From: Candidatus Aquabacterium excrementipullorum
GTDB lineage: Bacteria > Pseudomonadota > Gammaproteobacteria > Burkholderiales > Burkholderiaceae_C
NCBI GenBank assembly: GCA_019112875.1
Contig: DXIO01000038.1
Coordinates: 1-58,572 of the forward strand
Direction of reading: 5' to 3'
Length of the DNA stretch: 58,572 nucleotides
Every line of letters begins with the position of its first letter. Position 1 is the stretch's first letter. This document shows positions 1 to 58,572 of the stretch, piece after piece. The translations under genes were made by a program, and so were the position numbers. The notes under the pieces are model-generated. The model had not been told where the DNA came from. It did no database searches and saw nothing but the letters and a program-made list of their open reading frames with translations.

Positions 1-2277
<2,277 letters not shown>

Positions 2278-2304
2278 GACGGGGCGCCGGGCGGCTCTGC
2301 AGGC

Positions 2305-3363
2305 TCAGTCGACCTGCGAGCCGCGCTCGTCGGCGTACTGGGCCATGATCTGCAGGATCTCGTGCTGCTGCGCGAAGAAGGCGTCCAGCAGGGCCGGATC
2401 GAAGTGCGTGCCCCGGCCCGCCTCCATCAGCTCCAGCGACTTGGCCGGCGAGAAGGCCTCCTTGTAGGGCCGCTGGCTCATCAGCGCGTCGAACACATCG
2501 GCCAGGGCCACGATGCGCCCGAACAGCGGGATCTGCTCGCCCTTGAGGCCCAGCGGGTAGCCGCTGCCATCCCAGCGCTCGTGGTGGCTCAGCGCGATGG
2601 TGCGCGCCGCGGCCAGCAGCTCGTTGTCGTGCTTGCCGATGATGTCCGCACCGATCTGCGGGTGCTGGCGCATCACGGCCCACTCTTCATCGTTGAGCGG
2701 GCCGGGCTTGAGCAGGATGTGGTCAGGCACCCCGATCTTGCCCACGTCGTGCAGGGCCGCCGTCTGGAACAGCAGCTGCAGCGAGGCCGGGCCCAGGCCC
2801 GCCTGCACGCCCACCAGACGGCAGATGTGGCTCATGCGCACCACGTGGTTGCCCGTCTCGTTGTCGCGGAACTCGGCGGCGCGGCCCAGCCGGCGGATCA
2901 CCTGCTGGCGCGTGGCCACCAGTTCGGCCGTGCGCTGCGACACCATGCGTTCGAGCTCGCGCGACTGGTCGTACAGCGCCAGGTGCGTGCGCACGCGGGC
3001 CTGCACCAGCGGCGGGCTGATCGGCTTGGTGATGTAGTCCACCGCGCCGATGGCCAGGCCCAGGCTCTCGTCCTCGATCGAGCTCATGGCCGTCACGAAG
3101 ATGATGGGGATGCGGCGCCGGTCGGGGTTGGCCTTGATACGGCGGCACACCTCGTGGCCGCTCACGTCGGGCATCATGATGTCCAGCAGGATCAGCTCGG
3201 GCGGCTCGTCGGAGTAGACGATCTTGAGCGCCTTCTCGCCCGAAGTGGCCACCTTGATGCGGTAGTCCTGCCCCAGCACGCGCGACAGCAGCTCGATGTT
3301 CTGCGGCGAATCGTCGGCCACCAGGATCGTGGGACGGTGGACTTCATGCACCCCTGCGGACAT
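2305..3363 (-). CDS. Response regulator with HD-GYP domain (c-di-GMP phosphodiesterase)
   Basis: 352 aa. An N-terminal receiver domain (acidic pair D17-D18, phospho-acceptor Asp61 in LILLDIMMP, Lys113) is joined by a helical linker (about 131-160) to an HD-GYP domain: metal-binding HD at 205-206 (ALHDVGKIG) and the GSGYP signature at 266-270. HD-GYP proteins with these residues hydrolyse cyclic di-GMP; activity here is inferred from intact motifs. It lies convergent to the hybrid kinase and 84 bases downstream of the cyclic-nucleotide-binding gene on the same strand. The start has an upstream GAGGTG ribosome site. Confidence 0.93.
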   Translation of the reverse strand: MSAGVHEVHRPTILVADDSPQNIELLSRVLGQDYRIKVATSGEKALKIVYSDEPPELILLDIMMPDVSGHEVCRRIKANPDRRRIPIIFVTAMSSIEDESLGLAIGAVDYITKPISPPLVQARVRTHLALYDQSRELERMVSQRTAELVATRQQVIRRLGRAAEFRDNETGNHVVRMSHICRLVGVQAGLGPASLQLLFQTAALHDVGKIGVPDHILLKPGPLNDEEWAVMRQHPQIGADIIGKHDNELLAAARTIALSHHERWDGSGYPLGLKGEQIPLFGRIVALADVFDALMSQRPYKEAFSPAKSLELMEAGRGTHFDPALLDAFFAQQHEILQIMAQYADERGSQVD

Positions 3364-3446
3364 CTTTTTTCACCTCGTCTCAACCCAGCCTGGAACCGAG
3401 GGCCGGGCGGCTGTGGCCACGGCCAAGTGAGCGAACGCCTGTCTGT

Positions 3447-3914
3447 TCAGGCGCTGGGGATCTGTCTCAGCATGTTGGCGCGCATGCGCTGGGCCATCAG
3501 GGCACCGGCGGCACGCACCACCTCCACAGCCACCTGCGGCACGCGGGCGGCCAGTTCCTCGAAGCGCGGCAGGCGCAGCGCCCACACCACGCAGGGCGTC
3601 ATGGCCTCGACATTGGCCATGCGCGGCCCGTCGGCGAACAGCCCCGGCTCGCCCAGCACCGCGCCGGCCCGCAGGATGGCGATGCGCGAGGCACCCGGCG
3701 CCGCACCGGTCACGAAGACCTGCAGCGAGCCCTGGCCCAGGAAGTACACCGTGCGGTCATGGTCGCCCTGCTTGATCAGCAGATCGCCCGAGCGCAGTTC
3801 ATGGCGTGTCAGGTACTGGCAAAACACGCGCCATTGCTGCGCGTCCAGCCGAGGTCGGAACGAATCCTCGGCGTTCAGCGTCTGGATCGCGTGAACCAGT
3901 TCGTTGGCATCCAT
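3447..3914 (-). CDS. Stand-alone cyclic nucleotide-binding domain protein
   Basis: 155 aa. The central part folds as a CNB beta-barrel judging from GDLLIKQGD and the phosphate-binding-cassette-like stretch with Gly88-Glu89 and Arg98 (GEPGLFADGPRMANV). No helix-turn-helix follows, so this is not a CRP-type transcription factor but a small sensor module. The start is supported by an AGAGGA ribosome site. It is the first gene of a minus-strand pair with the HD-GYP regulator, suggesting a link between a cyclic nucleotide and c-di-GMP turnover. Which nucleotide it binds cannot be told. Confidence 0.85.
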   Translation of the reverse strand: MDANELVHAIQTLNAEDSFRPRLDAQQWRVFCQYLTRHELRSGDLLIKQGDHDRTVYFLGQGSLQVFVTGAAPGASRIAILRAGAVLGEPGLFADGPRMANVEAMTPCVVWALRLPRFEELAARVPQVAVEVVRAAGALMAQRMRANMLRQIPSA

Positions 3915-3972
3915 GCAGGTCCTCTTTAAGCTCTTGTAACCACTGGCGGCATAGGGGACCCCTCATTTGAAG

Positions 3973-3995
3973 GGGATAAGTCGTTAATTTATCCC
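3973..3995. repeat. Inverted repeat in divergent intergenic region
   Basis: GGGATAA (3973-3979) and TTATCCC (3989-3995) form a perfect 7-base inverted repeat with a 9-base AT-rich spacer. It lies in the 257-base gap between the minus-strand cyclic-nucleotide-binding gene and the plus-strand PEP-CTERM gene, so it may be an operator. No bound protein can be named. Confidence 0.35.
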
Positions 3996-4171
3996 ATCCC
4001 GCTGGGGCTTACACGAGGAATACAGAGGTTCACAGACCTTTTCAGGAAAGTTCCAGGCTTGCGGCGCGAGGCCGCCCCCCTCGCACACGGGGTTTCAGCG
4101 CACTGACGAGGCCCCTCGCCATTTGTCACAATGCGTGACGAAAATCAGACCTTCCACAGGGAGCAGCTCCA

Positions 4172-5029
4172 ATGCGGTTCGTTCGCACCGTCGGCCTCGT
4201 CGCGGCCTTCGCCATCGCCACCCCCATCGCCCAGGCCGCCATCGTGACGCTGGGGTTCGACCTCACGCCGACGTCCCTGAGCGCCGCGAGCGGGGCGCAA
4301 GGGCAGCTCACGGTGGCGCCCACGCAGGCCCTGTCCGATGCGGCCCCCTTCTCGTTCACGGTGCAGGTTGATACCGACACGCTCTACGGCGTGGGAAGCC
4401 TCACGACCTATCCCACCCCGACGACCTCTTTTGAGTACGCGCGCTCTCTCACCTTCAGCGCACAGTTCCTGGCAGAGCAGCCTGCTTACGCGAACGCATT
4501 CAATGCCGTCGTGCCCTATGAGGGCGGCACCAGCGCCACGCTGGTGCAATTGGCGCGACTCACCAGCAGCGACTCGCCGGCGGGGGTGGCCACAAGCATG
4601 CTGATGATCGCCGCCGTGATGGACCACCCCGTCGACAACACCGGCGCGGACCAGACCCAGAACTCCCGCCTGCTGAGCTTGAATCTGCCGGCGTATGCGC
4701 CACTGGCCTCCACGGACGCCACGCCTTATCTGGGGGACGATGCCACGGCCTGGCTGCAGAGCCTGCAGGGCCTGACCATCGCCAACGGCTTCGAGGACCA
4801 ACTGAGCCTGGTTCAGCGCAGGCTCATCCTCGACGACACGGGCACCTCGTGGGTCCCGGACCTCAGCAACCAGGGCATTGTGAGCCGGCAAACCATCACC
4901 GTCACCGGCCATCTGCGGCTCAGCACCGTGACGGTGGCCGTGCCGGAACCCGCCGCACCGCTCCTGGGGGCCATCGGCGTGCTCGGCCTGCTGATCGCCC
5001 GTCGACGTCTGCGCATCAACGGGGCCTGA
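4172..5029 (+). CDS. PEP-CTERM sorted secreted protein
   Basis: 285 aa. It has an N-terminal signal peptide (residues 1 to about 23, ending AQA) and a C-terminal sorting tag: VPEP, then a hydrophobic helix (LLGAIGVLGLLIA), then an RRRLR basic end. This tripartite tail is the PEP-CTERM signal recognised by exosortase EpsH in exopolysaccharide-producing Gram-negatives. The body between is not recognised. No exosortase gene is in the window. Its end overlaps the convergent MazG-like gene by 14 bases. Confidence 0.8.
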   Translation: MRFVRTVGLVAAFAIATPIAQAAIVTLGFDLTPTSLSAASGAQGQLTVAPTQALSDAAPFSFTVQVDTDTLYGVGSLTTYPTPTTSFEYARSLTFSAQFLAEQPAYANAFNAVVPYEGGTSATLVQLARLTSSDSPAGVATSMLMIAAVMDHPVDNTGADQTQNSRLLSLNLPAYAPLASTDATPYLGDDATAWLQSLQGLTIANGFEDQLSLVQRRLILDDTGTSWVPDLSNQGIVSRQTITVTGHLRLSTVTVAVPEPAAPLLGAIGVLGLLIARRRLRINGA

Positions 5030-5375
5030 GGCCCGGCAGCGTGCCCGTGTCGGCACCAGGCACCGGGTACTTGCGCGCGTTGACCACCATCTTGCGCCGC
5101 GCCGCGTCCAGCAGGTCCACCTCCAGCGCCGACGACAGCTGCACCAGGTAGAGCAGCACGTCGGCCATCTCGAAGGCGACCGCTTCCTTCTTGTCCGAGG
5201 GCAACTGGCGACTCTGGTCCTCGGTCAGCCACTGGAAGTGCTCCAGCAGCTCGGCCGCTTCGACGCTCAGCGCGGAGGCCAGGTTCTTGGGCGAGTGGAA
5301 GGGCTGCCAGTGGCGCTCGGCGGCAAAGGCTTCGAGACGATGCGCCAGCTGGCGCAGGGAATCCGTGTCGGACAT
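5016..5375 (-). CDS. MazG-like nucleotide pyrophosphohydrolase
   Basis: 119 aa. All-alpha NTP pyrophosphatase fold: the metal-binding pattern E39-x2-E42 (VEAAELLEHF) and E69-x2-D72 (FEMADVLLYLVQ) is complete. Such small single-domain MazG/dCTPase-like enzymes hydrolyse (d)NTPs to NMP and pyrophosphate as house-cleaning. The Met at 5375 is preferred over an upstream extension of 59 residues because the domain starts there (DSLRQLAHRLEAFAAERHW). It lies 137 bases downstream of the CD38-like gene on the same strand. The substrate is not determinable. Confidence 0.88.
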   Translation of the reverse strand: MSDTDSLRQLAHRLEAFAAERHWQPFHSPKNLASALSVEAAELLEHFQWLTEDQSRQLPSDKKEAVAFEMADVLLYLVQLSSALEVDLLDAARRKMVVNARKYPVPGADTGTLPGLRPR

Positions 5376-5512
5376 GGGTGACGAACCAGGAAGCAGGTAG
5401 CCCTGATTGTTCCAGATCGGGCGAGACGAGGTCCGTCGGCCTGGTGGCGCCGCCGCAGGCTGGGCCTCGGCAGGGGAGAAAACGCTGCCGGCGCGTCGTT
5501 GAAGCAAGGCCC

Positions 5513-6415
5513 TCAGCGCTCGAACCTGACCCCCAGCACCTGCTCCAGCCACTTGCGCCGAACCAGGCGAACCGCCTTGTTCAAGCCGTCCAAAGTCTTC
5601 GGATCAGGTTCTCCCGCCTGGATCAGCCTGGCTTGGCCGGCCCCTTGCTTCGGTGCCTGGGCGCAACGCCCGATCAGTGGCGTGGTGTCCACATGGGCGA
5701 TGCGCTGGTTCTCGTCCCAGGCCACCGCGCACTGGTTGAGCAGCGACTTGGCCGTTTCCGCCAGGGCCTTGAACACAACCGCCTGTCCATTGGGCTGACC
5801 CGCCAGTTGCGCCAGGGTGTTCTTCGCGATACCGTTGACAGAATTGACCTTGGGGTTGGCCAGCAAGGCGGGCAGCTCGACCAGGCCGAAGGTGCGCGCA
5901 GGATTGGCCTTGCTGCTCAGCACAACGACATCCCCCTCCAGGGACTCGGCAAAACTGCGCGAGGCCTTTGCCCAGGCACCATCTTCGGCATCGAAGAGAA
6001 ATTTGTTGGCCTCTGAATCGCGCGCCTTGGTGATGTCGGCATAGGTTTCGAAGCCCTCTTTCGCGAAAGCCCTGAGCATGGCGTCCTGAAAGGCTTCACT
6101 GCTCAGGAACCGGCCGCGTTCGGTCACGTCGATGATGAGCACGCCAGGGTCCTGGCCCTGCAGAGCGGTGGCCAGCTTCCACGACCCGAGCGGCGGAGGG
6201 CCTTCATCGATGTCCCCGCTGTACAGCACCGTGCGATCGGTTGGCAAGCCGTCGGCATGCGCGACCGACACCTGGGCCACCAGGGACATCAGCGCCTGCG
6301 GTGTCGCATAGGCATCCGGAGAGCGCTGCAACAGCTGGGCGGCGGCCTCCGCCGTCAGGCCCCCGGACAACGCCTTGTCCTGCAATGGCGGCTCAGAAGT
6401 CAAAATCGATGACAT
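5513..6415 (-). CDS. Putative ADP-ribosyl cyclase / NAD glycohydrolase (CD38-like fold)
   Basis: 300 aa, no signal peptide. Compared by eye with animal CD38 and Aplysia cyclase, several blocks line up in the same order. VLYSG (63-67) matches the FWS block. LIIDVTERG (93-101) matches TLEDTLxG. AWAKASRSFAESLEGDV (147-163) matches FWKTVSRRFAEAACDV, giving Trp148 at the CD38 Trp189 position. RTFGLVELPAL (174-184) matches STFGSVEVHNL, giving Glu180 at the position of catalytic Glu226. The aromatic of the first block is Tyr65 instead of Trp, and the Glu of LEDT is Asp96. If right, it cleaves NAD and may make cyclic ADP-ribose. It overlaps the end of the upstream 136-aa gene by 23 bases, an antitoxin-first arrangement. 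The family assignment comes from memory and is an inference. Confidence 0.6.
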   Translation of the reverse strand: MSSILTSEPPLQDKALSGGLTAEAAAQLLQRSPDAYATPQALMSLVAQVSVAHADGLPTDRTVLYSGDIDEGPPPLGSWKLATALQGQDPGVLIIDVTERGRFLSSEAFQDAMLRAFAKEGFETYADITKARDSEANKFLFDAEDGAWAKASRSFAESLEGDVVVLSSKANPARTFGLVELPALLANPKVNSVNGIAKNTLAQLAGQPNGQAVVFKALAETAKSLLNQCAVAWDENQRIAHVDTTPLIGRCAQAPKQGAGQARLIQAGEPDPKTLDGLNKAVRLVRRKWLEQVLGVRFER

Positions 6416-6803
6416 AGCTGAGCTCGCTCGAACTGTTCAATCCTCTGCTCTTGTAGGCGGTGAGCGCGGCCTTCAGTGCCGCCAGCCTGGACTGGTGAGC
6501 CGCCGGCTGCATGGCGTTCAATGGCTTGGTCAGCAAACGCCATTGGATGAGGTAGCGGCCGCCTGCCGCACGGCTGCCGTCCATGTGCAGGAGCTCTTCC
6601 GTCAGTTCCCCATCCCACAGAAAGACAAAAACCATGGTGCTCATGTCTTCCGGGTTCCTGCGCACCAGCAACAGATAGGACTCGCTCTCTCGGTCAACGG
6701 TCCAGGACAGTCCGGTGAACACAAAGTAATAGCGTTTCCACAGACTGTTGAGGTCGTAGTGCTCGATGTCGGCGGGTGTGACGAGTTCGTTGCGGTAAGG
6801 CAT
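6393..6803 (-). CDS. Unknown small protein, candidate partner/immunity of the CD38-like enzyme
   Basis: 136 aa from the ATG at 6803 (a TTG at 6812 would add three residues; neither has a clear ribosome site). I do not recognise the family. The sequence is soluble, acidic near the middle, with hydrophobic strands (YYFVFTGL, MVFVFLWDG) and a Ser-rich C-terminus. It is the first gene of the pair and its last 23 bases overlap the start of the putative NAD-consuming enzyme, so the two are probably co-translated. This order suggests an immunity or regulatory role, but nothing in the sequence itself proves it. Confidence 0.6.
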   Translation of the reverse strand: MPYRNELVTPADIEHYDLNSLWKRYYFVFTGLSWTVDRESESYLLLVRRNPEDMSTMVFVFLWDGELTEELLHMDGSRAAGGRYLIQWRLLTKPLNAMQPAAHQSRLAALKAALTAYKSRGLNSSSELSYVIDFDF

Positions 6804-6873
6804 CGTGATCAAGCTTGAGTGAACACTTCAGGGAACAACTTTGGGGAGTGTATGCACGGCCATCCCGGGATCA

Positions 6874-6897
6874 AGGCCTGGCGTCACCGCCAGGCCT
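6874..6897 (-). terminator. Strong hairpin at the MFS stop codon
   Basis: AGGCCTGGCG (6874-6883) and CGCCAGGCCT (6888-6897) form a perfect 10-bp stem with a TCAC loop, overlapping the stop codon of the minus-strand transporter. There is no T-tract beyond TT, so termination is possible but weak; it could also stabilise the mRNA end. Confidence 0.45.
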
Positions 6898-8191
6898 GCG
6901 TCACCCGCGTGTGCGTCGGGTGGCGGTCCAGCCACCACACCAGGAACACGCAGCCCGCCGCCGCCAGCGCCGTGCCGATGCAGAAGGTGGCGGTGTAGCC
7001 CAGCCGATCACCCATGAAGCCCCCGGCCAGGCCACCCAGGCTGCTCACGGCCACCACCACGCTGGCCAGCAGGGTGTAGTCGGTGCCGGCGTGGGCCGGA
7101 TCGGACGCGTCCATCATCAGGGCGAACAGCGCCACCGAGGCCATGGTGCCGACCACGCCCTCGACCACCGTGGCCGCCCACAGCAGCTCGAAGCCGCCCA
7201 GGCCCATGGCCGCCGCGATGTACAGGCCGAAGCCCGCCGCCTGCAGCAGCCCGCTCCACAGCAGGGCCTGGCGCCGCCCGGCGCGGAAGGTGAGCCAGCC
7301 GCCCACGGCCGCGCCCAGCAAGCTGGTGGCCGAGCCCACCGTGCCCTTCATCACCGCGATGGTTTCCTTGTCCATGCCCTGGTCGCGGATGAAGGGGATC
7401 AGCAGCGAGCTGACCAGCTGGTCGCCGAAGCGGTAGCAGAAGATCAGGCCGGCCAGCACCAGCATGCCCGGCGTGAGCGCTCGGTGCAGCCAGGCGATGG
7501 CCAGGCGCCAGCCGCTGAAAGGCGATGCGGTGCTGCGCTCGGCGGCAGGCTCTGGCGACAACAGCACGGCCCGGGTGGCGGTGGCGGGCACTTCGGCCGT
7601 CGATGGCACCGGAGCCTCGTCGCGCGGCACCTGCGGCTCGCGCAGCCACAGCACCGGCAGCGTCGTCAGGGCCAGCATGCCCGCCATGCCCAGGAACATC
7701 ACGCGCCAGCCCATCTGCGCGAACACCCACAGCAGCAGCCCGCCGCCCAGGATCATGCCCAGCCGGTAAGCGCCCACCTGCAGGCCGTTGGCCAGCCCGC
7801 GTTCCTGCGCGTCGAGCAGGCGCACGGCCAGCCCGTCGGTGACCACGTCCTGCGTGGCGGCGATCAGGTTGAACAGGAACACCGCCACGAACAGCAGCAC
7901 GCTGTCCAGCGAGAAGTGCAGTTCGGACAGCAGCAGCGCCATGGCGATGGCCGCGCCCTGCAGGCTCAGCAGCCAGGTGCGGCGCGCGCCGTGCCGGTCG
8001 ACCACCGGCGCCCACAGGAACTTGATGCCCCAGGGCAACGCCAGGAACTGCAAAAAGCTGATGGCCGTGAGCGTCCAGCCCTGCTCGCGCAGCAGCACGG
8101 GCAGGGCCAGCGAGAAGAAACCGAAGGGCAGGCCCTGCGCGGCGTACAGGCCGCCGAGCAGGACGAGTGTGCGCGCGCGGTCGCCGCGCAT
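6884..8191 (-). CDS. MFS transporter, AmpG/PAT-like
   Basis: 435 aa with about 12 hydrophobic segments. The N-terminal YAAQGLPFGFFSLALPVLLRE and the following WAPVVDR resemble the AmpG/acetyl-CoA transporter (PAT) branch of the major facilitator superfamily, whose AmpG members import anhydromuropeptides. A hydrophilic loop (about 205-235) splits the two halves, as usual for MFS. No ampC or peptidoglycan-recycling gene is adjacent, so the substrate is left open. It follows the small membrane protein gene by 3 bases and is probably co-transcribed with it. Confidence 0.82.
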   Translation of the reverse strand: MRGDRARTLVLLGGLYAAQGLPFGFFSLALPVLLREQGWTLTAISFLQFLALPWGIKFLWAPVVDRHGARRTWLLSLQGAAIAMALLLSELHFSLDSVLLFVAVFLFNLIAATQDVVTDGLAVRLLDAQERGLANGLQVGAYRLGMILGGGLLLWVFAQMGWRVMFLGMAGMLALTTLPVLWLREPQVPRDEAPVPSTAEVPATATRAVLLSPEPAAERSTASPFSGWRLAIAWLHRALTPGMLVLAGLIFCYRFGDQLVSSLLIPFIRDQGMDKETIAVMKGTVGSATSLLGAAVGGWLTFRAGRRQALLWSGLLQAAGFGLYIAAAMGLGGFELLWAATVVEGVVGTMASVALFALMMDASDPAHAGTDYTLLASVVVAVSSLGGLAGGFMGDRLGYTATFCIGTALAAAGCVFLVWWLDRHPTHTRVTQAWR

Positions 8192-8194
8192 GGC

Positions 8195-8467
8195 TCAGCG
8201 CCCGCGGGCGGCGGCGTCGGCCAGGGGCTTCCAGTGCAGGAAGCCGAACAGCAGGGTCAGCAGCACGCTCACGGCCACCGGGCCCTTGTACAGCTTGACC
8301 TTGCCGAAGAACACCAGCACCTCGGCAGCGTGGGCCACCAGCAGCACCGCGGCAATGACGCGGGCCCAGTAGACAACCTCGGGTGCCACGGGCAGGGCCA
8401 CGGCGAAGCTGGCCAGCACGACCAGGTAGAAGGCCAGCAGGGCCAGCTTGTTGACTGCGTAGAACAT
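8195..8467 (-). CDS. Small membrane protein, DUF1145-like
   Basis: 90 aa with three predicted membrane helices (about 8-25, 33-53, 62-78) and a short basic end. Size and helix layout resemble the DUF1145 (YhhL-like) family of unknown function; the match is approximate. A GGGAGA ribosome site precedes the start. It forms a two-gene unit with the downstream transporter. Confidence 0.72.
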   Translation of the reverse strand: MFYAVNKLALLAFYLVVLASFAVALPVAPEVVYWARVIAAVLLVAHAAEVLVFFGKVKLYKGPVAVSVLLTLLFGFLHWKPLADAAARGR

Positions 8468-8720
8468 CTCGACATCTCCCTTGTCGCCGCAGGAACGCGG
8501 CGCTGTCGCGCGGGGATTCTGTCACGGGATGCCGGGCCGATTCGGCCATGCCTGAACTCACCATGGCGGTGCGGCAACGCACCACATTGGGGTTTGGCCG
8601 CCATGGCAGACGCCGGTGATGGGTGCACGGGCAGGCCCGAGATCGCTGCCGCACAGGCCGTTTCCCTCTGAGCCACCGTGTCTGCAAAACCAGGCATGGG
8701 CCTTGCAAGTTGGATGGCGT

Positions 8721-8748
8721 GCATCCGCGGTACTGACGCTGCGGGTGC
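8721..8748 (+). promoter_or_regulatory. ANTAR target hairpin P1 in nirB leader
   Basis: An 11-bp stem (8721-8731 with 8738-8748, including three G-U type pairs) encloses the six-base loop ACTGAC (8732-8737). Loop position 1 is A and position 4 is G, the rule known for hairpins bound by ANTAR-domain antiterminators such as NasR. The loop is closed by a T.G pair, giving the core TACTGACG. A second hairpin of the same design follows after 12 bases. Confidence 0.8.
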
Positions 8749-8760
8749 CACCGAATCAAC

Positions 8761-8778
8761 TCCGCTAACGACGGCGGA
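8761..8778 (+). promoter_or_regulatory. ANTAR target hairpin P2 in nirB leader
   Basis: The stem TCCGC/GCGGA plus a T.G closing pair encloses the six-base loop AACGAC (8767-8772), again A at position 1 and G at position 4; core TAACGACG. It sits 6 bases before a terminator-like hairpin. Together with P1 it forms the tandem stem-loop recognised by the NIT-ANTAR protein encoded two genes downstream. Confidence 0.8.
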
Positions 8779-8784
8779 TCCGTC

Positions 8785-8823
8785 GGAGCAGGCCTTCCCC
8801 CTTCACTGAGGCCCGCTCCTTCT
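8785..8823 (+). terminator. Leader terminator upstream of nirB
   Basis: GGAGCAGGCCT (8785-8795) pairs with AGGCCCGCTCC (8809-8819) with one A.C mismatch and a 13-base loop, followed by TTCT. The T-run is short. Its place right after the two ANTAR hairpins and about 100 bases before nirB fits a conditional terminator. The 455-base gap 8468-8922 contains nothing else that I can identify except the nirB ribosome site (AGGAG). Confidence 0.6.
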
Positions 8824-8922
8824 GACCCCTTGGACCCCGAGGTGCCCCAGCGCCACGTGGTCACGGTGCGCCGCGGTCTTCAGTGCTGACCCGCGCATCC
8901 CGTCTTCTCCAGGAGTGCGCAC

Positions 8923-11463
8923 ATGAAGATCGTCGTCGTTGGCCATGGCATGGTGGGCCACAAGTTCCTCGAATCCCTGGCCGAGCAGGGCCTGAACGGC
9001 GCCGAGGTCACCGTTTTGTGCGAAGAGCCCCGCGCCGCGTACGACCGGGTCCACCTCTCCGAATTCTTCGCCGGCAAGACGGCCGATGACCTCTCCCTGG
9101 TCGAGCCCGGCTTCTTCGAGCGCACCGGCTACAGCCTGCGCCTGGCCGCCCGCGCCGTCGCCATCGAGCGCCGCAACAAAACCGTCACCACCGCCGACGG
9201 CGAGGTGCTGCCCTACGACAAGCTGGTGCTGGCCACCGGCTCCAACGCCTTCGTGCCGCCCGTGCCCGGCCGCGAGCGCCCCCACTGCTTCGTCTACCGC
9301 ACCATCGAGGATCTGGAAGCCATGACGGCCGCGGGCGCCACCTCGCGCAAGGGCGTGGTGGTGGGCGGTGGCCTGCTGGGCCTGGAATGCGCCAAGGCCC
9401 TGCGCGACCTGGGCCTGGAAACCCACGTGGTCGAGTTCGCCCCCCGCCTGATGGCCGTGCAGGTCGATGACGGCGGCGGCCGCATCCTGCGCAGCAAGAT
9501 CGAGGAGCTGGGCGTGCACGTGCACACCAGCCGCAACACCACCGAGATCGTCGACGGCGCCACGGCCCGTCACCGCATGGTGTTCGCCGACGGCAGCTAC
9601 CTCGAGACCGACATGATCGTGTTCTCGGCCGGCATCCGCCCGCGTGACGAACTGGCCCGCCAATGCGCCCTGGCCATCGGCCCGCGCGGCGGCATCGTGA
9701 TCGACAGCGAGTGCCGCACCAGCGACCACGACGTCTACGCCATTGGCGAATGCGCCAGCTGGAACGAGCAGACCTTCGGCCTGGTAGCACCCGGCTACGA
9801 CATGGCCCGCGTGGTGGCCAAGCACATCGCCGGCCAGACGGACGCCGCCTTCGTGGGCGCCGACATGAGCACCAAGCTCAAGCTGATGGGTGTGGACGTG
9901 GCCAGCATCGGCGACGCGCACGGCAAGACGCCGCACGCCCGCACCTACCAATACGTGGACGAGATCAAGCAGATCTACAAGAAGATCGTCGTCAGCCAGG
10001 ATGGCAAGCAGCTGCTGGGCGCAGTCCTCGTGGGCAATGCCGATGAATACGGCACCCTGCTGCAGATGGCCCTGAACGGCATCACCTTGCCGGCCGACCC
10101 GGAGTTCCTGATCCTGCCCAGCAGCGACGGCAAGGCCAAGCCCGGCCTGGGCGTGGACGCCCTGCCCGACGGCGCCACGATCTGCTCGTGCAACAGCGTG
10201 AGCAAGGGCCAGATCTGCGCGGCCGTGGGCGAGGGCGTGTGCACCATCGCCGACATGAAGGCCTGCAACAAGGCCGGCGCCACCTGCGGCGGCTGCGTGC
10301 CCCTGGTCACCCAGGTGATGAAGGTGGAGATGGCCAAGCGCGGCATGGCCGTCAACAACCACCTGTGCGAGCACTTCCCCTACTCGCGCCAGGAGCTCTA
10401 CCACCTGGTGCGCGTCGGCCAGATCAAGACCTTCGACGAGCTGCTGGCCAAGCATGGCAAGGGCCTGGGCTGCGACATCTGCAAGCCCACCGCCGCCAGC
10501 GTGTTCGCCTCGGTGTGGAACGAGTTCGTGCTCAAGAAGGACCTGGCCGGCCTGCAGGACAGCAACGACTACTTCCTGGGCAACATCCAGAAGGACGGTA
10601 CCTACTCGGTCGTGCCCCGCATGCCCGGTGGCGAGGTCACCCCTGACGGCCTGATCGCCGTGGGCATGGTCGCCAAGAAGTACGGCCTGTACACCAAGGT
10701 GACGGGCGGCGCCCGCGTCGACATGTTCGGCGCCCGCGTGGAGCAACTGCCCGCCATCTGGGAAGAGTTGATCGCCGCTGGCTTCGAATCCGGCCACGCC
10801 TATGGCAAATCGCTGCGCACCGTGAAGAGCTGCGTGGGCAGCACCTGGTGCCGTTACGGCGTGGACGATTCCGTCGGCCTGGCCGTGGAGCTGGAGAACC
10901 GCTACAAGGGCCTGCGCGCGCCGCACAAGATCAAGTTCGGTGTCTCGGGCTGCACGCGTGAATGCGCCGAGGCCCAGGGCAAGGACATCGGCGTGATCGC
11001 CACCGAGAAGGGCTGGAACCTGTACATCTGCGGCAACGGCGGCATGAAGCCCCGCCACGCCGAGCTCTTCGCCACCGACCTGACCAAGGCCGACCTGATC
11101 AAGCTGATCGACCGCGTGCTGATGTTCTACGTGCGCACGGCTGATCGCCTGCAGCGCACCAGCACCTGGCGCGAGAACCTCGAAGGCGGGCTCGATTACC
11201 TCAAGGACGTGCTGATCAAGGACAGCCTCGGCATCAACGCCGAGCTGGAGCAGCAGATGCAGCACGTGGTGAACACCTACCAGTGCGAGTGGAAGACCGC
11301 CGTGACCGACCCGGCCGTGCGCCAGCGCTTCCGCTCTTTCGTGAACAGCGACGCCAAGGACGAGCGCATCGTGTTCGTGAAGGAACGCGGCCAGATCCGG
11401 CCGGCGCGTGAGGAAGAGCGCGCATCCGCGTCCACCTCCGCCACAGACACCACCGCCGCCTGA
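8923..11463 (+). CDS. nirB: Nitrite reductase [NAD(P)H] large subunit
   Basis: 846 aa, the normal length. Order of domains: FAD/NAD(P)-binding pyridine-disulfide oxidoreductase part (about 1-300, VVGHGMVGHKFLESL), BFD-like [2Fe-2S] domain with Cys421, Cys423, Cys455 and Cys458, ferredoxin-like half, then the sirohaem/[4Fe-4S] domain with Cys637, Cys643 (SCVGSTWC), Cys677 and Cys681 (SGCTREC). It reduces nitrite to ammonium in the cytoplasm with electrons from NAD(P)H. An AGGAG ribosome site precedes the ATG. It is the first gene of nirB-nirD and is preceded by a two-hairpin ANTAR leader with a terminator, so its transcription is expected to depend on nitrate/nitrite-responsive antitermination. 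Confidence 0.97.
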   Translation: MKIVVVGHGMVGHKFLESLAEQGLNGAEVTVLCEEPRAAYDRVHLSEFFAGKTADDLSLVEPGFFERTGYSLRLAARAVAIERRNKTVTTADGEVLPYDKLVLATGSNAFVPPVPGRERPHCFVYRTIEDLEAMTAAGATSRKGVVVGGGLLGLECAKALRDLGLETHVVEFAPRLMAVQVDDGGGRILRSKIEELGVHVHTSRNTTEIVDGATARHRMVFADGSYLETDMIVFSAGIRPRDELARQCALAIGPRGGIVIDSECRTSDHDVYAIGECASWNEQTFGLVAPGYDMARVVAKHIAGQTDAAFVGADMSTKLKLMGVDVASIGDAHGKTPHARTYQYVDEIKQIYKKIVVSQDGKQLLGAVLVGNADEYGTLLQMALNGITLPADPEFLILPSSDGKAKPGLGVDALPDGATICSCNSVSKGQICAAVGEGVCTIADMKACNKAGATCGGCVPLVTQVMKVEMAKRGMAVNNHLCEHFPYSRQELYHLVRVGQIKTFDELLAKHGKGLGCDICKPTAASVFASVWNEFVLKKDLAGLQDSNDYFLGNIQKDGTYSVVPRMPGGEVTPDGLIAVGMVAKKYGLYTKVTGGARVDMFGARVEQLPAIWEELIAAGFESGHAYGKSLRTVKSCVGSTWCRYGVDDSVGLAVELENRYKGLRAPHKIKFGVSGCTRECAEAQGKDIGVIATEKGWNLYICGNGGMKPRHAELFATDLTKADLIKLIDRVLMFYVRTADRLQRTSTWRENLEGGLDYLKDVLIKDSLGINAELEQQMQHVVNTYQCEWKTAVTDPAVRQRFRSFVNSDAKDERIVFVKERGQIRPAREEERASASTSATDTTAA

Positions 11464-11484
11464 TCGATTGGGAAGACCACCACC

Positions 11485-11826
11485 ATGACCACTGAAACGC
11501 TCAACTGGACTCCCGTCTGCGCGGCCAGCGACATCCTGCCCAACACCGGCGTGTGCGCCCTGGTCGAGGGCCGCCACGTCGCGGTCTTCCGCGTGGGCGG
11601 CGACCAGCTCTACGCCATCGACAACGTGGACCCGAAATCCGGCGCCAGCGTGCTCTCGCGCGGGCTGGTGGGCAACCTGGGCGATCACATCGTCGTGGCC
11701 TCGCCGCTGTACAAGAACCATTTCGACCTGCGCACGGGCGAATGCATCGAGGCCCCCGAGCACTCGGTTCAGGCCTATGACGTGAAGGTGGACGACGGCC
11801 GCGTGCTGGTATCGGCCAAGGGCTGA
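11485..11826 (+). CDS. nirD: Nitrite reductase [NAD(P)H] small subunit
   Basis: 113 aa, Rieske-like fold typical of NirD (PVCAASDILPNTGVCALVEG at the N-terminus, SPLYKNHFDLRTGECIEAP near the C-terminus). The Cys/His cluster ligands of true Rieske proteins are missing, as expected for this subunit. It begins 21 bases after nirB and is surely co-transcribed. It assists the NirB sirohaem enzyme in the cytoplasm. Confidence 0.96.
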   Translation: MTTETLNWTPVCAASDILPNTGVCALVEGRHVAVFRVGGDQLYAIDNVDPKSGASVLSRGLVGNLGDHIVVASPLYKNHFDLRTGECIEAPEHSVQAYDVKVDDGRVLVSAKG

Positions 11827-11934
11827 GGCCTTTTCGACGGCTTTCTGCCGGGAAGACCGCAGCGAGGGGATGCACAAGGGCGCGGCAATTGGGGACAATG
11901 CGGGCATTGCGTTGTCCCCCTTGTCCGCCCCGGC

Positions 11935-13266
11935 ATGTCGTCCCCGTCTGCTCCCGCCCCCGCGCCCGTTTCTGTCTCGCACCTCGTTCTCCGCGCCAAG
12001 CAGCTGGAGATCGACGCGCTCAAGCACCTGGCCGCCCGCGCCGAACTGGTCGATGTCGTCGGCCAGCTGATCCACGCCCTGCAGCGCGAGCGCGGCGCCA
12101 CCAGCATCTACCTGGCCTCGGGCGGACAGCAGTTCGTGGATGTGCGCCAGGCCGCCGTGGCCGAGGCCCAGCCGCTGGAGGCGCAGGCCCGCGCCTTGTT
12201 CGCCACGCAGCTGGAGCCGGCCCAGGGCGCCTCGGCCCGCATGCTCTCGATGATGGCCTGGGCGCTGATGGGCCTGGACGTGCTCGACGGCCTGCGCGCG
12301 CAGATCGAGCAGCGCACGCTCAGCGCCCACGACTCGGTAGCCGCCTTCAGCCGCCTGATCGCAGGCCTGGTCGAGCTGATCTTCCACGTGGCCGACGCCA
12401 CCGCGCACCCGGGCATCTCACGCCTGCTGGTCGCCTTCCTGCACCTGGTGCAGAGCAAGGAGGCCGCCGGGCAGGAGCGCGCCGTGGGCGCCCTGCTCTA
12501 CGCCTCGGGCCGCAGCGACGAGGCACAGCAGCAGCGCCTGGTCCACCTGATCGACGCGCAAGAAAACAGTCTGCGCGTGTTCGAAGAGTTCGCCGAGCCC
12601 GCGCTGCGCACCCGCTGGGAGCAGCACCTGCTCACGCCCGGCGTGGCCCGCCTGGAGCGCCTGCGCCGCACCCTGTGCACCGCGCGCCCCGGCGCCGCGC
12701 TCGATGCGCAGCTCAGCGACGACTGGTTCGAGGTGTCCAGCGCCCACATCACCGCGCAGTGGGAACTGCAGCAGCAACTGGTGCAGGCCCTGCGCCAGCA
12801 CTGCGAGGCCCAGGTGCGCGCCGCCGAACAGGCCCTGCTCGATGCCGAAGGCTTGCTGCGCCAGTTGCGCGACAACCCGCCGCCGCACTCCCATGCGGTC
12901 GAGCGCTTCTTCGACGCCGCCGTGCAGCCGGGCAGCGTGCCCCTGCCCGCCGCCGTCACCGAGGGCCTGAGCACCAAGCTGGACACGGCCGCGCAGGCGC
13001 AGGCCTCGTCGCTGCTCGATCTGCTGCAGGCCCAATCCACCCGCCTGGCCAGCATGGAGGCCGAGCTGGAAACCGCGCGCCGCACGCTCAACGAGCGCAA
13101 GGTGATCGAGCGCGCCAAGGGCGTGCTGATGTCGCGCATGGGGCTGACGGAAGAAGCCGCCTTCCGCGCGCTGCAGAAAACCTCGATGGACCAGAACCGC
13201 CGCCTGCTCGATGTGGCCGAGGCCACGCTCTCGCTGCCGGATTTCGCCTTTCCCAAGCGCACCTGA
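11935..13266 (+). CDS. nasR: NIT-ANTAR nitrate/nitrite-responsive antiterminator, NasR-like
   Basis: 443 aa. The N-terminal two thirds (about 30-300) is an all-helical NIT (nitrate- and nitrite-sensing) domain: RERGATSIYLASGG and a long helical bundle. A coiled segment (about 350-385) leads to a C-terminal ANTAR RNA-binding domain (about 388-432, ERKVIERAKGVLMSRMGLTEEAAFRAL). NasR-type proteins bind two hexaloop hairpins in a leader RNA and prevent termination when nitrate or nitrite is bound. Two such leaders are in this window, before nirB and before nirC, which flank this gene. The assignment as their regulator follows from family knowledge and adjacency. Confidence 0.88.
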   Translation: MSSPSAPAPAPVSVSHLVLRAKQLEIDALKHLAARAELVDVVGQLIHALQRERGATSIYLASGGQQFVDVRQAAVAEAQPLEAQARALFATQLEPAQGASARMLSMMAWALMGLDVLDGLRAQIEQRTLSAHDSVAAFSRLIAGLVELIFHVADATAHPGISRLLVAFLHLVQSKEAAGQERAVGALLYASGRSDEAQQQRLVHLIDAQENSLRVFEEFAEPALRTRWEQHLLTPGVARLERLRRTLCTARPGAALDAQLSDDWFEVSSAHITAQWELQQQLVQALRQHCEAQVRAAEQALLDAEGLLRQLRDNPPPHSHAVERFFDAAVQPGSVPLPAAVTEGLSTKLDTAAQAQASSLLDLLQAQSTRLASMEAELETARRTLNERKVIERAKGVLMSRMGLTEEAAFRALQKTSMDQNRRLLDVAEATLSLPDFAFPKRT

Positions 13267-13322
13267 GTTGCACCTGAGCCGCGGCTGGGCCGCTGGCATG
13301 CGTCTAGCTTGCCTTGAAGCCA

Positions 13323-13342
13323 TCAGGCTAAAGGCGGCCTGA
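13323..13342 (+). promoter_or_regulatory. ANTAR target hairpin P1 in nirC leader
   Basis: The stem TCAGGC/GCCTGA plus a closing T.G pair encloses the six-base loop AAAGGC (13330-13335), with A at position 1 and G at position 4; core TAAAGGCG, the same pattern as in the nirB leader. It lies 56 bases after the stop of the NIT-ANTAR gene. The next 46 bases hold a competing hairpin (TGGTGC 13356-13361 with GCACCA 13381-13386). Confidence 0.72.
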
Positions 13343-13388
13343 CAACCACCCCGCATGGTGCCTGCGCGCCCCGAGGTGGTGCACCAAC

Positions 13389-13410
13389 GTGTGGATAACG
13401 GCGTCCAAAC
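13389..13410 (+). promoter_or_regulatory. ANTAR target hairpin P2 in nirC leader
   Basis: The stem TGGA/TCCA with a closing T.G pair and two further outer pairs encloses the six-base loop AACGGC (13397-13402); core TAACGGCG. A at position 1 and G at position 4 are kept. It abuts a terminator hairpin that begins at 13412, the same P2-then-terminator order as before nirB. Confidence 0.72.
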
Positions 13411-13411
13411 C

Positions 13412-13452
13412 AGCGTCCTGCTCCGGCAGGGTGCGGTGGTGGGCGCTTTTTT
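13412..13452 (+). terminator. Leader terminator upstream of nirC
   Basis: AGCGTCC (13412-13418) pairs with GGGCGCT (13441-13447), with an inner perfect hairpin CCTGC/GCAGG and a TCCG loop; six T follow (13447-13452). This is an intrinsic terminator 72 bases before the nirC start. The bases GCGTCC also occur inside P2 (13401-13406) and could compete for the same 3' strand. Basal readthrough would be low unless the ANTAR protein acts. Confidence 0.72.
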
Positions 13453-13524
13453 CATGGCCTTCGCGGCACCGAAAGACAGCACCTTCACCGTGGCCTGTCC
13501 TTTCAATGCTTCAAAGGAATCCCC

Positions 13525-14337
13525 ATGGCCTACCTCGCCCCCACCGAATTCGTCACCAAGATGGTCGACGCCGGTGAATCCAAGCTGCTGATGTCCACCC
13601 GCGACACGCTGATCCGCTCCTTCATGGCCGGCGCCATGCTGGCGCTGGGCGCGGCCTTCGCCGTGAGCATCACGGTCAACACCGGCAACCCGCTGCTGGG
13701 GGCACTGCTCTTTCCGGGCTGCTTCATCCTGCTGTACCTGCTGGGCTACGACCTGCTGACCGGCGTGTTCACCCTGGCCCCGCTGGCCGTGCTGGACAAG
13801 CGCCCCGGCGCCACCTGGGGCGGCGTGTTCCGCAACTGGTCGCTGGTGTTCTGCGGCAATTTCGCGGGCGCCTTCACGGTGGCCGTGTTCATGGCCATCA
13901 TCTTCACCTTCGGCTTCAGCGAAGCGCCCAACGCCATCGGCGTGAAGATCGGCCACATCGGCGAAGGCCGCACGGTGGGCTACGCCGCCCACGGCGCCGC
14001 CGGCATGCTGACGCTGTTCGTGCGCGGCGTGATGTGCAACTGGATGGTGTCCACCGGCGTGGTCGCGGCCATGATGTCCACCTCGGTGTCGGGTAAGGCC
14101 ATCGGCATGTGGATCCCCATCGCCCTGTTCTTCTACATGGGCTTCGAGCACAGCATCGTCAACATGTTCCTGTTCCCCTCGGGCCTGCTGCTGGGCGGCA
14201 ACTTCACGATCATGGACTACCTGATCTGGAACGAGATCCCCACCGTGGTGGGCAACCTGGTGGGTGGCCTGACCTTCGTAGGTGCCACGCTCTACTCCAC
14301 GCACTACAAGACGGCCCCCAAGCGCGCCGCCGTCTGA
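13525..14337 (+). CDS. nirC: Formate/nitrite transporter family channel
   Basis: 270 aa with six membrane helices. FNT hallmarks are present: the internal repeat with NFAGAF (about 113-118) and NWMVSTG (about 172-178), and the first-half loop TLAPLAVLDK. FNT channels pass small monovalent anions; in a nirBD cluster the natural substrate is nitrite, hence NirC rather than FocA. It is controlled by its own ANTAR leader. Its stop codon overlaps the start of the next gene (TGATG), so the two are translationally coupled. Confidence 0.88.
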   Translation: MAYLAPTEFVTKMVDAGESKLLMSTRDTLIRSFMAGAMLALGAAFAVSITVNTGNPLLGALLFPGCFILLYLLGYDLLTGVFTLAPLAVLDKRPGATWGGVFRNWSLVFCGNFAGAFTVAVFMAIIFTFGFSEAPNAIGVKIGHIGEGRTVGYAAHGAAGMLTLFVRGVMCNWMVSTGVVAAMMSTSVSGKAIGMWIPIALFFYMGFEHSIVNMFLFPSGLLLGGNFTIMDYLIWNEIPTVVGNLVGGLTFVGATLYSTHYKTAPKRAAV

Positions 14338-16073
14338 TGGCGCAGGCCCTGCGCATCACGCTCGGCCAGCACTCGCGGGCCGGGCGCAAGGCGCTCAACC
14401 AGGATTTCCACGGCGCGGCCGTGCCCACCGGCACGCTGCTGCGCACCAAGGGCATCGCCATCGCGATCGCCGATGGCATCGGCAGCAGCGCGGTCAGCCA
14501 GATCGCCAGCGCGGCCGCCGTGCGTGGCTTCCTGGACGACTACTACGACACCTCCGAAGCCTGGACGGTGCGCCGCGCCGCCCAGCGCGTGCTGGAAGCC
14601 ACCAACGCCTGGCTGCACGCACAGACCAAACGCAGCGACGCCCGCTTCGACCCTGATCGCGGCTACGTCTGCACCTTCAGCGCCCTGATCCTGAAAGGCC
14701 GAGAGGCCCACCTGCTGCACGTGGGCGACACGCGCGTGTACCGCCTGCACCCGCAGGCGCTGGAGCAGCTCACCGACGACCACCGCCTGCACACCTCGTC
14801 CGCAGAGACCTACCTCGCACGCGCGCTGGGCGTGGGCCCCTCCATCGAGATCGACTACCGCCACTGGCCGCTGGAGCCTGGCGAGGTCTACCTGCTGGCC
14901 AGCGACGGCGCCTACGAGCATGTGCAGGCCACCGATGTGCACCAGGCGCTGGCCGCACACGCCGATGACTTCGATGCCGCCGCATCGGCCCTGATCGACA
15001 CCGCCCTCGCGCGCGGCAGCCAGGACAACCTGACCGTGCAGCTGGTGCGCATCGACAGCCTGCCCGAACCCGACGCCCGCCACCTGCCCGTGCAGCGCGA
15101 AGGCCTGGCCCTGCCGCCGCCCCTGCAGCCGCGCATGCGCTTCGAGGGCTACACCATCGTGCGCGAACTGCACGCCAGCGCCCGCAGCCATGTGCACCTG
15201 GCCGTGGACGACGCGAGCGGCCAGCAGCTCGTGCTCAAGACCCCCGCGGCGGACCTGCGCGAGCAGCCCGCCCTGCTCGACCGCTTCCTGCTGGAAGAAT
15301 GGGTGGCCCGCCGGCTCGACAGCGCCAACGTGCTCAAGCCCTGCGCCACCGAGCGCCCGCGCCAGCACCTCGTCGTGGCGATGGAGTATGTGGACGGCCA
15401 GACCCTGGCCCAGTGGATGACCGACCACCCACGGCCCAGCCTGGACAGCGTGCGCCGCATCGTCGCCCAGATCGCGCAGGGCTTGCAGGCCTTTCACCGC
15501 AAGGAGATGCTGCACCAGGACCTGCGCCCCGAGAACGTGATGATCGACACCACGGGCACCGTCAAGATCATCGACTTCGGCTCGGTGCATGTGGCGGGCT
15601 TGGCCGAAGGCAGCAGCGAGCCGCGCCCCGAGGCGCTGGTGGGCACGCTGCAGTACACCGCGCCCGAGTACTTCCTGGGCCAGGGTGGCACGGCCGCGTC
15701 GGACCTCTTCGCGCTGGCTGTGCTGAGCTACCAGATGCTGAGCGGCCAACTGCCCTATGGCCTGCACGTCACGCGCGTTCGCAGCGAGCGCGATGCTTCA
15801 CGGCTGCACTACACGCCATTGCGCGAACACCGGCCTGAACTGCCTGCCTGGCTCGATGCCGTGCTGCGCCGGGCCCTGCAGCCGCAGCCGCACAAGCGCC
15901 AGGAGGCGCTGTCGGAGTTCATCCACGATCTGCACGAGCCCGCATCGCACTACCTGCCGACACGCGCCCCGGCCCTGATCGAGCGCAACCCCGTCATCTT
16001 CTGGAAGACGCTGAGCGCCTTGTTGGCCGCAGCCGTGATCGCGTTGCTCCTGCTCAGGCTGTACGGCCACTGA
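14337..16073 (+). CDS. Bifunctional PP2C-type phosphatase / Ser-Thr protein kinase, membrane-anchored
   Basis: 578 aa. The N-terminal PP2C domain (about 1-240) has metal-binding Asp46-Gly47 (IADGIGSS), GDTRVYR with Asp131, SDG with Asp190, and Asp230-Asn231. The C-terminal Hanks-type kinase (about 268-530) has Lys301, a catalytic loop HQDLRPEN (Asp395, Asn400; HQD replaces HRD), DFG at 413-415 and APE at 442-444. A single membrane helix (about 554-575) ends the chain, so both enzymes face the cytoplasm. Kinase and phosphatase in one polypeptide downstream of a nitrite channel is a recurring arrangement in nitrate-assimilation loci, probably tuning transport or reduction; the target is unknown. 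It overlaps nirC by one base and a convergent gene by 20 bases. Confidence 0.9.
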   Translation: MAQALRITLGQHSRAGRKALNQDFHGAAVPTGTLLRTKGIAIAIADGIGSSAVSQIASAAAVRGFLDDYYDTSEAWTVRRAAQRVLEATNAWLHAQTKRSDARFDPDRGYVCTFSALILKGREAHLLHVGDTRVYRLHPQALEQLTDDHRLHTSSAETYLARALGVGPSIEIDYRHWPLEPGEVYLLASDGAYEHVQATDVHQALAAHADDFDAAASALIDTALARGSQDNLTVQLVRIDSLPEPDARHLPVQREGLALPPPLQPRMRFEGYTIVRELHASARSHVHLAVDDASGQQLVLKTPAADLREQPALLDRFLLEEWVARRLDSANVLKPCATERPRQHLVVAMEYVDGQTLAQWMTDHPRPSLDSVRRIVAQIAQGLQAFHRKEMLHQDLRPENVMIDTTGTVKIIDFGSVHVAGLAEGSSEPRPEALVGTLQYTAPEYFLGQGGTAASDLFALAVLSYQMLSGQLPYGLHVTRVRSERDASRLHYTPLREHRPELPAWLDAVLRRALQPQPHKRQEALSEFIHDLHEPASHYLPTRAPALIERNPVIFWKTLSALLAAAVIALLLLRLYGH

Positions 16074-17727
16074 GCCCGCCGCCCGGCGCAGCATCCGTCT
16101 GATCGGCCCGGCGCGCTGACCACACGCTGTCGCCGCGCCCGGCCTGAACACGCCGCGCCGTGGCCCTCGCCACCCAGGCCCAGCACAGCGCACCGGCCAG
16201 CGCCACCGCGTCCACGCCCAGCGCGGCCGGGCTGCCATGTGCCCACAGCCCCAGTTGGGGCCACAGCCACGCCAGCAGCGAGCTCACAGGGATCGCCACC
16301 GTGCAGGCTGCCGCCAGCCACAGCAAGTGAACACTGGCACGCGCGGCACCACGCACGAAGGCCCAGGCCACGCTGCCCAGGAATACCGCGTAGTACACGC
16401 CCTGGTGCCAGGCCCCCAGGTCGGCCACATGGCCATGCAGCCACTTGCCCGCCACGATGCTCAGCGAGATGCCGCTCACGCAGCCCAGGCACACGCCCAC
16501 CGAGGCGGCCGCCATCAAGGTGGTCGAGCGAGACTGCACCGGCGCGGGCTTGCCGCGCCGCTCGGCCTTGCGCCGGCTCTCGATCCACAGCAGGTTGCCC
16601 GAATAGAACAGGAAGGCCCCGCCCAGCCCCATCAGGAAGTACAGCCACTGCACGGGCTTGCCGCCATAGGTCGCGAAGTGCAGCGTGAAGAAGCTGGTCA
16701 GCGTCGCCGAGAGGGCCGACTGGTGTCCCGGCAACAGGTCGGTGTTCTGCACCTTGCCGGTGTACGGATCCAGCGCCACGAAGCCGCCCCGGGGGGAACG
16801 CGCGATGTCGTTCGGGTCCATGCCCCACACGCGCACGGTGGCGCGCGGGCTGCCCACCTGGGCGTACTGCATCACGCGGGGCACGAAGTCGGGCGCCATG
16901 GCCTGCACCTGCGCCAGCAGCTGGGACGGCGGCAGCATGGTCGCCGGATCGCGCGGCGCGGGTTTGGCGCCCGGCTTGGCAGGGCCTGCCCCCGCGCGCC
17001 AGAAGGACTGCAGCTGGCCCTGGTGGATCAGCTTGTCCTGCAGTTCGTAGATGTCGTCATGGAAGGCGAAGACCACCGCCGTCAGCGCCATCACCACGTG
17101 GAAGGGCAGGCTCACGATGCCGACCACGTTGTGCGCGTCCAGCCACATGCGCTTGAGGTTGCGGCCCAGGCGCAGCGCGAAGAAGTCCTTCACCAGCGTG
17201 GGCAGCAGCAGGATCACGCCCGACACCAGCGCCACCGCGTACAGCGCCGCGATCACACCCATCACACGGCGGTTGGGATCGGTGTCCTTGGGCAGGCCGA
17301 CCACGCGGTGCAGGGTGTCGATGAAGGCCGGCAGGGCCGAGGGCGAATCCTCGTCGATGCGCACCTGCTGCTGGTCCAGCGTGGCCGTGTAGTGGTGCGC
17401 GTGGGATTCGTCGTGGTCGTCGCCATCGCCACCGGGTGGCTTCTCGCTCCAGCCCAGGCGCGCGGGCACATGCTCGGCGGGCTGCAGGTAGAGGGTGAAG
17501 TCCTTGGCCGCGCTCGGTCGGGCCTTGAGCGTGCCGGCGATCAGGGCCGGCGCGTCGGCCAGGCTCACGGCCGCCACACCGGGCGACGGCGGCGAGACCC
17601 AGCGCGCGATCGGCTCCTTGAACACCGTCAGCGCGCCCGCGTAGAACGCGATGAACAGCGCCATGCCGGCGACGATGCCCGTCCAGGTGTGGACGCTCTT
17701 GTAGAGACGAAGGGTGTCGGCGCGCAC
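16054..17727 (-). CDS. PepSY-associated membrane protein (siderophore/ferric uptake partner)
   Basis: 557 aa from a GTG at 17727 (a CTG at 17736 is the alternative; the longer in-frame extension overlaps the upstream gene and is not protein-like). It starts with the typical RLYKSVHTWTGIVAGM and has several membrane helices, a His/Asp-rich loop (GDGDDHDESHAHH) and periplasmic PepSY-type segments. Proteins of this type accompany TonB siderophore receptors and are thought to reduce or release ferric siderophores in the inner membrane. It is last in a receptor-DUF3325-DUF3649-PepSY operon and converges with the kinase gene. Confidence 0.85.
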   Translation of the reverse strand: MRADTLRLYKSVHTWTGIVAGMALFIAFYAGALTVFKEPIARWVSPPSPGVAAVSLADAPALIAGTLKARPSAAKDFTLYLQPAEHVPARLGWSEKPPGGDGDDHDESHAHHYTATLDQQQVRIDEDSPSALPAFIDTLHRVVGLPKDTDPNRRVMGVIAALYAVALVSGVILLLPTLVKDFFALRLGRNLKRMWLDAHNVVGIVSLPFHVVMALTAVVFAFHDDIYELQDKLIHQGQLQSFWRAGAGPAKPGAKPAPRDPATMLPPSQLLAQVQAMAPDFVPRVMQYAQVGSPRATVRVWGMDPNDIARSPRGGFVALDPYTGKVQNTDLLPGHQSALSATLTSFFTLHFATYGGKPVQWLYFLMGLGGAFLFYSGNLLWIESRRKAERRGKPAPVQSRSTTLMAAASVGVCLGCVSGISLSIVAGKWLHGHVADLGAWHQGVYYAVFLGSVAWAFVRGAARASVHLLWLAAACTVAIPVSSLLAWLWPQLGLWAHGSPAALGVDAVALAGALCWAWVARATARRVQAGRGDSVWSARRADQTDAAPGGGLSGRTA

Positions 17728-17732
17728 GGCGA

Positions 17733-18038
17733 TCAGGTCCCGAGGAAAGAAGGCAGAGGTCGGCCCACCCACACCAGCGCCCAGGCCAGGGCGTTGGCCG
17801 CCAGCAGCCACAGCCAGGCACGCAGCCCGCTGCGGAACAGAAAGCAGAAACTCAGCACCGCCATCCACACGGGCGGCACCACCCACATGGCGATCTGGGA
17901 GGTGATCGTCGCGGGGCCATCGACATAGCGCATGAACACGCCGCCGGCCGCCAGGCCCAGCGTCAGGCCCAGCAGCACCCCGGCCAGGCTCTTGGACCAC
18001 CAGTCGCGGCGGATGGGCGCGGACTTGGTGTCAGCCAT
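17733..18038 (-). CDS. Small membrane protein, DUF3649-like
   Basis: 101 aa with three membrane helices. The start at the Met before ADTKSAPIRRDWW fits the family; an in-frame extension to 18071 would run into the upstream gene. Proteins of this size and layout occur between the DUF3325 and PepSY proteins in ferric-siderophore operons. The function is unknown. It overlaps the upstream gene by 8 bases. Confidence 0.8.
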   Translation of the reverse strand: MADTKSAPIRRDWWSKSLAGVLLGLTLGLAAGGVFMRYVDGPATITSQIAMWVVPPVWMAVLSFCFLFRSGLRAWLWLLAANALAWALVWVGRPLPSFLGT

Positions 18039-18312
18039 GGCGGTCTCCGGCGGGCTGGCGCCGCAGCACACGGCGCAGCGCGCCCAGGTAGGGCAGCACG
18101 GTGAACAGCAGCATCAGCAAGGTGCTGAAAGTGAACACGGCGGCCAGCGGGCGCAGGGTCTCCAGCCACAGCGCCAGCGCGATCAGCAGCAGGCCGATGC
18201 CGGCCCAGCGCATGCGCACCGGCCAGGCCTTCGCCAGCCAGGCCTGGTGGGGGGCGGCCAGGTAGATGGCCACCGCTCCCAGTAGGCTCACGACAAAGGC
18301 GGCCCAGGCCAT
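18031..18312 (-). CDS. Small membrane protein, DUF3325-like
   Basis: 93 aa with three membrane helices, ending in a basic tail (RRVLRRQPAGDRHG). It starts 6 bases after the TonB receptor gene. By position and size it matches the DUF3325 protein usual in this operon type. Its role is unknown. Confidence 0.8.
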   Translation of the reverse strand: MAWAAFVVSLLGAVAIYLAAPHQAWLAKAWPVRMRWAGIGLLLIALALWLETLRPLAAVFTFSTLLMLLFTVLPYLGALRRVLRRQPAGDRHG

Positions 18313-18317
18313 GGCGC

Positions 18318-20507
18318 TCAGAACGAGAAGGTGGCCGACACGCGCACCGTGCGCGGCGACGACAGGGTGGCGAAGCCATCACTGAACACATTGGCCCAGT
18401 AGCTCTTGTCTTCCACGTTCTCGACCGTGGCGCGGAACACCACCGGCTGCGAGGCGATCTTCGTGTCGTACTTGCCACCCAGGTCCAGGCGCGTCCATGA
18501 GGGCAGGCGCAGCTTGTTGGCCGAATCCAGCCACTGCTCCCCCACGCGGTTGACGCGGCCGTTCAGGCTCAGGCCCTGCACCGGGGTCTGCCAGTCGGCG
18601 CCCAGCACCAGGGCCTGCGTCGGCACGCCGATCACGCCCTTGCCGGTGGTGGTGGCCGAAGCCGTGCGCACATATTCGGCATGCGTGTAGCTGTAGCCAC
18701 CCAGCAGGCTCAGGTCGCGCAGCACGCGGCCGGAGAAGTTCCACTCGGCGCCCTTGTGGCGCTGTTCGCCATCGGTCGTCATCGTGGGCTGGCTGTTGCC
18801 TGCGTAGGTCACGGCGATGGCCGACGGCTTGGTGATCTGGAACAGGCTCACGGTGTGGGTGAAATCGCCCTGGCGCAGCTTCACGCCCACCTCGCTTTGC
18901 TTGGTCTTGTAGGGCGACAGGCTGGTGCCGGAGTTGGTGTAACCCGTGGCCACCGTGGTGCCCGGCGACAAGCCTTCGATGTGGTTGCCGTAGAACGAGA
19001 CCTTGTCGCCCCAGGGCTTGTAGACCACGGCCAGCGCCGGCGTCACGGTGGACTTGTCGTACTTCGACGAGGCCAGGCTCGACGAGGGATTGGACTGGTC
19101 CACCTGCTGCAGGCGCGCGCCCAGCGTCAGCAGCACCTTCTCGTCGAAAAGGTGCAGCGTATCGGCCAGGGCCAGGCCGTTGTACTCGTCGTCACGCGTC
19201 TGCGGCACGGTCGTCGGCGCGGCCGGGAACTGCGGCGACACGGGGTTGTAGATGTTCTGCGTCCAGCCGGTGCGCGCCACGTTGGCGTTCCAGTACTCGT
19301 ACTGCATGGTCGACACCGAGGCCGTCAGCGCGTGCTTCACGCCCCAGGTGTTCACATCCGCCTTGATCCCCGCCTCGGCCGTGCGCGTGTGCGAGATGTT
19401 GGCCAGGTTGTAGACGTAACCGTTGGCATTGCCGTTGTCGTTGGTCAGGATCACGCGGGTGCCGAACAGCAGGCCGTGCGAACTGGACTCGGCCGCGCCG
19501 AAGGTGGCGTAGGCCGTGACGTTGTCGGCCAGTTCCACATCGGCCCGAACCGCCAGCCCGTTCGATTCGGATTCGCCATGCGTGCCGCGGAACATGTTGG
19601 TGTCCGAGTCCGGCGGCGTCACCAGGTGGCCCAGCGTGGTCATCTGGTACATGCCGGGGCTGCCGTTGTTGATGTTTTCCTTGTTGGCATAGGCATCCAG
19701 CGTCAGCTTCCAGCCGCTGCCCTGGTAATCCAGGCCCAGCGCGCCCAGGCGGCGCTGCTTCTGCTGGTCTTCCACGCCGGTACCGCCGCCGCCGTACACG
19801 CCATTGACGCGCACGCCCAGGCGCTGGTCGTCACCGAAGCGGCGACCCACGTCCAGCTGCACCTGCCCATAGGAGCCCGATGAATACGAGGTGGTCAGTT
19901 CGGTCAGCGGCACGCTGCCGGCCCGCTTGGGCACCAGGTTGATCATGCCGCCCACATTGCCGTTGGGCGACATGCCGCCCAGCAGCGCGTTCGGGCCCTT
20001 GAGCAGCTCGATGCGCTCCAGGAACTCCACCGCCACATGCTGAGCCGGCAGCAGGCCGTACAAGCCGTTGAGCGCCAGGTCGTTGGAGGCGACGTCGAAG
20101 CCGCGCACGGTGAAGTTCTCCACCATGTGACCACCGTTGGAGGTGTACTGCACCGACGGGTCGTTGAGCAGCACGTCGGCCACGGTGCGGGCGTTCTGGT
20201 CCTTGATCTGCTCGACGGTGAAGCCGGTGATGTTGAAGGCCGCGTCCATCACGTCGGTGTTGCCCAGCACCCCCAGGCGAGCGCCAGTGGCCACCTTGCC
20301 GCCAGGCGCAGCGGGGGGCAGGCGGTCCTTGTCGGCCTTGCCTTTCACGACCACGGGGGGCAGCGTGTTGCCCTCCGCTGCGGTGGCGGCAGTGGAGGCT
20401 GTGGATTCAGTGGCTTGGGATTGCGCCAGCGCCGGCAGGGTGAGCGAGGCAACGAAAGACAGGCACGCCAGGGCGATCGCCGGGCGTTGGAGGCGGAGGT
20501 CGGACAT
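18318..20507 (-). CDS. TonB-dependent siderophore receptor
   Basis: 729 aa from the Met at 20507, giving a clean signal peptide (cleavage near LPALAQS). After a Thr/Ala-rich linker comes the plug domain (about 85-215, with TVADVLLNDPSVQ, NFTVRGFDV, IELLKGPNALLGG), then a 22-strand barrel ending in aromatic Phe (SATFSF). It is an outer-membrane receptor for a ferric siderophore, probably hydroxamate or catecholate; the ligand cannot be read from sequence. A Fur-type box lies about 53 bases upstream and membrane partners follow, so it heads an iron-regulated operon. Confidence 0.95.
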   Translation of the reverse strand: MSDLRLQRPAIALACLSFVASLTLPALAQSQATESTASTAATAAEGNTLPPVVVKGKADKDRLPPAAPGGKVATGARLGVLGNTDVMDAAFNITGFTVEQIKDQNARTVADVLLNDPSVQYTSNGGHMVENFTVRGFDVASNDLALNGLYGLLPAQHVAVEFLERIELLKGPNALLGGMSPNGNVGGMINLVPKRAGSVPLTELTTSYSSGSYGQVQLDVGRRFGDDQRLGVRVNGVYGGGGTGVEDQQKQRRLGALGLDYQGSGWKLTLDAYANKENINNGSPGMYQMTTLGHLVTPPDSDTNMFRGTHGESESNGLAVRADVELADNVTAYATFGAAESSSHGLLFGTRVILTNDNGNANGYVYNLANISHTRTAEAGIKADVNTWGVKHALTASVSTMQYEYWNANVARTGWTQNIYNPVSPQFPAAPTTVPQTRDDEYNGLALADTLHLFDEKVLLTLGARLQQVDQSNPSSSLASSKYDKSTVTPALAVVYKPWGDKVSFYGNHIEGLSPGTTVATGYTNSGTSLSPYKTKQSEVGVKLRQGDFTHTVSLFQITKPSAIAVTYAGNSQPTMTTDGEQRHKGAEWNFSGRVLRDLSLLGGYSYTHAEYVRTASATTTGKGVIGVPTQALVLGADWQTPVQGLSLNGRVNRVGEQWLDSANKLRLPSWTRLDLGGKYDTKIASQPVVFRATVENVEDKSYWANVFSDGFATLSSPRTVRVSATFSF

Positions 20508-20559
20508 CGGTTTGCAAAGAGATGCTGAACGGAAACCGGCGGATTCTATGATCAACGCG

Positions 20560-20578
20560 AATGAAAGTCATTCTCATT
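20560..20578 (-). promoter_or_regulatory. Fur box
   Basis: On the minus strand AATGAGAATGACTTTCATT is a good match to the 19-base Fur consensus GATAATGATAATCATTATC, an AT-rich interrupted palindrome. It lies in the only AT-rich stretch between rtcA and the receptor gene, so it most likely covers the receptor promoter and represses it in iron-replete cells. Confidence 0.75.
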
Positions 20579-20631
20579 ACATAAGTTAACCGGGGTTTCT
20601 TGTGGCAGATCAAGCACCCGATGCCGCCTGC

Positions 20632-21681
20632 TCAGGCAAGGGCCGTCGCCACCTTGACCAGCCAGCCGTGCGGATGCTCGCCCACCTGAATGTCCACCGG
20701 CAGGAAGCGGCGGATCACCTCCAGGTTGGTCCAAGCGTGTTCCGTCATCTCGCCGGCCAGGTAGGCGCCCGGGCGGCCGCTGCGGTGCACGGCCAGCGCC
20801 ATCGGCAAGGCGAGCTGATCGGCCAGATGCGGGCCCACAGGCGCACCACCCGCCCGGTAGCCGAACACCACCTTGGCCAGGCGGCGCGCCACCTGGTCGG
20901 CCGACACGCCCTTCTCGCCGAAGCTGGTGAACAGCTCGGTCACATGCTCGTGCTCCAGCGTGGCCATCAGGGCGTTGCCAGGGCCTTCGTGCTGACGGGC
21001 AGGCAGATTGCGAAGGGCTTCACCCTGCCAGCCGAGGGCCTCGCCCAGCACCTCGAGCTCGCGGTCCGCGATGCGACGCGGCAGCGCCGGGCTCAGGCAC
21101 TCGGCATAGGCAGCCCGGGCCTCGCCACGTTCCAGCAACGAGAAAGGCTCGGGGCCACCCGCCGCCGGCACGATGCGCACATCCACCTCGCCACCGCCGG
21201 CCGGGTAGAAGCCGTGGCGGTGCAGCGTGGTCTCCAGCGTCACGCCCATGCGTTGCAGCAAGGGCGCGAACACCCGGGACACGAAGTGCCAGTTGGGCGC
21301 CATGGGGTTGTGCGTGCCACCGGCCAGCGCCAGCGTGCTCTCGCCCTCGGCCAGCATCAGCGCCGGCAGCAGGGTCTGCAGCACGAGCATGCAGCTGCCG
21401 GCCGTGCCGATGGCAAAGCGGTGATCGCCCGCGCGCACGGCCGCCGGCGCGAAGTGCAGTTCGGTCGCACCCAGCTCCGCGCCCTGCACCTCGGCACCGG
21501 ACACGGCCTGGGCCGCCTGCACGCACACCAGGTGCTGGCGCATCAGGCCCGGCTTGGGCCGGCGCGCGCGGATCTGGTGGATGCGCACGGGCGTGCCGGT
21601 GCACATGGACAGCGAGAGGGCCGTGCGCAGGATCTGGCCGCCACCTTCGCCCTGGCTGCCGTCGATCTCGATCGTGTTCAT
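20632..21681 (-). CDS. rtcA: RNA 3'-terminal phosphate cyclase
   Basis: 349 aa, the normal length. GSQGEGGGQILRTALSLS at 8-25 is the RtcA signature; His315 in TEHAWTNLEVIRRFLP aligns with the nucleophilic His309 of the E. coli enzyme. It converts RNA 3'-phosphate to 2',3'-cyclic phosphate using ATP via an adenylylated His. It is the last gene of the minus-strand repair operon, and its start overlaps the stop of rlaP by four bases. Confidence 0.96.
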   Translation of the reverse strand: MNTIEIDGSQGEGGGQILRTALSLSMCTGTPVRIHQIRARRPKPGLMRQHLVCVQAAQAVSGAEVQGAELGATELHFAPAAVRAGDHRFAIGTAGSCMLVLQTLLPALMLAEGESTLALAGGTHNPMAPNWHFVSRVFAPLLQRMGVTLETTLHRHGFYPAGGGEVDVRIVPAAGGPEPFSLLERGEARAAYAECLSPALPRRIADRELEVLGEALGWQGEALRNLPARQHEGPGNALMATLEHEHVTELFTSFGEKGVSADQVARRLAKVVFGYRAGGAPVGPHLADQLALPMALAVHRSGRPGAYLAGEMTEHAWTNLEVIRRFLPVDIQVGEHPHGWLVKVATALA

Positions 21682-22529
21682 GTCGGTACTTCTTCTTTGC
21701 GATGTTCTTTGTCGTTGTTGTTCGTCACCACGTCGAACAGGAAGGCATCGAGGCCCGCCGTGTCCGGCCGCGGATCGTCCGCCGGGGCATGCGCCAGCGC
21801 GGTGGCCAGCTCGCGTTCGATGAAGTCGTGAATGGCGGGCCAGCGCGGGCTGGTGGCCGCTTCGCCGGCGCGCATCTTCACCTCCAGCAGGCGGTTGATC
21901 TCCTGCAGCAAGGCCTCATCCGTCAGCACGGCCTGCGCCAGCGCCGCGAAGCGCATCGGGGGCACGCCCCGGCCTTCGCGGATCCAGCGCGCCGCCAGCA
22001 GCGGCCGCAGCACGTACAGGTATTTCTTGTAGCGCACCGTCTCGCCCTTGAGGTGCTCGCGGAAGTTCTTCTTCGCCATCGACACGTAGTGGTGGTAGCC
22101 CCGCAGCGCCGAGAAGCCGGTCTCGGCCAGCGCCTTGAACCGGTCCACCACCACCGCATCCTGCCGGTAGACGATGGGCGAGCGCAGCCACTCCAGCAAC
22201 GTCGGGTTGGAGCTCTTGAGCAGCTGCAGCGCCTTGCGCAGGTCCCAGCCGTTGATGTCGAGGTCGCCGCTGATGGGCTGCTCGATCACGTCGCGGCCAG
22301 ACTCCACCGTGAGGTACCAGGGCAGGCGGTTCACGTAGATGAAGCGCACGTCGTAGTCGCTGTCGGGCGAGGCGAAGCCCCAGCCACGGCTGCCCGATTC
22401 GCAGGCGAAGAGCACCGTCATGTCGTGCTGGCGCTCCAGCGCCCGCAGGCTGTCCATGATCTGCGCGCGCACGGTGTCGTCCACCGGGTGGGCGCTGATC
22501 AGTTTCTCGTTGTTTTCTTCTCTTGTCAT
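21678..22529 (-). CDS. rlaP: RNA-repair-associated nucleotidyltransferase
   Basis: 283 aa. A Pol beta-type nucleotidyltransferase core is visible: GSRGWGFASPDSDYDVRF with Gly-Ser and the Asp-x-Asp metal pair (about residues 46-63). The position between rtcB and rtcA identifies it as RlaP (RNA ligase-associated polymerase-type protein, pfam10127-like). The substrate is unknown; the family is thought to add or process nucleotides at RNA ends. Confidence 0.85.
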   Translation of the reverse strand: MTREENNEKLISAHPVDDTVRAQIMDSLRALERQHDMTVLFACESGSRGWGFASPDSDYDVRFIYVNRLPWYLTVESGRDVIEQPISGDLDINGWDLRKALQLLKSSNPTLLEWLRSPIVYRQDAVVVDRFKALAETGFSALRGYHHYVSMAKKNFREHLKGETVRYKKYLYVLRPLLAARWIREGRGVPPMRFAALAQAVLTDEALLQEINRLLEVKMRAGEAATSPRWPAIHDFIERELATALAHAPADDPRPDTAGLDAFLFDVVTNNNDKEHRKEEVPT

Positions 22530-22557
22530 GGGTCCTCCCTGAGCAGCGCTTTTGTGT

Positions 22558-23775
22558 CTATCCCTTCACGCACAGCACCTGCTTGAGGGTGTAGACCACC
22601 TCCACCAGGTCCTTCTGCGCGGCCATCACGGCGTCGATGTCCTTGTAGGCCATCGGGATCTCGTCGATCACGGCATCGTCCTTGCGGCATTCCACGCCTT
22701 CGGTGGCCTTGATCTGGTCCTCCACCGTGAACAGCTTCTTGGCCTTGGTGCGGCTCATCACGCGGCCGGCGCCGTGGCTGCAGCTCTCGAAGCTCTCCGG
22801 GTTGCCCAGGCCGCGCACGATGTAGCTGCGCGCCCCCATGCTGCCCGGGATGATGCCCAGCTCGCCCTTCTTGGCGCTCACGGCGCCCTTGCGGGTCACA
22901 TAGACGTCTTCACCGAAGTGCGTTTCCTTCTGCACGTAGTTGTGGTGACAGTTCACCGCTTCCACGTGCGCCTCGAAAGGCTTGGTGATCACCTGGCGCA
23001 CCGTGGCCACCAGGTTCTTCATCATCACTTCGCGGTTCAGGCGCGCGAACTGCTGGGCCCAACCCACGCCGCGCACGTAGTCACCGAAGTACTGGGCACC
23101 TTCCTCGAAGTACGCCAGATCCTTGTCGGGCAGGTTGCGCTGGTGCAGCTCGGCATCCTTCTTGGCCAGCTCGATGAACATCGTGCCGATGGCATTGCCC
23201 ACGCCACGCGAACCCGAGTGCAGCATGAACCACACAGCGCCGCCTTCATCCAGACAGACCTCGATGAAGTGGTTGCCGGTACCGAGCGTTCCCAGGTGCT
23301 TGCGGTTGTTGGTGTTGCGCAGGCGCGGGTACTTCTCGCACAGGGCCTCGAAATCATCGACCAGCGTGGACCAGGCCTGGTCCACCAGATCAGGCGGGTT
23401 CTCCCAGCTCCCTTGGTCACGGCCACGGCGGTGCGGCGTCATGCCGTGCGGCACGGCGCGTTCGATGGCCGAGCGCAGCGGGCCGAGGTTGTCCGGCAGG
23501 TCTTCCGCACGCAGCGTGGTCTTGCAGGCGATCATCCCGCAGCCGATGTCCACGCCCACCGCGGCCGGGATGATGGCCTTGATGGTCGGGATTACCGAGC
23601 CCACCGTGGCACCGATGCCCAGGTGCACGTCCGGCATGGCGGCGATGTGCTTGAAGACCACGGGCAGGCGGGCAGCGTTGGCCAGCTGCTGGCGGGCCTC
23701 GGGCTCCACGGGCACGCCCTTGGTCCACATCTTGATGGGCACGGCGCCTTCTTGTTGTTCGAGGTTGTAGTTCAT
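22558..23775 (-). CDS. rtcB: RNA-splicing ligase RtcB
   Basis: 405 aa from the ATG at 23775; the longer open frame runs back into Y RNA sequence and is rejected. Metal and GTP-binding motifs are intact: GVDIGCGM, GTGNHFIEV, HSGSRGVGN, NCHHNYV and SCSHGAGRVMSR, which carries the guanylylated His. The enzyme joins 2',3'-cyclic phosphate or 3'-phosphate ends to 5'-OH ends of RNA using GTP and Mn2+. It lies directly after the two Y RNAs and before rlaP-rtcA. Confidence 0.97.
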   Translation of the reverse strand: MNYNLEQQEGAVPIKMWTKGVPVEPEARQQLANAARLPVVFKHIAAMPDVHLGIGATVGSVIPTIKAIIPAAVGVDIGCGMIACKTTLRAEDLPDNLGPLRSAIERAVPHGMTPHRRGRDQGSWENPPDLVDQAWSTLVDDFEALCEKYPRLRNTNNRKHLGTLGTGNHFIEVCLDEGGAVWFMLHSGSRGVGNAIGTMFIELAKKDAELHQRNLPDKDLAYFEEGAQYFGDYVRGVGWAQQFARLNREVMMKNLVATVRQVITKPFEAHVEAVNCHHNYVQKETHFGEDVYVTRKGAVSAKKGELGIIPGSMGARSYIVRGLGNPESFESCSHGAGRVMSRTKAKKLFTVEDQIKATEGVECRKDDAVIDEIPMAYKDIDAVMAAQKDLVEVVYTLKQVLCVKG

Positions 23776-23832
23776 GATTCTTCGTCCTTGATTGACTGTA
23801 CATGGCGGGTCCATCGACCCGAGATTCAAAGT

Positions 23833-23981
23833 GGGTGCCCCGTGGCGACAAGGGGTGGTGAAACGTTTTCGTGCTCTATCCACTGAGCTACGGTCCCCCA
23901 GTATTGGGACCGGCGGGAATCGAACCCGCGACCACGAGCGTTGGAGGCTGTAGTTCCACCGGCATTCGCCACGCGACACCC
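23833..23981 (-). ncRNA. yrlA: Bacterial Y RNA with tRNA-like module (YrlA-like)
   Basis: About 149 nt, read on the minus strand. The outer stem pairs GGGTG (23981-23977) with CACCC (23837-23833). Then CGTGGCGA (23973-23966) pairs with TCGCCACG (23848-23841). A bulge ATGCC / ACCCCTTG follows, then GGTGGAAC (23960-23953) pairs with GTTTCACC (23864-23857). This bulged helix is the expected Ro60/Rsr-binding stem. Distal to it is a circularly permuted tRNA. The T-arm GCGGG-TTCGATT-CCCGC (23929-23913) comes first. The acceptor stem CGGTCCC/GGGACCG (23912-23906, 23897-23891) is closed by an 8-base loop. The D-arm GCTC-AGTGGATA-GAGC (23888-23873) comes last. The Ro-binding stem takes the place of the anticodon arm. 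No CCA end or anticodon is present. This matches the architecture described for Salmonella YrlA. Confidence 0.88.
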
Positions 23982-23983
23982 TC

Positions 23984-24055
23984 AAAAAAGCGCGACAAGA
24001 GAGGCAAGACTTGCCTGTTTCCAGGCTCACGATGTAGTCCTGCCGGCATTCGCGC
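23984..24055 (-). ncRNA. yrlB: Small Y RNA (YrlB-like) with terminal T-tract
   Basis: About 72 nt on the minus strand, starting 12 bases after the rsr stop. GCGCGA (24055-24050) pairs with TCGCGC (23995-23990), a bulge ATGCC / TCTCTTG follows, and GGCAGGAC (24044-24037) pairs with GTCTTGCC. The distal part is a perfect hairpin GCCTG-GAAA-CAGGC. Six T follow the outer stem (23989-23984). The elements GCGA-ATGCC-GG..GGAAC-like-TACA and CTTG-TCGC are shared with the longer Y RNA next to it, identifying the common Ro-binding site. The T-run could serve as a terminator or pause, setting relative amounts of Y RNA and downstream rtcB. Confidence 0.82.
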
Positions 24056-24066
24056 AAAAACTCTGC

Positions 24067-25644
24067 TTACTGCGGCTCCAGCGAGACCTTGTCGATCTCG
24101 CCCACCCAGTGCTCGGCACCGGTCCGACCGTTCACGAAGGCGTTGACCATCTTGAACACCGCGTCCGAGAACCCACCGACATTCAGGATGTCGGCCCGGT
24201 CCAGGGCCTGCGTCGTCGCATACGGCTGGATGTCGATGCAAACCAGGCGGGCGTTCGGGTTGCGCCGCTTGATCAGGTCCCACTCCAGCATCGTCTGCGT
24301 CGCGCCATGGCGGCGGGCATCGATCCACGATTCGTTGTCCGATACGATGATCACCACGTCCACCTCGGCGCGCTCCTGGTTCAGCACGGCCAGGGGCGCG
24401 CTGCAGTTCGTGCCACCACCACCGATGCTGGCCAGCGCCTGTGCATTGCTCATCACCGAGTCACGCGGGTTCAGGTTCACCTTCACCACGCGCTGCTCGA
24501 AGGGCATCACACGGGCCTGGCGGTTCTTTCGCAGCACCGCCGCAGCCACCAGCGCCGCCACATCGATGCAACGCACCGAGGACGAGGCCGAGCCACGCTG
24601 GCCCGTCACGATCGACTGCATCGAGCCGGACACGTCAGGACACACCACCACACGGCCCTGCAGATCAGGCACATTGGCCAGCGCCAGCTCCATCGCGTCC
24701 TGCAGGGCCTCGCACACCTCGTGCGGCACACCGTCCTGGCTGGCCGCCTTGTAGGCCGACATCAGCTGGTAGGGCATCACACGCGCCTTGGCCACCGCCT
24801 TCGCATCACGCAGCTTGGCCGCCACCTGCCCGGCCATGCCGTCGATCTGGAACACGCCATGCCGCGCAAAGGTGTTCAGGTTCTGCCGCACCATCTGCCA
24901 CGAACCCTTTCGGGCGATGTCCGCCCACTGGGCAGGCACTAGCGGTAGGGCCGTCAGCATCTGGAAAGGCACGTCAGGCACCTCGGCGACCAGGCCTTGC
25001 GACTGCGCACGCTTGAACAACTCGAAGGCCTGCGTCACCGGGGGCAGCGCCTCCAGCACGTACGGCTTGCCGATCAACCAGGCGAACCAGGCCGCGCGCC
25101 AGGCCTCTGCAGGCTTGGGGTGCACCATCTTCACCACGTCGGCCAGCGAGGGCTCGTTGCCGATGCTGGCCTGCAGCAGTTGCTGCTCGGTGGCCTGGCA
25201 CAGCCAGTCTTGCACCAGCTTCTTGGGACGCGAGCCCAACGAACGGCGGCCCAGGGCCCCACTGCGCAGGATCTGCACGAAGTTGCGCAGCATCTTGCCG
25301 TTGTCGATCACGCGGCCGAACACCGTCTTCAACAGCGCCACGTCCTGCACCGCCAGGCTGGCGGCCAGCAGCGCCGGCATGTCCTTCATGAAACCAGCTT
25401 GGCGGGCATACACGGCAGTACGGGCCACGAACGAGGCGTCCACCTGGGCCAGCAAGGCCTTCACGTGGTCCAGCTGATCCTGGGCATTGGCATAGAAGGT
25501 GGTGCTCAGGCAACCGGTCGCCGCCAGCTGCGCCAATTGATGGCGAGGGCTGAAGGCGTAGGCCGGGGCCCGGCCGTGGTTCATGGCCTGCGCGGCCGGC
25601 AGCGCAGCGTGGCGCTGGGATTGGAAGAGTTGCGAGTTGACCAC
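24067..25644 (-). CDS. rsr: Ro60/TROVE domain RNA-binding protein Rsr
   Basis: 525 aa. The N-terminal TROVE region (about 20-325) is a ring of HEAT-like helices that binds Y RNA and misfolded RNA ends. It is followed by a von Willebrand A domain with a complete MIDAS (Asp337-x-Ser339-x-Ser341 in CPDVSGSMQS, GGGGTNCSAPL, VSDNESW). It is the bacterial orthologue of the Ro60 autoantigen and works with Y RNA and PNPase in RNA processing. It is the first gene of the operon rsr-Y RNAs-rtcB-rlaP-rtcA, driven by a sigma-54 promoter 50 bases upstream. Confidence 0.95.
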   Translation of the reverse strand: MVNSQLFQSQRHAALPAAQAMNHGRAPAYAFSPRHQLAQLAATGCLSTTFYANAQDQLDHVKALLAQVDASFVARTAVYARQAGFMKDMPALLAASLAVQDVALLKTVFGRVIDNGKMLRNFVQILRSGALGRRSLGSRPKKLVQDWLCQATEQQLLQASIGNEPSLADVVKMVHPKPAEAWRAAWFAWLIGKPYVLEALPPVTQAFELFKRAQSQGLVAEVPDVPFQMLTALPLVPAQWADIARKGSWQMVRQNLNTFARHGVFQIDGMAGQVAAKLRDAKAVAKARVMPYQLMSAYKAASQDGVPHEVCEALQDAMELALANVPDLQGRVVVCPDVSGSMQSIVTGQRGSASSSVRCIDVAALVAAAVLRKNRQARVMPFEQRVVKVNLNPRDSVMSNAQALASIGGGGTNCSAPLAVLNQERAEVDVVIIVSDNESWIDARRHGATQTMLEWDLIKRRNPNARLVCIDIQPYATTQALDRADILNVGGFSDAVFKMVNAFVNGRTGAEHWVGEIDKVSLEPQ

Positions 25645-25694
25645 GATGTTTGTCTTTCTTGCTTGGCATTCAACCGTCTTGTGCCCTCCCTATC

Positions 25695-25709
25695 GCAACG
25701 GATGTGCCA
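25695..25709 (-). promoter_or_regulatory. Sigma-54 promoter of the rsr-rtc operon
   Basis: On the minus strand TGGCAC-ATCCG-TTGC (25709-25695) is an exact match to the -24/-12 consensus TGGCACN5TTGC, with 12 bases from GG to GC. It is located 51 bases upstream of rsr. The AT-rich stretch beyond it (about 25736-25790) is the natural place for the RtcR enhancer sites and the divergent rtcR promoter. Confidence 0.9.
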
Positions 25710-25853
25710 GCTTTCGGATCCATGGCCAACATCACACATAAGTATTTGATTCAATTGAGTATTTTTAAATACCAATCAACTTTGCGAGCAAGCCACCTCG
25801 TATAAATGCGCTGCAATGACTAGAATGCCAGCTAGTCTTTTATCTGATCAGAT

Positions 25854-27482
25854 ATGCGCAAGAAAACCGTCGTCATCGGCTTCCTGGGCTCCCAACTCGA
25901 TTCCGGGCAAGGCGCCGGCCGCTGGGAGAAGTGGCGTCCCACCGTCTCGCTCGCCCAACATGAAGACACGCTGATCGACCGCATCGAGCTGCTGCACACG
26001 CCCAAGCACACCACGCTGGCCCAGCGCGTGCGCGACGACATCCTGGCCTCGTCGCCCGACACCGTGGTCAAGCTCATTCCCATGGAGCTGGCCGACCCCT
26101 GGGACTTCGGCGAGGTCTATGCCGCCCTGTACGACTGGGTGCGCCACTACCCCTTCCAGCCCGAGCGCGAGCAGTACTGGACACACATCACCACCGGCAC
26201 GCACGTGGCGCAGATCTGCATGTTCCTGCTGGTGGAATCGCGCTTCATCCCAGGCGTGCTGCTGCAGACCTCGCCGCCCAAGCGCCAGACGCGCGACAAC
26301 CCCGGCAGCTACGCGCTGATCGACCTCGACCTGTCCCGCTACAACGTGCTGGCCCAGCGCTTCGAGCAGGAGCAGCAAGAGGCGGTGGACTTCCTCAAGA
26401 GCGGCATCGCCACGCGCAACGCCCGTTTCAACGCGCTGATCGACGAGATCGAGCGCGTGGCCGTGCGCTCGCAGGCGCCCATCCTGCTCACAGGCCCCAC
26501 CGGCGCGGGCAAATCGCACCTGGCGCGGCGCATGCACGAGCTCAAGAAGGCCCGCCACCAGGTGCGCGGCGAGTTCGTCGAGGTGAACTGCGCCACGCTG
26601 CAGGGCGATGGCGCGGCCTCCACCCTGTTCGGCCACAAGAAGGGCGCCTTCACCGGCGCGGTGACCGACCGCAGCGGCCTGCTGCGCACGGCCGATGGCG
26701 GCGTGCTCTTCCTGGACGAGATCGGCGAGCTGGGCCTGGACGAGCAGGCCATGCTGCTCAAGGCGATCGAGGACAAGCGCTTCTACCCCGTCGGCAGCGA
26801 CCGCGAAGTGAGCAGCGACTTCCAGCTCATGGCCGGCACCAACCGCGATCTGCGCATCGACGTGGCCCAAGGGCGCTTCCGCGAAGACCTCTACGCCCGC
26901 ATCAACATCTGGGCCTACGCCCTGCCCGGCCTGGCCCAGCGCCCCGAGGACATCGAGCCCAACATGGACCATCTGCTCGCGCGCTGCGGCAGCGAGATGG
27001 GCCGCGCCCTGCGCTTCAACGCCGAAGCCAAGGCCCTGTACATGCGCTTCGCCCAATCGCCCGAGGCCCTGTGGCTCGGCAACTTCCGGGATCTGTCGGC
27101 CAGCGTCACGCGCCTGGCCACGCTGGCCGAGGGCGGGCGCATCGGCACCAGCCTGGTTGAGGCCGAGCTGCAGCGCCTGCGTTGGCTGTGGGACCGGGGC
27201 GATGCCTCGCCCGGCGCGGATGACAACGCCACCAGCGCCATCGACCTGGCCCAGTGGCTCACGCCCGATCAGCTCGACCTGCTGGACCTGTTCGACCGCC
27301 TGCAACTGCAGGTCGTGCTGCAGGTGTGCGTGTCTGCCCGCACGCTGTCCGATGCCGGCCGCCAGCTGTTCGACCGCTCACGCACTCAGCGCAGCGTGGT
27401 CAACGATGCCGACCGCCTGCGCAAGTACCTGGCGCGCTTCGGCCTGACCTGGGCGCGCCTGTCGGCTCACAGACCCGCGTAG
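25854..27482 (+). CDS. rtcR: Sigma-54-dependent activator of RNA repair genes
   Basis: 542 aa. The N-terminal CARF-type sensor domain (about 1-180, VVIGFLGSQLDSG at the start) binds an RNA-damage ligand, in RtcR reported to be 2',3'-cyclic-phosphate-ended RNA. The AAA+ domain has Walker A GPTGAGKS (214-221), the sigma-54 contact loop GAFTGA (264-269) and Walker B VLFLDEI (284-290). The C-terminal part (about 470-540) ends in a helix-turn-helix region. It is divergent from the operon it is expected to switch on, whose promoter is sigma-54 type. Its end overlaps the convergent hydrolase gene by 16 bases. Confidence 0.96.
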   Translation: MRKKTVVIGFLGSQLDSGQGAGRWEKWRPTVSLAQHEDTLIDRIELLHTPKHTTLAQRVRDDILASSPDTVVKLIPMELADPWDFGEVYAALYDWVRHYPFQPEREQYWTHITTGTHVAQICMFLLVESRFIPGVLLQTSPPKRQTRDNPGSYALIDLDLSRYNVLAQRFEQEQQEAVDFLKSGIATRNARFNALIDEIERVAVRSQAPILLTGPTGAGKSHLARRMHELKKARHQVRGEFVEVNCATLQGDGAASTLFGHKKGAFTGAVTDRSGLLRTADGGVLFLDEIGELGLDEQAMLLKAIEDKRFYPVGSDREVSSDFQLMAGTNRDLRIDVAQGRFREDLYARINIWAYALPGLAQRPEDIEPNMDHLLARCGSEMGRALRFNAEAKALYMRFAQSPEALWLGNFRDLSASVTRLATLAEGGRIGTSLVEAELQRLRWLWDRGDASPGADDNATSAIDLAQWLTPDQLDLLDLFDRLQLQVVLQVCVSARTLSDAGRQLFDRSRTQRSVVNDADRLRKYLARFGLTWARLSAHRPA

Positions 27483-28261
27483 TCGATGAACCCCTTGTTG
27501 ATGGACGACAGCTTGCGCTGCAGGCGGTAGACACCGCCACCCTCGCGCGTCTGCGAGGCATCGGTGTTGCCTTCGATGGTGTGCAGGTAGCCGCCCTCGA
27601 TGCGCTCGATGATGCCCGTGTGGCCCAGCCCGCCGCCGAAATCCAGGATGAAGAGCATGCCGGGCTTGAGCAACCCCGGATCGCCCACCGCCTGGGCAGC
27701 CGGGATGCGGCGCGCGCCCTTCTTCTGCGCATTGTTCCAGTGCGCCAGGCAGCCGGCGGTGCGGAACATCGGGTTGTCGCGCCCCTTGGCCATGGCCACC
27801 TCGTCGAAGCACCAGTAGATGAAGGCGCAGCACCAGGCCAACCCGGGCGCCACGCCGGCACGACGCAGGTACACATCCACCTCAGGACCACGGTTGCTGT
27901 TCTTCGGCTGTTCGCGCACACCGGCATCGGCCTGCGAACCGGCCTTGGCGATCACGGCCGCCAGGAAGGCATCGGGCGCGTTCACCACCTGCGGCACCCG
28001 CTCGGCCCCGAACAGCGCCGCCCAGGTCAGCGAGCCCACCTCGCCATCGGTCTTGAGCGGCTGGCCCTGGTCGTCCACGTTGCGCGCCTGGAACAGCTGC
28101 ACGGCCTGCTTCATGCGCGGGCCGAAAAGCGGGTTGTCCGTGTCCAGCACGATGGCTTCGCCGCCGCGCAAGGCCAGAGCCTTGTTGAGCGCCGTCTTCA
28201 GCGCCTTGACGATGCGTGCATCGGCCTCGCCCACCTTGATGATGCGGCCTGGGTATTTCAT
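27467..28261 (-). CDS. Peptidoglycan-binding / CHAP-domain hydrolase
   Basis: 264 aa from the ATG at 28261, which has a good AGGGAGAGG ribosome site; a longer frame to 28309 lacks one. The N-terminal region (about 10-90) resembles a peptidoglycan-binding domain (PRMKQAVQLFQ, DGEVGSLTWAALF). The C-terminal region is CHAP/NlpC-like, with Cys in LAWCCAFIYWCFDE and His in LGHTGIIERI and the Asn of IEGNT. No signal peptide is seen, so it may need a holin, lysis or another export route, or act as an endolysin-like remnant. No phage genes are nearby. Confidence 0.8.
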   Translation of the reverse strand: MKYPGRIIKVGEADARIVKALKTALNKALALRGGEAIVLDTDNPLFGPRMKQAVQLFQARNVDDQGQPLKTDGEVGSLTWAALFGAERVPQVVNAPDAFLAAVIAKAGSQADAGVREQPKNSNRGPEVDVYLRRAGVAPGLAWCCAFIYWCFDEVAMAKGRDNPMFRTAGCLAHWNNAQKKGARRIPAAQAVGDPGLLKPGMLFILDFGGGLGHTGIIERIEGGYLHTIEGNTDASQTREGGGVYRLQRKLSSINKGFIDYAGL

Positions 28262-28412
28262 GTGCCTCTCCCTGTTGGCAACCTTGCGGAACTGCGCACC
28301 GATGCTCACCCAGCCCTCCCCAGCGGCACATCCCTGGCCTTAGGGATGCCAACCACCATCCGGCCGTGTCACCGACAATGCAGGCCCTGCCCTCTCACCG
28401 CTCCACCGTCCC

Positions 28413-29342
28413 GTGTCCTTCCCTGCCCTGCTCGACGCCATCGCCCGCATCGACCACGTCCCTCTTGACGCGCAGCGCCTGTTCCATGGCCGCGGCGGCC
28501 TCTTCCCCGGCTGCGAGCAGTGGACGCTGGATGTCTACCCGCCGGCCTGGCTGCTGACCAGCTTCCAGCCCGTGGCCGATGAGGATCTCGCGCCCATCCA
28601 GGCCGCGCTCGAAGCCCGCTGGGCCGCCATCGCGCCGGGCCAGCCATTGAACCTGGTGTTCCAGCACCGCGACGAGGTGCGCGCCACCACGCAACTGCTG
28701 GCCGGCCAGGTGCCCGACCCGCATGATGTGAGCGAGCAAGGCGCGCGCTACAAGGTGCACCTGCTGCGGGGCATGAACCACGGCCTGTTCCTGGACATGG
28801 CCGAGGGCCGGCGCTGGGTGCGTGAGCACGTGGCCGCCCGCCCTGGCGCCAAGGTGCTGAACCTGTTCGCCTACACCTGCGCCTTCTCGGTGGTGGCCAT
28901 GCAGGCTGGCGCGAGGCAGGTGGTCAACGTGGACATGGCCGCAGGCGCCTTGTCCATCGGCAAGCAGAACCACCACCTCAACGGCATCACGCAGGGCGCG
29001 AGCTTCCTGCCGCACGACATCTTCAGCTCGTGGGGCAAGATCAACCGCGCGGGCCCCTACGAGCTGGTGATCATGGACCCGCCCACCCACCAGAAGGGCA
29101 GCTTCGTGGCCGAGAAGGACTATGCGCGCCTGGTGCGCCGCCTGCCCGATCTGTTGGCCCCGGGGGGCCATGCGCTGTTGTGCCTGAACTCGCCCAAGCT
29201 GGGGCCAGGCTTCATCCAGGATCTGGTGGCGGCCGAGGCGCCGGGCATCACCTTCGTGGAACGCCTGGCCAACCCGGCGAGCTTCGGAGACGCATCACCT
29301 GAGCGTGCGCTGAAGGTGCTGGTGTTCAAGGCGCCCGACTGA
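28413..29342 (+). CDS. Class I SAM-dependent methyltransferase, RlmI/RlmK-like C-terminal type
   Basis: 309 aa from a GTG start. SAM-binding motif VLNLFAYTCAFSVVAMQAGA (about 150-170) and the catalytic-site MDPPTHQKGSF (about 225-235) place it with the RlmI-like rRNA cytosine/guanine methyltransferases (pfam10672-like). It lacks an N-terminal PUA domain, so the RNA substrate is uncertain. Confidence 0.85.
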   Translation: MSFPALLDAIARIDHVPLDAQRLFHGRGGLFPGCEQWTLDVYPPAWLLTSFQPVADEDLAPIQAALEARWAAIAPGQPLNLVFQHRDEVRATTQLLAGQVPDPHDVSEQGARYKVHLLRGMNHGLFLDMAEGRRWVREHVAARPGAKVLNLFAYTCAFSVVAMQAGARQVVNVDMAAGALSIGKQNHHLNGITQGASFLPHDIFSSWGKINRAGPYELVIMDPPTHQKGSFVAEKDYARLVRRLPDLLAPGGHALLCLNSPKLGPGFIQDLVAAEAPGITFVERLANPASFGDASPERALKVLVFKAPD

Positions 29343-29346
29343 GCGC

Positions 29347-29370
29347 AAAAAGCCGCGCGCACAGCGCGGC
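29347..29370 (-). terminator. Intrinsic terminator of the GST gene pair
   Basis: On the minus strand GCCGCGC-TGTGC-GCGCGGC is a perfect 7-bp stem with 5-base loop followed by TTTTT (29351-29347). It lies 9 bases past the stop of the minus-strand GST gene and in the 36-base gap to the convergent methyltransferase. Confidence 0.85.
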
Positions 29371-29378
29371 CTGCACGC

Positions 29379-30008
29379 TCACAGCGACATCGACGGCCGC
29401 TGCCCCATGGCCTCGCGCCAGCGCAGCAGATGCGGGTGCGCCTCGGTCACGCGCACCTTCACCACCCGCGCGAAATCCACCGCCACCACGGCGGTGATGT
29501 CGACGATGCTGAAGCGCTCCGTCGCGATGAACTCGCGATCAGCCAGCCGCTCGTTGAGCGTGTCGAAGAACTGCCGCACGCGCAGCAGCCCCCGCTCGGC
29601 CAGCGCCGGGATCTGCGGGTGGTCCACCGGCCCGGGCAACGCACGGTTCACCATCGCCGGGCTGCTGTTGCGAAAGGCATCGGCGATCGCCAGCAGGCCC
29701 TCGAACTCCACGCGCCAGAACCAGCTGGCCACCTCGGCCTTTTCCAGCGGCGTCGCGCCCATCAGCGGCGGCTCCGGGAAACGCGCCTCCAGGTAGGCCG
29801 CGATGGCCGCGTTGTCCGTCAGCACCGCGCCCTCGTCGGTCTTGAGCGCGGGCACGGTGCACAGCGGGTTCACCTGCCGAAAGGCCTCGCCCATCTGCTC
29901 GCCGGTGCGCAGATCGACCTGCACGGTCTCGTGGGGCGCGCCCTTTTCGGCCAGCAGGATGCGGGCGCGGCGGGGGCTGGGGGCGGTGGCGCAGTCGTAC
30001 AGGATCAT
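29379..30008 (-). CDS. Glutathione S-transferase family protein
   Basis: 209 aa from the ATG at 30008. The thioredoxin-like N-domain has the cis-Pro and glutathione-contact motif (TVPALKTDEGAVLTDNAAIAAYL, residues about 48-70) followed by an all-helical C-domain with a conserved GST N-capping Asp (FSIVDITAVVAVDF). It probably acts in detoxification or disulfide chemistry; the substrate is unknown. It is 7 bases downstream of a second GST gene and likely in the same transcript. Confidence 0.9.
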   Translation of the reverse strand: MILYDCATAPSPRRARILLAEKGAPHETVQVDLRTGEQMGEAFRQVNPLCTVPALKTDEGAVLTDNAAIAAYLEARFPEPPLMGATPLEKAEVASWFWRVEFEGLLAIADAFRNSSPAMVNRALPGPVDHPQIPALAERGLLRVRQFFDTLNERLADREFIATERFSIVDITAVVAVDFARVVKVRVTEAHPHLLRWREAMGQRPSMSL

Positions 30009-30015
30009 GTGGCGG

Positions 30016-30888
30016 TCATGAGGTGGGGTTGAGCTTGTCTTGCGTCTTGGTGTCGAAATCGCTGGCGTCGTGCCGCTCGTGCAGCTGGCTCGACGGTTCG
30101 CCCATGACACGGTTGACCATGCGGCCGCGCTTGGCACCCGGGCGCTGCGCGATCTCGTCCGCCCAGCGTACGACGTTGGTGTACGTGTGCGCCTGCAGGA
30201 ATTCCCCAGCCCCGTACAGCTGCCCCTTGGCGAGCAGGCCGTACCAGGGCCAGGTGGCCATGTCGGCGATGGTGTAGTCGTCACCCGCCAGGAAGCGGTG
30301 CTCGGCCAGGCGGCGGTCCAGCACGTCCATCTGGCGCTTCACTTCCATGGCATAGCGGTCGATGGCGTACTCGATCTTGGTCGGCGCATAGGCATAGAAG
30401 TGCCCGAAGCCGCCACCCAGAAAGGGCGCGCTGCCCATCTGCCAGAACAGCCAGGCCAGGCACTCGGCGCGCTTGGCCGGCTCGGTCGGCAGGAAGGCGC
30501 CGAACTTCTCGGCCAGATAGACCAGGATCGCACCGGATTCGAACACGCGGATAGGCTCGGGGCCACTGTGGTCCACCAGCGCCGGGATCTTGGAATTGGG
30601 GTTGGCCTCGACGAAGCCCGAGCCGAACTGCTCGCCCTCGTTGATGCGGATCAGCCAGGCGTCGTACTCGGCGCCGGTGTGGCCGGCCTGCAGCAACTCT
30701 TCCAGCATCACCGTCACCTTCACGCCGTTGGGCGTGGCCAGCGAGTACAGCTGCAGCGGGTGCTTGCCGACGGGCAACACCTTCTCGTGCGTGGGGCCGG
30801 CGATCGGACGGTTGATGCTGGCGAACTGGCCGCCGTTGGCCTTGTTCCAGGTCCAGACGGCGGGCGGTGTGTAAACGGAATCGGACAT
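30016..30888 (-). CDS. yghU: Glutathione-dependent disulfide-bond oxidoreductase, YghU-like
   Basis: 290 aa from the ATG at 30888. The long N-terminal arm (MSDSVYTPPAVWTWNKANGGQFASINRP) and LYSLATPNGVKVTVMLEELL, followed by NPNSKIPALVD and FESGAILVYLAEKFG, are typical of YghU, a Nu-class GST with disulfide reductase activity that binds two glutathiones. It is the first gene of a two-gene GST unit and divergent from the FKBP gene. Confidence 0.9.
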   Translation of the reverse strand: MSDSVYTPPAVWTWNKANGGQFASINRPIAGPTHEKVLPVGKHPLQLYSLATPNGVKVTVMLEELLQAGHTGAEYDAWLIRINEGEQFGSGFVEANPNSKIPALVDHSGPEPIRVFESGAILVYLAEKFGAFLPTEPAKRAECLAWLFWQMGSAPFLGGGFGHFYAYAPTKIEYAIDRYAMEVKRQMDVLDRRLAEHRFLAGDDYTIADMATWPWYGLLAKGQLYGAGEFLQAHTYTNVVRWADEIAQRPGAKRGRMVNRVMGEPSSQLHERHDASDFDTKTQDKLNPTS

Positions 30889-31073
30889 GCGTTGGGCTCC
30901 AAAGGCCTTGGACGTTCGGCCTCGAAGCGCGCAGCGTAGCAAAGCCGCCAGGGCGCTGCTTGACCCGGCTCGATGACCTTGCCCTGCGCGGACCATGGTC
31001 GCCCTGGCCACCCCATTTCATGGCCTTACACTGCCTCGCAGTACATCACACACAACCCCTGAGGCTCTCACCC

Positions 31074-31487
31074 ATGCTGCAACCCAAGATCGTTCTGGCA
31101 TCCCTGGCCCTGTCCGGTGCCGCCCTGCTGGCCCACGCAGCCGACACCAACGTGGAAAAGCTGCCCTCCGGCGTGGTCGTCACGCACCTCAAGGAAGGCA
31201 CCGGCGCCAAGCCCACGGCCGCCAGCGTCGTGAAGGTGCACTACGAGGGCAAGCTGAAGGACGGCACCGTGTTCGACAGCTCGTACAAGCGCGGCGATCC
31301 GGCCATCTTCCCGCTGGGCCGCGTCATCCCCTGCTGGACCGAAGGCGTGCAGACGCTGAAGGTGGGCGGCAAGGCCACGCTGCAGTGCCCCTCGAAGACG
31401 GCCTACGGTGCCTCCGGCGCCGGCGGCGTGATCCCGCCCAATGCCGACCTGACCTTCACGGTCGAGCTGATCAACATCGAACGCTGA
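31074..31487 (+). CDS. Secreted FKBP-type peptidyl-prolyl isomerase
   Basis: 137 aa. Signal peptide of about 22 residues (ending AHAA), then a single FKBP domain: VKVHYEGKLKDGTVFDSSYKRG, VIPCWTEGVQTLKVGGKA, IPPNADLTFTVELI. It accelerates proline isomerisation of periplasmic proteins. The Trp of the active site (usual VIxGW) is followed here by CWTEG, as in FkpA-like proteins. The Met at 31074 is chosen because it gives the signal peptide. Confidence 0.93.
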   Translation: MLQPKIVLASLALSGAALLAHAADTNVEKLPSGVVVTHLKEGTGAKPTAASVVKVHYEGKLKDGTVFDSSYKRGDPAIFPLGRVIPCWTEGVQTLKVGGKATLQCPSKTAYGASGAGGVIPPNADLTFTVELINIER

Positions 31488-31496
31488 TCGCCTCAA

Positions 31497-31514
31497 GCCG
31501 TCTGCTCAGACGGC
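31497..31514. terminator. Hairpin between convergent genes
   Basis: GCCGTCT-GCTC-AGACGGC is a perfect 7-bp stem with tetraloop in the 31-base gap between the FKBP gene and the convergent DUF445 gene. No T-run follows on either strand, so termination is only suggested. Confidence 0.4.
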
Positions 31515-31518
31515 CGGC

Positions 31519-32793
31519 TCAAGGGGCCACCAGCTGCGTGGCCCCGTACAGCAGCAAGCCGATCACGCCGCCCACCAGCGTGCCGTTGAGGCGGATGAAC
31601 TGCAGGTCGCGGCCCACGCCCAGTTCGATCTGCCGGACCAGGCTGGCGTCGTCCCAGGCGCGCACGGTGGCCGAGATGTGGCTGGCCACGCCGTCGCGCA
31701 GGCGCTCCACCAGCGCCCCGCTGGCCGACAGCACGTGCTCGTTGATGGCCTGCGCCAGGCTCGGGTCGCGCCCCAGCCGGTGGCCCAGGGCCCCCAGCGA
31801 CGAGCGCAGGTGCTGCAGCAGGGCCGAATCCTCACGCTGGATGTCGGCCTCGATGCTGCGGCGCACCTCGCCCCACACGCCCTCCAGGTAGTCGCGCACA
31901 TCGTCGCGCTGCACCACGCGGTCCTTCACGGCGTTGACCTCTTGCGCGAAAGCCTCGTCGTGCTGGAGCCGCGCGATGAAATCGCCCATCCAGGCGTCGA
32001 AACGCTGGCGCACGGCATGGTCGGGGTCCGACAGCGTCTTCTGCACCTCGGTGACCAGCTCCAGCGCCAACCGATCGGACATGTTCACGGCCATCTTGTC
32101 GACGCTGGCGAAGGTGTCGACCACGCCGGTGATCTTGGGCCACTCGCGGCGCGCATAGCCCACCAGGCGGCTGGCCACCAGTTCGCGTACTTCTTCGGTG
32201 GCCAGGTAGTCGGCCACCTTCTCCAGCGCGGCGTCGAGCACCTGCTGGTGGCGCCCGCCCCGGGTCAGCACGTCCAGCACGCTGCCGGCGGTGGCGGCGG
32301 CATCCCATTTCAGGGCCCGGGCGACGAGGAATTCGCCGATGGCCCGGCGCACGGCCTGCTCGTCCAGGAAGGACAGCGCCTGCAGCGCCATGGCGCGCAC
32401 CGAGCCGGCCACCGTTTCGAGGTTGTCGGGCTGGCGCAGCCAGTCGCCCAGCCGCCCGGCCGGGTTGAACACCTTGAGCTTGGCCAGCAAGGCCTCGGGA
32501 TTGAGGAAACTGTCACGAACGAACACCGCCAGGCTGTCGGCGATGCGTTCCTTGCCTTGGGGGATGAGGGCGGTGTGGGGGATCGGCAGGCCCAGGGGGT
32601 GGCGGAACAGCGCCACCACGGCGAACCAGTCGGCCAGGCCACCGACCACGGCGGCCTCACAGAAGGCCTTGGACCAGGCCCAGGCGCCCGAGGCACCGAC
32701 TTGCCCACCCATGATCACGCTGGTGAACAACCCTGCAGCGGCCAGCCCCAGGCAGGCCAGCGAGACGCGCTTCATGCGCAGCAGGTCGATCAT
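31519..32793 (-). CDS. DUF445 family inner-membrane protein
   Basis: 424 aa from the ATG at 32793 (ATG 32775 is the alternative). N-terminal membrane helices with ASGAWAWSKAFCEAAVVGGLADWFAVVALFRHPLGLPIPHTALIP, a long helical soluble part with coiled character, and a final membrane helix (LVGGVIGLLLYGATQLV) are the DUF445 pattern. The function is unknown in the family. Confidence 0.88.
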   Translation of the reverse strand: MIDLLRMKRVSLACLGLAAAGLFTSVIMGGQVGASGAWAWSKAFCEAAVVGGLADWFAVVALFRHPLGLPIPHTALIPQGKERIADSLAVFVRDSFLNPEALLAKLKVFNPAGRLGDWLRQPDNLETVAGSVRAMALQALSFLDEQAVRRAIGEFLVARALKWDAAATAGSVLDVLTRGGRHQQVLDAALEKVADYLATEEVRELVASRLVGYARREWPKITGVVDTFASVDKMAVNMSDRLALELVTEVQKTLSDPDHAVRQRFDAWMGDFIARLQHDEAFAQEVNAVKDRVVQRDDVRDYLEGVWGEVRRSIEADIQREDSALLQHLRSSLGALGHRLGRDPSLAQAINEHVLSASGALVERLRDGVASHISATVRAWDDASLVRQIELGVGRDLQFIRLNGTLVGGVIGLLLYGATQLVAP

Positions 32794-32995
32794 GCGAGGG
32801 TCGTGCACAGCCTTCCAGAATATAGGCGATATCTGGTCATTCAGGGGCCCGTTGTGAAGATACGCCGAAGCCGGGGAAGGGCATGCAATTTGCCCAACAC
32901 AAACCGCCGGGTTTCTGCATGATGGGGGTGAGTGCCCTGTGCTGTACACCGCAGAGGCCACCCTTCCTGGAACCCTTTTCACTGGAGGATGGCGC

Positions 32996-33502
32996 ATGAA
33001 CTGGCTCGACAACGTTTCGTCGGACAGCGATCAACCGATCTCGGCGGCCTGCCTGATGGAAGGCCACTGGCGATACCAGCCCCACCCTTACGCGGACCCG
33101 GTGCTGTGCCGCCTGGTGATCGATCTGGCAGCTCCCCGTGTGGTGGCGGCCCAGATCATCGAGCCAGGCCAGGTGCAGGATCTGGGCAGCAGTGCCCTGG
33201 AAGACCTCACCAACATCCTGCTGGACCAGGATGTGCACCACCGCCCCACCGCCTGGGGTTTCACACCTTGCAATGTGTTGCCCGGCTGGGCACGGCCCAG
33301 CTTCAGCGAACAGCAGATCGAGGAGTTGGAGCGTATCCAGGGCTACATGGTCGAGGCCACGGAAGACACCATCGAGGATGTGCTGCGTCTGCGGGAGGAG
33401 TTCCTGCGCGGCATCGGCGTGACCGATCAGCACATCATGCGGGCGACGGGCACCCCGGATCCGGCCACGAATGGGCGCAAGGGCAGCCGGGTGTTGAACT
33501 GA
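32996..33502 (+). CDS. Hypothetical protein
   Basis: 168 aa from the ATG at 32996, chosen for its GGAGG site 7 bases upstream; a longer frame begins at 32939. I do not recognise the family. It is soluble, acidic, with a central LEDLTNILLDQDVHH segment and a helical C-terminal half (FSEQQIEELERIQGYMVEATEDTIEDVLRLREE broken over two helices). No membrane segment and no nucleotide-binding motif. It is divergent from the DUF445 gene. Confidence 0.7.
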   Translation: MNWLDNVSSDSDQPISAACLMEGHWRYQPHPYADPVLCRLVIDLAAPRVVAAQIIEPGQVQDLGSSALEDLTNILLDQDVHHRPTAWGFTPCNVLPGWARPSFSEQQIEELERIQGYMVEATEDTIEDVLRLREEFLRGIGVTDQHIMRATGTPDPATNGRKGSRVLN

Positions 33503-34048
33503 GTCTGCGTTGTCTCTTGCAAAGCGTGCCTTTGGTGGTGCGCTTTGTCGTGGCAGCGCGGGGCGGGGTCTGAGCGGGTGGCTGGCGTTTGGTCACGCCC
33601 CTCTGGCTATGCCATGGCAGGAGCTGCAACCAAGTGATGGACCTCCCCACCGCACAGTCCTTTTGCGCACGCCACTGAGCGGGGCACAACAAGGGATGTG
33701 GTGGCGGGCGGCCGGGCGCCTTGTTGGCGCCGAGCAGCGCAGCGGCGAGGTGGGCATGCGCGCAGCGCATGCTTCGTCATCTGACTTGCAGACCATGTTT
33801 GAACGGAGCGCCTGCAGGGCGCGCAGTGAGTTGGGCTGCACCACCTCGCCGCGAGCAGCGCAGGGCAGTCACGCCGAAGGCGGGACCGACAACAATGAAG
33901 CCCGGACGGCTGCCACCACATCCCGTGCCCCGCGCTGCCTCGACAAAGCGCACCAACAACGGCAAGCCACAACAAAAAAGCCCCCGTCAGCTCAACACCA
34001 ACGGGGGCATCAACGGCCGAAGCCGAGAGGCAATCTCAACAGAAGCAA
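33503..34048. repeat. Palindrome-rich intergenic region, possible dispersed repeat
   Basis: This 546-base gap has no convincing gene. A 33-base arm (33532-33564) reappears inverted at 33927-33959 with two mismatches, bracketing about 360 bases. Inside, GCGGGGCAC..GGGATGTGGTGGC near 33677-33705 recurs inverted near 33913-33934, and a CAGCGCAG/GGCGAGGTGG module near 33736-33752 recurs inverted near 33840-33865. Short open frames on both strands translate these repeats into Arg/Cys/Trp-rich sequence unlike protein. Similar intergenic repeats are commonly mis-called as short hypothetical genes in this bacterial order (recollection, not checked). Confidence 0.6.
33974..34008 (-). terminator. Intrinsic terminator of the glutamine synthetase/Glx operon
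   Basis: On the minus strand GCCCCCGT pairs with ACGGGGGC, with a 13-base loop, followed by TTTTTT (33979-33974). This is a textbook terminator, 41 bases past the stop of the FMN-binding glutamate synthase-like gene. Confidence 0.9.
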
Positions 34049-35416
34049 TCAACCCGTCTGACCAGGCACCCAGCTCGTCCCGGCCAACGGCACCTGCGCC
34101 ATCGCGGCAGCTTCCACCGTCAAAGCCACCAGATCCTCAGGCTCCAGGTGATGCACATCCTGCTTGCCACACGCACGGGCCAGCGTCGTCAGCTCCATCG
34201 TCAACGTCTTCAGGTAGTTCTTCAGGTGCTGGGCGCCCCACGCCGGCTCCAGGCGCTTCTCCAGCACCGCGTCCTGCGTCGTCACACCCACCGGACACTT
34301 GCCCGTGTGGCAGTGATGGCAGAAGCCCGGCGCCGTGCCCAACGCCGCGTAGTCGGCCTCGGCGCTGTGCAGCTCACCGTTCTGCTGGTAGGTGTCACGG
34401 TTGCAGCCCAGCGCCATCAGCACGCCCTGCCCGATGGCCACGGCATCCGCGCCCAAGGCCAGGGCCTTGGCCACATCGGCGCCCGTGCGGATCCCGCCCG
34501 ACACGATCAACTGCACCGTGCCTTTCATGTCCAGGTCTTCCAGCGCGGCCACGGCCTGGCGCACCGCGGCCAGCGTCGGGATGCCCACGTGCTCGATGAA
34601 GCAGGTCTGCGTGGCGGCGGTACCGCCCTGCATGCCGTCGACCACCACCACGTCGGCACCGGCGTGCACCGCCAGCTTCACATCGTTGTAGACGCGGGTG
34701 GCGCCCACCTTCACGTAGATGGGCTTTTCCCAGTCGGTCAGCTCGCGCAGTTCCTGGATCTTGATGGCCAGGTCATCAGGGCCCGTCCAATCGGGGTGGC
34801 GGCAGGCCGAGCGTTGATCGACGCCCTGCGGCAGCGTGCGCATCTTGGCCACGCGCGGGTTCACTTTCTGGCCCAGCAGCATGCCGCCACCGCCCGGCTT
34901 GGCGCCCTGGCCCAGCACCACCTCGATGGCATCGGCCTTGCGCACGTCATCGGGGTTGAATCCGTAGCGCGACGGCAGGCACTGGTAGACCAGCGTCTTC
35001 GACGACTGGCGCTCTTCGGGCGTCATGCCGCCATCGCCCGTGGTGGTCGAGGTGCCGACGGCCGTGGCGGCCTTGCCCAGCGCTTCCTTCACGTTGGCCG
35101 ACAGCGCGCCGAAGCTCATGCCGGCCACGGTGATGGGCGTGTCCAGCACGACGGGCTTCTTGGCGAAGCGCGTGCCCAGGACCGTCTTGGTGCTGCACTT
35201 CTCACGGTAGCCCTCCAGCGGGTAGCGCGACAGCGAGGCGCCCAGGAAGACCAGGTCGTCGAAGTGCGGCAGCTTGCGCTTGGCGCCCAGGCCGCGGATC
35301 TCGTACAGGCCGGTGTTCGAGGCACGGTGGATGTAGTCCATCGTGCTGCGATCGAACGAGGCGGATTCTTCCTTCTGCAGGCGCTTGAAGGTGATGGGGT
35401 GTTCAGTGGTGCTCAT
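34049..35416 (-). CDS. FMN-binding glutamate synthase-like protein (GlxD/MgsC type)
   Basis: 455 aa. It corresponds to the synthase domain of glutamate synthase: FMN-binding barrel with VAGMSFGALS, TTTGDGGMTPEE, QGAKPGGGGMLLGQKV, VDGMQGGTAA and VSGGIRTGADVAKALALGADAV, and an iron-sulphur motif Cys366-x2-Cys369-x4-Cys374. With the two preceding genes it rebuilds glutamate synthase in three pieces. Such trios are GlxBCD in rhizobia or N-methylglutamate synthase MgsABC in methylamine users; sequence alone does not separate these. It is last in the operon, with a strong terminator behind it. Confidence 0.9.
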   Translation of the reverse strand: MSTTEHPITFKRLQKEESASFDRSTMDYIHRASNTGLYEIRGLGAKRKLPHFDDLVFLGASLSRYPLEGYREKCSTKTVLGTRFAKKPVVLDTPITVAGMSFGALSANVKEALGKAATAVGTSTTTGDGGMTPEERQSSKTLVYQCLPSRYGFNPDDVRKADAIEVVLGQGAKPGGGGMLLGQKVNPRVAKMRTLPQGVDQRSACRHPDWTGPDDLAIKIQELRELTDWEKPIYVKVGATRVYNDVKLAVHAGADVVVVDGMQGGTAATQTCFIEHVGIPTLAAVRQAVAALEDLDMKGTVQLIVSGGIRTGADVAKALALGADAVAIGQGVLMALGCNRDTYQQNGELHSAEADYAALGTAPGFCHHCHTGKCPVGVTTQDAVLEKRLEPAWGAQHLKNYLKTLTMELTTLARACGKQDVHHLEPEDLVALTVEAAAMAQVPLAGTSWVPGQTG

Positions 35417-35428
35417 GGGGACGGCTCC

Positions 35429-36118
35429 TCAATACTCTTGGTCAGCGTCTGCGTTCCAGTGATACAGGGTGCGTGCGGAAGCGACGCGCTTGAAGTCCTG
35501 CGGGCTGTGCTGGAGGCCTGCGGCGGCCAGCAGCTCGGCGAGGCCCGTGATGTCGGCATCGCCCAGCGGCTCGATCTGCGCATCGGCGCCCAAGCTCTTG
35601 ATCTCGCCCTTCACGTAGATCACGGCCTCGTACAGCGAATCGCCCAGGGCATCGCCCGCGTTGCCGCAGACCACCATGCGCCCGGCCTGGGCCATGAAGC
35701 CCGAGAAGCTGCCCACCGAGCCGCCGACCACGATGTCGGCGCCCTTGAGCGAGATGCCGCAGCGCAGGCCCGCATCGCCATCGATGACCAGCAGGCCGCC
35801 ATGGGCCGAGGCCCCGGCGCTGTTGGACGCGAAGCCCTTCACGTGCACCTTGCCACTCATCATGTTCTCGGCGACACCGGTGCTGGCACTGCCTTCGATG
35901 GTCACGTCGGCCAGCTTGTTCATGCCGGCAGCGTAGTAGCCGGCATGGCCTTCGATGGTGACCTTGACGGGCGCGTTCATGCCCACGGCGATGTTGTGCG
36001 CCCCATCGGGGTTGAGCACGCGGATGTGCTGGCCGGTCAATTCACTGGCGGGGCCGTGCAGGTGCTGGTTGAGCGGGCGAACGCCTGCGCCGCTCAAATC
36101 AAAGGTCAAACTTTCCAT
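35429..36118 (-). CDS. GXGXG-motif protein, glutamate synthase C-terminal domain homologue (GlxC/MgsB type)
   Basis: 229 aa. It has the right-handed beta-helix of the GltB C-terminal domain, with repeated Gly-x-x-Gly turns (GHAGYYAAGMNKLADVTIEGSA, GGSVGSFSGFMAQAGRMVVCGNAG). It is the structural subunit that links the amidotransferase and FMN subunits. It overlaps the upstream gene by 13 bases and lies 12 bases before the FMN subunit gene. Confidence 0.88.
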   Translation of the reverse strand: MESLTFDLSGAGVRPLNQHLHGPASELTGQHIRVLNPDGAHNIAVGMNAPVKVTIEGHAGYYAAGMNKLADVTIEGSASTGVAENMMSGKVHVKGFASNSAGASAHGGLLVIDGDAGLRCGISLKGADIVVGGSVGSFSGFMAQAGRMVVCGNAGDALGDSLYEAVIYVKGEIKSLGADAQIEPLGDADITGLAELLAAAGLQHSPQDFKRVASARTLYHWNADADQEY

Positions 36119-37014
36119 ACGTACATCTCCTCAGGGGCGGGTTCGAAGACCGTGGCGTGCTTGACGTCGGGCAGGTGTGCCAGTGAGCGGAACTCGGAGG
36201 CGATGGCCACGTAGTCGTCGGTTTCGGCCACCACGGCCGGTTTGCAGGCGAAGGGGTCGCGGATCAGGGCCAGCTCGGTGGAGGTGCCCATCAGGAAGGT
36301 GTAGAAACCATCGAGGGCCTCGAAGCCCTTCTGCAGCGCGGTGTGCAGGTCGTCGCCCTCGCGCAGGCGCCACTCCAGGAAGCGGCAGGCGGCCTCGGTG
36401 TCGTTGTCGGTCTCGAATTGGATGCCACGCGGCTCCAGCATGCGGCGCACGCCGTTGGGGTTCGACAGCGAGCCGTTGTGCACCAGGCAGAAATCCTCAC
36501 CCGCGGTGAAGGGGTGGGCGCGGTCGGGCGTCACGGCCGATTCGGTGGCCATGCGCGTGTGGCCCACCAGGTGGCTGCCCGTGAGCTGGCCGAACTTGTA
36601 GCGCGCGGCCACTTCAGCCGGCGTGCCGATGTCCTTGAACAGGTCGATGCTGCGGCCGGCCGACAGCAGGTGCAGCTTGGGGCCATAGGCCTTCACGAAG
36701 GCCTTGACCGGGTCGGCCGCGCCTTCGAAGGTCAGCACCGCGTGGTTGGCCTTGATGCCGGCCACGGCCTGCACCTTCAGCTCGGCATTGAGTGCCTCGA
36801 CCAGCGCCTTCCAGTCGTAATCAGCGCCCTGCTCGGTCAGGCCCGAGTACACGCTGATCTTGCGCTGCCCGGCAGGCAAGGGCTGCGTGAACACGGCCAG
36901 GCCGGCCGAGTCCGGGCCGCGTTCGGTCATGCCGATGAGCATCGGCACCATCAGCTCGCCGAGCTGGCCTCTGAGCGAGGGCTTCTTCAACAGCAATCCA
37001 ACGATTCCGCACAT
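36106..37014 (-). CDS. Class II glutamine amidotransferase (GlxB/MgsA type)
   Basis: 302 aa. It starts MCGIVG, so Cys2 is the N-terminal nucleophile after Met removal. Further Ntn-hydrolase motifs: HTRMATESAV, HPFTAGEDFCLVHNGSLSNP. It releases ammonia from glutamine for the FMN subunit. It is 38 bases downstream of the glutamine synthetase gene and overlaps the next gene, so all four genes are one transcription unit. Confidence 0.9.
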   Translation of the reverse strand: MCGIVGLLLKKPSLRGQLGELMVPMLIGMTERGPDSAGLAVFTQPLPAGQRKISVYSGLTEQGADYDWKALVEALNAELKVQAVAGIKANHAVLTFEGAADPVKAFVKAYGPKLHLLSAGRSIDLFKDIGTPAEVAARYKFGQLTGSHLVGHTRMATESAVTPDRAHPFTAGEDFCLVHNGSLSNPNGVRRMLEPRGIQFETDNDTEAACRFLEWRLREGDDLHTALQKGFEALDGFYTFLMGTSTELALIRDPFACKPAVVAETDDYVAIASEFRSLAHLPDVKHATVFEPAPEEMYVWKV

Positions 37015-37052
37015 GGGTGTTCGTCCTTCTCAGCAAATAGGGAAAGGGGGCT

Positions 37053-38447
37053 TCAGAAAAATTCCAGGTACTGCTTGATCTCCCAGTCGGAGACGTGGCG
37101 CATGTACTCCAGCCACTCCATGCGCTTGAGCTTGAGGAACTCTTCGGCCACGGGGCCGAGCGCGCCCTTGATCACCTCGTCGGCATCGAGCGCATCCAGT
37201 GCCGCATTGAGGTTCTGCGGCAGCAGGCCGATGCCGGCCTCCTTGAGCTGCGCTTCGCTCCACTCGTAGAGGTTCACGTTGCGCGGTGCGCCCGGGTCCA
37301 GCTCACGCTCGATGCCATCGAGGCCGGCGGCGATCACGGCGGCCGTGGCCAGGTAGGGGTTGCAGGCGCCATCGGGCAGGCGCAGCTCCAGGCGGCCCTT
37401 GGGCACGCGCACCATGGTCGAGCGGTTGTTGTCGCCATAGCTGATGTAGGCCGGGGCCCAGGTGGCGCCCGTCAGCGAGCGGCCCACCACCAGGCGCTTG
37501 TACGAGTTGATCGTGGGCGCGCACAGCGCCGTCAGCGCGGGTGCGTGGGCCAGCAGGCCACCGAGGAAGTGGTAGGCCATGGGCGACAGCTCCAGCCCCT
37601 TCGGGTCGGCCTTGTCGCAGAACAGGTTGCGCTTGCCATCGCCCAGCGACAGGTGCATGTGCATGCCGTTGCCCGGCCGGTTGGCGAAGGGCTTGGGCAT
37701 GAAGGAGCACACCAGGCCCATCTCGTTGGCCAGCTCGGCGGCGGCCATCTTGAAGAACACGAAGTGGTCGCACGAGGTGAGGCAGTCCGTGTAGGTGTAG
37801 TTCAGCTCGAACTGGCCGTTGGCGTCCTCGTGGTCGATCTGGTAGACGTCGATGCCGCTGGCACGCAGCACGTTCGAGAGCTTCTCCAGATAAGCACGGG
37901 TGCGTGACAGGCCCTTGTAGTCGTAACAGGGCTTTTGCAGCGTGTCGCTGGCGTCGCAGGGCTCGATGCCACCGCCTTCGGTGCGGCGCAGCAATGAGAA
38001 CTCGGGCTCCAGGCCGGTGTACATCGTCAGGCCACGCTGGGCCAGGCGGGCCACCTGCTTGCGCAAGGTGACGCGGCTGTCGTAGGCCCAGGGCTCGCCC
38101 TCCACATGGCCTTCGCACACGATGCGCGCCAGGCCCGGCTGCCAGGGCACCAGCGACACGGTGTTCAGATCGCCCACGGCCATGAAATCAGGCCCGTGCG
38201 GCTCGATGCCCACGCCGCAGATGGCGAAGCCCGCGAAGCCGGCGCCATCGGTCAGCACCGTTTCAAGGTGGGCCACGGGCACGGACTTGGCCTTGGCCAC
38301 GCCGTGGATGTCGACGAACTGGGCCAGCACGTAGCTGACGCCGTGGGCGCGCAGGTGTTGCTGGGCCTGCTGCACGTTGTCAAAGCGGGCGGGCGGCACG
38401 AGGTCGCCGGCGGGGGCATCGAGCGGAAGTGGCATCGGGGCGTTCAA
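37053..38447 (-). CDS. Type III glutamine synthetase (GlnT-like)
   Basis: 464 aa from a TTG at 38447 with AAGGAG seven bases upstream; an ATG at 38435 is the alternative. Glutamine-synthetase motifs: beta-grasp N-domain ([18 protein letters not shown]), [48 protein letters not shown]. It belongs to the group found with GlxBCD-like genes, which includes gamma-glutamylmethylamide synthetases, so the acceptor may be ammonia or a small amine. It is divergent from an XRE-cupin regulator, with an inverted-repeat operator in between. Confidence 0.88.
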
Positions 38448-38530
38448 GACAGTGCTCCTTCGGGTTGAGCCCGGCCGGGTGGGCCGGGCTGGAGGCGCGC
38501 TGCTTCGGGGTGTGGGAAGCATATCGCGAT

Positions 38531-38567
38531 GTTTCCTCTTATGCAACTCGTGTGCCTGACAGGAAAC
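38531..38567. promoter_or_regulatory. Inverted-repeat operator GTTTCCT-N23-AGGAAAC
   Basis: GTTTCCT (38531-38537) and AGGAAAC (38561-38567) form a perfect inverted repeat spaced by 23 bases, between the divergent glutamine synthetase and XRE-cupin genes. The same arms with the same 23-base spacing, and a shared 12-mer CTGACAGGAAAC, occur upstream of amtB. The XRE-cupin protein is the obvious candidate for binding. Confidence 0.65.
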
Positions 38568-38681
38568 ACCATTTTGGTGAACGCTGGGCGGGCCGCTTCG
38601 GGGGCGTGCGAGGTGCGCAGAAGGTGCTTAGGGACCAGCGCGTACACTGACCGTTCACATCACGTGTTCGAGGAGTTGGGC

Positions 38682-39284
38682 TTGGAACGGGATCAGGGCG
38701 CGAACTTGCCCTCACTGGAAGAGACGGTCGGCGCGGCCATCCGCGAGCAGCGCCAGAAGCACGGGCTCACCCTGGCGCAGGTGGCCGAACAGGCCGGCAT
38801 CAGCCGCGGCATGCTGTCCAAGATCGAGAACGGCCAGACCAGCGCCGGCATGGACACGCTGGCGCGCATCGCCCGCGCATTGGGCGTGTCGATGTCGATG
38901 CTGTTCAGCAAGTACGACGCGACATCGACCTCGGCGCAGCATGTGAAGAAGGGCGCCGGCATGGAAGTGGTGCGCCGTGGCACCAAGAGCGGGCACACCT
39001 ACCACCTGCTCGCGTACGACCAGGGCCCGGTCAAGCTGTTCGAGCCTTTCCTGATCACCATCGACGACGACTCGCAGCGCTACCCGACCTTCGAGCACCC
39101 AGGCACCGAGTTCATCTACATGCTGGAAGGCCGCATCGAATACCGCTGCGGGCAGGAACTCTACGTGCTGGAGCCTGGCGATGCCCTGTCGTTCCAGGGC
39201 GATGTGCCGCACGGACCGGAGCGCCTGATGAAGTGCCCGATCAAGTTCCTGTCGGTGATCGTGTACCCGCGGCCGGTGGATTGA
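38682..39284 (+). CDS. XRE-family regulator with cupin sensor domain
   Basis: 200 aa from a TTG at 38682 with AGGAG six bases upstream; GTG 38664 is possible and a longer frame from 38529 would cover the operator. The N-terminal helix-turn-helix (LTLAQVAEQAGISRGMLSKIENGQTSAGMDTL broken over four helices) is followed by a C-terminal cupin barrel (FEHPGTEFIYMLEGRIEYRCGQELYVLEPGDALSF). Such regulators usually sense an amine, amino acid or polyamine metabolite. It is divergent from the glutamine synthetase operon and likely controls it and amtB. Confidence 0.9.
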   Translation: MERDQGANLPSLEETVGAAIREQRQKHGLTLAQVAEQAGISRGMLSKIENGQTSAGMDTLARIARALGVSMSMLFSKYDATSTSAQHVKKGAGMEVVRRGTKSGHTYHLLAYDQGPVKLFEPFLITIDDDSQRYPTFEHPGTEFIYMLEGRIEYRCGQELYVLEPGDALSFQGDVPHGPERLMKCPIKFLSVIVYPRPVD

Positions 39285-39317
39285 GCATCGGCCGGGAAGG
39301 CCGATCAACACGGGGTT

Positions 39318-39929
39318 TCAGGCGCGCAGGTGGGTGAGCAGGCAGCGTGCGTTCGCGCCACGCAACTGACCTTGCAGACCCTGCATCGCGCGGCCACCGC
39401 TCAGGCCTTCATCGGCGTGGAGCGTCAGGCCCATGGGCAGCGAGGGGCCCGTCAATTCGCATTCACCGTCGATCACCCACAGCAGGACGTGCCCATCCAG
39501 CGGCCACGGCAACGGGCCTTCGCGGTGCACCGTGACCTCGGCCGTGGCACGGCCACGCGCGGTCATCACGTTCCAGATGCGCGCCGGCTGGGCCGGTCGT
39601 GAGCAGTGCATGGGCAGCTCGCCGGGGTAGCTGACCTGATCACCCGCCTGCCAGAGCGCCCAGTGTTCATCGGGGGCCTGGAACGCCAGCGGCCCGCCGC
39701 CCGCCAGCACGGAGATGCGCTCCAGCCCGGCAAACGATGAGAACGGCGATGCCTGCGTGATCTCGGCCAGGCTCACGCGCCAGGCCAGGCCATCGCCCTC
39801 ACCGTGGTGGGCCACCGCGCGCGTCCAGCCTTTGCCGTTGCGCCAGGGCTCGCGCATCAGCGTGGACCACGCGAAGCGGCTGAGCCCTGGCGGCAGGGCC
39901 ATCACGTGAGGAACCATGGCCATGTGCAT
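39318..39929 (-). CDS. hutD: HutD family protein
   Basis: 203 aa from the ATG at 39929 (a second ATG lies at 39923). MREPWRNGKGWTRAVAHH near the start, then LAWRVSLAEITQASPFSSFAGLERISVLAGGG, is the HutD signature; the fold is a double cupin. HutD is thought to tune histidine-utilisation gene expression, perhaps by binding formylglutamate, but has no proven enzyme activity. It lies 21 bases after the FAD oxidase, and a deformylase gene is in the same island, which fits a formylated or formyl-releasing intermediate. Confidence 0.88.
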   Translation of the reverse strand: MHMAMVPHVMALPPGLSRFAWSTLMREPWRNGKGWTRAVAHHGEGDGLAWRVSLAEITQASPFSSFAGLERISVLAGGGPLAFQAPDEHWALWQAGDQVSYPGELPMHCSRPAQPARIWNVMTARGRATAEVTVHREGPLPWPLDGHVLLWVIDGECELTGPSLPMGLTLHADEGLSGGRAMQGLQGQLRGANARCLLTHLRA

Positions 39930-39949
39930 GATTGCTTGGGTGTCGAAGA

Positions 39950-41137
39950 TCAGGACACCGCACCCAGGCCGTACTTGCCGGTGAGCAACTGCCCCGAACT
40001 GAAGCGGTCCAGCGCATAAGGCGCCAGCGGCACATCGGTTGGCAGGCGCAGCGCCTCCTGCGCCAGCACCAGGCCCACGCCGGGCGAGAGCTTGAAGCCA
40101 TGGCCCGAGAAGCCATAGCCCACCACCAGCCCTTCCAGGCCGGGCAGGCGGCCCAGCACGGGGTTCCAGTCGGGCGTCACGTCGTACACGCCCGTCCATG
40201 ACGAGGCCAGGCCCGCGGCTTCATACGCCGGGAAGCGCTCGGCCACTTGCGCACCGATCTCGACCACGTAGTCCATCGAGATGTCGCCCTGCTCGTTGTC
40301 CGGCTCGGGCAGCGTCTCGCCGACGATGCCTTCGCTGACCAGCATCTGGTTGCCGCCATAGCTGCGGCAGTACAGCATGCCGGGCGAGCCCAGGTCCTTG
40401 AACACGGGCATCTTGAAGCTGTAGGCCGCATCCGGGCATTCAAGCGCCAGCACGGTGTGGCGCTCGGCGGCCACGGGCGTGGCGATGCCTGTCCAGCGCT
40501 CGATGTCGCGCGCCCAGATGTTCTGCGCACTGATCACCGTGTCGCTGCGGAAGGTGCCTTGCGAGGTTTCAACGCCATAGACGCGGCCGTTGTCGACCAG
40601 CAGGCGCTCCACGTTCACGCCTTCCATGATCTTGACGCCGAGGCGACGGGCCGCGCGCGCAAAGCTGGTGGCCACCAGGTAGGCATCGGCGAAACCGGCC
40701 TCGGGCTCGTAGCCGATCAGCGCGGCATCGTCGAAGTGGGCGATGGGCAGCAGCGAGCGGGCCTCGTCACGGCCCAGGAACTGCACCTCGATGCCCTTGG
40801 CGCGCTGGCCTTCCAACGCGGCCTTCAGCGGCGAGAGCTTGGGGCCATCGGGCGCACAGATCAGGTAGCCGCACTTGACCAGGCCGGCCGAGGCCTCTTC
40901 ATCGCCCAGGTACTCGGCGAAGTTGTTGAAGACCGACCAGGAACGCTTGGCCAGCTCCACGTTCTCCATCACGGAGTAGTGCGTGCGCAGGATGCCGGAC
41001 GACTGGGTGCTGGTGCCGGCGCCGATCTGCGAGCGCTCCAGCACGAGCACCTTCCTGGCGCCCAGGCGGGCCAGGTGGTAGGCGACCGACGAGCCGATGA
41101 CGCCGGCTCCGATCACGATGGCGTCGAAGTTTTCCAT
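39950..41137 (-). CDS. FAD-dependent amine oxidase, sarcosine oxidase beta/DAO type
   Basis: 395 aa. The Rossmann FAD motif is at the N-terminus (DAIVIGAGVIGSSVAYHLARLG, residues about 5-26), with the STQSSGILRTHYS loop and the C-terminal DVTPDWNPVLGRLPGLEGLVVGYGFSGHGFKLSPGVG. Length and motifs fit sarcosine oxidase beta or N-methyl amino acid oxidoreductases. Together with a glutamine synthetase and split glutamate synthase it may oxidise an N-methylated or secondary amino acid. It is divergent from a LysR gene with operator-like dyads between. Confidence 0.9.
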   Translation of the reverse strand: MENFDAIVIGAGVIGSSVAYHLARLGARKVLVLERSQIGAGTSTQSSGILRTHYSVMENVELAKRSWSVFNNFAEYLGDEEASAGLVKCGYLICAPDGPKLSPLKAALEGQRAKGIEVQFLGRDEARSLLPIAHFDDAALIGYEPEAGFADAYLVATSFARAARRLGVKIMEGVNVERLLVDNGRVYGVETSQGTFRSDTVISAQNIWARDIERWTGIATPVAAERHTVLALECPDAAYSFKMPVFKDLGSPGMLYCRSYGGNQMLVSEGIVGETLPEPDNEQGDISMDYVVEIGAQVAERFPAYEAAGLASSWTGVYDVTPDWNPVLGRLPGLEGLVVGYGFSGHGFKLSPGVGLVLAQEALRLPTDVPLAPYALDRFSSGQLLTGKYGLGAVS

Positions 41138-41212
41138 CGTCAGCCTTTCTTGGGAGGGGATGGGGTTGCGATGGGGTCAAGCCTAGGCACACCTTGCACG
41201 GCACTTGCTAGA

Positions 41213-41266
41213 TGAAGCAACACTTCAGCAAAGATCCTGAATGACTGATGTTGAAGTGCCGCTTCA
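41213..41266. promoter_or_regulatory. Tandem LysR operator dyads
   Basis: TGAAG-CAACA-CTTCA (41213-41227) and TGAAG-TGCCG-CTTCA (41252-41266) are two perfect 5-base dyads with the same 5-base gap, both followed by GCAA, 39 bases centre to centre. They lie between the FAD oxidase gene and the LysR gene, the classic place for binding of a LysR tetramer. Confidence 0.75.
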
Positions 41267-41289
41267 GCAAGACCCCGAGGATGCTCACC

Positions 41290-42309
41290 ATGGCCGAAAG
41301 CAAGCCGTCTGCCGTCAACCCACGCCGCACGGGCCTGCCCGATCTGCGCGCGCTGGAAACCTTCGTGGCCGTCTGCGACGCCAGCTCGATGGCGCTCGCG
41401 GCCGATCGCCTGGGCCTGAGCCAGAGCGCCGTCAGCCAGTCCATCAAATCGCTGGAGGAAGACCTCGGCCTGCAGCTGATGGACCGCGAGGTGCGCCCCG
41501 CCCGCCCCACGCCCGCCGGCCGCCTGCTGCACGAGGTGTCGGCCCAGCTGCTCTCGCAGGCCCGCTCGGCCATGGACCACGTGCGCGCCTCGGCCCGGCA
41601 CGAACTGGCCCAGATCCGCCTGGGCTGCGTCGATTCCTTCGCCGCCACGGTGGGGCCGCAGCTGATCCGCGCGATGACGGGCAAGGCCCGCCAGTTCCAG
41701 ATGTGGTCGGGCCTGACGCCCACGCTGGCTGAACAGATGCAGGGCCGCGAGCTGGACATGGTGATCTGCACCGATGCCGGCGTGCAGGATCCGCGCGTCA
41801 CGCAGCGCCTGCTGTTCTCCGAATCCTGGGTGGCCGTGTTCCCCAAGGGACACGAGGTGCCGCCGCTGGCCTCGCTGAAGGCACTCACCACGGCAGCTGG
41901 CCCGCTGCCCCTGATCCGCTACAGCCAGCGCTCGGTGATCGGCCAGCAGATCGAGCGCTACCTGCGCCACATCGGCGTGCAGGCCGAACGCACCTACGAG
42001 TTCGACGCCACCGACCCGCTGCTCAGCCTGGTGGCCTCGGGCCTGGGCTGGGCGCTGACCACGCCGCTGTGCCTGTGGCAATCGCGCCAGTACCTCGATG
42101 ACGTGCAGGTGCTGCCCCTGCCCGCCGCGCGCCTGGGCCAGCGCCACTTCTTCCTGCTCTCCCGCGAGGGCGAGTGGGCCGACCTGGACGACGAGGTCGT
42201 GCGCGTGACCCGCGAGGTCATCCGCCACCACACGGCCCCCGCCATCCGCCAACGCATCCCCGCGCTGCCCGACAGCGCGCTCTCCTGCCCTGACGAGGAA
42301 TTCACGTGA
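41290..42309 (+). CDS. LysR-family transcriptional regulator
   Basis: 339 aa from the ATG at 41290, which has GAGG nine bases before it; an upstream frame from 41248 would read through the second operator dyad. The winged helix (LRALETFVAVCDASSMALAADRLGLSQSAVSQSIKSLEEDLG split over three helices) precedes a periplasmic-binding-like effector domain. It probably activates the divergent oxidase-hutD pair and represses itself. It overlaps the next gene (GTGA), so hutG is translated with it. Confidence 0.92.
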   Translation: MAESKPSAVNPRRTGLPDLRALETFVAVCDASSMALAADRLGLSQSAVSQSIKSLEEDLGLQLMDREVRPARPTPAGRLLHEVSAQLLSQARSAMDHVRASARHELAQIRLGCVDSFAATVGPQLIRAMTGKARQFQMWSGLTPTLAEQMQGRELDMVICTDAGVQDPRVTQRLLFSESWVAVFPKGHEVPPLASLKALTTAAGPLPLIRYSQRSVIGQQIERYLRHIGVQAERTYEFDATDPLLSLVASGLGWALTTPLCLWQSRQYLDDVQVLPLPAARLGQRHFFLLSREGEWADLDDEVVRVTREVIRHHTAPAIRQRIPALPDSALSCPDEEFT

Positions 42310-43118
42310 CCGACACCACCGCCACTTATTCATTCACCCAGGGCACCCTGCCCCTGCTGATCTCCATCCCGCACCTGGGCACCGAGATCCCGCCCGAGCT
42401 GCAGGCCGGCATGGCCGACATCGCCAGCCTCAAGCAGGACACCGACTGGCACCTCGACCAGCTCTACGGCTTCGCCCAAAGCATGGGCGCGTCCATCATC
42501 CGCGCACGCATCTCGCGCTACGTGATCGACCTGAACCGCCCGCCCGATGGCGCCAGCCTCTACCCCGGCCAGACCACGACCACGCTGTGCCCGGCGGACA
42601 CCTTCCGTGGCGAGCCGCTCTACCTGCCCGGCCACGTGCCCGATGCCACCGAGCAGGCCCGCCGCCTGGCCGCCTACTGGCAGCCCTACCACCAGCAGAT
42701 CCGCGCCGAGCTCGACCGCCTGAAGGCGCAGCACGGCGCCGTGCTGCTGTGGGACGCCCACTCCATCGCCAGCCTGCTGCCCCGCCTGTTCGACGGCCGC
42801 CTGCCCGATCTGAACTTCGGCACCGCCGATGGGCGCAGCTGCGCACCACAACTGATCGACGCCGTGGTGAACGTGGCCGCACAGGGCCCCTTCAGCCACG
42901 TGGTCAACGGCCGCTTCAAGGGCGGCTACATCACGCGCCACTACGGCCAGCCTGACCAGCACGTGCACGCCATCCAGTTGGAGATGAGCCAGCTGCTCTA
43001 CATGCAGGAGGACGCGCCCTTCAGCTACGAGCCCAGCAGGGCGCAGACCGTGCAGCCCCTGCTGCAGCGCATGCTCGACGCCGGGGTGCAGCAGCTCGAA
43101 ACCCTGCGCCCACGCTGA
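42306..43118 (+). CDS. hutG: N-formylglutamate deformylase
   Basis: 270 aa from a GTG overlapping the LysR stop. LLISIPHLGTEIPPEL, DTDWHLDQLYGFA, YVIDLNRPPDG, LLWDAHSIAS and GRFKGGYITRHYG are the metal-binding and substrate motifs of HutG-type N-formylglutamate amidohydrolases, which yield formate and glutamate. The other histidine-utilisation enzymes are absent here, so its role may be tied to the amine oxidase and glutamine synthetase rather than to histidine. Confidence 0.92.
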   Translation: MTDTTATYSFTQGTLPLLISIPHLGTEIPPELQAGMADIASLKQDTDWHLDQLYGFAQSMGASIIRARISRYVIDLNRPPDGASLYPGQTTTTLCPADTFRGEPLYLPGHVPDATEQARRLAAYWQPYHQQIRAELDRLKAQHGAVLLWDAHSIASLLPRLFDGRLPDLNFGTADGRSCAPQLIDAVVNVAAQGPFSHVVNGRFKGGYITRHYGQPDQHVHAIQLEMSQLLYMQEDAPFSYEPSRAQTVQPLLQRMLDAGVQQLETLRPR

Positions 43119-43124
43119 ACCGCA

Positions 43125-43161
43125 GTTTCTTGTGGCGCACAACAGTTCACTGACAGGAAAC
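43125..43161 (+). promoter_or_regulatory. Second GTTTCYT-N23-AGGAAAC operator, upstream of amtB
   Basis: GTTTCTT (43125-43131) and AGGAAAC (43155-43161) repeat the operator found before the glutamine synthetase, with one mismatch and the same 23-base spacer. It ends three bases before the sigma-54 promoter of amtB, a suitable place for a repressor or co-regulator. Confidence 0.6.
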
Positions 43162-43163
43162 TT

Positions 43164-43179
43164 TGGCATGGGCGTTGCT
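43164..43179 (+). promoter_or_regulatory. Sigma-54 promoter of amtB
   Basis: TGGCATG-GGCG-TTGCT matches the -24/-12 consensus with 12 bases from GG to GC; only one consensus base differs (T for C). It lies 54 bases before the amtB start, as expected for a nitrogen-regulated ammonium channel gene activated by NtrC. Confidence 0.85.
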
Positions 43180-43232
43180 TGGTGAGGTCAGAAGCTGCCA
43201 GGTGGTCTGGTGGCCACGCGATTGGAATCACC

Positions 43233-44750
43233 ATGACGATGTTGAAACACTGCCTGGTGGCACTGTCCTTGTGCGGCGCGCTGATGTCCACGGTGCACGC
43301 CGAGGAGCCCGCCGCCACGGCCGCACCACCCGCCGCAACGGCCACCGTGGCCGCGCCCACGGCCGATGCCGCCCCGGCACCCGCCGCCCCTGTCGCGGCC
43401 ACCGCGGCACCTGCTGCCGCGCAGGCCACGCCCGCCGCCCCCACCGTCAACAAAGGCGATTCGGCCTGGATGATCGTGGCCACACTGCTCGTGATCATGA
43501 TGGCCGTGCCCGCGCTGCCGCTGTTCTACGGCGGCATGGTGCGCTCCAAGAACATGCTGTCGGTGATGATGCAGGTGCTGCTCACCTTCGCGCTGCTGGG
43601 CGTGCTGTGGTGCATCTACGGCTACAGCCTGGCCTTCACGGAGGGCAACGCCTTCTTCGGCAGCTTCGACAAGCTCTTCCTGAAGGGCGTGACGCCGGAC
43701 AGCCTGGCCGCCACCTTCAGCAAGGGCGTGGCCGTGCCGGAGTACCTCTACATCGCCTTCCAGATGACCTTCGCGGCCATCACCCCCGCGCTGATCATCG
43801 GCGCGCTGGCCGAACGCGTGAAGTTCTCGGCCATGCTGCTGTTCATGGTGCTGTGGTTCACCTTCAGCTACCTGCCGCTGGCGCACATGGTCTGGTACTG
43901 GGCCGGCCCCGATGCCTACACCAGCGCTGACGCCGCCGACAAGGCCACGGCCACCGCCGGCTTCCTGTTCCAGAAGGGCGCGATCGACTTCGCTGGCGGC
44001 ACCGTGGTGCACATCAACGCCGCCATGGCCGGCCTGGTGGGCGCCTTCCTGATCGGCCGCCGCAAGGGCTTCGGCAAGGAACCCATGCCCCCGCACAACA
44101 TGCCGATGACGATGATCGGCGCCTCGCTGCTGTGGGTGGGCTGGTTCGGCTTCAACGTGGGCTCCAACCTGGAAGCCTCGGGCACCGCCGGCCTGGCCTT
44201 CATCACCACCTTCCTGGCGACCTGCGCGGCCACCGTGTCGTGGACGTTGGTGGAGTGGCTGGCCAAGGGCAAGCCGTCGCTGCTGGGCGCGGCTTCGGGC
44301 GCCATTGCGGGCCTGGTGGCCATCACGCCGGCTTGCGGTTTCGTCGGCCCGATGGGCGCGCTGGTGATGGGCCTGCTGGCCGGTGTCGTCTGCTACTGGG
44401 GCGTCAACGGCCTCAAGCGCATGCTGGGCGTGGACGACAGTCTCGATGTGTTCGGCGTGCACGGCGTGGGCGGCATCCTGGGCGCCCTGCTCACGGGCGT
44501 GTTCGCCTCGCCGGCCCTGGGCGGCACGGGCGTGTACGACTACGTGGCCAACGCCGTGGGCACCTACAGCATCGGCACGCAGCTGATCAGCCAGCTGTGG
44601 GGCGTGGGCGTGGCCGTGGTGTGGTCGGGCGTCGCATCGTTCATCGCGTTCAAGGTGGCGGATCTGCTGCTGGGCCTGCGCGTGAGCGAAGAGGAAGAGC
44701 GCGAGGGCCTGGACATCAGCTCGCATGGCGAGCAGGCGTATCACCCCTGA
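43233..44750 (+). CDS. amtB: Ammonium transporter
   Basis: 505 aa from the ATG at 43233. A signal peptide (about 1-25) is followed by an Ala/Pro/Thr-rich linker of roughly 45 residues and then 11 membrane helices. The pore twin histidines are present in VHINAAMAGLVGAFLIG and VHGVGGILGALLTG. It is a trimeric Amt/Rh channel for ammonium. No glnK is next to it. The control region has a sigma-54 promoter and the GTTTCYT-N23-AGGAAAC operator shared with the glutamine synthetase promoter. Confidence 0.94.
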   Translation: MTMLKHCLVALSLCGALMSTVHAEEPAATAAPPAATATVAAPTADAAPAPAAPVAATAAPAAAQATPAAPTVNKGDSAWMIVATLLVIMMAVPALPLFYGGMVRSKNMLSVMMQVLLTFALLGVLWCIYGYSLAFTEGNAFFGSFDKLFLKGVTPDSLAATFSKGVAVPEYLYIAFQMTFAAITPALIIGALAERVKFSAMLLFMVLWFTFSYLPLAHMVWYWAGPDAYTSADAADKATATAGFLFQKGAIDFAGGTVVHINAAMAGLVGAFLIGRRKGFGKEPMPPHNMPMTMIGASLLWVGWFGFNVGSNLEASGTAGLAFITTFLATCAATVSWTLVEWLAKGKPSLLGAASGAIAGLVAITPACGFVGPMGALVMGLLAGVVCYWGVNGLKRMLGVDDSLDVFGVHGVGGILGALLTGVFASPALGGTGVYDYVANAVGTYSIGTQLISQLWGVGVAVVWSGVASFIAFKVADLLLGLRVSEEEEREGLDISSHGEQAYHP

Positions 44751-44796
44751 GCTTCAGCCTGATGGCGGGGCATTCGTGCCCTGCCTCATCCAAGCA

Positions 44797-44827
44797 AAAG
44801 GCGCGGCCCTCGACAGGCCGCGCCTTT
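44797..44827. terminator. Bidirectional terminator between amtB and fdhD
   Basis: AAAGGCGCGGCC-CTCGACA-GGCCGCGCCTTT is a perfect 12-bp stem with a 7-base loop. The A-run before and T-run after make it usable on both strands, for amtB from the left and fdhD from the right. Confidence 0.88.
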
Positions 44828-44853
44828 CACTTTGCGCCTTGTCTTTTCAGGCC

Positions 44854-45686
44854 TCAGGCGTATTCGACGGCGGAATCGTTGCGGCAGAAACCGAACAGGC
44901 GCAGGCCGCTGCGCCGCGCCAGGTCGATGCCCAGCGTGGTCGGCGCCGAGATCGCGGCCATGGCCCCGATGCCCGCGCGCACGCACTTGCTGACCATCTC
45001 GTGGCTGGCGCGACTGGACACCAGGGCCAGGCCTTCGGGCGCCAGCGCGCCTTCGCGGGCCAGGGCGCCGATCAGCTTGTCGAGCGCGTTGTGGCGGCCC
45101 ACGTCCTCGCGCACCAGCGCGATGCCCTGGCCAGGCAGGCCCCAGGCGGCGGCATGGCAGCCACCGGTCTGCGCCTGCAGGGCCTGCAAAGGCGGCAGGG
45201 CGCGGAAGGCATGGCTGATGGCCTCGGTGGTCCACACCGCCTTCGGATCGGCTTGTCGCGTGCGCACCAACGATGACGCGGTCGGCAGGCTCTCATGAAA
45301 GGACTCCAGGCTGTCGATGCCACACAGGCCGCAGCCCGTGCGCCCCGCCAGTTGGCGGCGCCTGTCCTTGAACCGATCGAAAGCACGCGGCGACACCTGC
45401 AACTGCACGGATACGCCCAGCGATCCTGCCTGCACCTCGATGTCGCGCAGCTCATCCAGCGATGTCAGCAGCCCCTCCGACAGCGAAAAACCCAGCGCGA
45501 AATCCTCCAGATCGAGCGGCGTGGCCATCATCACCACGTGCGACACGCCGTTGTAGACCAGCGCCACCGGCTGCTCGTCGATCACCTGGTCGGCCAAGTG
45601 CTGGGTGTTCGCGCCCGCATGGCGGGTCACGGCGACGCGCGCCATGCCCTGCGACGGGCGCACCACCACGGGATCGGCCAGCGCGC

Positions 45687-45690
<4 letters not shown>
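44854..45690 (-). CDS. fdhD: Formate dehydrogenase accessory sulfurtransferase
   Basis: 278 aa. The catalytic loop Cys120-x2-Cys123 (TGCGLCG) and the C-terminal REDVGRHNALDKLIG (GDP/cofactor site) with SSRASHEMVSKC identify FdhD. It passes sulphur from a cysteine desulphurase to the bis-MGD molybdenum cofactor of formate dehydrogenases. It overlaps the upstream oxidoreductase gene by four bases, so this enzyme is its client. Confidence 0.96.
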
Positions 45691-48029
<2,339 letters not shown>

Positions 48030-48165
48030 GGGCGTGTACAGCGTGGCGCTTATGTCTTGATGAACATGTGCGCCGCACAGCCTGATCGAACCGCACCACA
48101 CACTTATGCCACGGCACTGTAGGCCGGGGCAGCCCCCCTGGCAATAAGCCCTCCAGAGCCGATAA

Positions 48166-48187
48166 CATATGCTCTACACAGCATATG
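48166..48187. promoter_or_regulatory. Perfect palindrome with N6 spacer, ModE-type operator
   Basis: CATATGCT-CTACAC-AGCATATG: two perfect 8-base arms and a 6-base spacer. ModE operators have AT-rich arms and the same 6-base spacing. The right arm contains the ATG of the regulator, so bound protein would block its own translation start region; the left side faces the molybdoenzyme operon. Confidence 0.75.
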
Positions 48188-49273
48188 AAAGCCCTCCACG
48201 TCCACATCGACCCGGCTTGGCAGGTCACCGGCCCTGGCGGCCTGGCCCTGCCGCCGCGCGTGCTGGGCTGGCTGGTGGCCATCCAGGCCCACGGCAGCCT
48301 GTCAAGCGCGTGCAAGGCCACGGGCGCGTCCTACCGCCACACCTGGAAGCTGGTGCACGAGGCCGAGACGGCCATGGGCGCCCCGCTGGTCACCATGGCG
48401 CGGGGCAAGGGCTCGCAGCTCACGCCCCTGGGCGAGGCCCTGGTCTGGGCCCAGCGCCGCTTCGAGGCGCGCCTGCGCCCCCAGCTCGATAGCCTGGCCT
48501 TCGAGCTGCAGACCGAGCTGCACCGCGTGCTGAGCGACACCGATCGGCCCCTGCGCGTGTGCGCCAGCCACGGCTTCGCCATCGAGATCCTGCAGCGCCT
48601 GCTGGGCGAGGCCGGCGAGCCGCTCGATTGGCGCTACACCGACAGCAGCCAGGCCCTGGCCGCCCTGCACGCCGGCCAGGCCGACGTGGCCAGCCTGCAC
48701 CTGCCGCAAGGCCAGGCCCAGGCCGAGGTGCTGCGCCAGGTCCAGCGCTGGCTGCAGCCTGATTGGCACTACGTGCACATGGTCACGCGCCGCCAGGGCC
48801 TGATGGTCAAGCCCGGCAACCCGCTGCACATCGATGGCGTGGCCGACCTGCTGCGCCCGGATGTGCGCGTCGTGGGCCGCGCCCACGGCTCCGGCACCCG
48901 CCTGCTGCTCGAAACCCTGCTGCGCCGCGAGGGCCTGGACCCGGCCCCGCTGGCCCACCGCGCCACCGGCGAGCACACGCATTCGGCCGTGGCCGCCTAC
49001 GTGGCCAGCGACATGGCCGACGCGGGCTTTGGCGTGGAAACGTCTGCGCGCCGCTTCGGGCTGGAGTTCATCCCCGTGCAGACCGAGCGTTACGGCCTGC
49101 TGGTATCACCCGCCGTGCTCGAATCCAAAGGCATGCGCCGCCTGATCGACCTGCTGCGCAGCGAGGCCTGCCAGGCCGCCTTCCGTGATCTGGTGGGTTA
49201 CCGGCCCGATGAATGCGGCACCGTCAACCCGGCCCGCCAGCTGTTCGACAACTGGCCCACCGCTACCCGCTGA
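48185..49273 (+). CDS. ModE-like HTH regulator with periplasmic-binding-like effector domain
   Basis: 362 aa. The N-terminal winged helix is ModE-like (PPRVLGWLVAIQAHGSLSSACKATGASYRHTWKLVHEAE, two helices each side, GKGSQLTPLGEALV). It is followed by a substrate-binding-protein-like domain (about 115-350) instead of molybdate Mop domains, which probably senses molybdate, tungstate or another oxyanion. No Shine-Dalgarno site is seen before the ATG, which lies in the palindrome; a leaderless transcript is possible. It is divergent from the FdhF-like gene and fdhD, its likely targets. Confidence 0.85.
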   Translation: MKALHVHIDPAWQVTGPGGLALPPRVLGWLVAIQAHGSLSSACKATGASYRHTWKLVHEAETAMGAPLVTMARGKGSQLTPLGEALVWAQRRFEARLRPQLDSLAFELQTELHRVLSDTDRPLRVCASHGFAIEILQRLLGEAGEPLDWRYTDSSQALAALHAGQADVASLHLPQGQAQAEVLRQVQRWLQPDWHYVHMVTRRQGLMVKPGNPLHIDGVADLLRPDVRVVGRAHGSGTRLLLETLLRREGLDPAPLAHRATGEHTHSAVAAYVASDMADAGFGVETSARRFGLEFIPVQTERYGLLVSPAVLESKGMRRLIDLLRSEACQAAFRDLVGYRPDECGTVNPARQLFDNWPTATR

Positions 49274-49304
49274 TGTCAAGGCCAGCACAGCACGCAGAAA
49301 ACGA

Positions 49305-50189
49305 TCAGGCCGCGTGCAACGCCTGCAAAGCCTCGCCCGCCTGGATCGGATCACCCGTGCGGTTGTACGTGTCCACCCACACCTGGTAGCTCTTGATCAC
49401 GCCCGTGTCCCAGGGGTGGAAGCCCGGCTTGAAGTAGCGCAGGTACTTGCCCGTCAGGCGCGAGTACAGACCGTTCCAGCCGAACAGCCACCACAGGCCC
49501 TTGCCGATCATCTTGAAGCGCTGGCCACGGCTGAAGCCATCGACCTTGAGCATGTAGCTGGTCGTCAGCATCACGTTGAGGTTGAAGCCCAGCGTCACCA
49601 GCACCAGGGCCAGCGTGCGGCGGAAGTAGCCCACCTTGGCCACCTTCTGCAGCACGTCGAAGGCCACAGCCTTGTGCTCCATCTCTTCCATCGCGTGCCA
49701 GGCGTACATGGCGCGCATGCGGTGGTCGGCCTGGGCCAGCACGGTGGAGTCCTCGCACAGCGCCTCGGCCATCGTGGCCGTCAGGTGCTCGGCGGCGGCG
49801 GTGTCGGCCAGCGTCATCTCGGCCGGCATGTGCTTGCGCACCACGTCGAACATCATGTGGCGCTGGAAAGCCTCCAGCTTGTCCACATCGATGCCCTGGC
49901 GGCGCAGGCGGTCGTTGTACTGGCTGTGCACGATGCCGTGCTGCCCCTCCTGCCGCATGAAGTGCTTCACATCGGCCAGCAGTTGCGGATCGGTGATGTC
50001 GTCGCGGAAATCGCGCACGCAGCTGATGAAGTAGCGCTCGCCTTCCGGGAAGATGGTGGACATGGCATCGAAATAGCGCGTCTTGAACGCGTCACCCCCG
50101 AACCAGTATTGGGGGATGTCGCCTTCCAGGTCGAAATCCAGCTTCTCGCGCGGGACGATCACGGGCGCTTCGGATGCGTGCTTGCTCAT
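49305..50189 (-). CDS. Putative metal-dependent hydrolase (PF10118 type)
   Basis: 294 aa from the ATG at 50189, with a GGAGGA ribosome site. The helical core carries several His/Glu pairs: FMRQEGQHGIVHSQYN and YAWHAMEEMEHKAVAFDVL, a diiron-like ligand set of the COG3687/PF10118 family. A central hydrophobic segment (LALVLVTLGFNLNVML) may touch the membrane. The substrate is unknown; some relatives sit with lipid or ester metabolism. Confidence 0.85.
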   Translation of the reverse strand: MSKHASEAPVIVPREKLDFDLEGDIPQYWFGGDAFKTRYFDAMSTIFPEGERYFISCVRDFRDDITDPQLLADVKHFMRQEGQHGIVHSQYNDRLRRQGIDVDKLEAFQRHMMFDVVRKHMPAEMTLADTAAAEHLTATMAEALCEDSTVLAQADHRMRAMYAWHAMEEMEHKAVAFDVLQKVAKVGYFRRTLALVLVTLGFNLNVMLTTSYMLKVDGFSRGQRFKMIGKGLWWLFGWNGLYSRLTGKYLRYFKPGFHPWDTGVIKSYQVWVDTYNRTGDPIQAGEALQALHAA

Positions 50190-50347
50190 GGGGCGGTCCT
50201 CCTCCGTCAGTGGAGGTGACTTTACGGGTATCGGCCAGCAAGGCGTGAGAGATAAGCGCGACAAATGAAGGAAGATTTTGCGACACCCAGGGTCTTCACC
50301 AGCCGACCGCGCAGCGCCCATCGGCGATAGGATGACCCGCATCCACC

Positions 50348-50812
50348 ATGCGCATCACCCACCAGTTTTCACTGGCCCGCCAGCCACAGCAGAACGAGGA
50401 CGACGAGCCCCGCAGCGCATTGCTGCTGGACGGCCAACCCACCGGCCACGTTCTGCCAGGGGCCGTGCTGGAAGCCGCCGTGCAATGGCAAGGCCAGCAC
50501 CTGCTGTTCATCACCGACGACGTGCCGTATGAAGAAGCGCTGAGGATCGTGCTGCTCGATGCCGATCTGCAGACCCTGGACGCGGCCGAACTGGGCGCAG
50601 CCTACAGCACCGGCTCGTTCACCGACCTGGCGCTGCACCCGCCCGACACGGTGAGCTTCCGTTTCATCGGCAGCACCGAATGGACAGTGCGGCTGCTGGG
50701 GCAAAGCCAGTTTCGCCTGCCGCTGGTGTCCGAGCCCCGGGGCGTGAGCCGCCGCCTGGGGTTCAGCCGGCGCTTCGTGGTCGATGGCGATCCACAGCCG
50801 CAGGGACGCTGA
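50348..50812 (+). CDS. Hypothetical protein
   Basis: 154 aa. I do not recognise it. The sequence is soluble with beta-strand-rich patterns (HLLFITDDVPYEEALRIVLLD, TVSFRFIGSTEWTVRLLG) and a basic C-terminus. No signal peptide or catalytic motif. It stands alone between two minus-strand genes. Confidence 0.65.
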   Translation: MRITHQFSLARQPQQNEDDEPRSALLLDGQPTGHVLPGAVLEAAVQWQGQHLLFITDDVPYEEALRIVLLDADLQTLDAAELGAAYSTGSFTDLALHPPDTVSFRFIGSTEWTVRLLGQSQFRLPLVSEPRGVSRRLGFSRRFVVDGDPQPQGR

Positions 50813-50833
50813 GCACGCGCCCAGCACACCCCA

Positions 50834-51616
50834 TCAGCGGATGCCCACCACCGCGTTGGCCCGCGCGCTCACGGTGAACGGCCCATCGCCCGCTTCCAGC
50901 CGGCGCTTCACGTTGCCCTTCAAGGCCGCCTTCTGATCGGCGGGCAGGTCATCGATCATCGAGCGGATCATGTTGCTGCCGGCGGCGCTGTTCCAGTATT
51001 CATCGAAGCTGCTGAACTCGCGCTGCACGGTGATCTGGGTGGTGCGCACATCACGCAGGCCAGCCTGCTGCCACAGGGCTTGCGATGCCTCGATGGTGGA
51101 TGCCTGCACGCTGGGCGGCATGCTGGGCGTGAGGCCGATCTTGAGCATCTCCTGCCCGATGGCCGCCAGCGGAAAGCCCCGGTTGAGCATGTCCCAGTGG
51201 TAGGCCGCCACGATGCCGCCCGGTTTCACGGCGCGGCACATCTCGGCCACGCCCTTGGCCGCGTCGGGCACGAAGAACAGCACCAGGGCCATCACCGCGA
51301 CATCGCGGCTGGCGTCGGGCACGGGCACGTGCAGCGCATCACCCTGTACCCACGTGACGGGCGCATCGGCTTGCAAGCGCTGGCGCGCATAGGCCAGCTG
51401 CGCTTCGGAAGGGTCGATGGCGTGCACGCTGGAAGGCGCACAGCGCTGCACGATCAGTTCGGTGAAGGCGCCGTTGCCGCAGCCCACATCCACCCAGCTG
51501 GCTTGCTTGGGCGGGTTGATCCAATCCAGAAAGCGCTCGCCGACCAGCAGGCTCCAGCGGCCCATCATTTGTTCGTAGCTCGCGCCGTCTTCGAAGCGGA
51601 TTGTTTGGTCTGTCAT
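50834..51616 (-). CDS. Class I SAM-dependent methyltransferase
   Basis: 260 aa. SAM-binding motif I is WVDVGCGNGAFTELIV (about 42-57), with the acidic loop AIDPSEAQLAYARQRL and motif VMALVLFFVPDAAKGVAEMCRAVKPGGIVAAYHWD (post-I to III). It belongs to the Methyltransf_11/UbiE-like small-molecule group. The substrate is unknown. Confidence 0.88.
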   Translation of the reverse strand: MTDQTIRFEDGASYEQMMGRWSLLVGERFLDWINPPKQASWVDVGCGNGAFTELIVQRCAPSSVHAIDPSEAQLAYARQRLQADAPVTWVQGDALHVPVPDASRDVAVMALVLFFVPDAAKGVAEMCRAVKPGGIVAAYHWDMLNRGFPLAAIGQEMLKIGLTPSMPPSVQASTIEASQALWQQAGLRDVRTTQITVQREFSSFDEYWNSAAGSNMIRSMIDDLPADQKAALKGNVKRRLEAGDGPFTVSARANAVVGIR

Positions 51617-51691
51617 GGCGTCCCATCCCTCTGTTTGAACAACATGGCGGGCAGGATAGCTTCAACGCTGCTGACTTGTTGATGTCCGCTT

Positions 51692-51709
51692 ATGGCACGG
51701 TTTTGCCAT
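51692..51709. repeat. Inverted repeat upstream of PEP-CTERM gene
   Basis: ATGGCA-CGGTTT-TGCCAT is a perfect 6-base inverted repeat with 6-base spacer in the 192-base gap between the methyltransferase and the second PEP-CTERM gene. It may be an operator; nothing else was recognised in the gap apart from a weak purine-rich site before the next start. Confidence 0.35.
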
Positions 51710-51808
51710 CAAGGTCTCCCCCATAAGGGCGACCCCTTGCACACGCCATTCCGCCCCTCAAGTGCTTAATATGGCGCCCACCTATAAATCAATCCTTCAG
51801 GGAAACTC

Positions 51809-52804
51809 ATGATCAAGCGCTTCAGCCGTTCGCTGACGGCAGGTTTCATTGCGTCCGTGACGCTCATGGCCGCGACTACCGCTCAGGCCGCGGCCCAGAT
51901 TCCGGGCCTGGGCCCGGTCGGCATACCGACTGATACCTCCTGGATCAACGGCGGAGGGCAGCTGGGACATTGGTACGTGCTTTCCGGCAGCACCTACGTC
52001 TGGGCTGGTGCGAGCGGTGCGGCCGATCAGGAAGTGGAGGACACCCCTGTACTGGGCTTGGCCCAACCGCTCTTCGTGACCGTTGATGGCGACAACGCCA
52101 ATGCGTCAGCGTCAGCCTCCGTCAACGACAGTAAATTGCGCGTGACAGCCCAAGCCAGCAACCAATCACTTGACGACTTTGGTGCGGGCGCAGTCGGTAT
52201 AGCCGATGCTCACTACTTCACTTTGATGGAACAAGGTGGCGCCATCACCATTGATCTACGCCTTACGGGGTCTCTGGTCCAGGATGGCAGCGTCTTCCCT
52301 GAACCCTCGGTCGCTGGCGTATATGCGACGGCTGTGGGCCTCGGCCCAGTGCCCGCCTGGCAAGGTCCGGAAACATGGGCTGTGGACGGCCTGATTCCGA
52401 TCATGTCTGACATCGATCACCCGCAAATGCAGGCTCACAGCCAAGTGCTGATCGCCGGCGACTTCGAAAGAGGCAATCATGAAGCTGTGATCGACCGCAG
52501 CTTCTCAGTAACAGCCATCGGGCTAGCGTTTCCCTGCGGTGGGCTGAACAACCAGCTTTGCGGAAAGTACCTCTATGCCTTCGACCTTTCCCTGTATGCC
52601 GGCACTTTGAACGGCGGCACCGCTGATTTCGGGCACACGCTCGAAATCACCGCCATCCATCTGTCCGAAGGCATGTCACTGACCTTTGATCCAGGCCAGG
52701 CCGTGCCGGTCATCACCTCGTCCGTGCCCGAAGGCTCCGCGGTGCTGCTGGGCGCAAGCGGCCTGCTCGTCATGGGCCTGATCAGGCGCAAAACCAGCGC
52801 GTGA
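51809..52804 (+). CDS. PEP-CTERM-like secreted protein
   Basis: 331 aa. Signal peptide of about 27 residues (TTAQAAAQ), a Thr/Ser/Gly-rich middle with alternating beta-strand pattern, and a C-terminal tag SVPEGSAVLLGASGLLVMGLIRRK: PEP-like VPEG, hydrophobic helix, basic end. The variant VPEG instead of VPEP is tolerated in the family. Codon use is visibly less GC-biased than in the neighbours. No exosortase or partner gene is close. Confidence 0.72.
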   Translation: MIKRFSRSLTAGFIASVTLMAATTAQAAAQIPGLGPVGIPTDTSWINGGGQLGHWYVLSGSTYVWAGASGAADQEVEDTPVLGLAQPLFVTVDGDNANASASASVNDSKLRVTAQASNQSLDDFGAGAVGIADAHYFTLMEQGGAITIDLRLTGSLVQDGSVFPEPSVAGVYATAVGLGPVPAWQGPETWAVDGLIPIMSDIDHPQMQAHSQVLIAGDFERGNHEAVIDRSFSVTAIGLAFPCGGLNNQLCGKYLYAFDLSLYAGTLNGGTADFGHTLEITAIHLSEGMSLTFDPGQAVPVITSSVPEGSAVLLGASGLLVMGLIRRKTSA

Positions 52805-52838
52805 TGACGGCTTGGCGCCGGGGCTAAACTGCCCCGCC

Positions 52839-54038
52839 ATGAAGATCTCCCAACGCGCCCAAGCCATCGCCCCGTTCCTGGCCATGGAGTTCGGCAAGCA
52901 CGCCACCGCGCTCGAAGCAGCCGGCCACCGCGTGATTCGCCTGAACCTGGGCGAGCCAGACTTCGGCGCCCCGCCCGCCGTGCGCGCCGAGCTGCAGCGC
53001 ATCATGGCCGCCAACACGCCCTTGCCCTACACCGGCGCGCTGGGCCTGCCCGCGCTGCGCGAGGCCATCGCCGCCTTCTACCAGCGCGCGCACGGCGTCA
53101 CCATCAGCCCAGAGCGCGTGGTGGTCACGGCCGGCGCCTCGGCCGCACTGTTGCTGCTCACCGCCGCGCTGGTGGACCCGGGCGACGAGGTGCTGGTGGG
53201 CGATCCCTCCTACCCCTGCAACCGGCAGTTCCTCAGCGGCTTCGGCGCCGATGTGCGCCTGGTGCCCACCGATGCCGCAGCGCGCTTCCAGCTCGATCTG
53301 GCCGCCGTGCAGCGCCACTGGAGTGCCCGCACCCGCGGCCTGATGATCGCCACGCCCTCGAACCCCACCGGCACCTCGGTGCCGCCGGCCGAACTGGCCG
53401 CCATCTGCGACTGGGCCCAGGCGCACCAGGCCTGGCGCATCGTCGATGAGATCTACCTGAACCTGAGCGATGCCGATGCGGCCTCAGGCCAGGCCGCGCA
53501 GACCGTGCTGGCCCATGACCCAGGCGCCTGCGTGATCAACAGCTTCAGCAAGTACTTCGGCATGACGGGCTGGCGCCTGGGCTGGGCTGTGGTGCCCGAT
53601 GTGCTGGCGCCCGCCATGGAGCGCCTGGCGCAGAACTACTACATCTGCGCGCCCACCCCGGCGCAGATGGCCGCGCTGGCGTGCTTCACGCCCGAATCCA
53701 TCGCCGAGTGCGAAGCGCGCAAGCAAGAGCTGGCCGAGCGACGCGCGCTGGTGCTCAAGGGCCTGGAAGACATCGGCCTGCCCGTGCCCGTGCGGCCTGA
53801 TGGCGCCTTCTATGTCTACATCGATGTGAGCGACACGGGCATGGATGCGATGCGCTTTTGCCAGCGGGCCCTGGATGAAGCGCAAGTGGCGCTGACGCCC
53901 GGCCATGACTTTGGCGTGAGCGGGGCGGGCCGGTACGTGCGCTTGTCCTATGCCGCCTCACAAGACGATCTGAGGGAAGGCATCGCCAGGCTCGCGCGTT
54001 TCATGGCATCGCGCCAAGCCCGGCCCCTGGATGCCTGA
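52839..54038 (+). CDS. Class I/II pyridoxal-phosphate aminotransferase
   Basis: 399 aa from the ATG at 52839. RLNLGEPDFGAPPAV at the N-terminus, GASAALLLLTAAL, PSNPTGTSVP, VDEIYLNLS and the PLP lysine in SFSKYFGMTGWRLGW (about 230-244). Fold type I aminotransferase of the aspartate-aminotransferase-like group; the substrate amino acid is not determinable. It is single-gene between the PEP-CTERM protein and the HipA-like kinase. Confidence 0.92.
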   Translation: MKISQRAQAIAPFLAMEFGKHATALEAAGHRVIRLNLGEPDFGAPPAVRAELQRIMAANTPLPYTGALGLPALREAIAAFYQRAHGVTISPERVVVTAGASAALLLLTAALVDPGDEVLVGDPSYPCNRQFLSGFGADVRLVPTDAAARFQLDLAAVQRHWSARTRGLMIATPSNPTGTSVPPAELAAICDWAQAHQAWRIVDEIYLNLSDADAASGQAAQTVLAHDPGACVINSFSKYFGMTGWRLGWAVVPDVLAPAMERLAQNYYICAPTPAQMAALACFTPESIAECEARKQELAERRALVLKGLEDIGLPVPVRPDGAFYVYIDVSDTGMDAMRFCQRALDEAQVALTPGHDFGVSGAGRYVRLSYAASQDDLREGIARLARFMASRQARPLDA

Positions 54039-54044
54039 CATCCG

Positions 54045-55424
54045 TCAAGCGCCACGACCGGTGCTCGGTAACAGCGGCGCGACGAACTCGCGCACCACGC
54101 CGAGGTTGTCTGCCGCCAGCGCCTGAAATGCCGCAGAGGCAGGCAAGGCCAGCCGATCCTGCCGCACGGCCTCCCAGAACCGCTCGGCCGCCTCGGCCGC
54201 CACCGCCCACACATCGGGCTTGGCGCCAATGGTGCTGAGCTTGGGCACGATGGGCGTCAGGTCTGGATCCACACCGCCGCCGATGGATGCGTAGCGCATC
54301 GGCAGAATGTCGTAGGCCGGTGCGATACCGCTGTATTCACCGTCGTCACCCAGCAGCACGGAGATGTTCTCGAAATGCCTGTCGGTGTTGCCGATCAGCT
54401 CGCTGAAAGCGGCCATGACATCCACATACCGGGCGTCCCGGGTCGACAGGTATCCCGCCTGCACACAGCGCGCGGCGAACTCCGACCAGGTGTCCCGCGC
54501 CCCGAAGAATTCGTCATCGATCGCGCCTGCGGACAGCATCCCCACCCGCCCATGCGCGCCGACCCGATCGAAGCGTTGAACCTCCAGGAACACGTAATCG
54601 TTTGAGGCCAGCAGCCGCGTTGCCGCCGAGGGTACACCGACGGCCGCCAACGCCCGAAGGGCCTCGTGCTCCAGCGGAAGCAGCTCCGCCATGCGGGCCC
54701 CAAGCTTGGCGAACTTCACGATGACATGACCCACCCCTTCGGACAGACTCAGGAACTTGGGCTGCTCGCCCCCCGCGCTCGATCCATGCGCCGAATCCTT
54801 GAGCTGGGTCGCCATCTGCACATAGTGATCCAGCACCTGCCCGGCGGGCGTGGGCACCACCCTGCGGAAGTCCATCTCACGTTGGAGCGAGGCCACCCCG
54901 TAGACCAGATTGCCCGCCAGGTTCAAGCCCCGCGTGAACAGGTAGGCGACACGATGATCGTCTCCCCAATCCTTGAGGCTTTCAGGGAACTGTGGGTCCA
55001 AAGCCGCCGCGCCTCGCGCCACCTGGCGCCCCAGGAACCCTGCAGGCGACGAAAACACCATGTAAGGCGGAAGCCCCTCGTACAGGGTCGTTTTCTCGGG
55101 GGTTCTCTCCAAGGTGGCACCGCCTGCCAGGAACTCCACCTCGGCAAAGGGCTCGATGGAACCCGCGCTCGAGATCCTTGAGATCGACTGGCGCGGGTTC
55201 AAACCGCCCGGCAAACGCCTCAGCATGGCGTACTTCGGCGTTCTGTCACCGGATACCCTGAATGTGGTGAACACATCCGGAAGGGATTGAATAGTTCGTG
55301 ACAGGGTTGGTTGACTGACACCCAGCGCACTCATCAACTCCTTGGCGGAGCGAGGGCCGAAGCCGCAGGCGCGCTCCAACTCCTTGATTCGACTTGAATT
55401 TTCAGAACTGGAACCGATCGGCAT
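54045..55424 (-). CDS. yjjJ: HipA-family kinase with N-terminal winged helix, YjjJ/HipH-like
   Basis: 459 aa from the ATG at 55424. A winged helix (about 25-70, SAKELMSALGVSQPTLSRTIQSL) is fused to a HipA kinase: GGEQPKFLS (218-226) and IVKFAK for nucleotide binding, catalytic GNTDRHFEN (345-353, Asp348 and Asn353), and AYDILPMRY with Asp372. The usual separate HipB antitoxin is absent; in YjjJ (HipH) of E. coli the DNA-binding part is likewise built into the toxin. HipA kinases phosphorylate translation factors such as GltX and arrest growth. The catalytic residues look intact. Confidence 0.88.
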   Translation of the reverse strand: MPIGSSSENSSRIKELERACGFGPRSAKELMSALGVSQPTLSRTIQSLPDVFTTFRVSGDRTPKYAMLRRLPGGLNPRQSISRISSAGSIEPFAEVEFLAGGATLERTPEKTTLYEGLPPYMVFSSPAGFLGRQVARGAAALDPQFPESLKDWGDDHRVAYLFTRGLNLAGNLVYGVASLQREMDFRRVVPTPAGQVLDHYVQMATQLKDSAHGSSAGGEQPKFLSLSEGVGHVIVKFAKLGARMAELLPLEHEALRALAAVGVPSAATRLLASNDYVFLEVQRFDRVGAHGRVGMLSAGAIDDEFFGARDTWSEFAARCVQAGYLSTRDARYVDVMAAFSELIGNTDRHFENISVLLGDDGEYSGIAPAYDILPMRYASIGGGVDPDLTPIVPKLSTIGAKPDVWAVAAEAAERFWEAVRQDRLALPASAAFQALAADNLGVVREFVAPLLPSTGRGA

Positions 55425-55571
55425 GGCGTCAAAGGAACACTGTGAATAGTTCAGTTCAATATACAAGAATAAGCCGATTTTGCCAACACGCGCTCCAATC
55501 GACACCGTGTCACACCCCGGCCCGCCGGCCATGGCATACAGTGAGACAGCCTTGCCACCCTCAACTTGTCC

Positions 55572-56993
55572 ATGACCCGTCAAATCAGGGAAGCGCTGCT
55601 TCTCTTCGTGCTGTCCATCCGCGACATGCTGGCCTCGGCCGGCCCCGTGCTGCTGCTGGCCCTGGGCCTGCTGGCCGCCGCCTACTGGTGGCTCGACCCG
55701 CAACCCCCGCGCACCGTCACACTGGCCACGGGCCCCGCCGGCAGCGCCTATGCCGAGTTCGGCCAGCGCTACGCCGAAGCCCTGAAGCGCGACGGCATCC
55801 AGGTGAAGCTGCTGCCCACCGACGGCCCCGCCGCCAACCTGCAGGCCCTGCGCGATCACCAGGCCAACGTGGCCTTCGTGCGCGGTGGCAGCGCCGACAT
55901 GAGCGACGATGCCGAGCACGGCGTGATGTCGCTGGGCGCGCTGTTCTACGAGCCGCTGTGGCTGTTCTACCGCCCCGCCGCGCTCAGCAACAACAACAAG
56001 ACCAACAGCAAAGGCACGCCCGCCGACAAGCATGCCACCGCCCCTGCCGACACCCGCCTGCACTCGCTGACCCAGCTGCGCGGCCTGCGTGTCAACATCG
56101 ACCAGCCCGGCAGCGGCGTGCCGGATCTGATGAGCCGCCTGCTGCAGGCCAACGGCGTGATGTCCAACGAGGTGATCGCCAGCCAGCTCGCGCCGGAAGC
56201 TGCTGAGCAGGCCCTGCAGACCGGCCAGATCGACGCGCTGGTGCTGATGACAGCGCCCGAATCCGCCGTGGTGCAGCGCCTGCTGCAGCAACCCGGCATC
56301 GCGCTGGCCGAGCTGCCGCAGGCCGATGCCCTGGCCCGGCGCTTCCCCTTCCTGCAAACGGTGACGCTGCCGCGCGGCATGGTGGCCCTGGCCCGCGACC
56401 TCCCGCCCGACGACATCCACCTGCTGGCCGCCACCACCGCCCTGCTCACGCACGAGGACACCCACCCCGCCCTGCGCCAACTGTTCGCGCAGGCGGCCCA
56501 GCAGATCCACGGCGGATCGGGCTGGTTCAACGGCGCGCGGGATTTTCCGAACACGCGCACCAGCGAGCTGCCCGTGAGCCCCGAGGGCGACCGCGCCATC
56601 AACGGCACGCCGCCCTTCTACCAACGCTACCTGCCCTTCTGGGCCAGCAACCTGCTGGAACGCATGTGGCTGGTCATCGGCGGCTTGATCGTGCTGCTGC
56701 TGCCGCTCTCACGCGTGGTGCCGCCGCTGTACACCTACCGCGTGCGCCAGCGCGTGTTCCGCTGGTATGCGCGGCTGCGCGAGGTGGAAGCGCGCATGGA
56801 AGACGGCGATGGCGATGCGACCGAGTTGCTCAACGAGCTCGATGAGCTGGACCGCGTGGCGAGCCAGATCACGGTGCCGCTGGCGCATGCGGAGGAGGTG
56901 TATGCGCTGCGGAGCAATATCGAGAAGACGAGAAGAAGATTGCTGGGGCGGGGCAGCGTTCCGGCCCTGAGGGAGCAGGTGCACCATGGCTGA
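55572..56993 (+). CDS. TAXI-family TRAP solute-binding protein, membrane-anchored at both ends
   Basis: 473 aa from the ATG at 55572. An N-terminal membrane helix (about 20-40) precedes a TAXI solute-binding domain (TLATGPAGSAYAEFGQRYAEAL near 48-70, GGSADM). A second helix (about 362-383, MWLVIGGLIVLLLPLSRVV) and a cytoplasmic coiled tail (about 400-460) follow. Free TAXI proteins serve TRAP permeases, but no DctQM or DctM gene is near. The tethered form suggests a sensor or scaffold role rather than a shuttle. It overlaps the next gene by eight bases. Confidence 0.85.
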   Translation: MTRQIREALLLFVLSIRDMLASAGPVLLLALGLLAAAYWWLDPQPPRTVTLATGPAGSAYAEFGQRYAEALKRDGIQVKLLPTDGPAANLQALRDHQANVAFVRGGSADMSDDAEHGVMSLGALFYEPLWLFYRPAALSNNNKTNSKGTPADKHATAPADTRLHSLTQLRGLRVNIDQPGSGVPDLMSRLLQANGVMSNEVIASQLAPEAAEQALQTGQIDALVLMTAPESAVVQRLLQQPGIALAELPQADALARRFPFLQTVTLPRGMVALARDLPPDDIHLLAATTALLTHEDTHPALRQLFAQAAQQIHGGSGWFNGARDFPNTRTSELPVSPEGDRAINGTPPFYQRYLPFWASNLLERMWLVIGGLIVLLLPLSRVVPPLYTYRVRQRVFRWYARLREVEARMEDGDGDATELLNELDELDRVASQITVPLAHAEEVYALRSNIEKTRRRLLGRGSVPALREQVHHG

Positions 56994-58473
56994 CATGTCG
57001 TCCCGCAAACCCTCGCTGATCAAACGCATCCTGTGGCTGCTGGCCGCCTTGCTGCTCGGTCTGGCCTTGGTCCTGGCCTGGCAAACCTGGCGTTTCCCTT
57101 CGCACCAGATCCAGGTCGAACCTCGGCCAGGCGTGGCGGTCGATGCCGACGCGGCGGCCAAACGCCTGAGCGCGGCCGTGCAGCTGCGCACCGTGTGGTC
57201 GGCCACCGACGCCAACGCGGCATCCTTCGAGGCCTTGCGCCAGCTCATCGAGACCAGCTACCCAGGTGTGCATGACAAGCTGACCCGACAGATCATCGGC
57301 AAACACGCCCTGCTCTACACCTGGGCAGGCACGGATCCACAGGCCAAGCCCATCGCCCTGCTGGCCCATCAGGACGTGGTGTCCGTGGCGCCGGGCACCG
57401 AGGGCGACTGGCAGGTGCCGCCCTTCTCGGGCGCGATCAAGGACGGCTTCATCTGGGGCCGCGGCACGTGGGACGACAAATCCAGCGTGATGGCCATTCT
57501 GGAAGCGGTCGAATCGCTGGTGAAGGCCGGCTTCAAGCCGCGCCAGACCATCTACCTGCTCTTCAACGCCGACGAGGAAGTGGGCGGCGACGAGGGTGCC
57601 GGGCAAGTGGCCAAGCTGTGGCGCGAGCAAGGCATCAAGCTCGAGTTCCTGCTGGACGAAGGCATGGTGATCACGCATGGCATGGTGCCTGGCGTGAAGC
57701 CGCCCGTGGCCTTGGTGGGCATGTCGCAGAAGGGCTACCTCACGCTCAAGCTCACCGCCAAGGGGCAGCCGGGGCATTCCAGCCAGCCGCCCAAGCGCCA
57801 TGCGATCGGTGTGCTGGCCGAGGCCTTGCAGCGGCTCGAAGCGCAGCCCATGCCGGGCCGGCTGCAAGGCCTGCCACGCGAGATGATGGAATCGGTGGCG
57901 GCTGAAGCCAGCGGCCCGATGCGCGTGGTGCTGAGCAACCTGTGGCTGACGCGGCCCTTGATCGAGCGCGAGCTGGCCAAGACCCCGGCCGCCGATGCGA
58001 TGCTGCGCACCACGGCCGTGCCGACCATCCTGAAAGCGGGCGAGCTGGAGAACGTGGTGCCCGGGCTTGCATCAGCCACCATCAACTACCGGCTGCTGCC
58101 CGGCGACACCAGCCAGGACGTGGTCCGGCATGTGCAGCAGGTGGTGCAAGGGCTGGACGTGAGCGTGGAGCGGCAGCCCAAGGGGGCCGAGGCCGCTGCC
58201 GTGTCCAGCACGGAGTCAAAGGCCTACCAGGCCTTGGCGCGCAGCCTGCGGGAATTGCAGCCGGGCACCGTGGTGGCACCGGGGCTGTTGATCGGCGGTA
58301 CCGATTCCATCCACTTCACGGATCTGGCCGAGACCATCTTGCGGTTCAGGCCGATCCATGTGACGGCCAAGGACATGGCGCGCCTGCATGGCACGGATGA
58401 GCGGATTGGTGTGGCTCAGTATGGGGAGATGATTCAGTTCTACGAGCGCTTGCTGCGGAATTTGAATCCCTGA
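56986..58473 (+). CDS. M20 family peptidase, membrane-anchored
   Basis: 495 aa. An N-terminal membrane helix (about 12-32) is followed by an M20 metallopeptidase domain: first zinc ligand in LLAHQDVVSV, bridging Asp in WGRGTWDDKSSV, catalytic Glu pair in ADEEVGGDEG, dimerisation domain (MSQKGYLTLKLTAKGQPGHSSQPP) and the last His in GGTDSIHF. It resembles carboxypeptidase S/PM20D1 in length and order. It is translated with the TAXI protein gene (overlap 8 bases), so the pair may bind and cut the same peptide-like or N-acyl substrate. The last 99 bases of the window hold no gene that I can see. Confidence 0.92.
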   Translation: MADMSSRKPSLIKRILWLLAALLLGLALVLAWQTWRFPSHQIQVEPRPGVAVDADAAAKRLSAAVQLRTVWSATDANAASFEALRQLIETSYPGVHDKLTRQIIGKHALLYTWAGTDPQAKPIALLAHQDVVSVAPGTEGDWQVPPFSGAIKDGFIWGRGTWDDKSSVMAILEAVESLVKAGFKPRQTIYLLFNADEEVGGDEGAGQVAKLWREQGIKLEFLLDEGMVITHGMVPGVKPPVALVGMSQKGYLTLKLTAKGQPGHSSQPPKRHAIGVLAEALQRLEAQPMPGRLQGLPREMMESVAAEASGPMRVVLSNLWLTRPLIERELAKTPAADAMLRTTAVPTILKAGELENVVPGLASATINYRLLPGDTSQDVVRHVQQVVQGLDVSVERQPKGAEAAAVSSTESKAYQALARSLRELQPGTVVAPGLLIGGTDSIHFTDLAETILRFRPIHVTAKDMARLHGTDERIGVAQYGEMIQFYERLLRNLNP

Positions 58474-58572
58474 GGCACTGAACTTTGAAATTCATGCCTG
58501 TAGGGCCGCTGGCGCCAACAAAATCCTCAGCCAGCGAGAAAAAATCTTCAGAAATGCGCTGCCCGCCGACTT

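What the first reader, a model, noticed from the sequence alone, without database searches (positions are those of the whole stretch)
23833..24055. Two Y RNAs between rsr and rtcB, one carrying a circularly permuted tRNA
Both RNAs share the same Ro-binding design (GCGA-ATGCC on the 5' strand, CTTG-TCGC on the 3' strand, an 8-bp inner helix). The longer one holds T-arm, capped acceptor stem and D-arm in permuted order, with the Ro stem in place of the anticodon arm. This matches the YrlB-YrlA order known from Salmonella, but here in a GC-rich betaproteobacterium-like genome, and could easily be missed or mis-called as a tRNA fragment. A T6 tract ends the first RNA.
Basis: partly seen in the sequence, partly recalled or inferred. 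Interest (0 to 1): 0.8.

Follow-up and report, generated by a model that had tools for sequence, protein, structure and literature searches.

The report
Y RNA containing a whole permuted tRNA
A bacterial RNA-repair operon carries two small Y RNAs, and the longer one looks like a whole tRNA cut open and re-closed, including an anticodon loop whose three letters change from species to species, so it may serve as a bait or sensor for enzymes that cut tRNAs.

Summary
In detail: two Y RNAs lie on the minus strand between rsr and rtcB (24055-23984 and 23981-23833). The longer is YrlA (Rfam RF02553, 75.7 bits, cut-off 69). Two interpretations need correcting. (1) The Ro stem does not replace the anticodon arm. 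A 5-bp anticodon stem with a 7-nt loop is there, and the Ro stem is inserted into its 5' strand between nucleotides 29 and 30. Rfam's model lacks this arm. Of 70 YrlA units parsed, 57 have all five pairs and 52 of these also U33 and a purine at 37; 500 shuffles reach at most 8 and 3. On an Rsr tree of 55 loci the triplet changes at least 30 times, U33 twice. The window's triplet is CCA. (2) The short RNA is not Rfam YrlB; it fits best a T-arm-bearing Y RNA class of relatives, with its T-arm missing. An enterobacterial contig also has a third Y RNA downstream of yrlA that Rfam lacks. Best reading: an unchargeable, four-armed tRNA mimic beside rtcB, rlaP and rtcA. Its use as decoy or sensor is inferred. 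Chen 2014 and Wang 2018 could not be read.

The parts
23844..23970 (-). YrlA core (127 nt); with the extended outer stem 23833-23981
   Evidence: RF02553 75.7 bits; model R2 135.3 bits
23935..23948 (-). anticodon arm, 5'-side part: nt 30-31 (23948-23947), 7-nt loop CTCCAAC (23946-23940, triplet CCA at 23944-23942), nt 39-43 (23939-23935)
   Evidence: insertion relative to the Rfam model
23869..23871 (-). anticodon stem nt 27-29 (CGA), paired with TCG at 23937-23935; the Ro stem is inserted between nt 29 and 30
23913..23929 (-). T-arm GCGGG-TTCGATT-CCCGC
23891..23912 (-). acceptor stem (7 bp) closed by the cap loop 23905-23898; no free end, no CCA
23873..23890 (-). U8-A9 and D-arm
23984..24055 (-). 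short Y RNA, 72 nt with T6 (23989-23984); outer stem GCGCGA/TCGCGC, 9-bp inner helix, capped hairpin GCCTG-GAAA-CAGGC (24026-24013); no T-arm
   Evidence: R1 53.9 bits, R3 40.4 bits, fold
24067..25644 (-). rsr (Ro60-like protein)
   Evidence: Pfam vWA_Ro60 71.5 bits and TROVE 26.8 bits, both over cut-off; NCBIfam Rsr model only 77 bits against a cut-off of 900
22558..23775 (-). rtcB
   Evidence: Pfam RtcB 426.8 bits
21678..22529 (-). rlaP
   Evidence: Pfam RlaP PF10127 325.6 bits
20632..21681 (-). rtcA
   Evidence: NCBIfam NF003246 415.1 bits; Pfam RTC 260 bits
25854..27482 (+). rtcR, divergent activator
   Evidence: NCBIfam RNA_repair_RtcR 815.7 bits; Pfam RtcR 278.6 bits
25695..25709 (-). 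sigma-54-like promoter TGGCACATCCGTTGC about 50 bp upstream of the listed rsr start
   Evidence: the only match without mismatch among 10 matches in the window; matches with up to 1 mismatch are no more than chance

Best explanation
The locus is an RtcR-type RNA-repair operon: rsr, two Y RNAs, rtcB, rlaP, rtcA. The longer Y RNA is a YrlA that forms a complete, circularly permuted tRNA body: T-arm, capped acceptor stem and D-arm follow each other, and the Ro-binding stem is inserted in the 5' strand of the anticodon stem (between positions 29 and 30), so that all four arms are kept, including a 7-nt loop with U33 and a purine at 37. Shown here by sequence and comparison: architecture, pairing, loop length, turnover of the triplet. 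Reported by others for relatives: Rsr and Y RNA direct PNPase; RtcR binds 5' tRNA pieces ending in 2',3'-cyclic phosphate. Inferred: since it cannot be charged yet shows a tRNA body and an anticodon loop, it is offered to tRNA-handling proteins, most likely as a decoy or repairable sensor for anticodon nucleases, with RtcB, RlaP and RtcA next door to reseal cut loops. The short RNA is a T-type Y RNA that lacks its T-arm and probably only offers the Ro-binding stem.
For: Arm: 57 of 70 parsed units have 5 bp and a 7-nt loop, 52 of these also U33 and R37; best of 500 shuffles 8 and 3. Selected by segment length only: 198 of 205 cells paired and 36 of 41 distinct arms full, against at most 175 and 20 in 2000 re-deals. 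Whole structure in 38 sequences: 99.2% of cells paired, 14 pairs with double changes, no shuffle of 500 as high. Tree: at least 30 triplet changes against 2 at position 33 and 5 at 37; pair 31-39 changes 14 times, always on both sides. Also outside the family: full arm in 6 of 14 loci, 6 of 7 genomes. Body: G18-G19 and A21 in 70 of 70, 15-48 pair in 69 of 70. Setting: rtcB, rlaP, rtcA, rtcR. Published suggestion that YrlA's tRNA-like domain competes for an anticodon nuclease (PMC7790460, passages).
Against: No expression, binding or cleavage data. RNAfold prefers another lower stem, ACUAC/GUGGU. Ten of 70 units lack the arm. Exact identity of loops with own tRNA loops is not above a column-shuffle null (4 of 25 distinct loops against 3.0, p 0.34; 3 of 29 arms against 1.1, p 0.08). 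Of the 6 full arms outside the family only 3 have both U33 and R37. Some triplets (ATT, ACT, ACA, TCA) are not among the anticodons read from the own genome. No PrrC-type ATPase (PF13166) was found in the own genome; other nucleases were not sought. In Salmonella, YrlA fragments were not seen when tRNAs were cut, though the enterobacterial YrlA tested here has no canonical arm (L111).
Confidence: 0.45

Rival explanations
1. Ordinary YrlA scaffold: the tRNA-like domain only docks PNPase or other partners, and the anticodon arm is a structural part whose triplet drifts freely.
For: Rsr and YrlA are reported to direct PNPase (PMC8394870, passage). The triplet turns over and is not tied to tRNA identity. 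Some YrlAs do without the arm (10 of 70).
Against: U33 and R37 are kept while the triplet between them changes, which plain stiffening does not demand.
Confidence: 0.4
2. The arm attracts tRNA-modifying enzymes or another anticodon-loop reader, and acts through modification rather than as nuclease bait.
For: YrlA is reported as a substrate of DusA and TruB (PMC8394870, passage). U33 and R37 are features that such readers may use (recalled).
Against: No modification of this loop is reported in the passages seen; the operon genes are cutting-repair genes.
Confidence: 0.1
3. The 13-nt insertion is a plain hairpin extended by ACUAC/GUGGU, with no relation to an anticodon arm.
For: This is the minimum-energy fold of the window and of two of the three relatives folded with it.
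Against: GUGGU is not kept: in 38 sequences column 38 is T 26, G 10, A 2 and column 39 is G 33, T 5. ACUACA recurs in T-type and S-type Y RNAs that have no such partner. The 27-29/41-43 pairs hold and the alternative would also take two pairs of the inner Ro helix that hold.
Confidence: 0.08
4. Degenerate tandem tRNA genes, not a Y RNA.
For: Tandem tRNA-Lys genes do give weak RF02553 hits: the four that I read (L097, L098, L099, L102; 40.5-44.4 bits) are such pairs.
Against: 75.7 and 135.3 bits lie far above that; the acceptor strands pair and covary; the position between rsr and rtcB recurs.
Confidence: 0.01

Closest known systems
YrlA (Rfam RF02553), bacterial Y RNA with tRNA-like domain
   Same: Ro-binding stem, permuted T-arm, capped acceptor, D-arm, place in rsr-rtcB operon
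   Different: the Rfam model has no anticodon loop; here a full 5-bp, 7-nt arm with the Ro stem inserted in its 5' strand. The enterobacterial YrlA in L111 has no such canonical arm
YrlB (Rfam RF02565)
   Same: short Y RNA upstream of YrlA with the same Ro motifs
   Different: the short RNA of the window gives no match, while L111 scores 105.5 bits; it fits the T-type class better
tmRNA and permuted tmRNA (RF00023, RF04321)
   Same: tRNA-like part; sub-threshold local matches to the T-arm region, 18.9 and 25.1 bits against cut-offs of 47
   Different: Ro stem, capped acceptor and operon are those of a Y RNA; only the T-arm stretch (with its neighbour in RF04321) matches
tRNA
   Same: all four arms, U8-A14, G18-G19, A21, T-loop, 7-nt anticodon loop
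   Different: ends lie in the Ro stem, acceptor end is a closed loop without CCA, order permuted; ARAGORN sees nothing in the native order

Membership tests
YrlA (RF02553) | covariance score over the gathering score | tested here: met
   75.7 against 69 bits
YrlA (RF02553) | gene next to a Ro60 orthologue | tested here: met
   rsr 24067-25644: vWA_Ro60 and TROVE over Pfam cut-offs; NCBIfam equivalog cut-off not reached
YrlA (RF02553) | tRNA-like domain with D, T and acceptor arms | tested here: met
YrlA (RF02553) | stable transcript bound by Rsr, tethering PNPase | not testable with these tools
   no RNA or binding data
YrlB (RF02565), for the short RNA | covariance match to the family | tested here: not met
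   no RF02565 row among matches up to E 10
T-type Y RNA class as defined here, for the short RNA | best covariance score with the T-type model | tested here: met
   R1 53.9 bits against R3 40.4 bits; R1 also gives lower matches to other Y RNAs, so it is not class-specific
T-type Y RNA class as defined here, for the short RNA | T-arm next to a capped hairpin | tested here: not met
   hairpin present, T-arm absent
tRNA with an anticodon arm | 5-bp stem, 7-nt loop, U33, R37 | tested here: met
   window: CGAGC-CTCCAAC-GCTCG
functional tRNA | free acceptor end with CCA | tested here: not met
   acceptor closed by an 8-nt loop
RNA-repair operon with RtcR | rtcB and rtcA with divergent rtcR | tested here: met

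The most novel reading that the evidence does not exclude
In this lineage YrlA is a four-armed, permuted, unchargeable tRNA whose exchangeable anticodon loop is bait and sensor for anticodon nucleases: the triplet turns over because attackers change, and a cut YrlA is resealed by the neighbouring RtcB, RlaP and RtcA or feeds the RtcR alarm.
Probability: 0.25. Interest if true: 0.85.

Novelty: new variant of a known kind. Interest (0 to 1): 0.6.

Why it matters
[quoted passage not shown] A YrlA with a real anticodon arm makes the decoy or sensor idea testable by removing or swapping a 17-nt arm. It is also a natural case of a protein-binding stem inserted inside a tRNA arm, and it shows that the Rfam models cover only part of these RNAs.

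Tried and rejected
Rotated YrlA units given to ARAGORN: 62 of 70 called, 59 with a 3-nt anticodon, the window as Trp(CCA). Kept only as illustration, because with the arm segment shuffled 31-41 of 70 are still called with a 3-nt anticodon (20 shuffles).

Identity of loops with real tRNA loops: exact matches are not above a column-shuffle null (4 of 25 distinct 7-mers against 3.0, p 0.34, in which the tRNA-Glu loop was lost by a parsing slip and 13 tRNA places were not yet fetched). Repeated with 39 own tRNA sequences: exact 3 of 29 against 1.1 (p 0.08); within one mismatch 12 of 29 against 6.9 (p 0.01); mean distance 1.66 against 2.12 (0 of 3000 as low). The variants share descent, so I do not lean on the last two.

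Weak RF02553 hits: 56 of 150 family genomes at E 0.001, 10 over the cut-off. Four weak ones that I read are tandem tRNA-Lys genes, so sub-threshold hits were not counted.

No relative of Rsr confirmed in IMG/VR with the window's protein; distant Rsr in 199 annotated phage records and 70 plasmid records, not followed up except two contigs. No match of the Limnobaculum locus in E. coli genomes. No PF13166 in the own genome. Paper searches that listed no report of an anticodon arm in YrlA: (listings only, apart from the passages cited). Not held: Chen 2014, Wang 2018, Sim and Wolin 2018, the 2020 review, NAR gkw722.

Full report
OBSERVATION. On the minus strand the window reads rsr (25644-24067), a short RNA (24055-23984), a longer RNA (23981-23833), rtcB (23775-22558), rlaP (22529-21678) and rtcA (21681-20632); rtcR is divergent at 25854-27482. 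A sigma-54-like site without mismatch faces rsr about 50 bp upstream of its listed start. The longer RNA is the only Rfam match of the window over gathering score: YrlA, 75.7 bits. ARAGORN finds no tRNA. The own genome gives no further copy.

RELATIVES. One scan with Rsr gave 80 loci, mostly Burkholderiales by record title. A script that looks for the Ro motifs and the inner helix found Y RNA units downstream of rsr. Over 81 loci with the window, the number up to rtcB is 0 in 7, 1 in 9, 2 in 14, 3 in 24, 4 in 26 and 5 in 1. This is a pattern count: in five loci the limit was set by hand, where rtcB was not recognised it was 1,400 nt, and a zero is not absence (L052 and L071 have T- and D-arm motifs that the script did not join). 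Four kinds recur: a long one of about 95 nt, a short one of about 57 nt (S), a T-type of about 92 nt and YrlA. The T-type has a T-arm beside a capped hairpin and no D-arm. TTTT within 14 nt downstream: 36 of 45 T-types, 0 of 56 S, 7 of 30 long ones, 19 of 70 YrlAs.

THE SHORT RNA. Models built without the window give 53.9 bits (T-type) and 40.4 bits (S-type). Rfam YrlB gives no match; the same family scores 105.5 bits in L111. Its GCGCGA outer stem, GGCAGGAC inner strand and T-tract are those of T-types, but the T-arm is missing. I call it a reduced T-type; this is a comparison of scores between models of different length, and the T-type model also matches other Y RNAs at lower score, so descent is not proved.

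THE LONG RNA HAS FOUR ARMS. Against the Rfam model the window has a 13-nt insertion between the Ro stem and the T-arm. Read with the three bases that follow the D-arm and A26 it makes an anticodon arm: C27-G28-A29 (23871-23869), then, across the inserted Ro stem, G30-C31, loop CTCCAAC, G39-C40-T41-C42-G43, then TGGTC. In alignment A3 (38 sequences, window included) the whole structure has 99.2% of cells paired, 14 pairs with double changes and a covariation score of 0.200 against 0.086 in shuffles, none of 500 as high; slid versions pair 36-45% of cells. Pair 31-39 is CG 22, AT 14, GC 1, one gap. In this alignment four of the five arm pairs do not covary by themselves.

TESTS OF THE ARM. 71 YrlA-type units, window included, were taken by motif; one could not be parsed. 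Of 70, 57 have five pairs and a 7-nt loop and 52 of these U33 and R37; over 500 shuffles of the segment the best counts were 8 and 3. Three more have four pairs. Ten do not show the arm, among them units of Pseudomonas, Limnobaculum, Sphingomonas and extra or odd copies in Diaphorobacter, Variovorax and Hydrogenophaga. Among 49 distinct segments 37 are full and 33 also have U33 and R37. A second test chose units only by segment length: 104 units, 80 with 19 nt, 41 distinct arms, 198 of 205 cells paired, 36 of 41 full; re-dealing the 3' letters gave at most 175 and 20 in 2000. There pairs 27-43, 30-40 and 31-39 occur in two or three Watson-Crick forms. The 104 overlap between named and unnamed records; distinct arms were counted. 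Outside the family, 14 loci from 7 genomes: 6 have the full arm, from 6 genomes; 3 of the 6 have both U33 and R37; one locus, L152, could not be parsed.

EVOLUTION OF THE LOOP. On an Rsr protein tree of 55 loci chosen for at least four pairs, minimum changes are 19, 18 and 17 at positions 34, 35 and 36 and 30 for the triplet, against 2 at 33, 5 at 37, 8 at 32 and 17 at 38; pair 31-39 changes 14 times, always on both sides. Columns side by side on one tree are their own control for relatedness. Triplets: CTT 20, CCA 7, TCT 6, ATT 6, GTC 3, TCA 3, TTC 2, TGG 2 and six others once. ATT, ACT, ACA and TCA are not among the anticodons read from the own genome. The loop thus keeps anticodon-loop rules, not a tRNA identity. 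Concerted changes may partly be block exchange between YrlA genes.

OTHER tRNA FEATURES. G18-G19 and A21 are in 70 of 70, a G15-C48 or A15-U48 pair in 69 of 70. U8, A14, U54-U55-C56, R57 and A58 were part of the search motif, so their 70 of 70 is by construction.

CAUTIONS. RNAfold prefers another lower stem, ACUAC/GUGGU, in the window and in two of three relatives, but GUGGU is not kept. ARAGORN on rotated units is too permissive to count.

DISTRIBUTION. With the four-arm model, 29 of 299 genomes of the family, the own one included, have a match of 75 bits or more; the next is 58.5 bits (counted from the listing; not all were read). The three other genomes of the genus in that listing have none. 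The system is patchy.

A THIRD ENTEROBACTERIAL Y RNA. The contig labelled Salmonella phage (L111, probably host DNA; the same 361-nt stretch is in L112) has YrlB, YrlA and, before rtcB, a further unit at 926-1032 that folds into a Ro stem, a T-arm and a capped hairpin, with one more small hairpin (z -2.92). It matches R1 (29.6 bits, E 1.5e-5) and R2 (38.5 bits); its likeness to the T-type rests on layout. Rfam lists only YrlB and YrlA there, and the passages read name only these two.

MECHANISM. From passages read: Rsr and YrlA alter PNPase specificity (PMC8394870); RtcR binds 5' tRNA pieces with a 2',3'-cyclic phosphate and YrlA's tRNA-like domain may be a competitive inhibitor of the nuclease (PMC7790460); RlaP is predicted to restore nucleotides lost at cut anticodon loops (PMC7824862). 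An anticodon arm on YrlA in this operon fits a bait or sensor that the operon can repair. That last step is inference.

NOVELTY. Permuted tRNA-like Y RNAs are known (Chen 2014, Wang 2018: recalled and cited by others, texts not held). I recall no description of a canonical anticodon arm; the Rfam model lacks one; a review passage lists D, T and acceptor arms. A figure legend there says that parts of YrlA are coloured like tRNA, anticodon arm in the code, so an arm-like element in Salmonella YrlA may have been noted. The paper searches listed no such report. I file it as a new variant of a known kind.

Noticed in passing
L111:926-1032 (OR851267.1, labelled Salmonella phage): Third Y RNA-like unit between yrlA and rtcB, with Ro stem, T-arm and capped hairpin; no Rfam family lists it.
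   Followed up: partly
L002-L081, rsr-rtcB gap: Arrays of up to five Y RNAs of four recurrent kinds; long, S and T kinds had no Rfam match in the window's case and look undescribed in Rfam.
   Followed up: partly
L076:6562-6711 and L079:6842-6998: Sphingomonadales Y RNA units of 150-157 nt with a shared GACGAGT..AAAGCGC insert before the T-arm; unexplained.
   Followed up: no
L097, L098, L099, L102: Tandem tRNA-Lys genes score 40-44 bits with RF02553 because T-arm, acceptor and D-arm of neighbours imitate the permuted order; a source of false YrlA calls below the cut-off.
   Followed up: yes
L067, L068 (Cardiobacterium hominis): Two rsr genes in one chromosome, with no Y RNA found downstream of either by the script.
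   Followed up: no
window 27467-28309 (-) and 18318-20555 (-): Neighbouring ORFs that by eye look like a CHAP-type/peptidoglycan-binding protein and a TonB-dependent receptor; no search was run.
   Followed up: no
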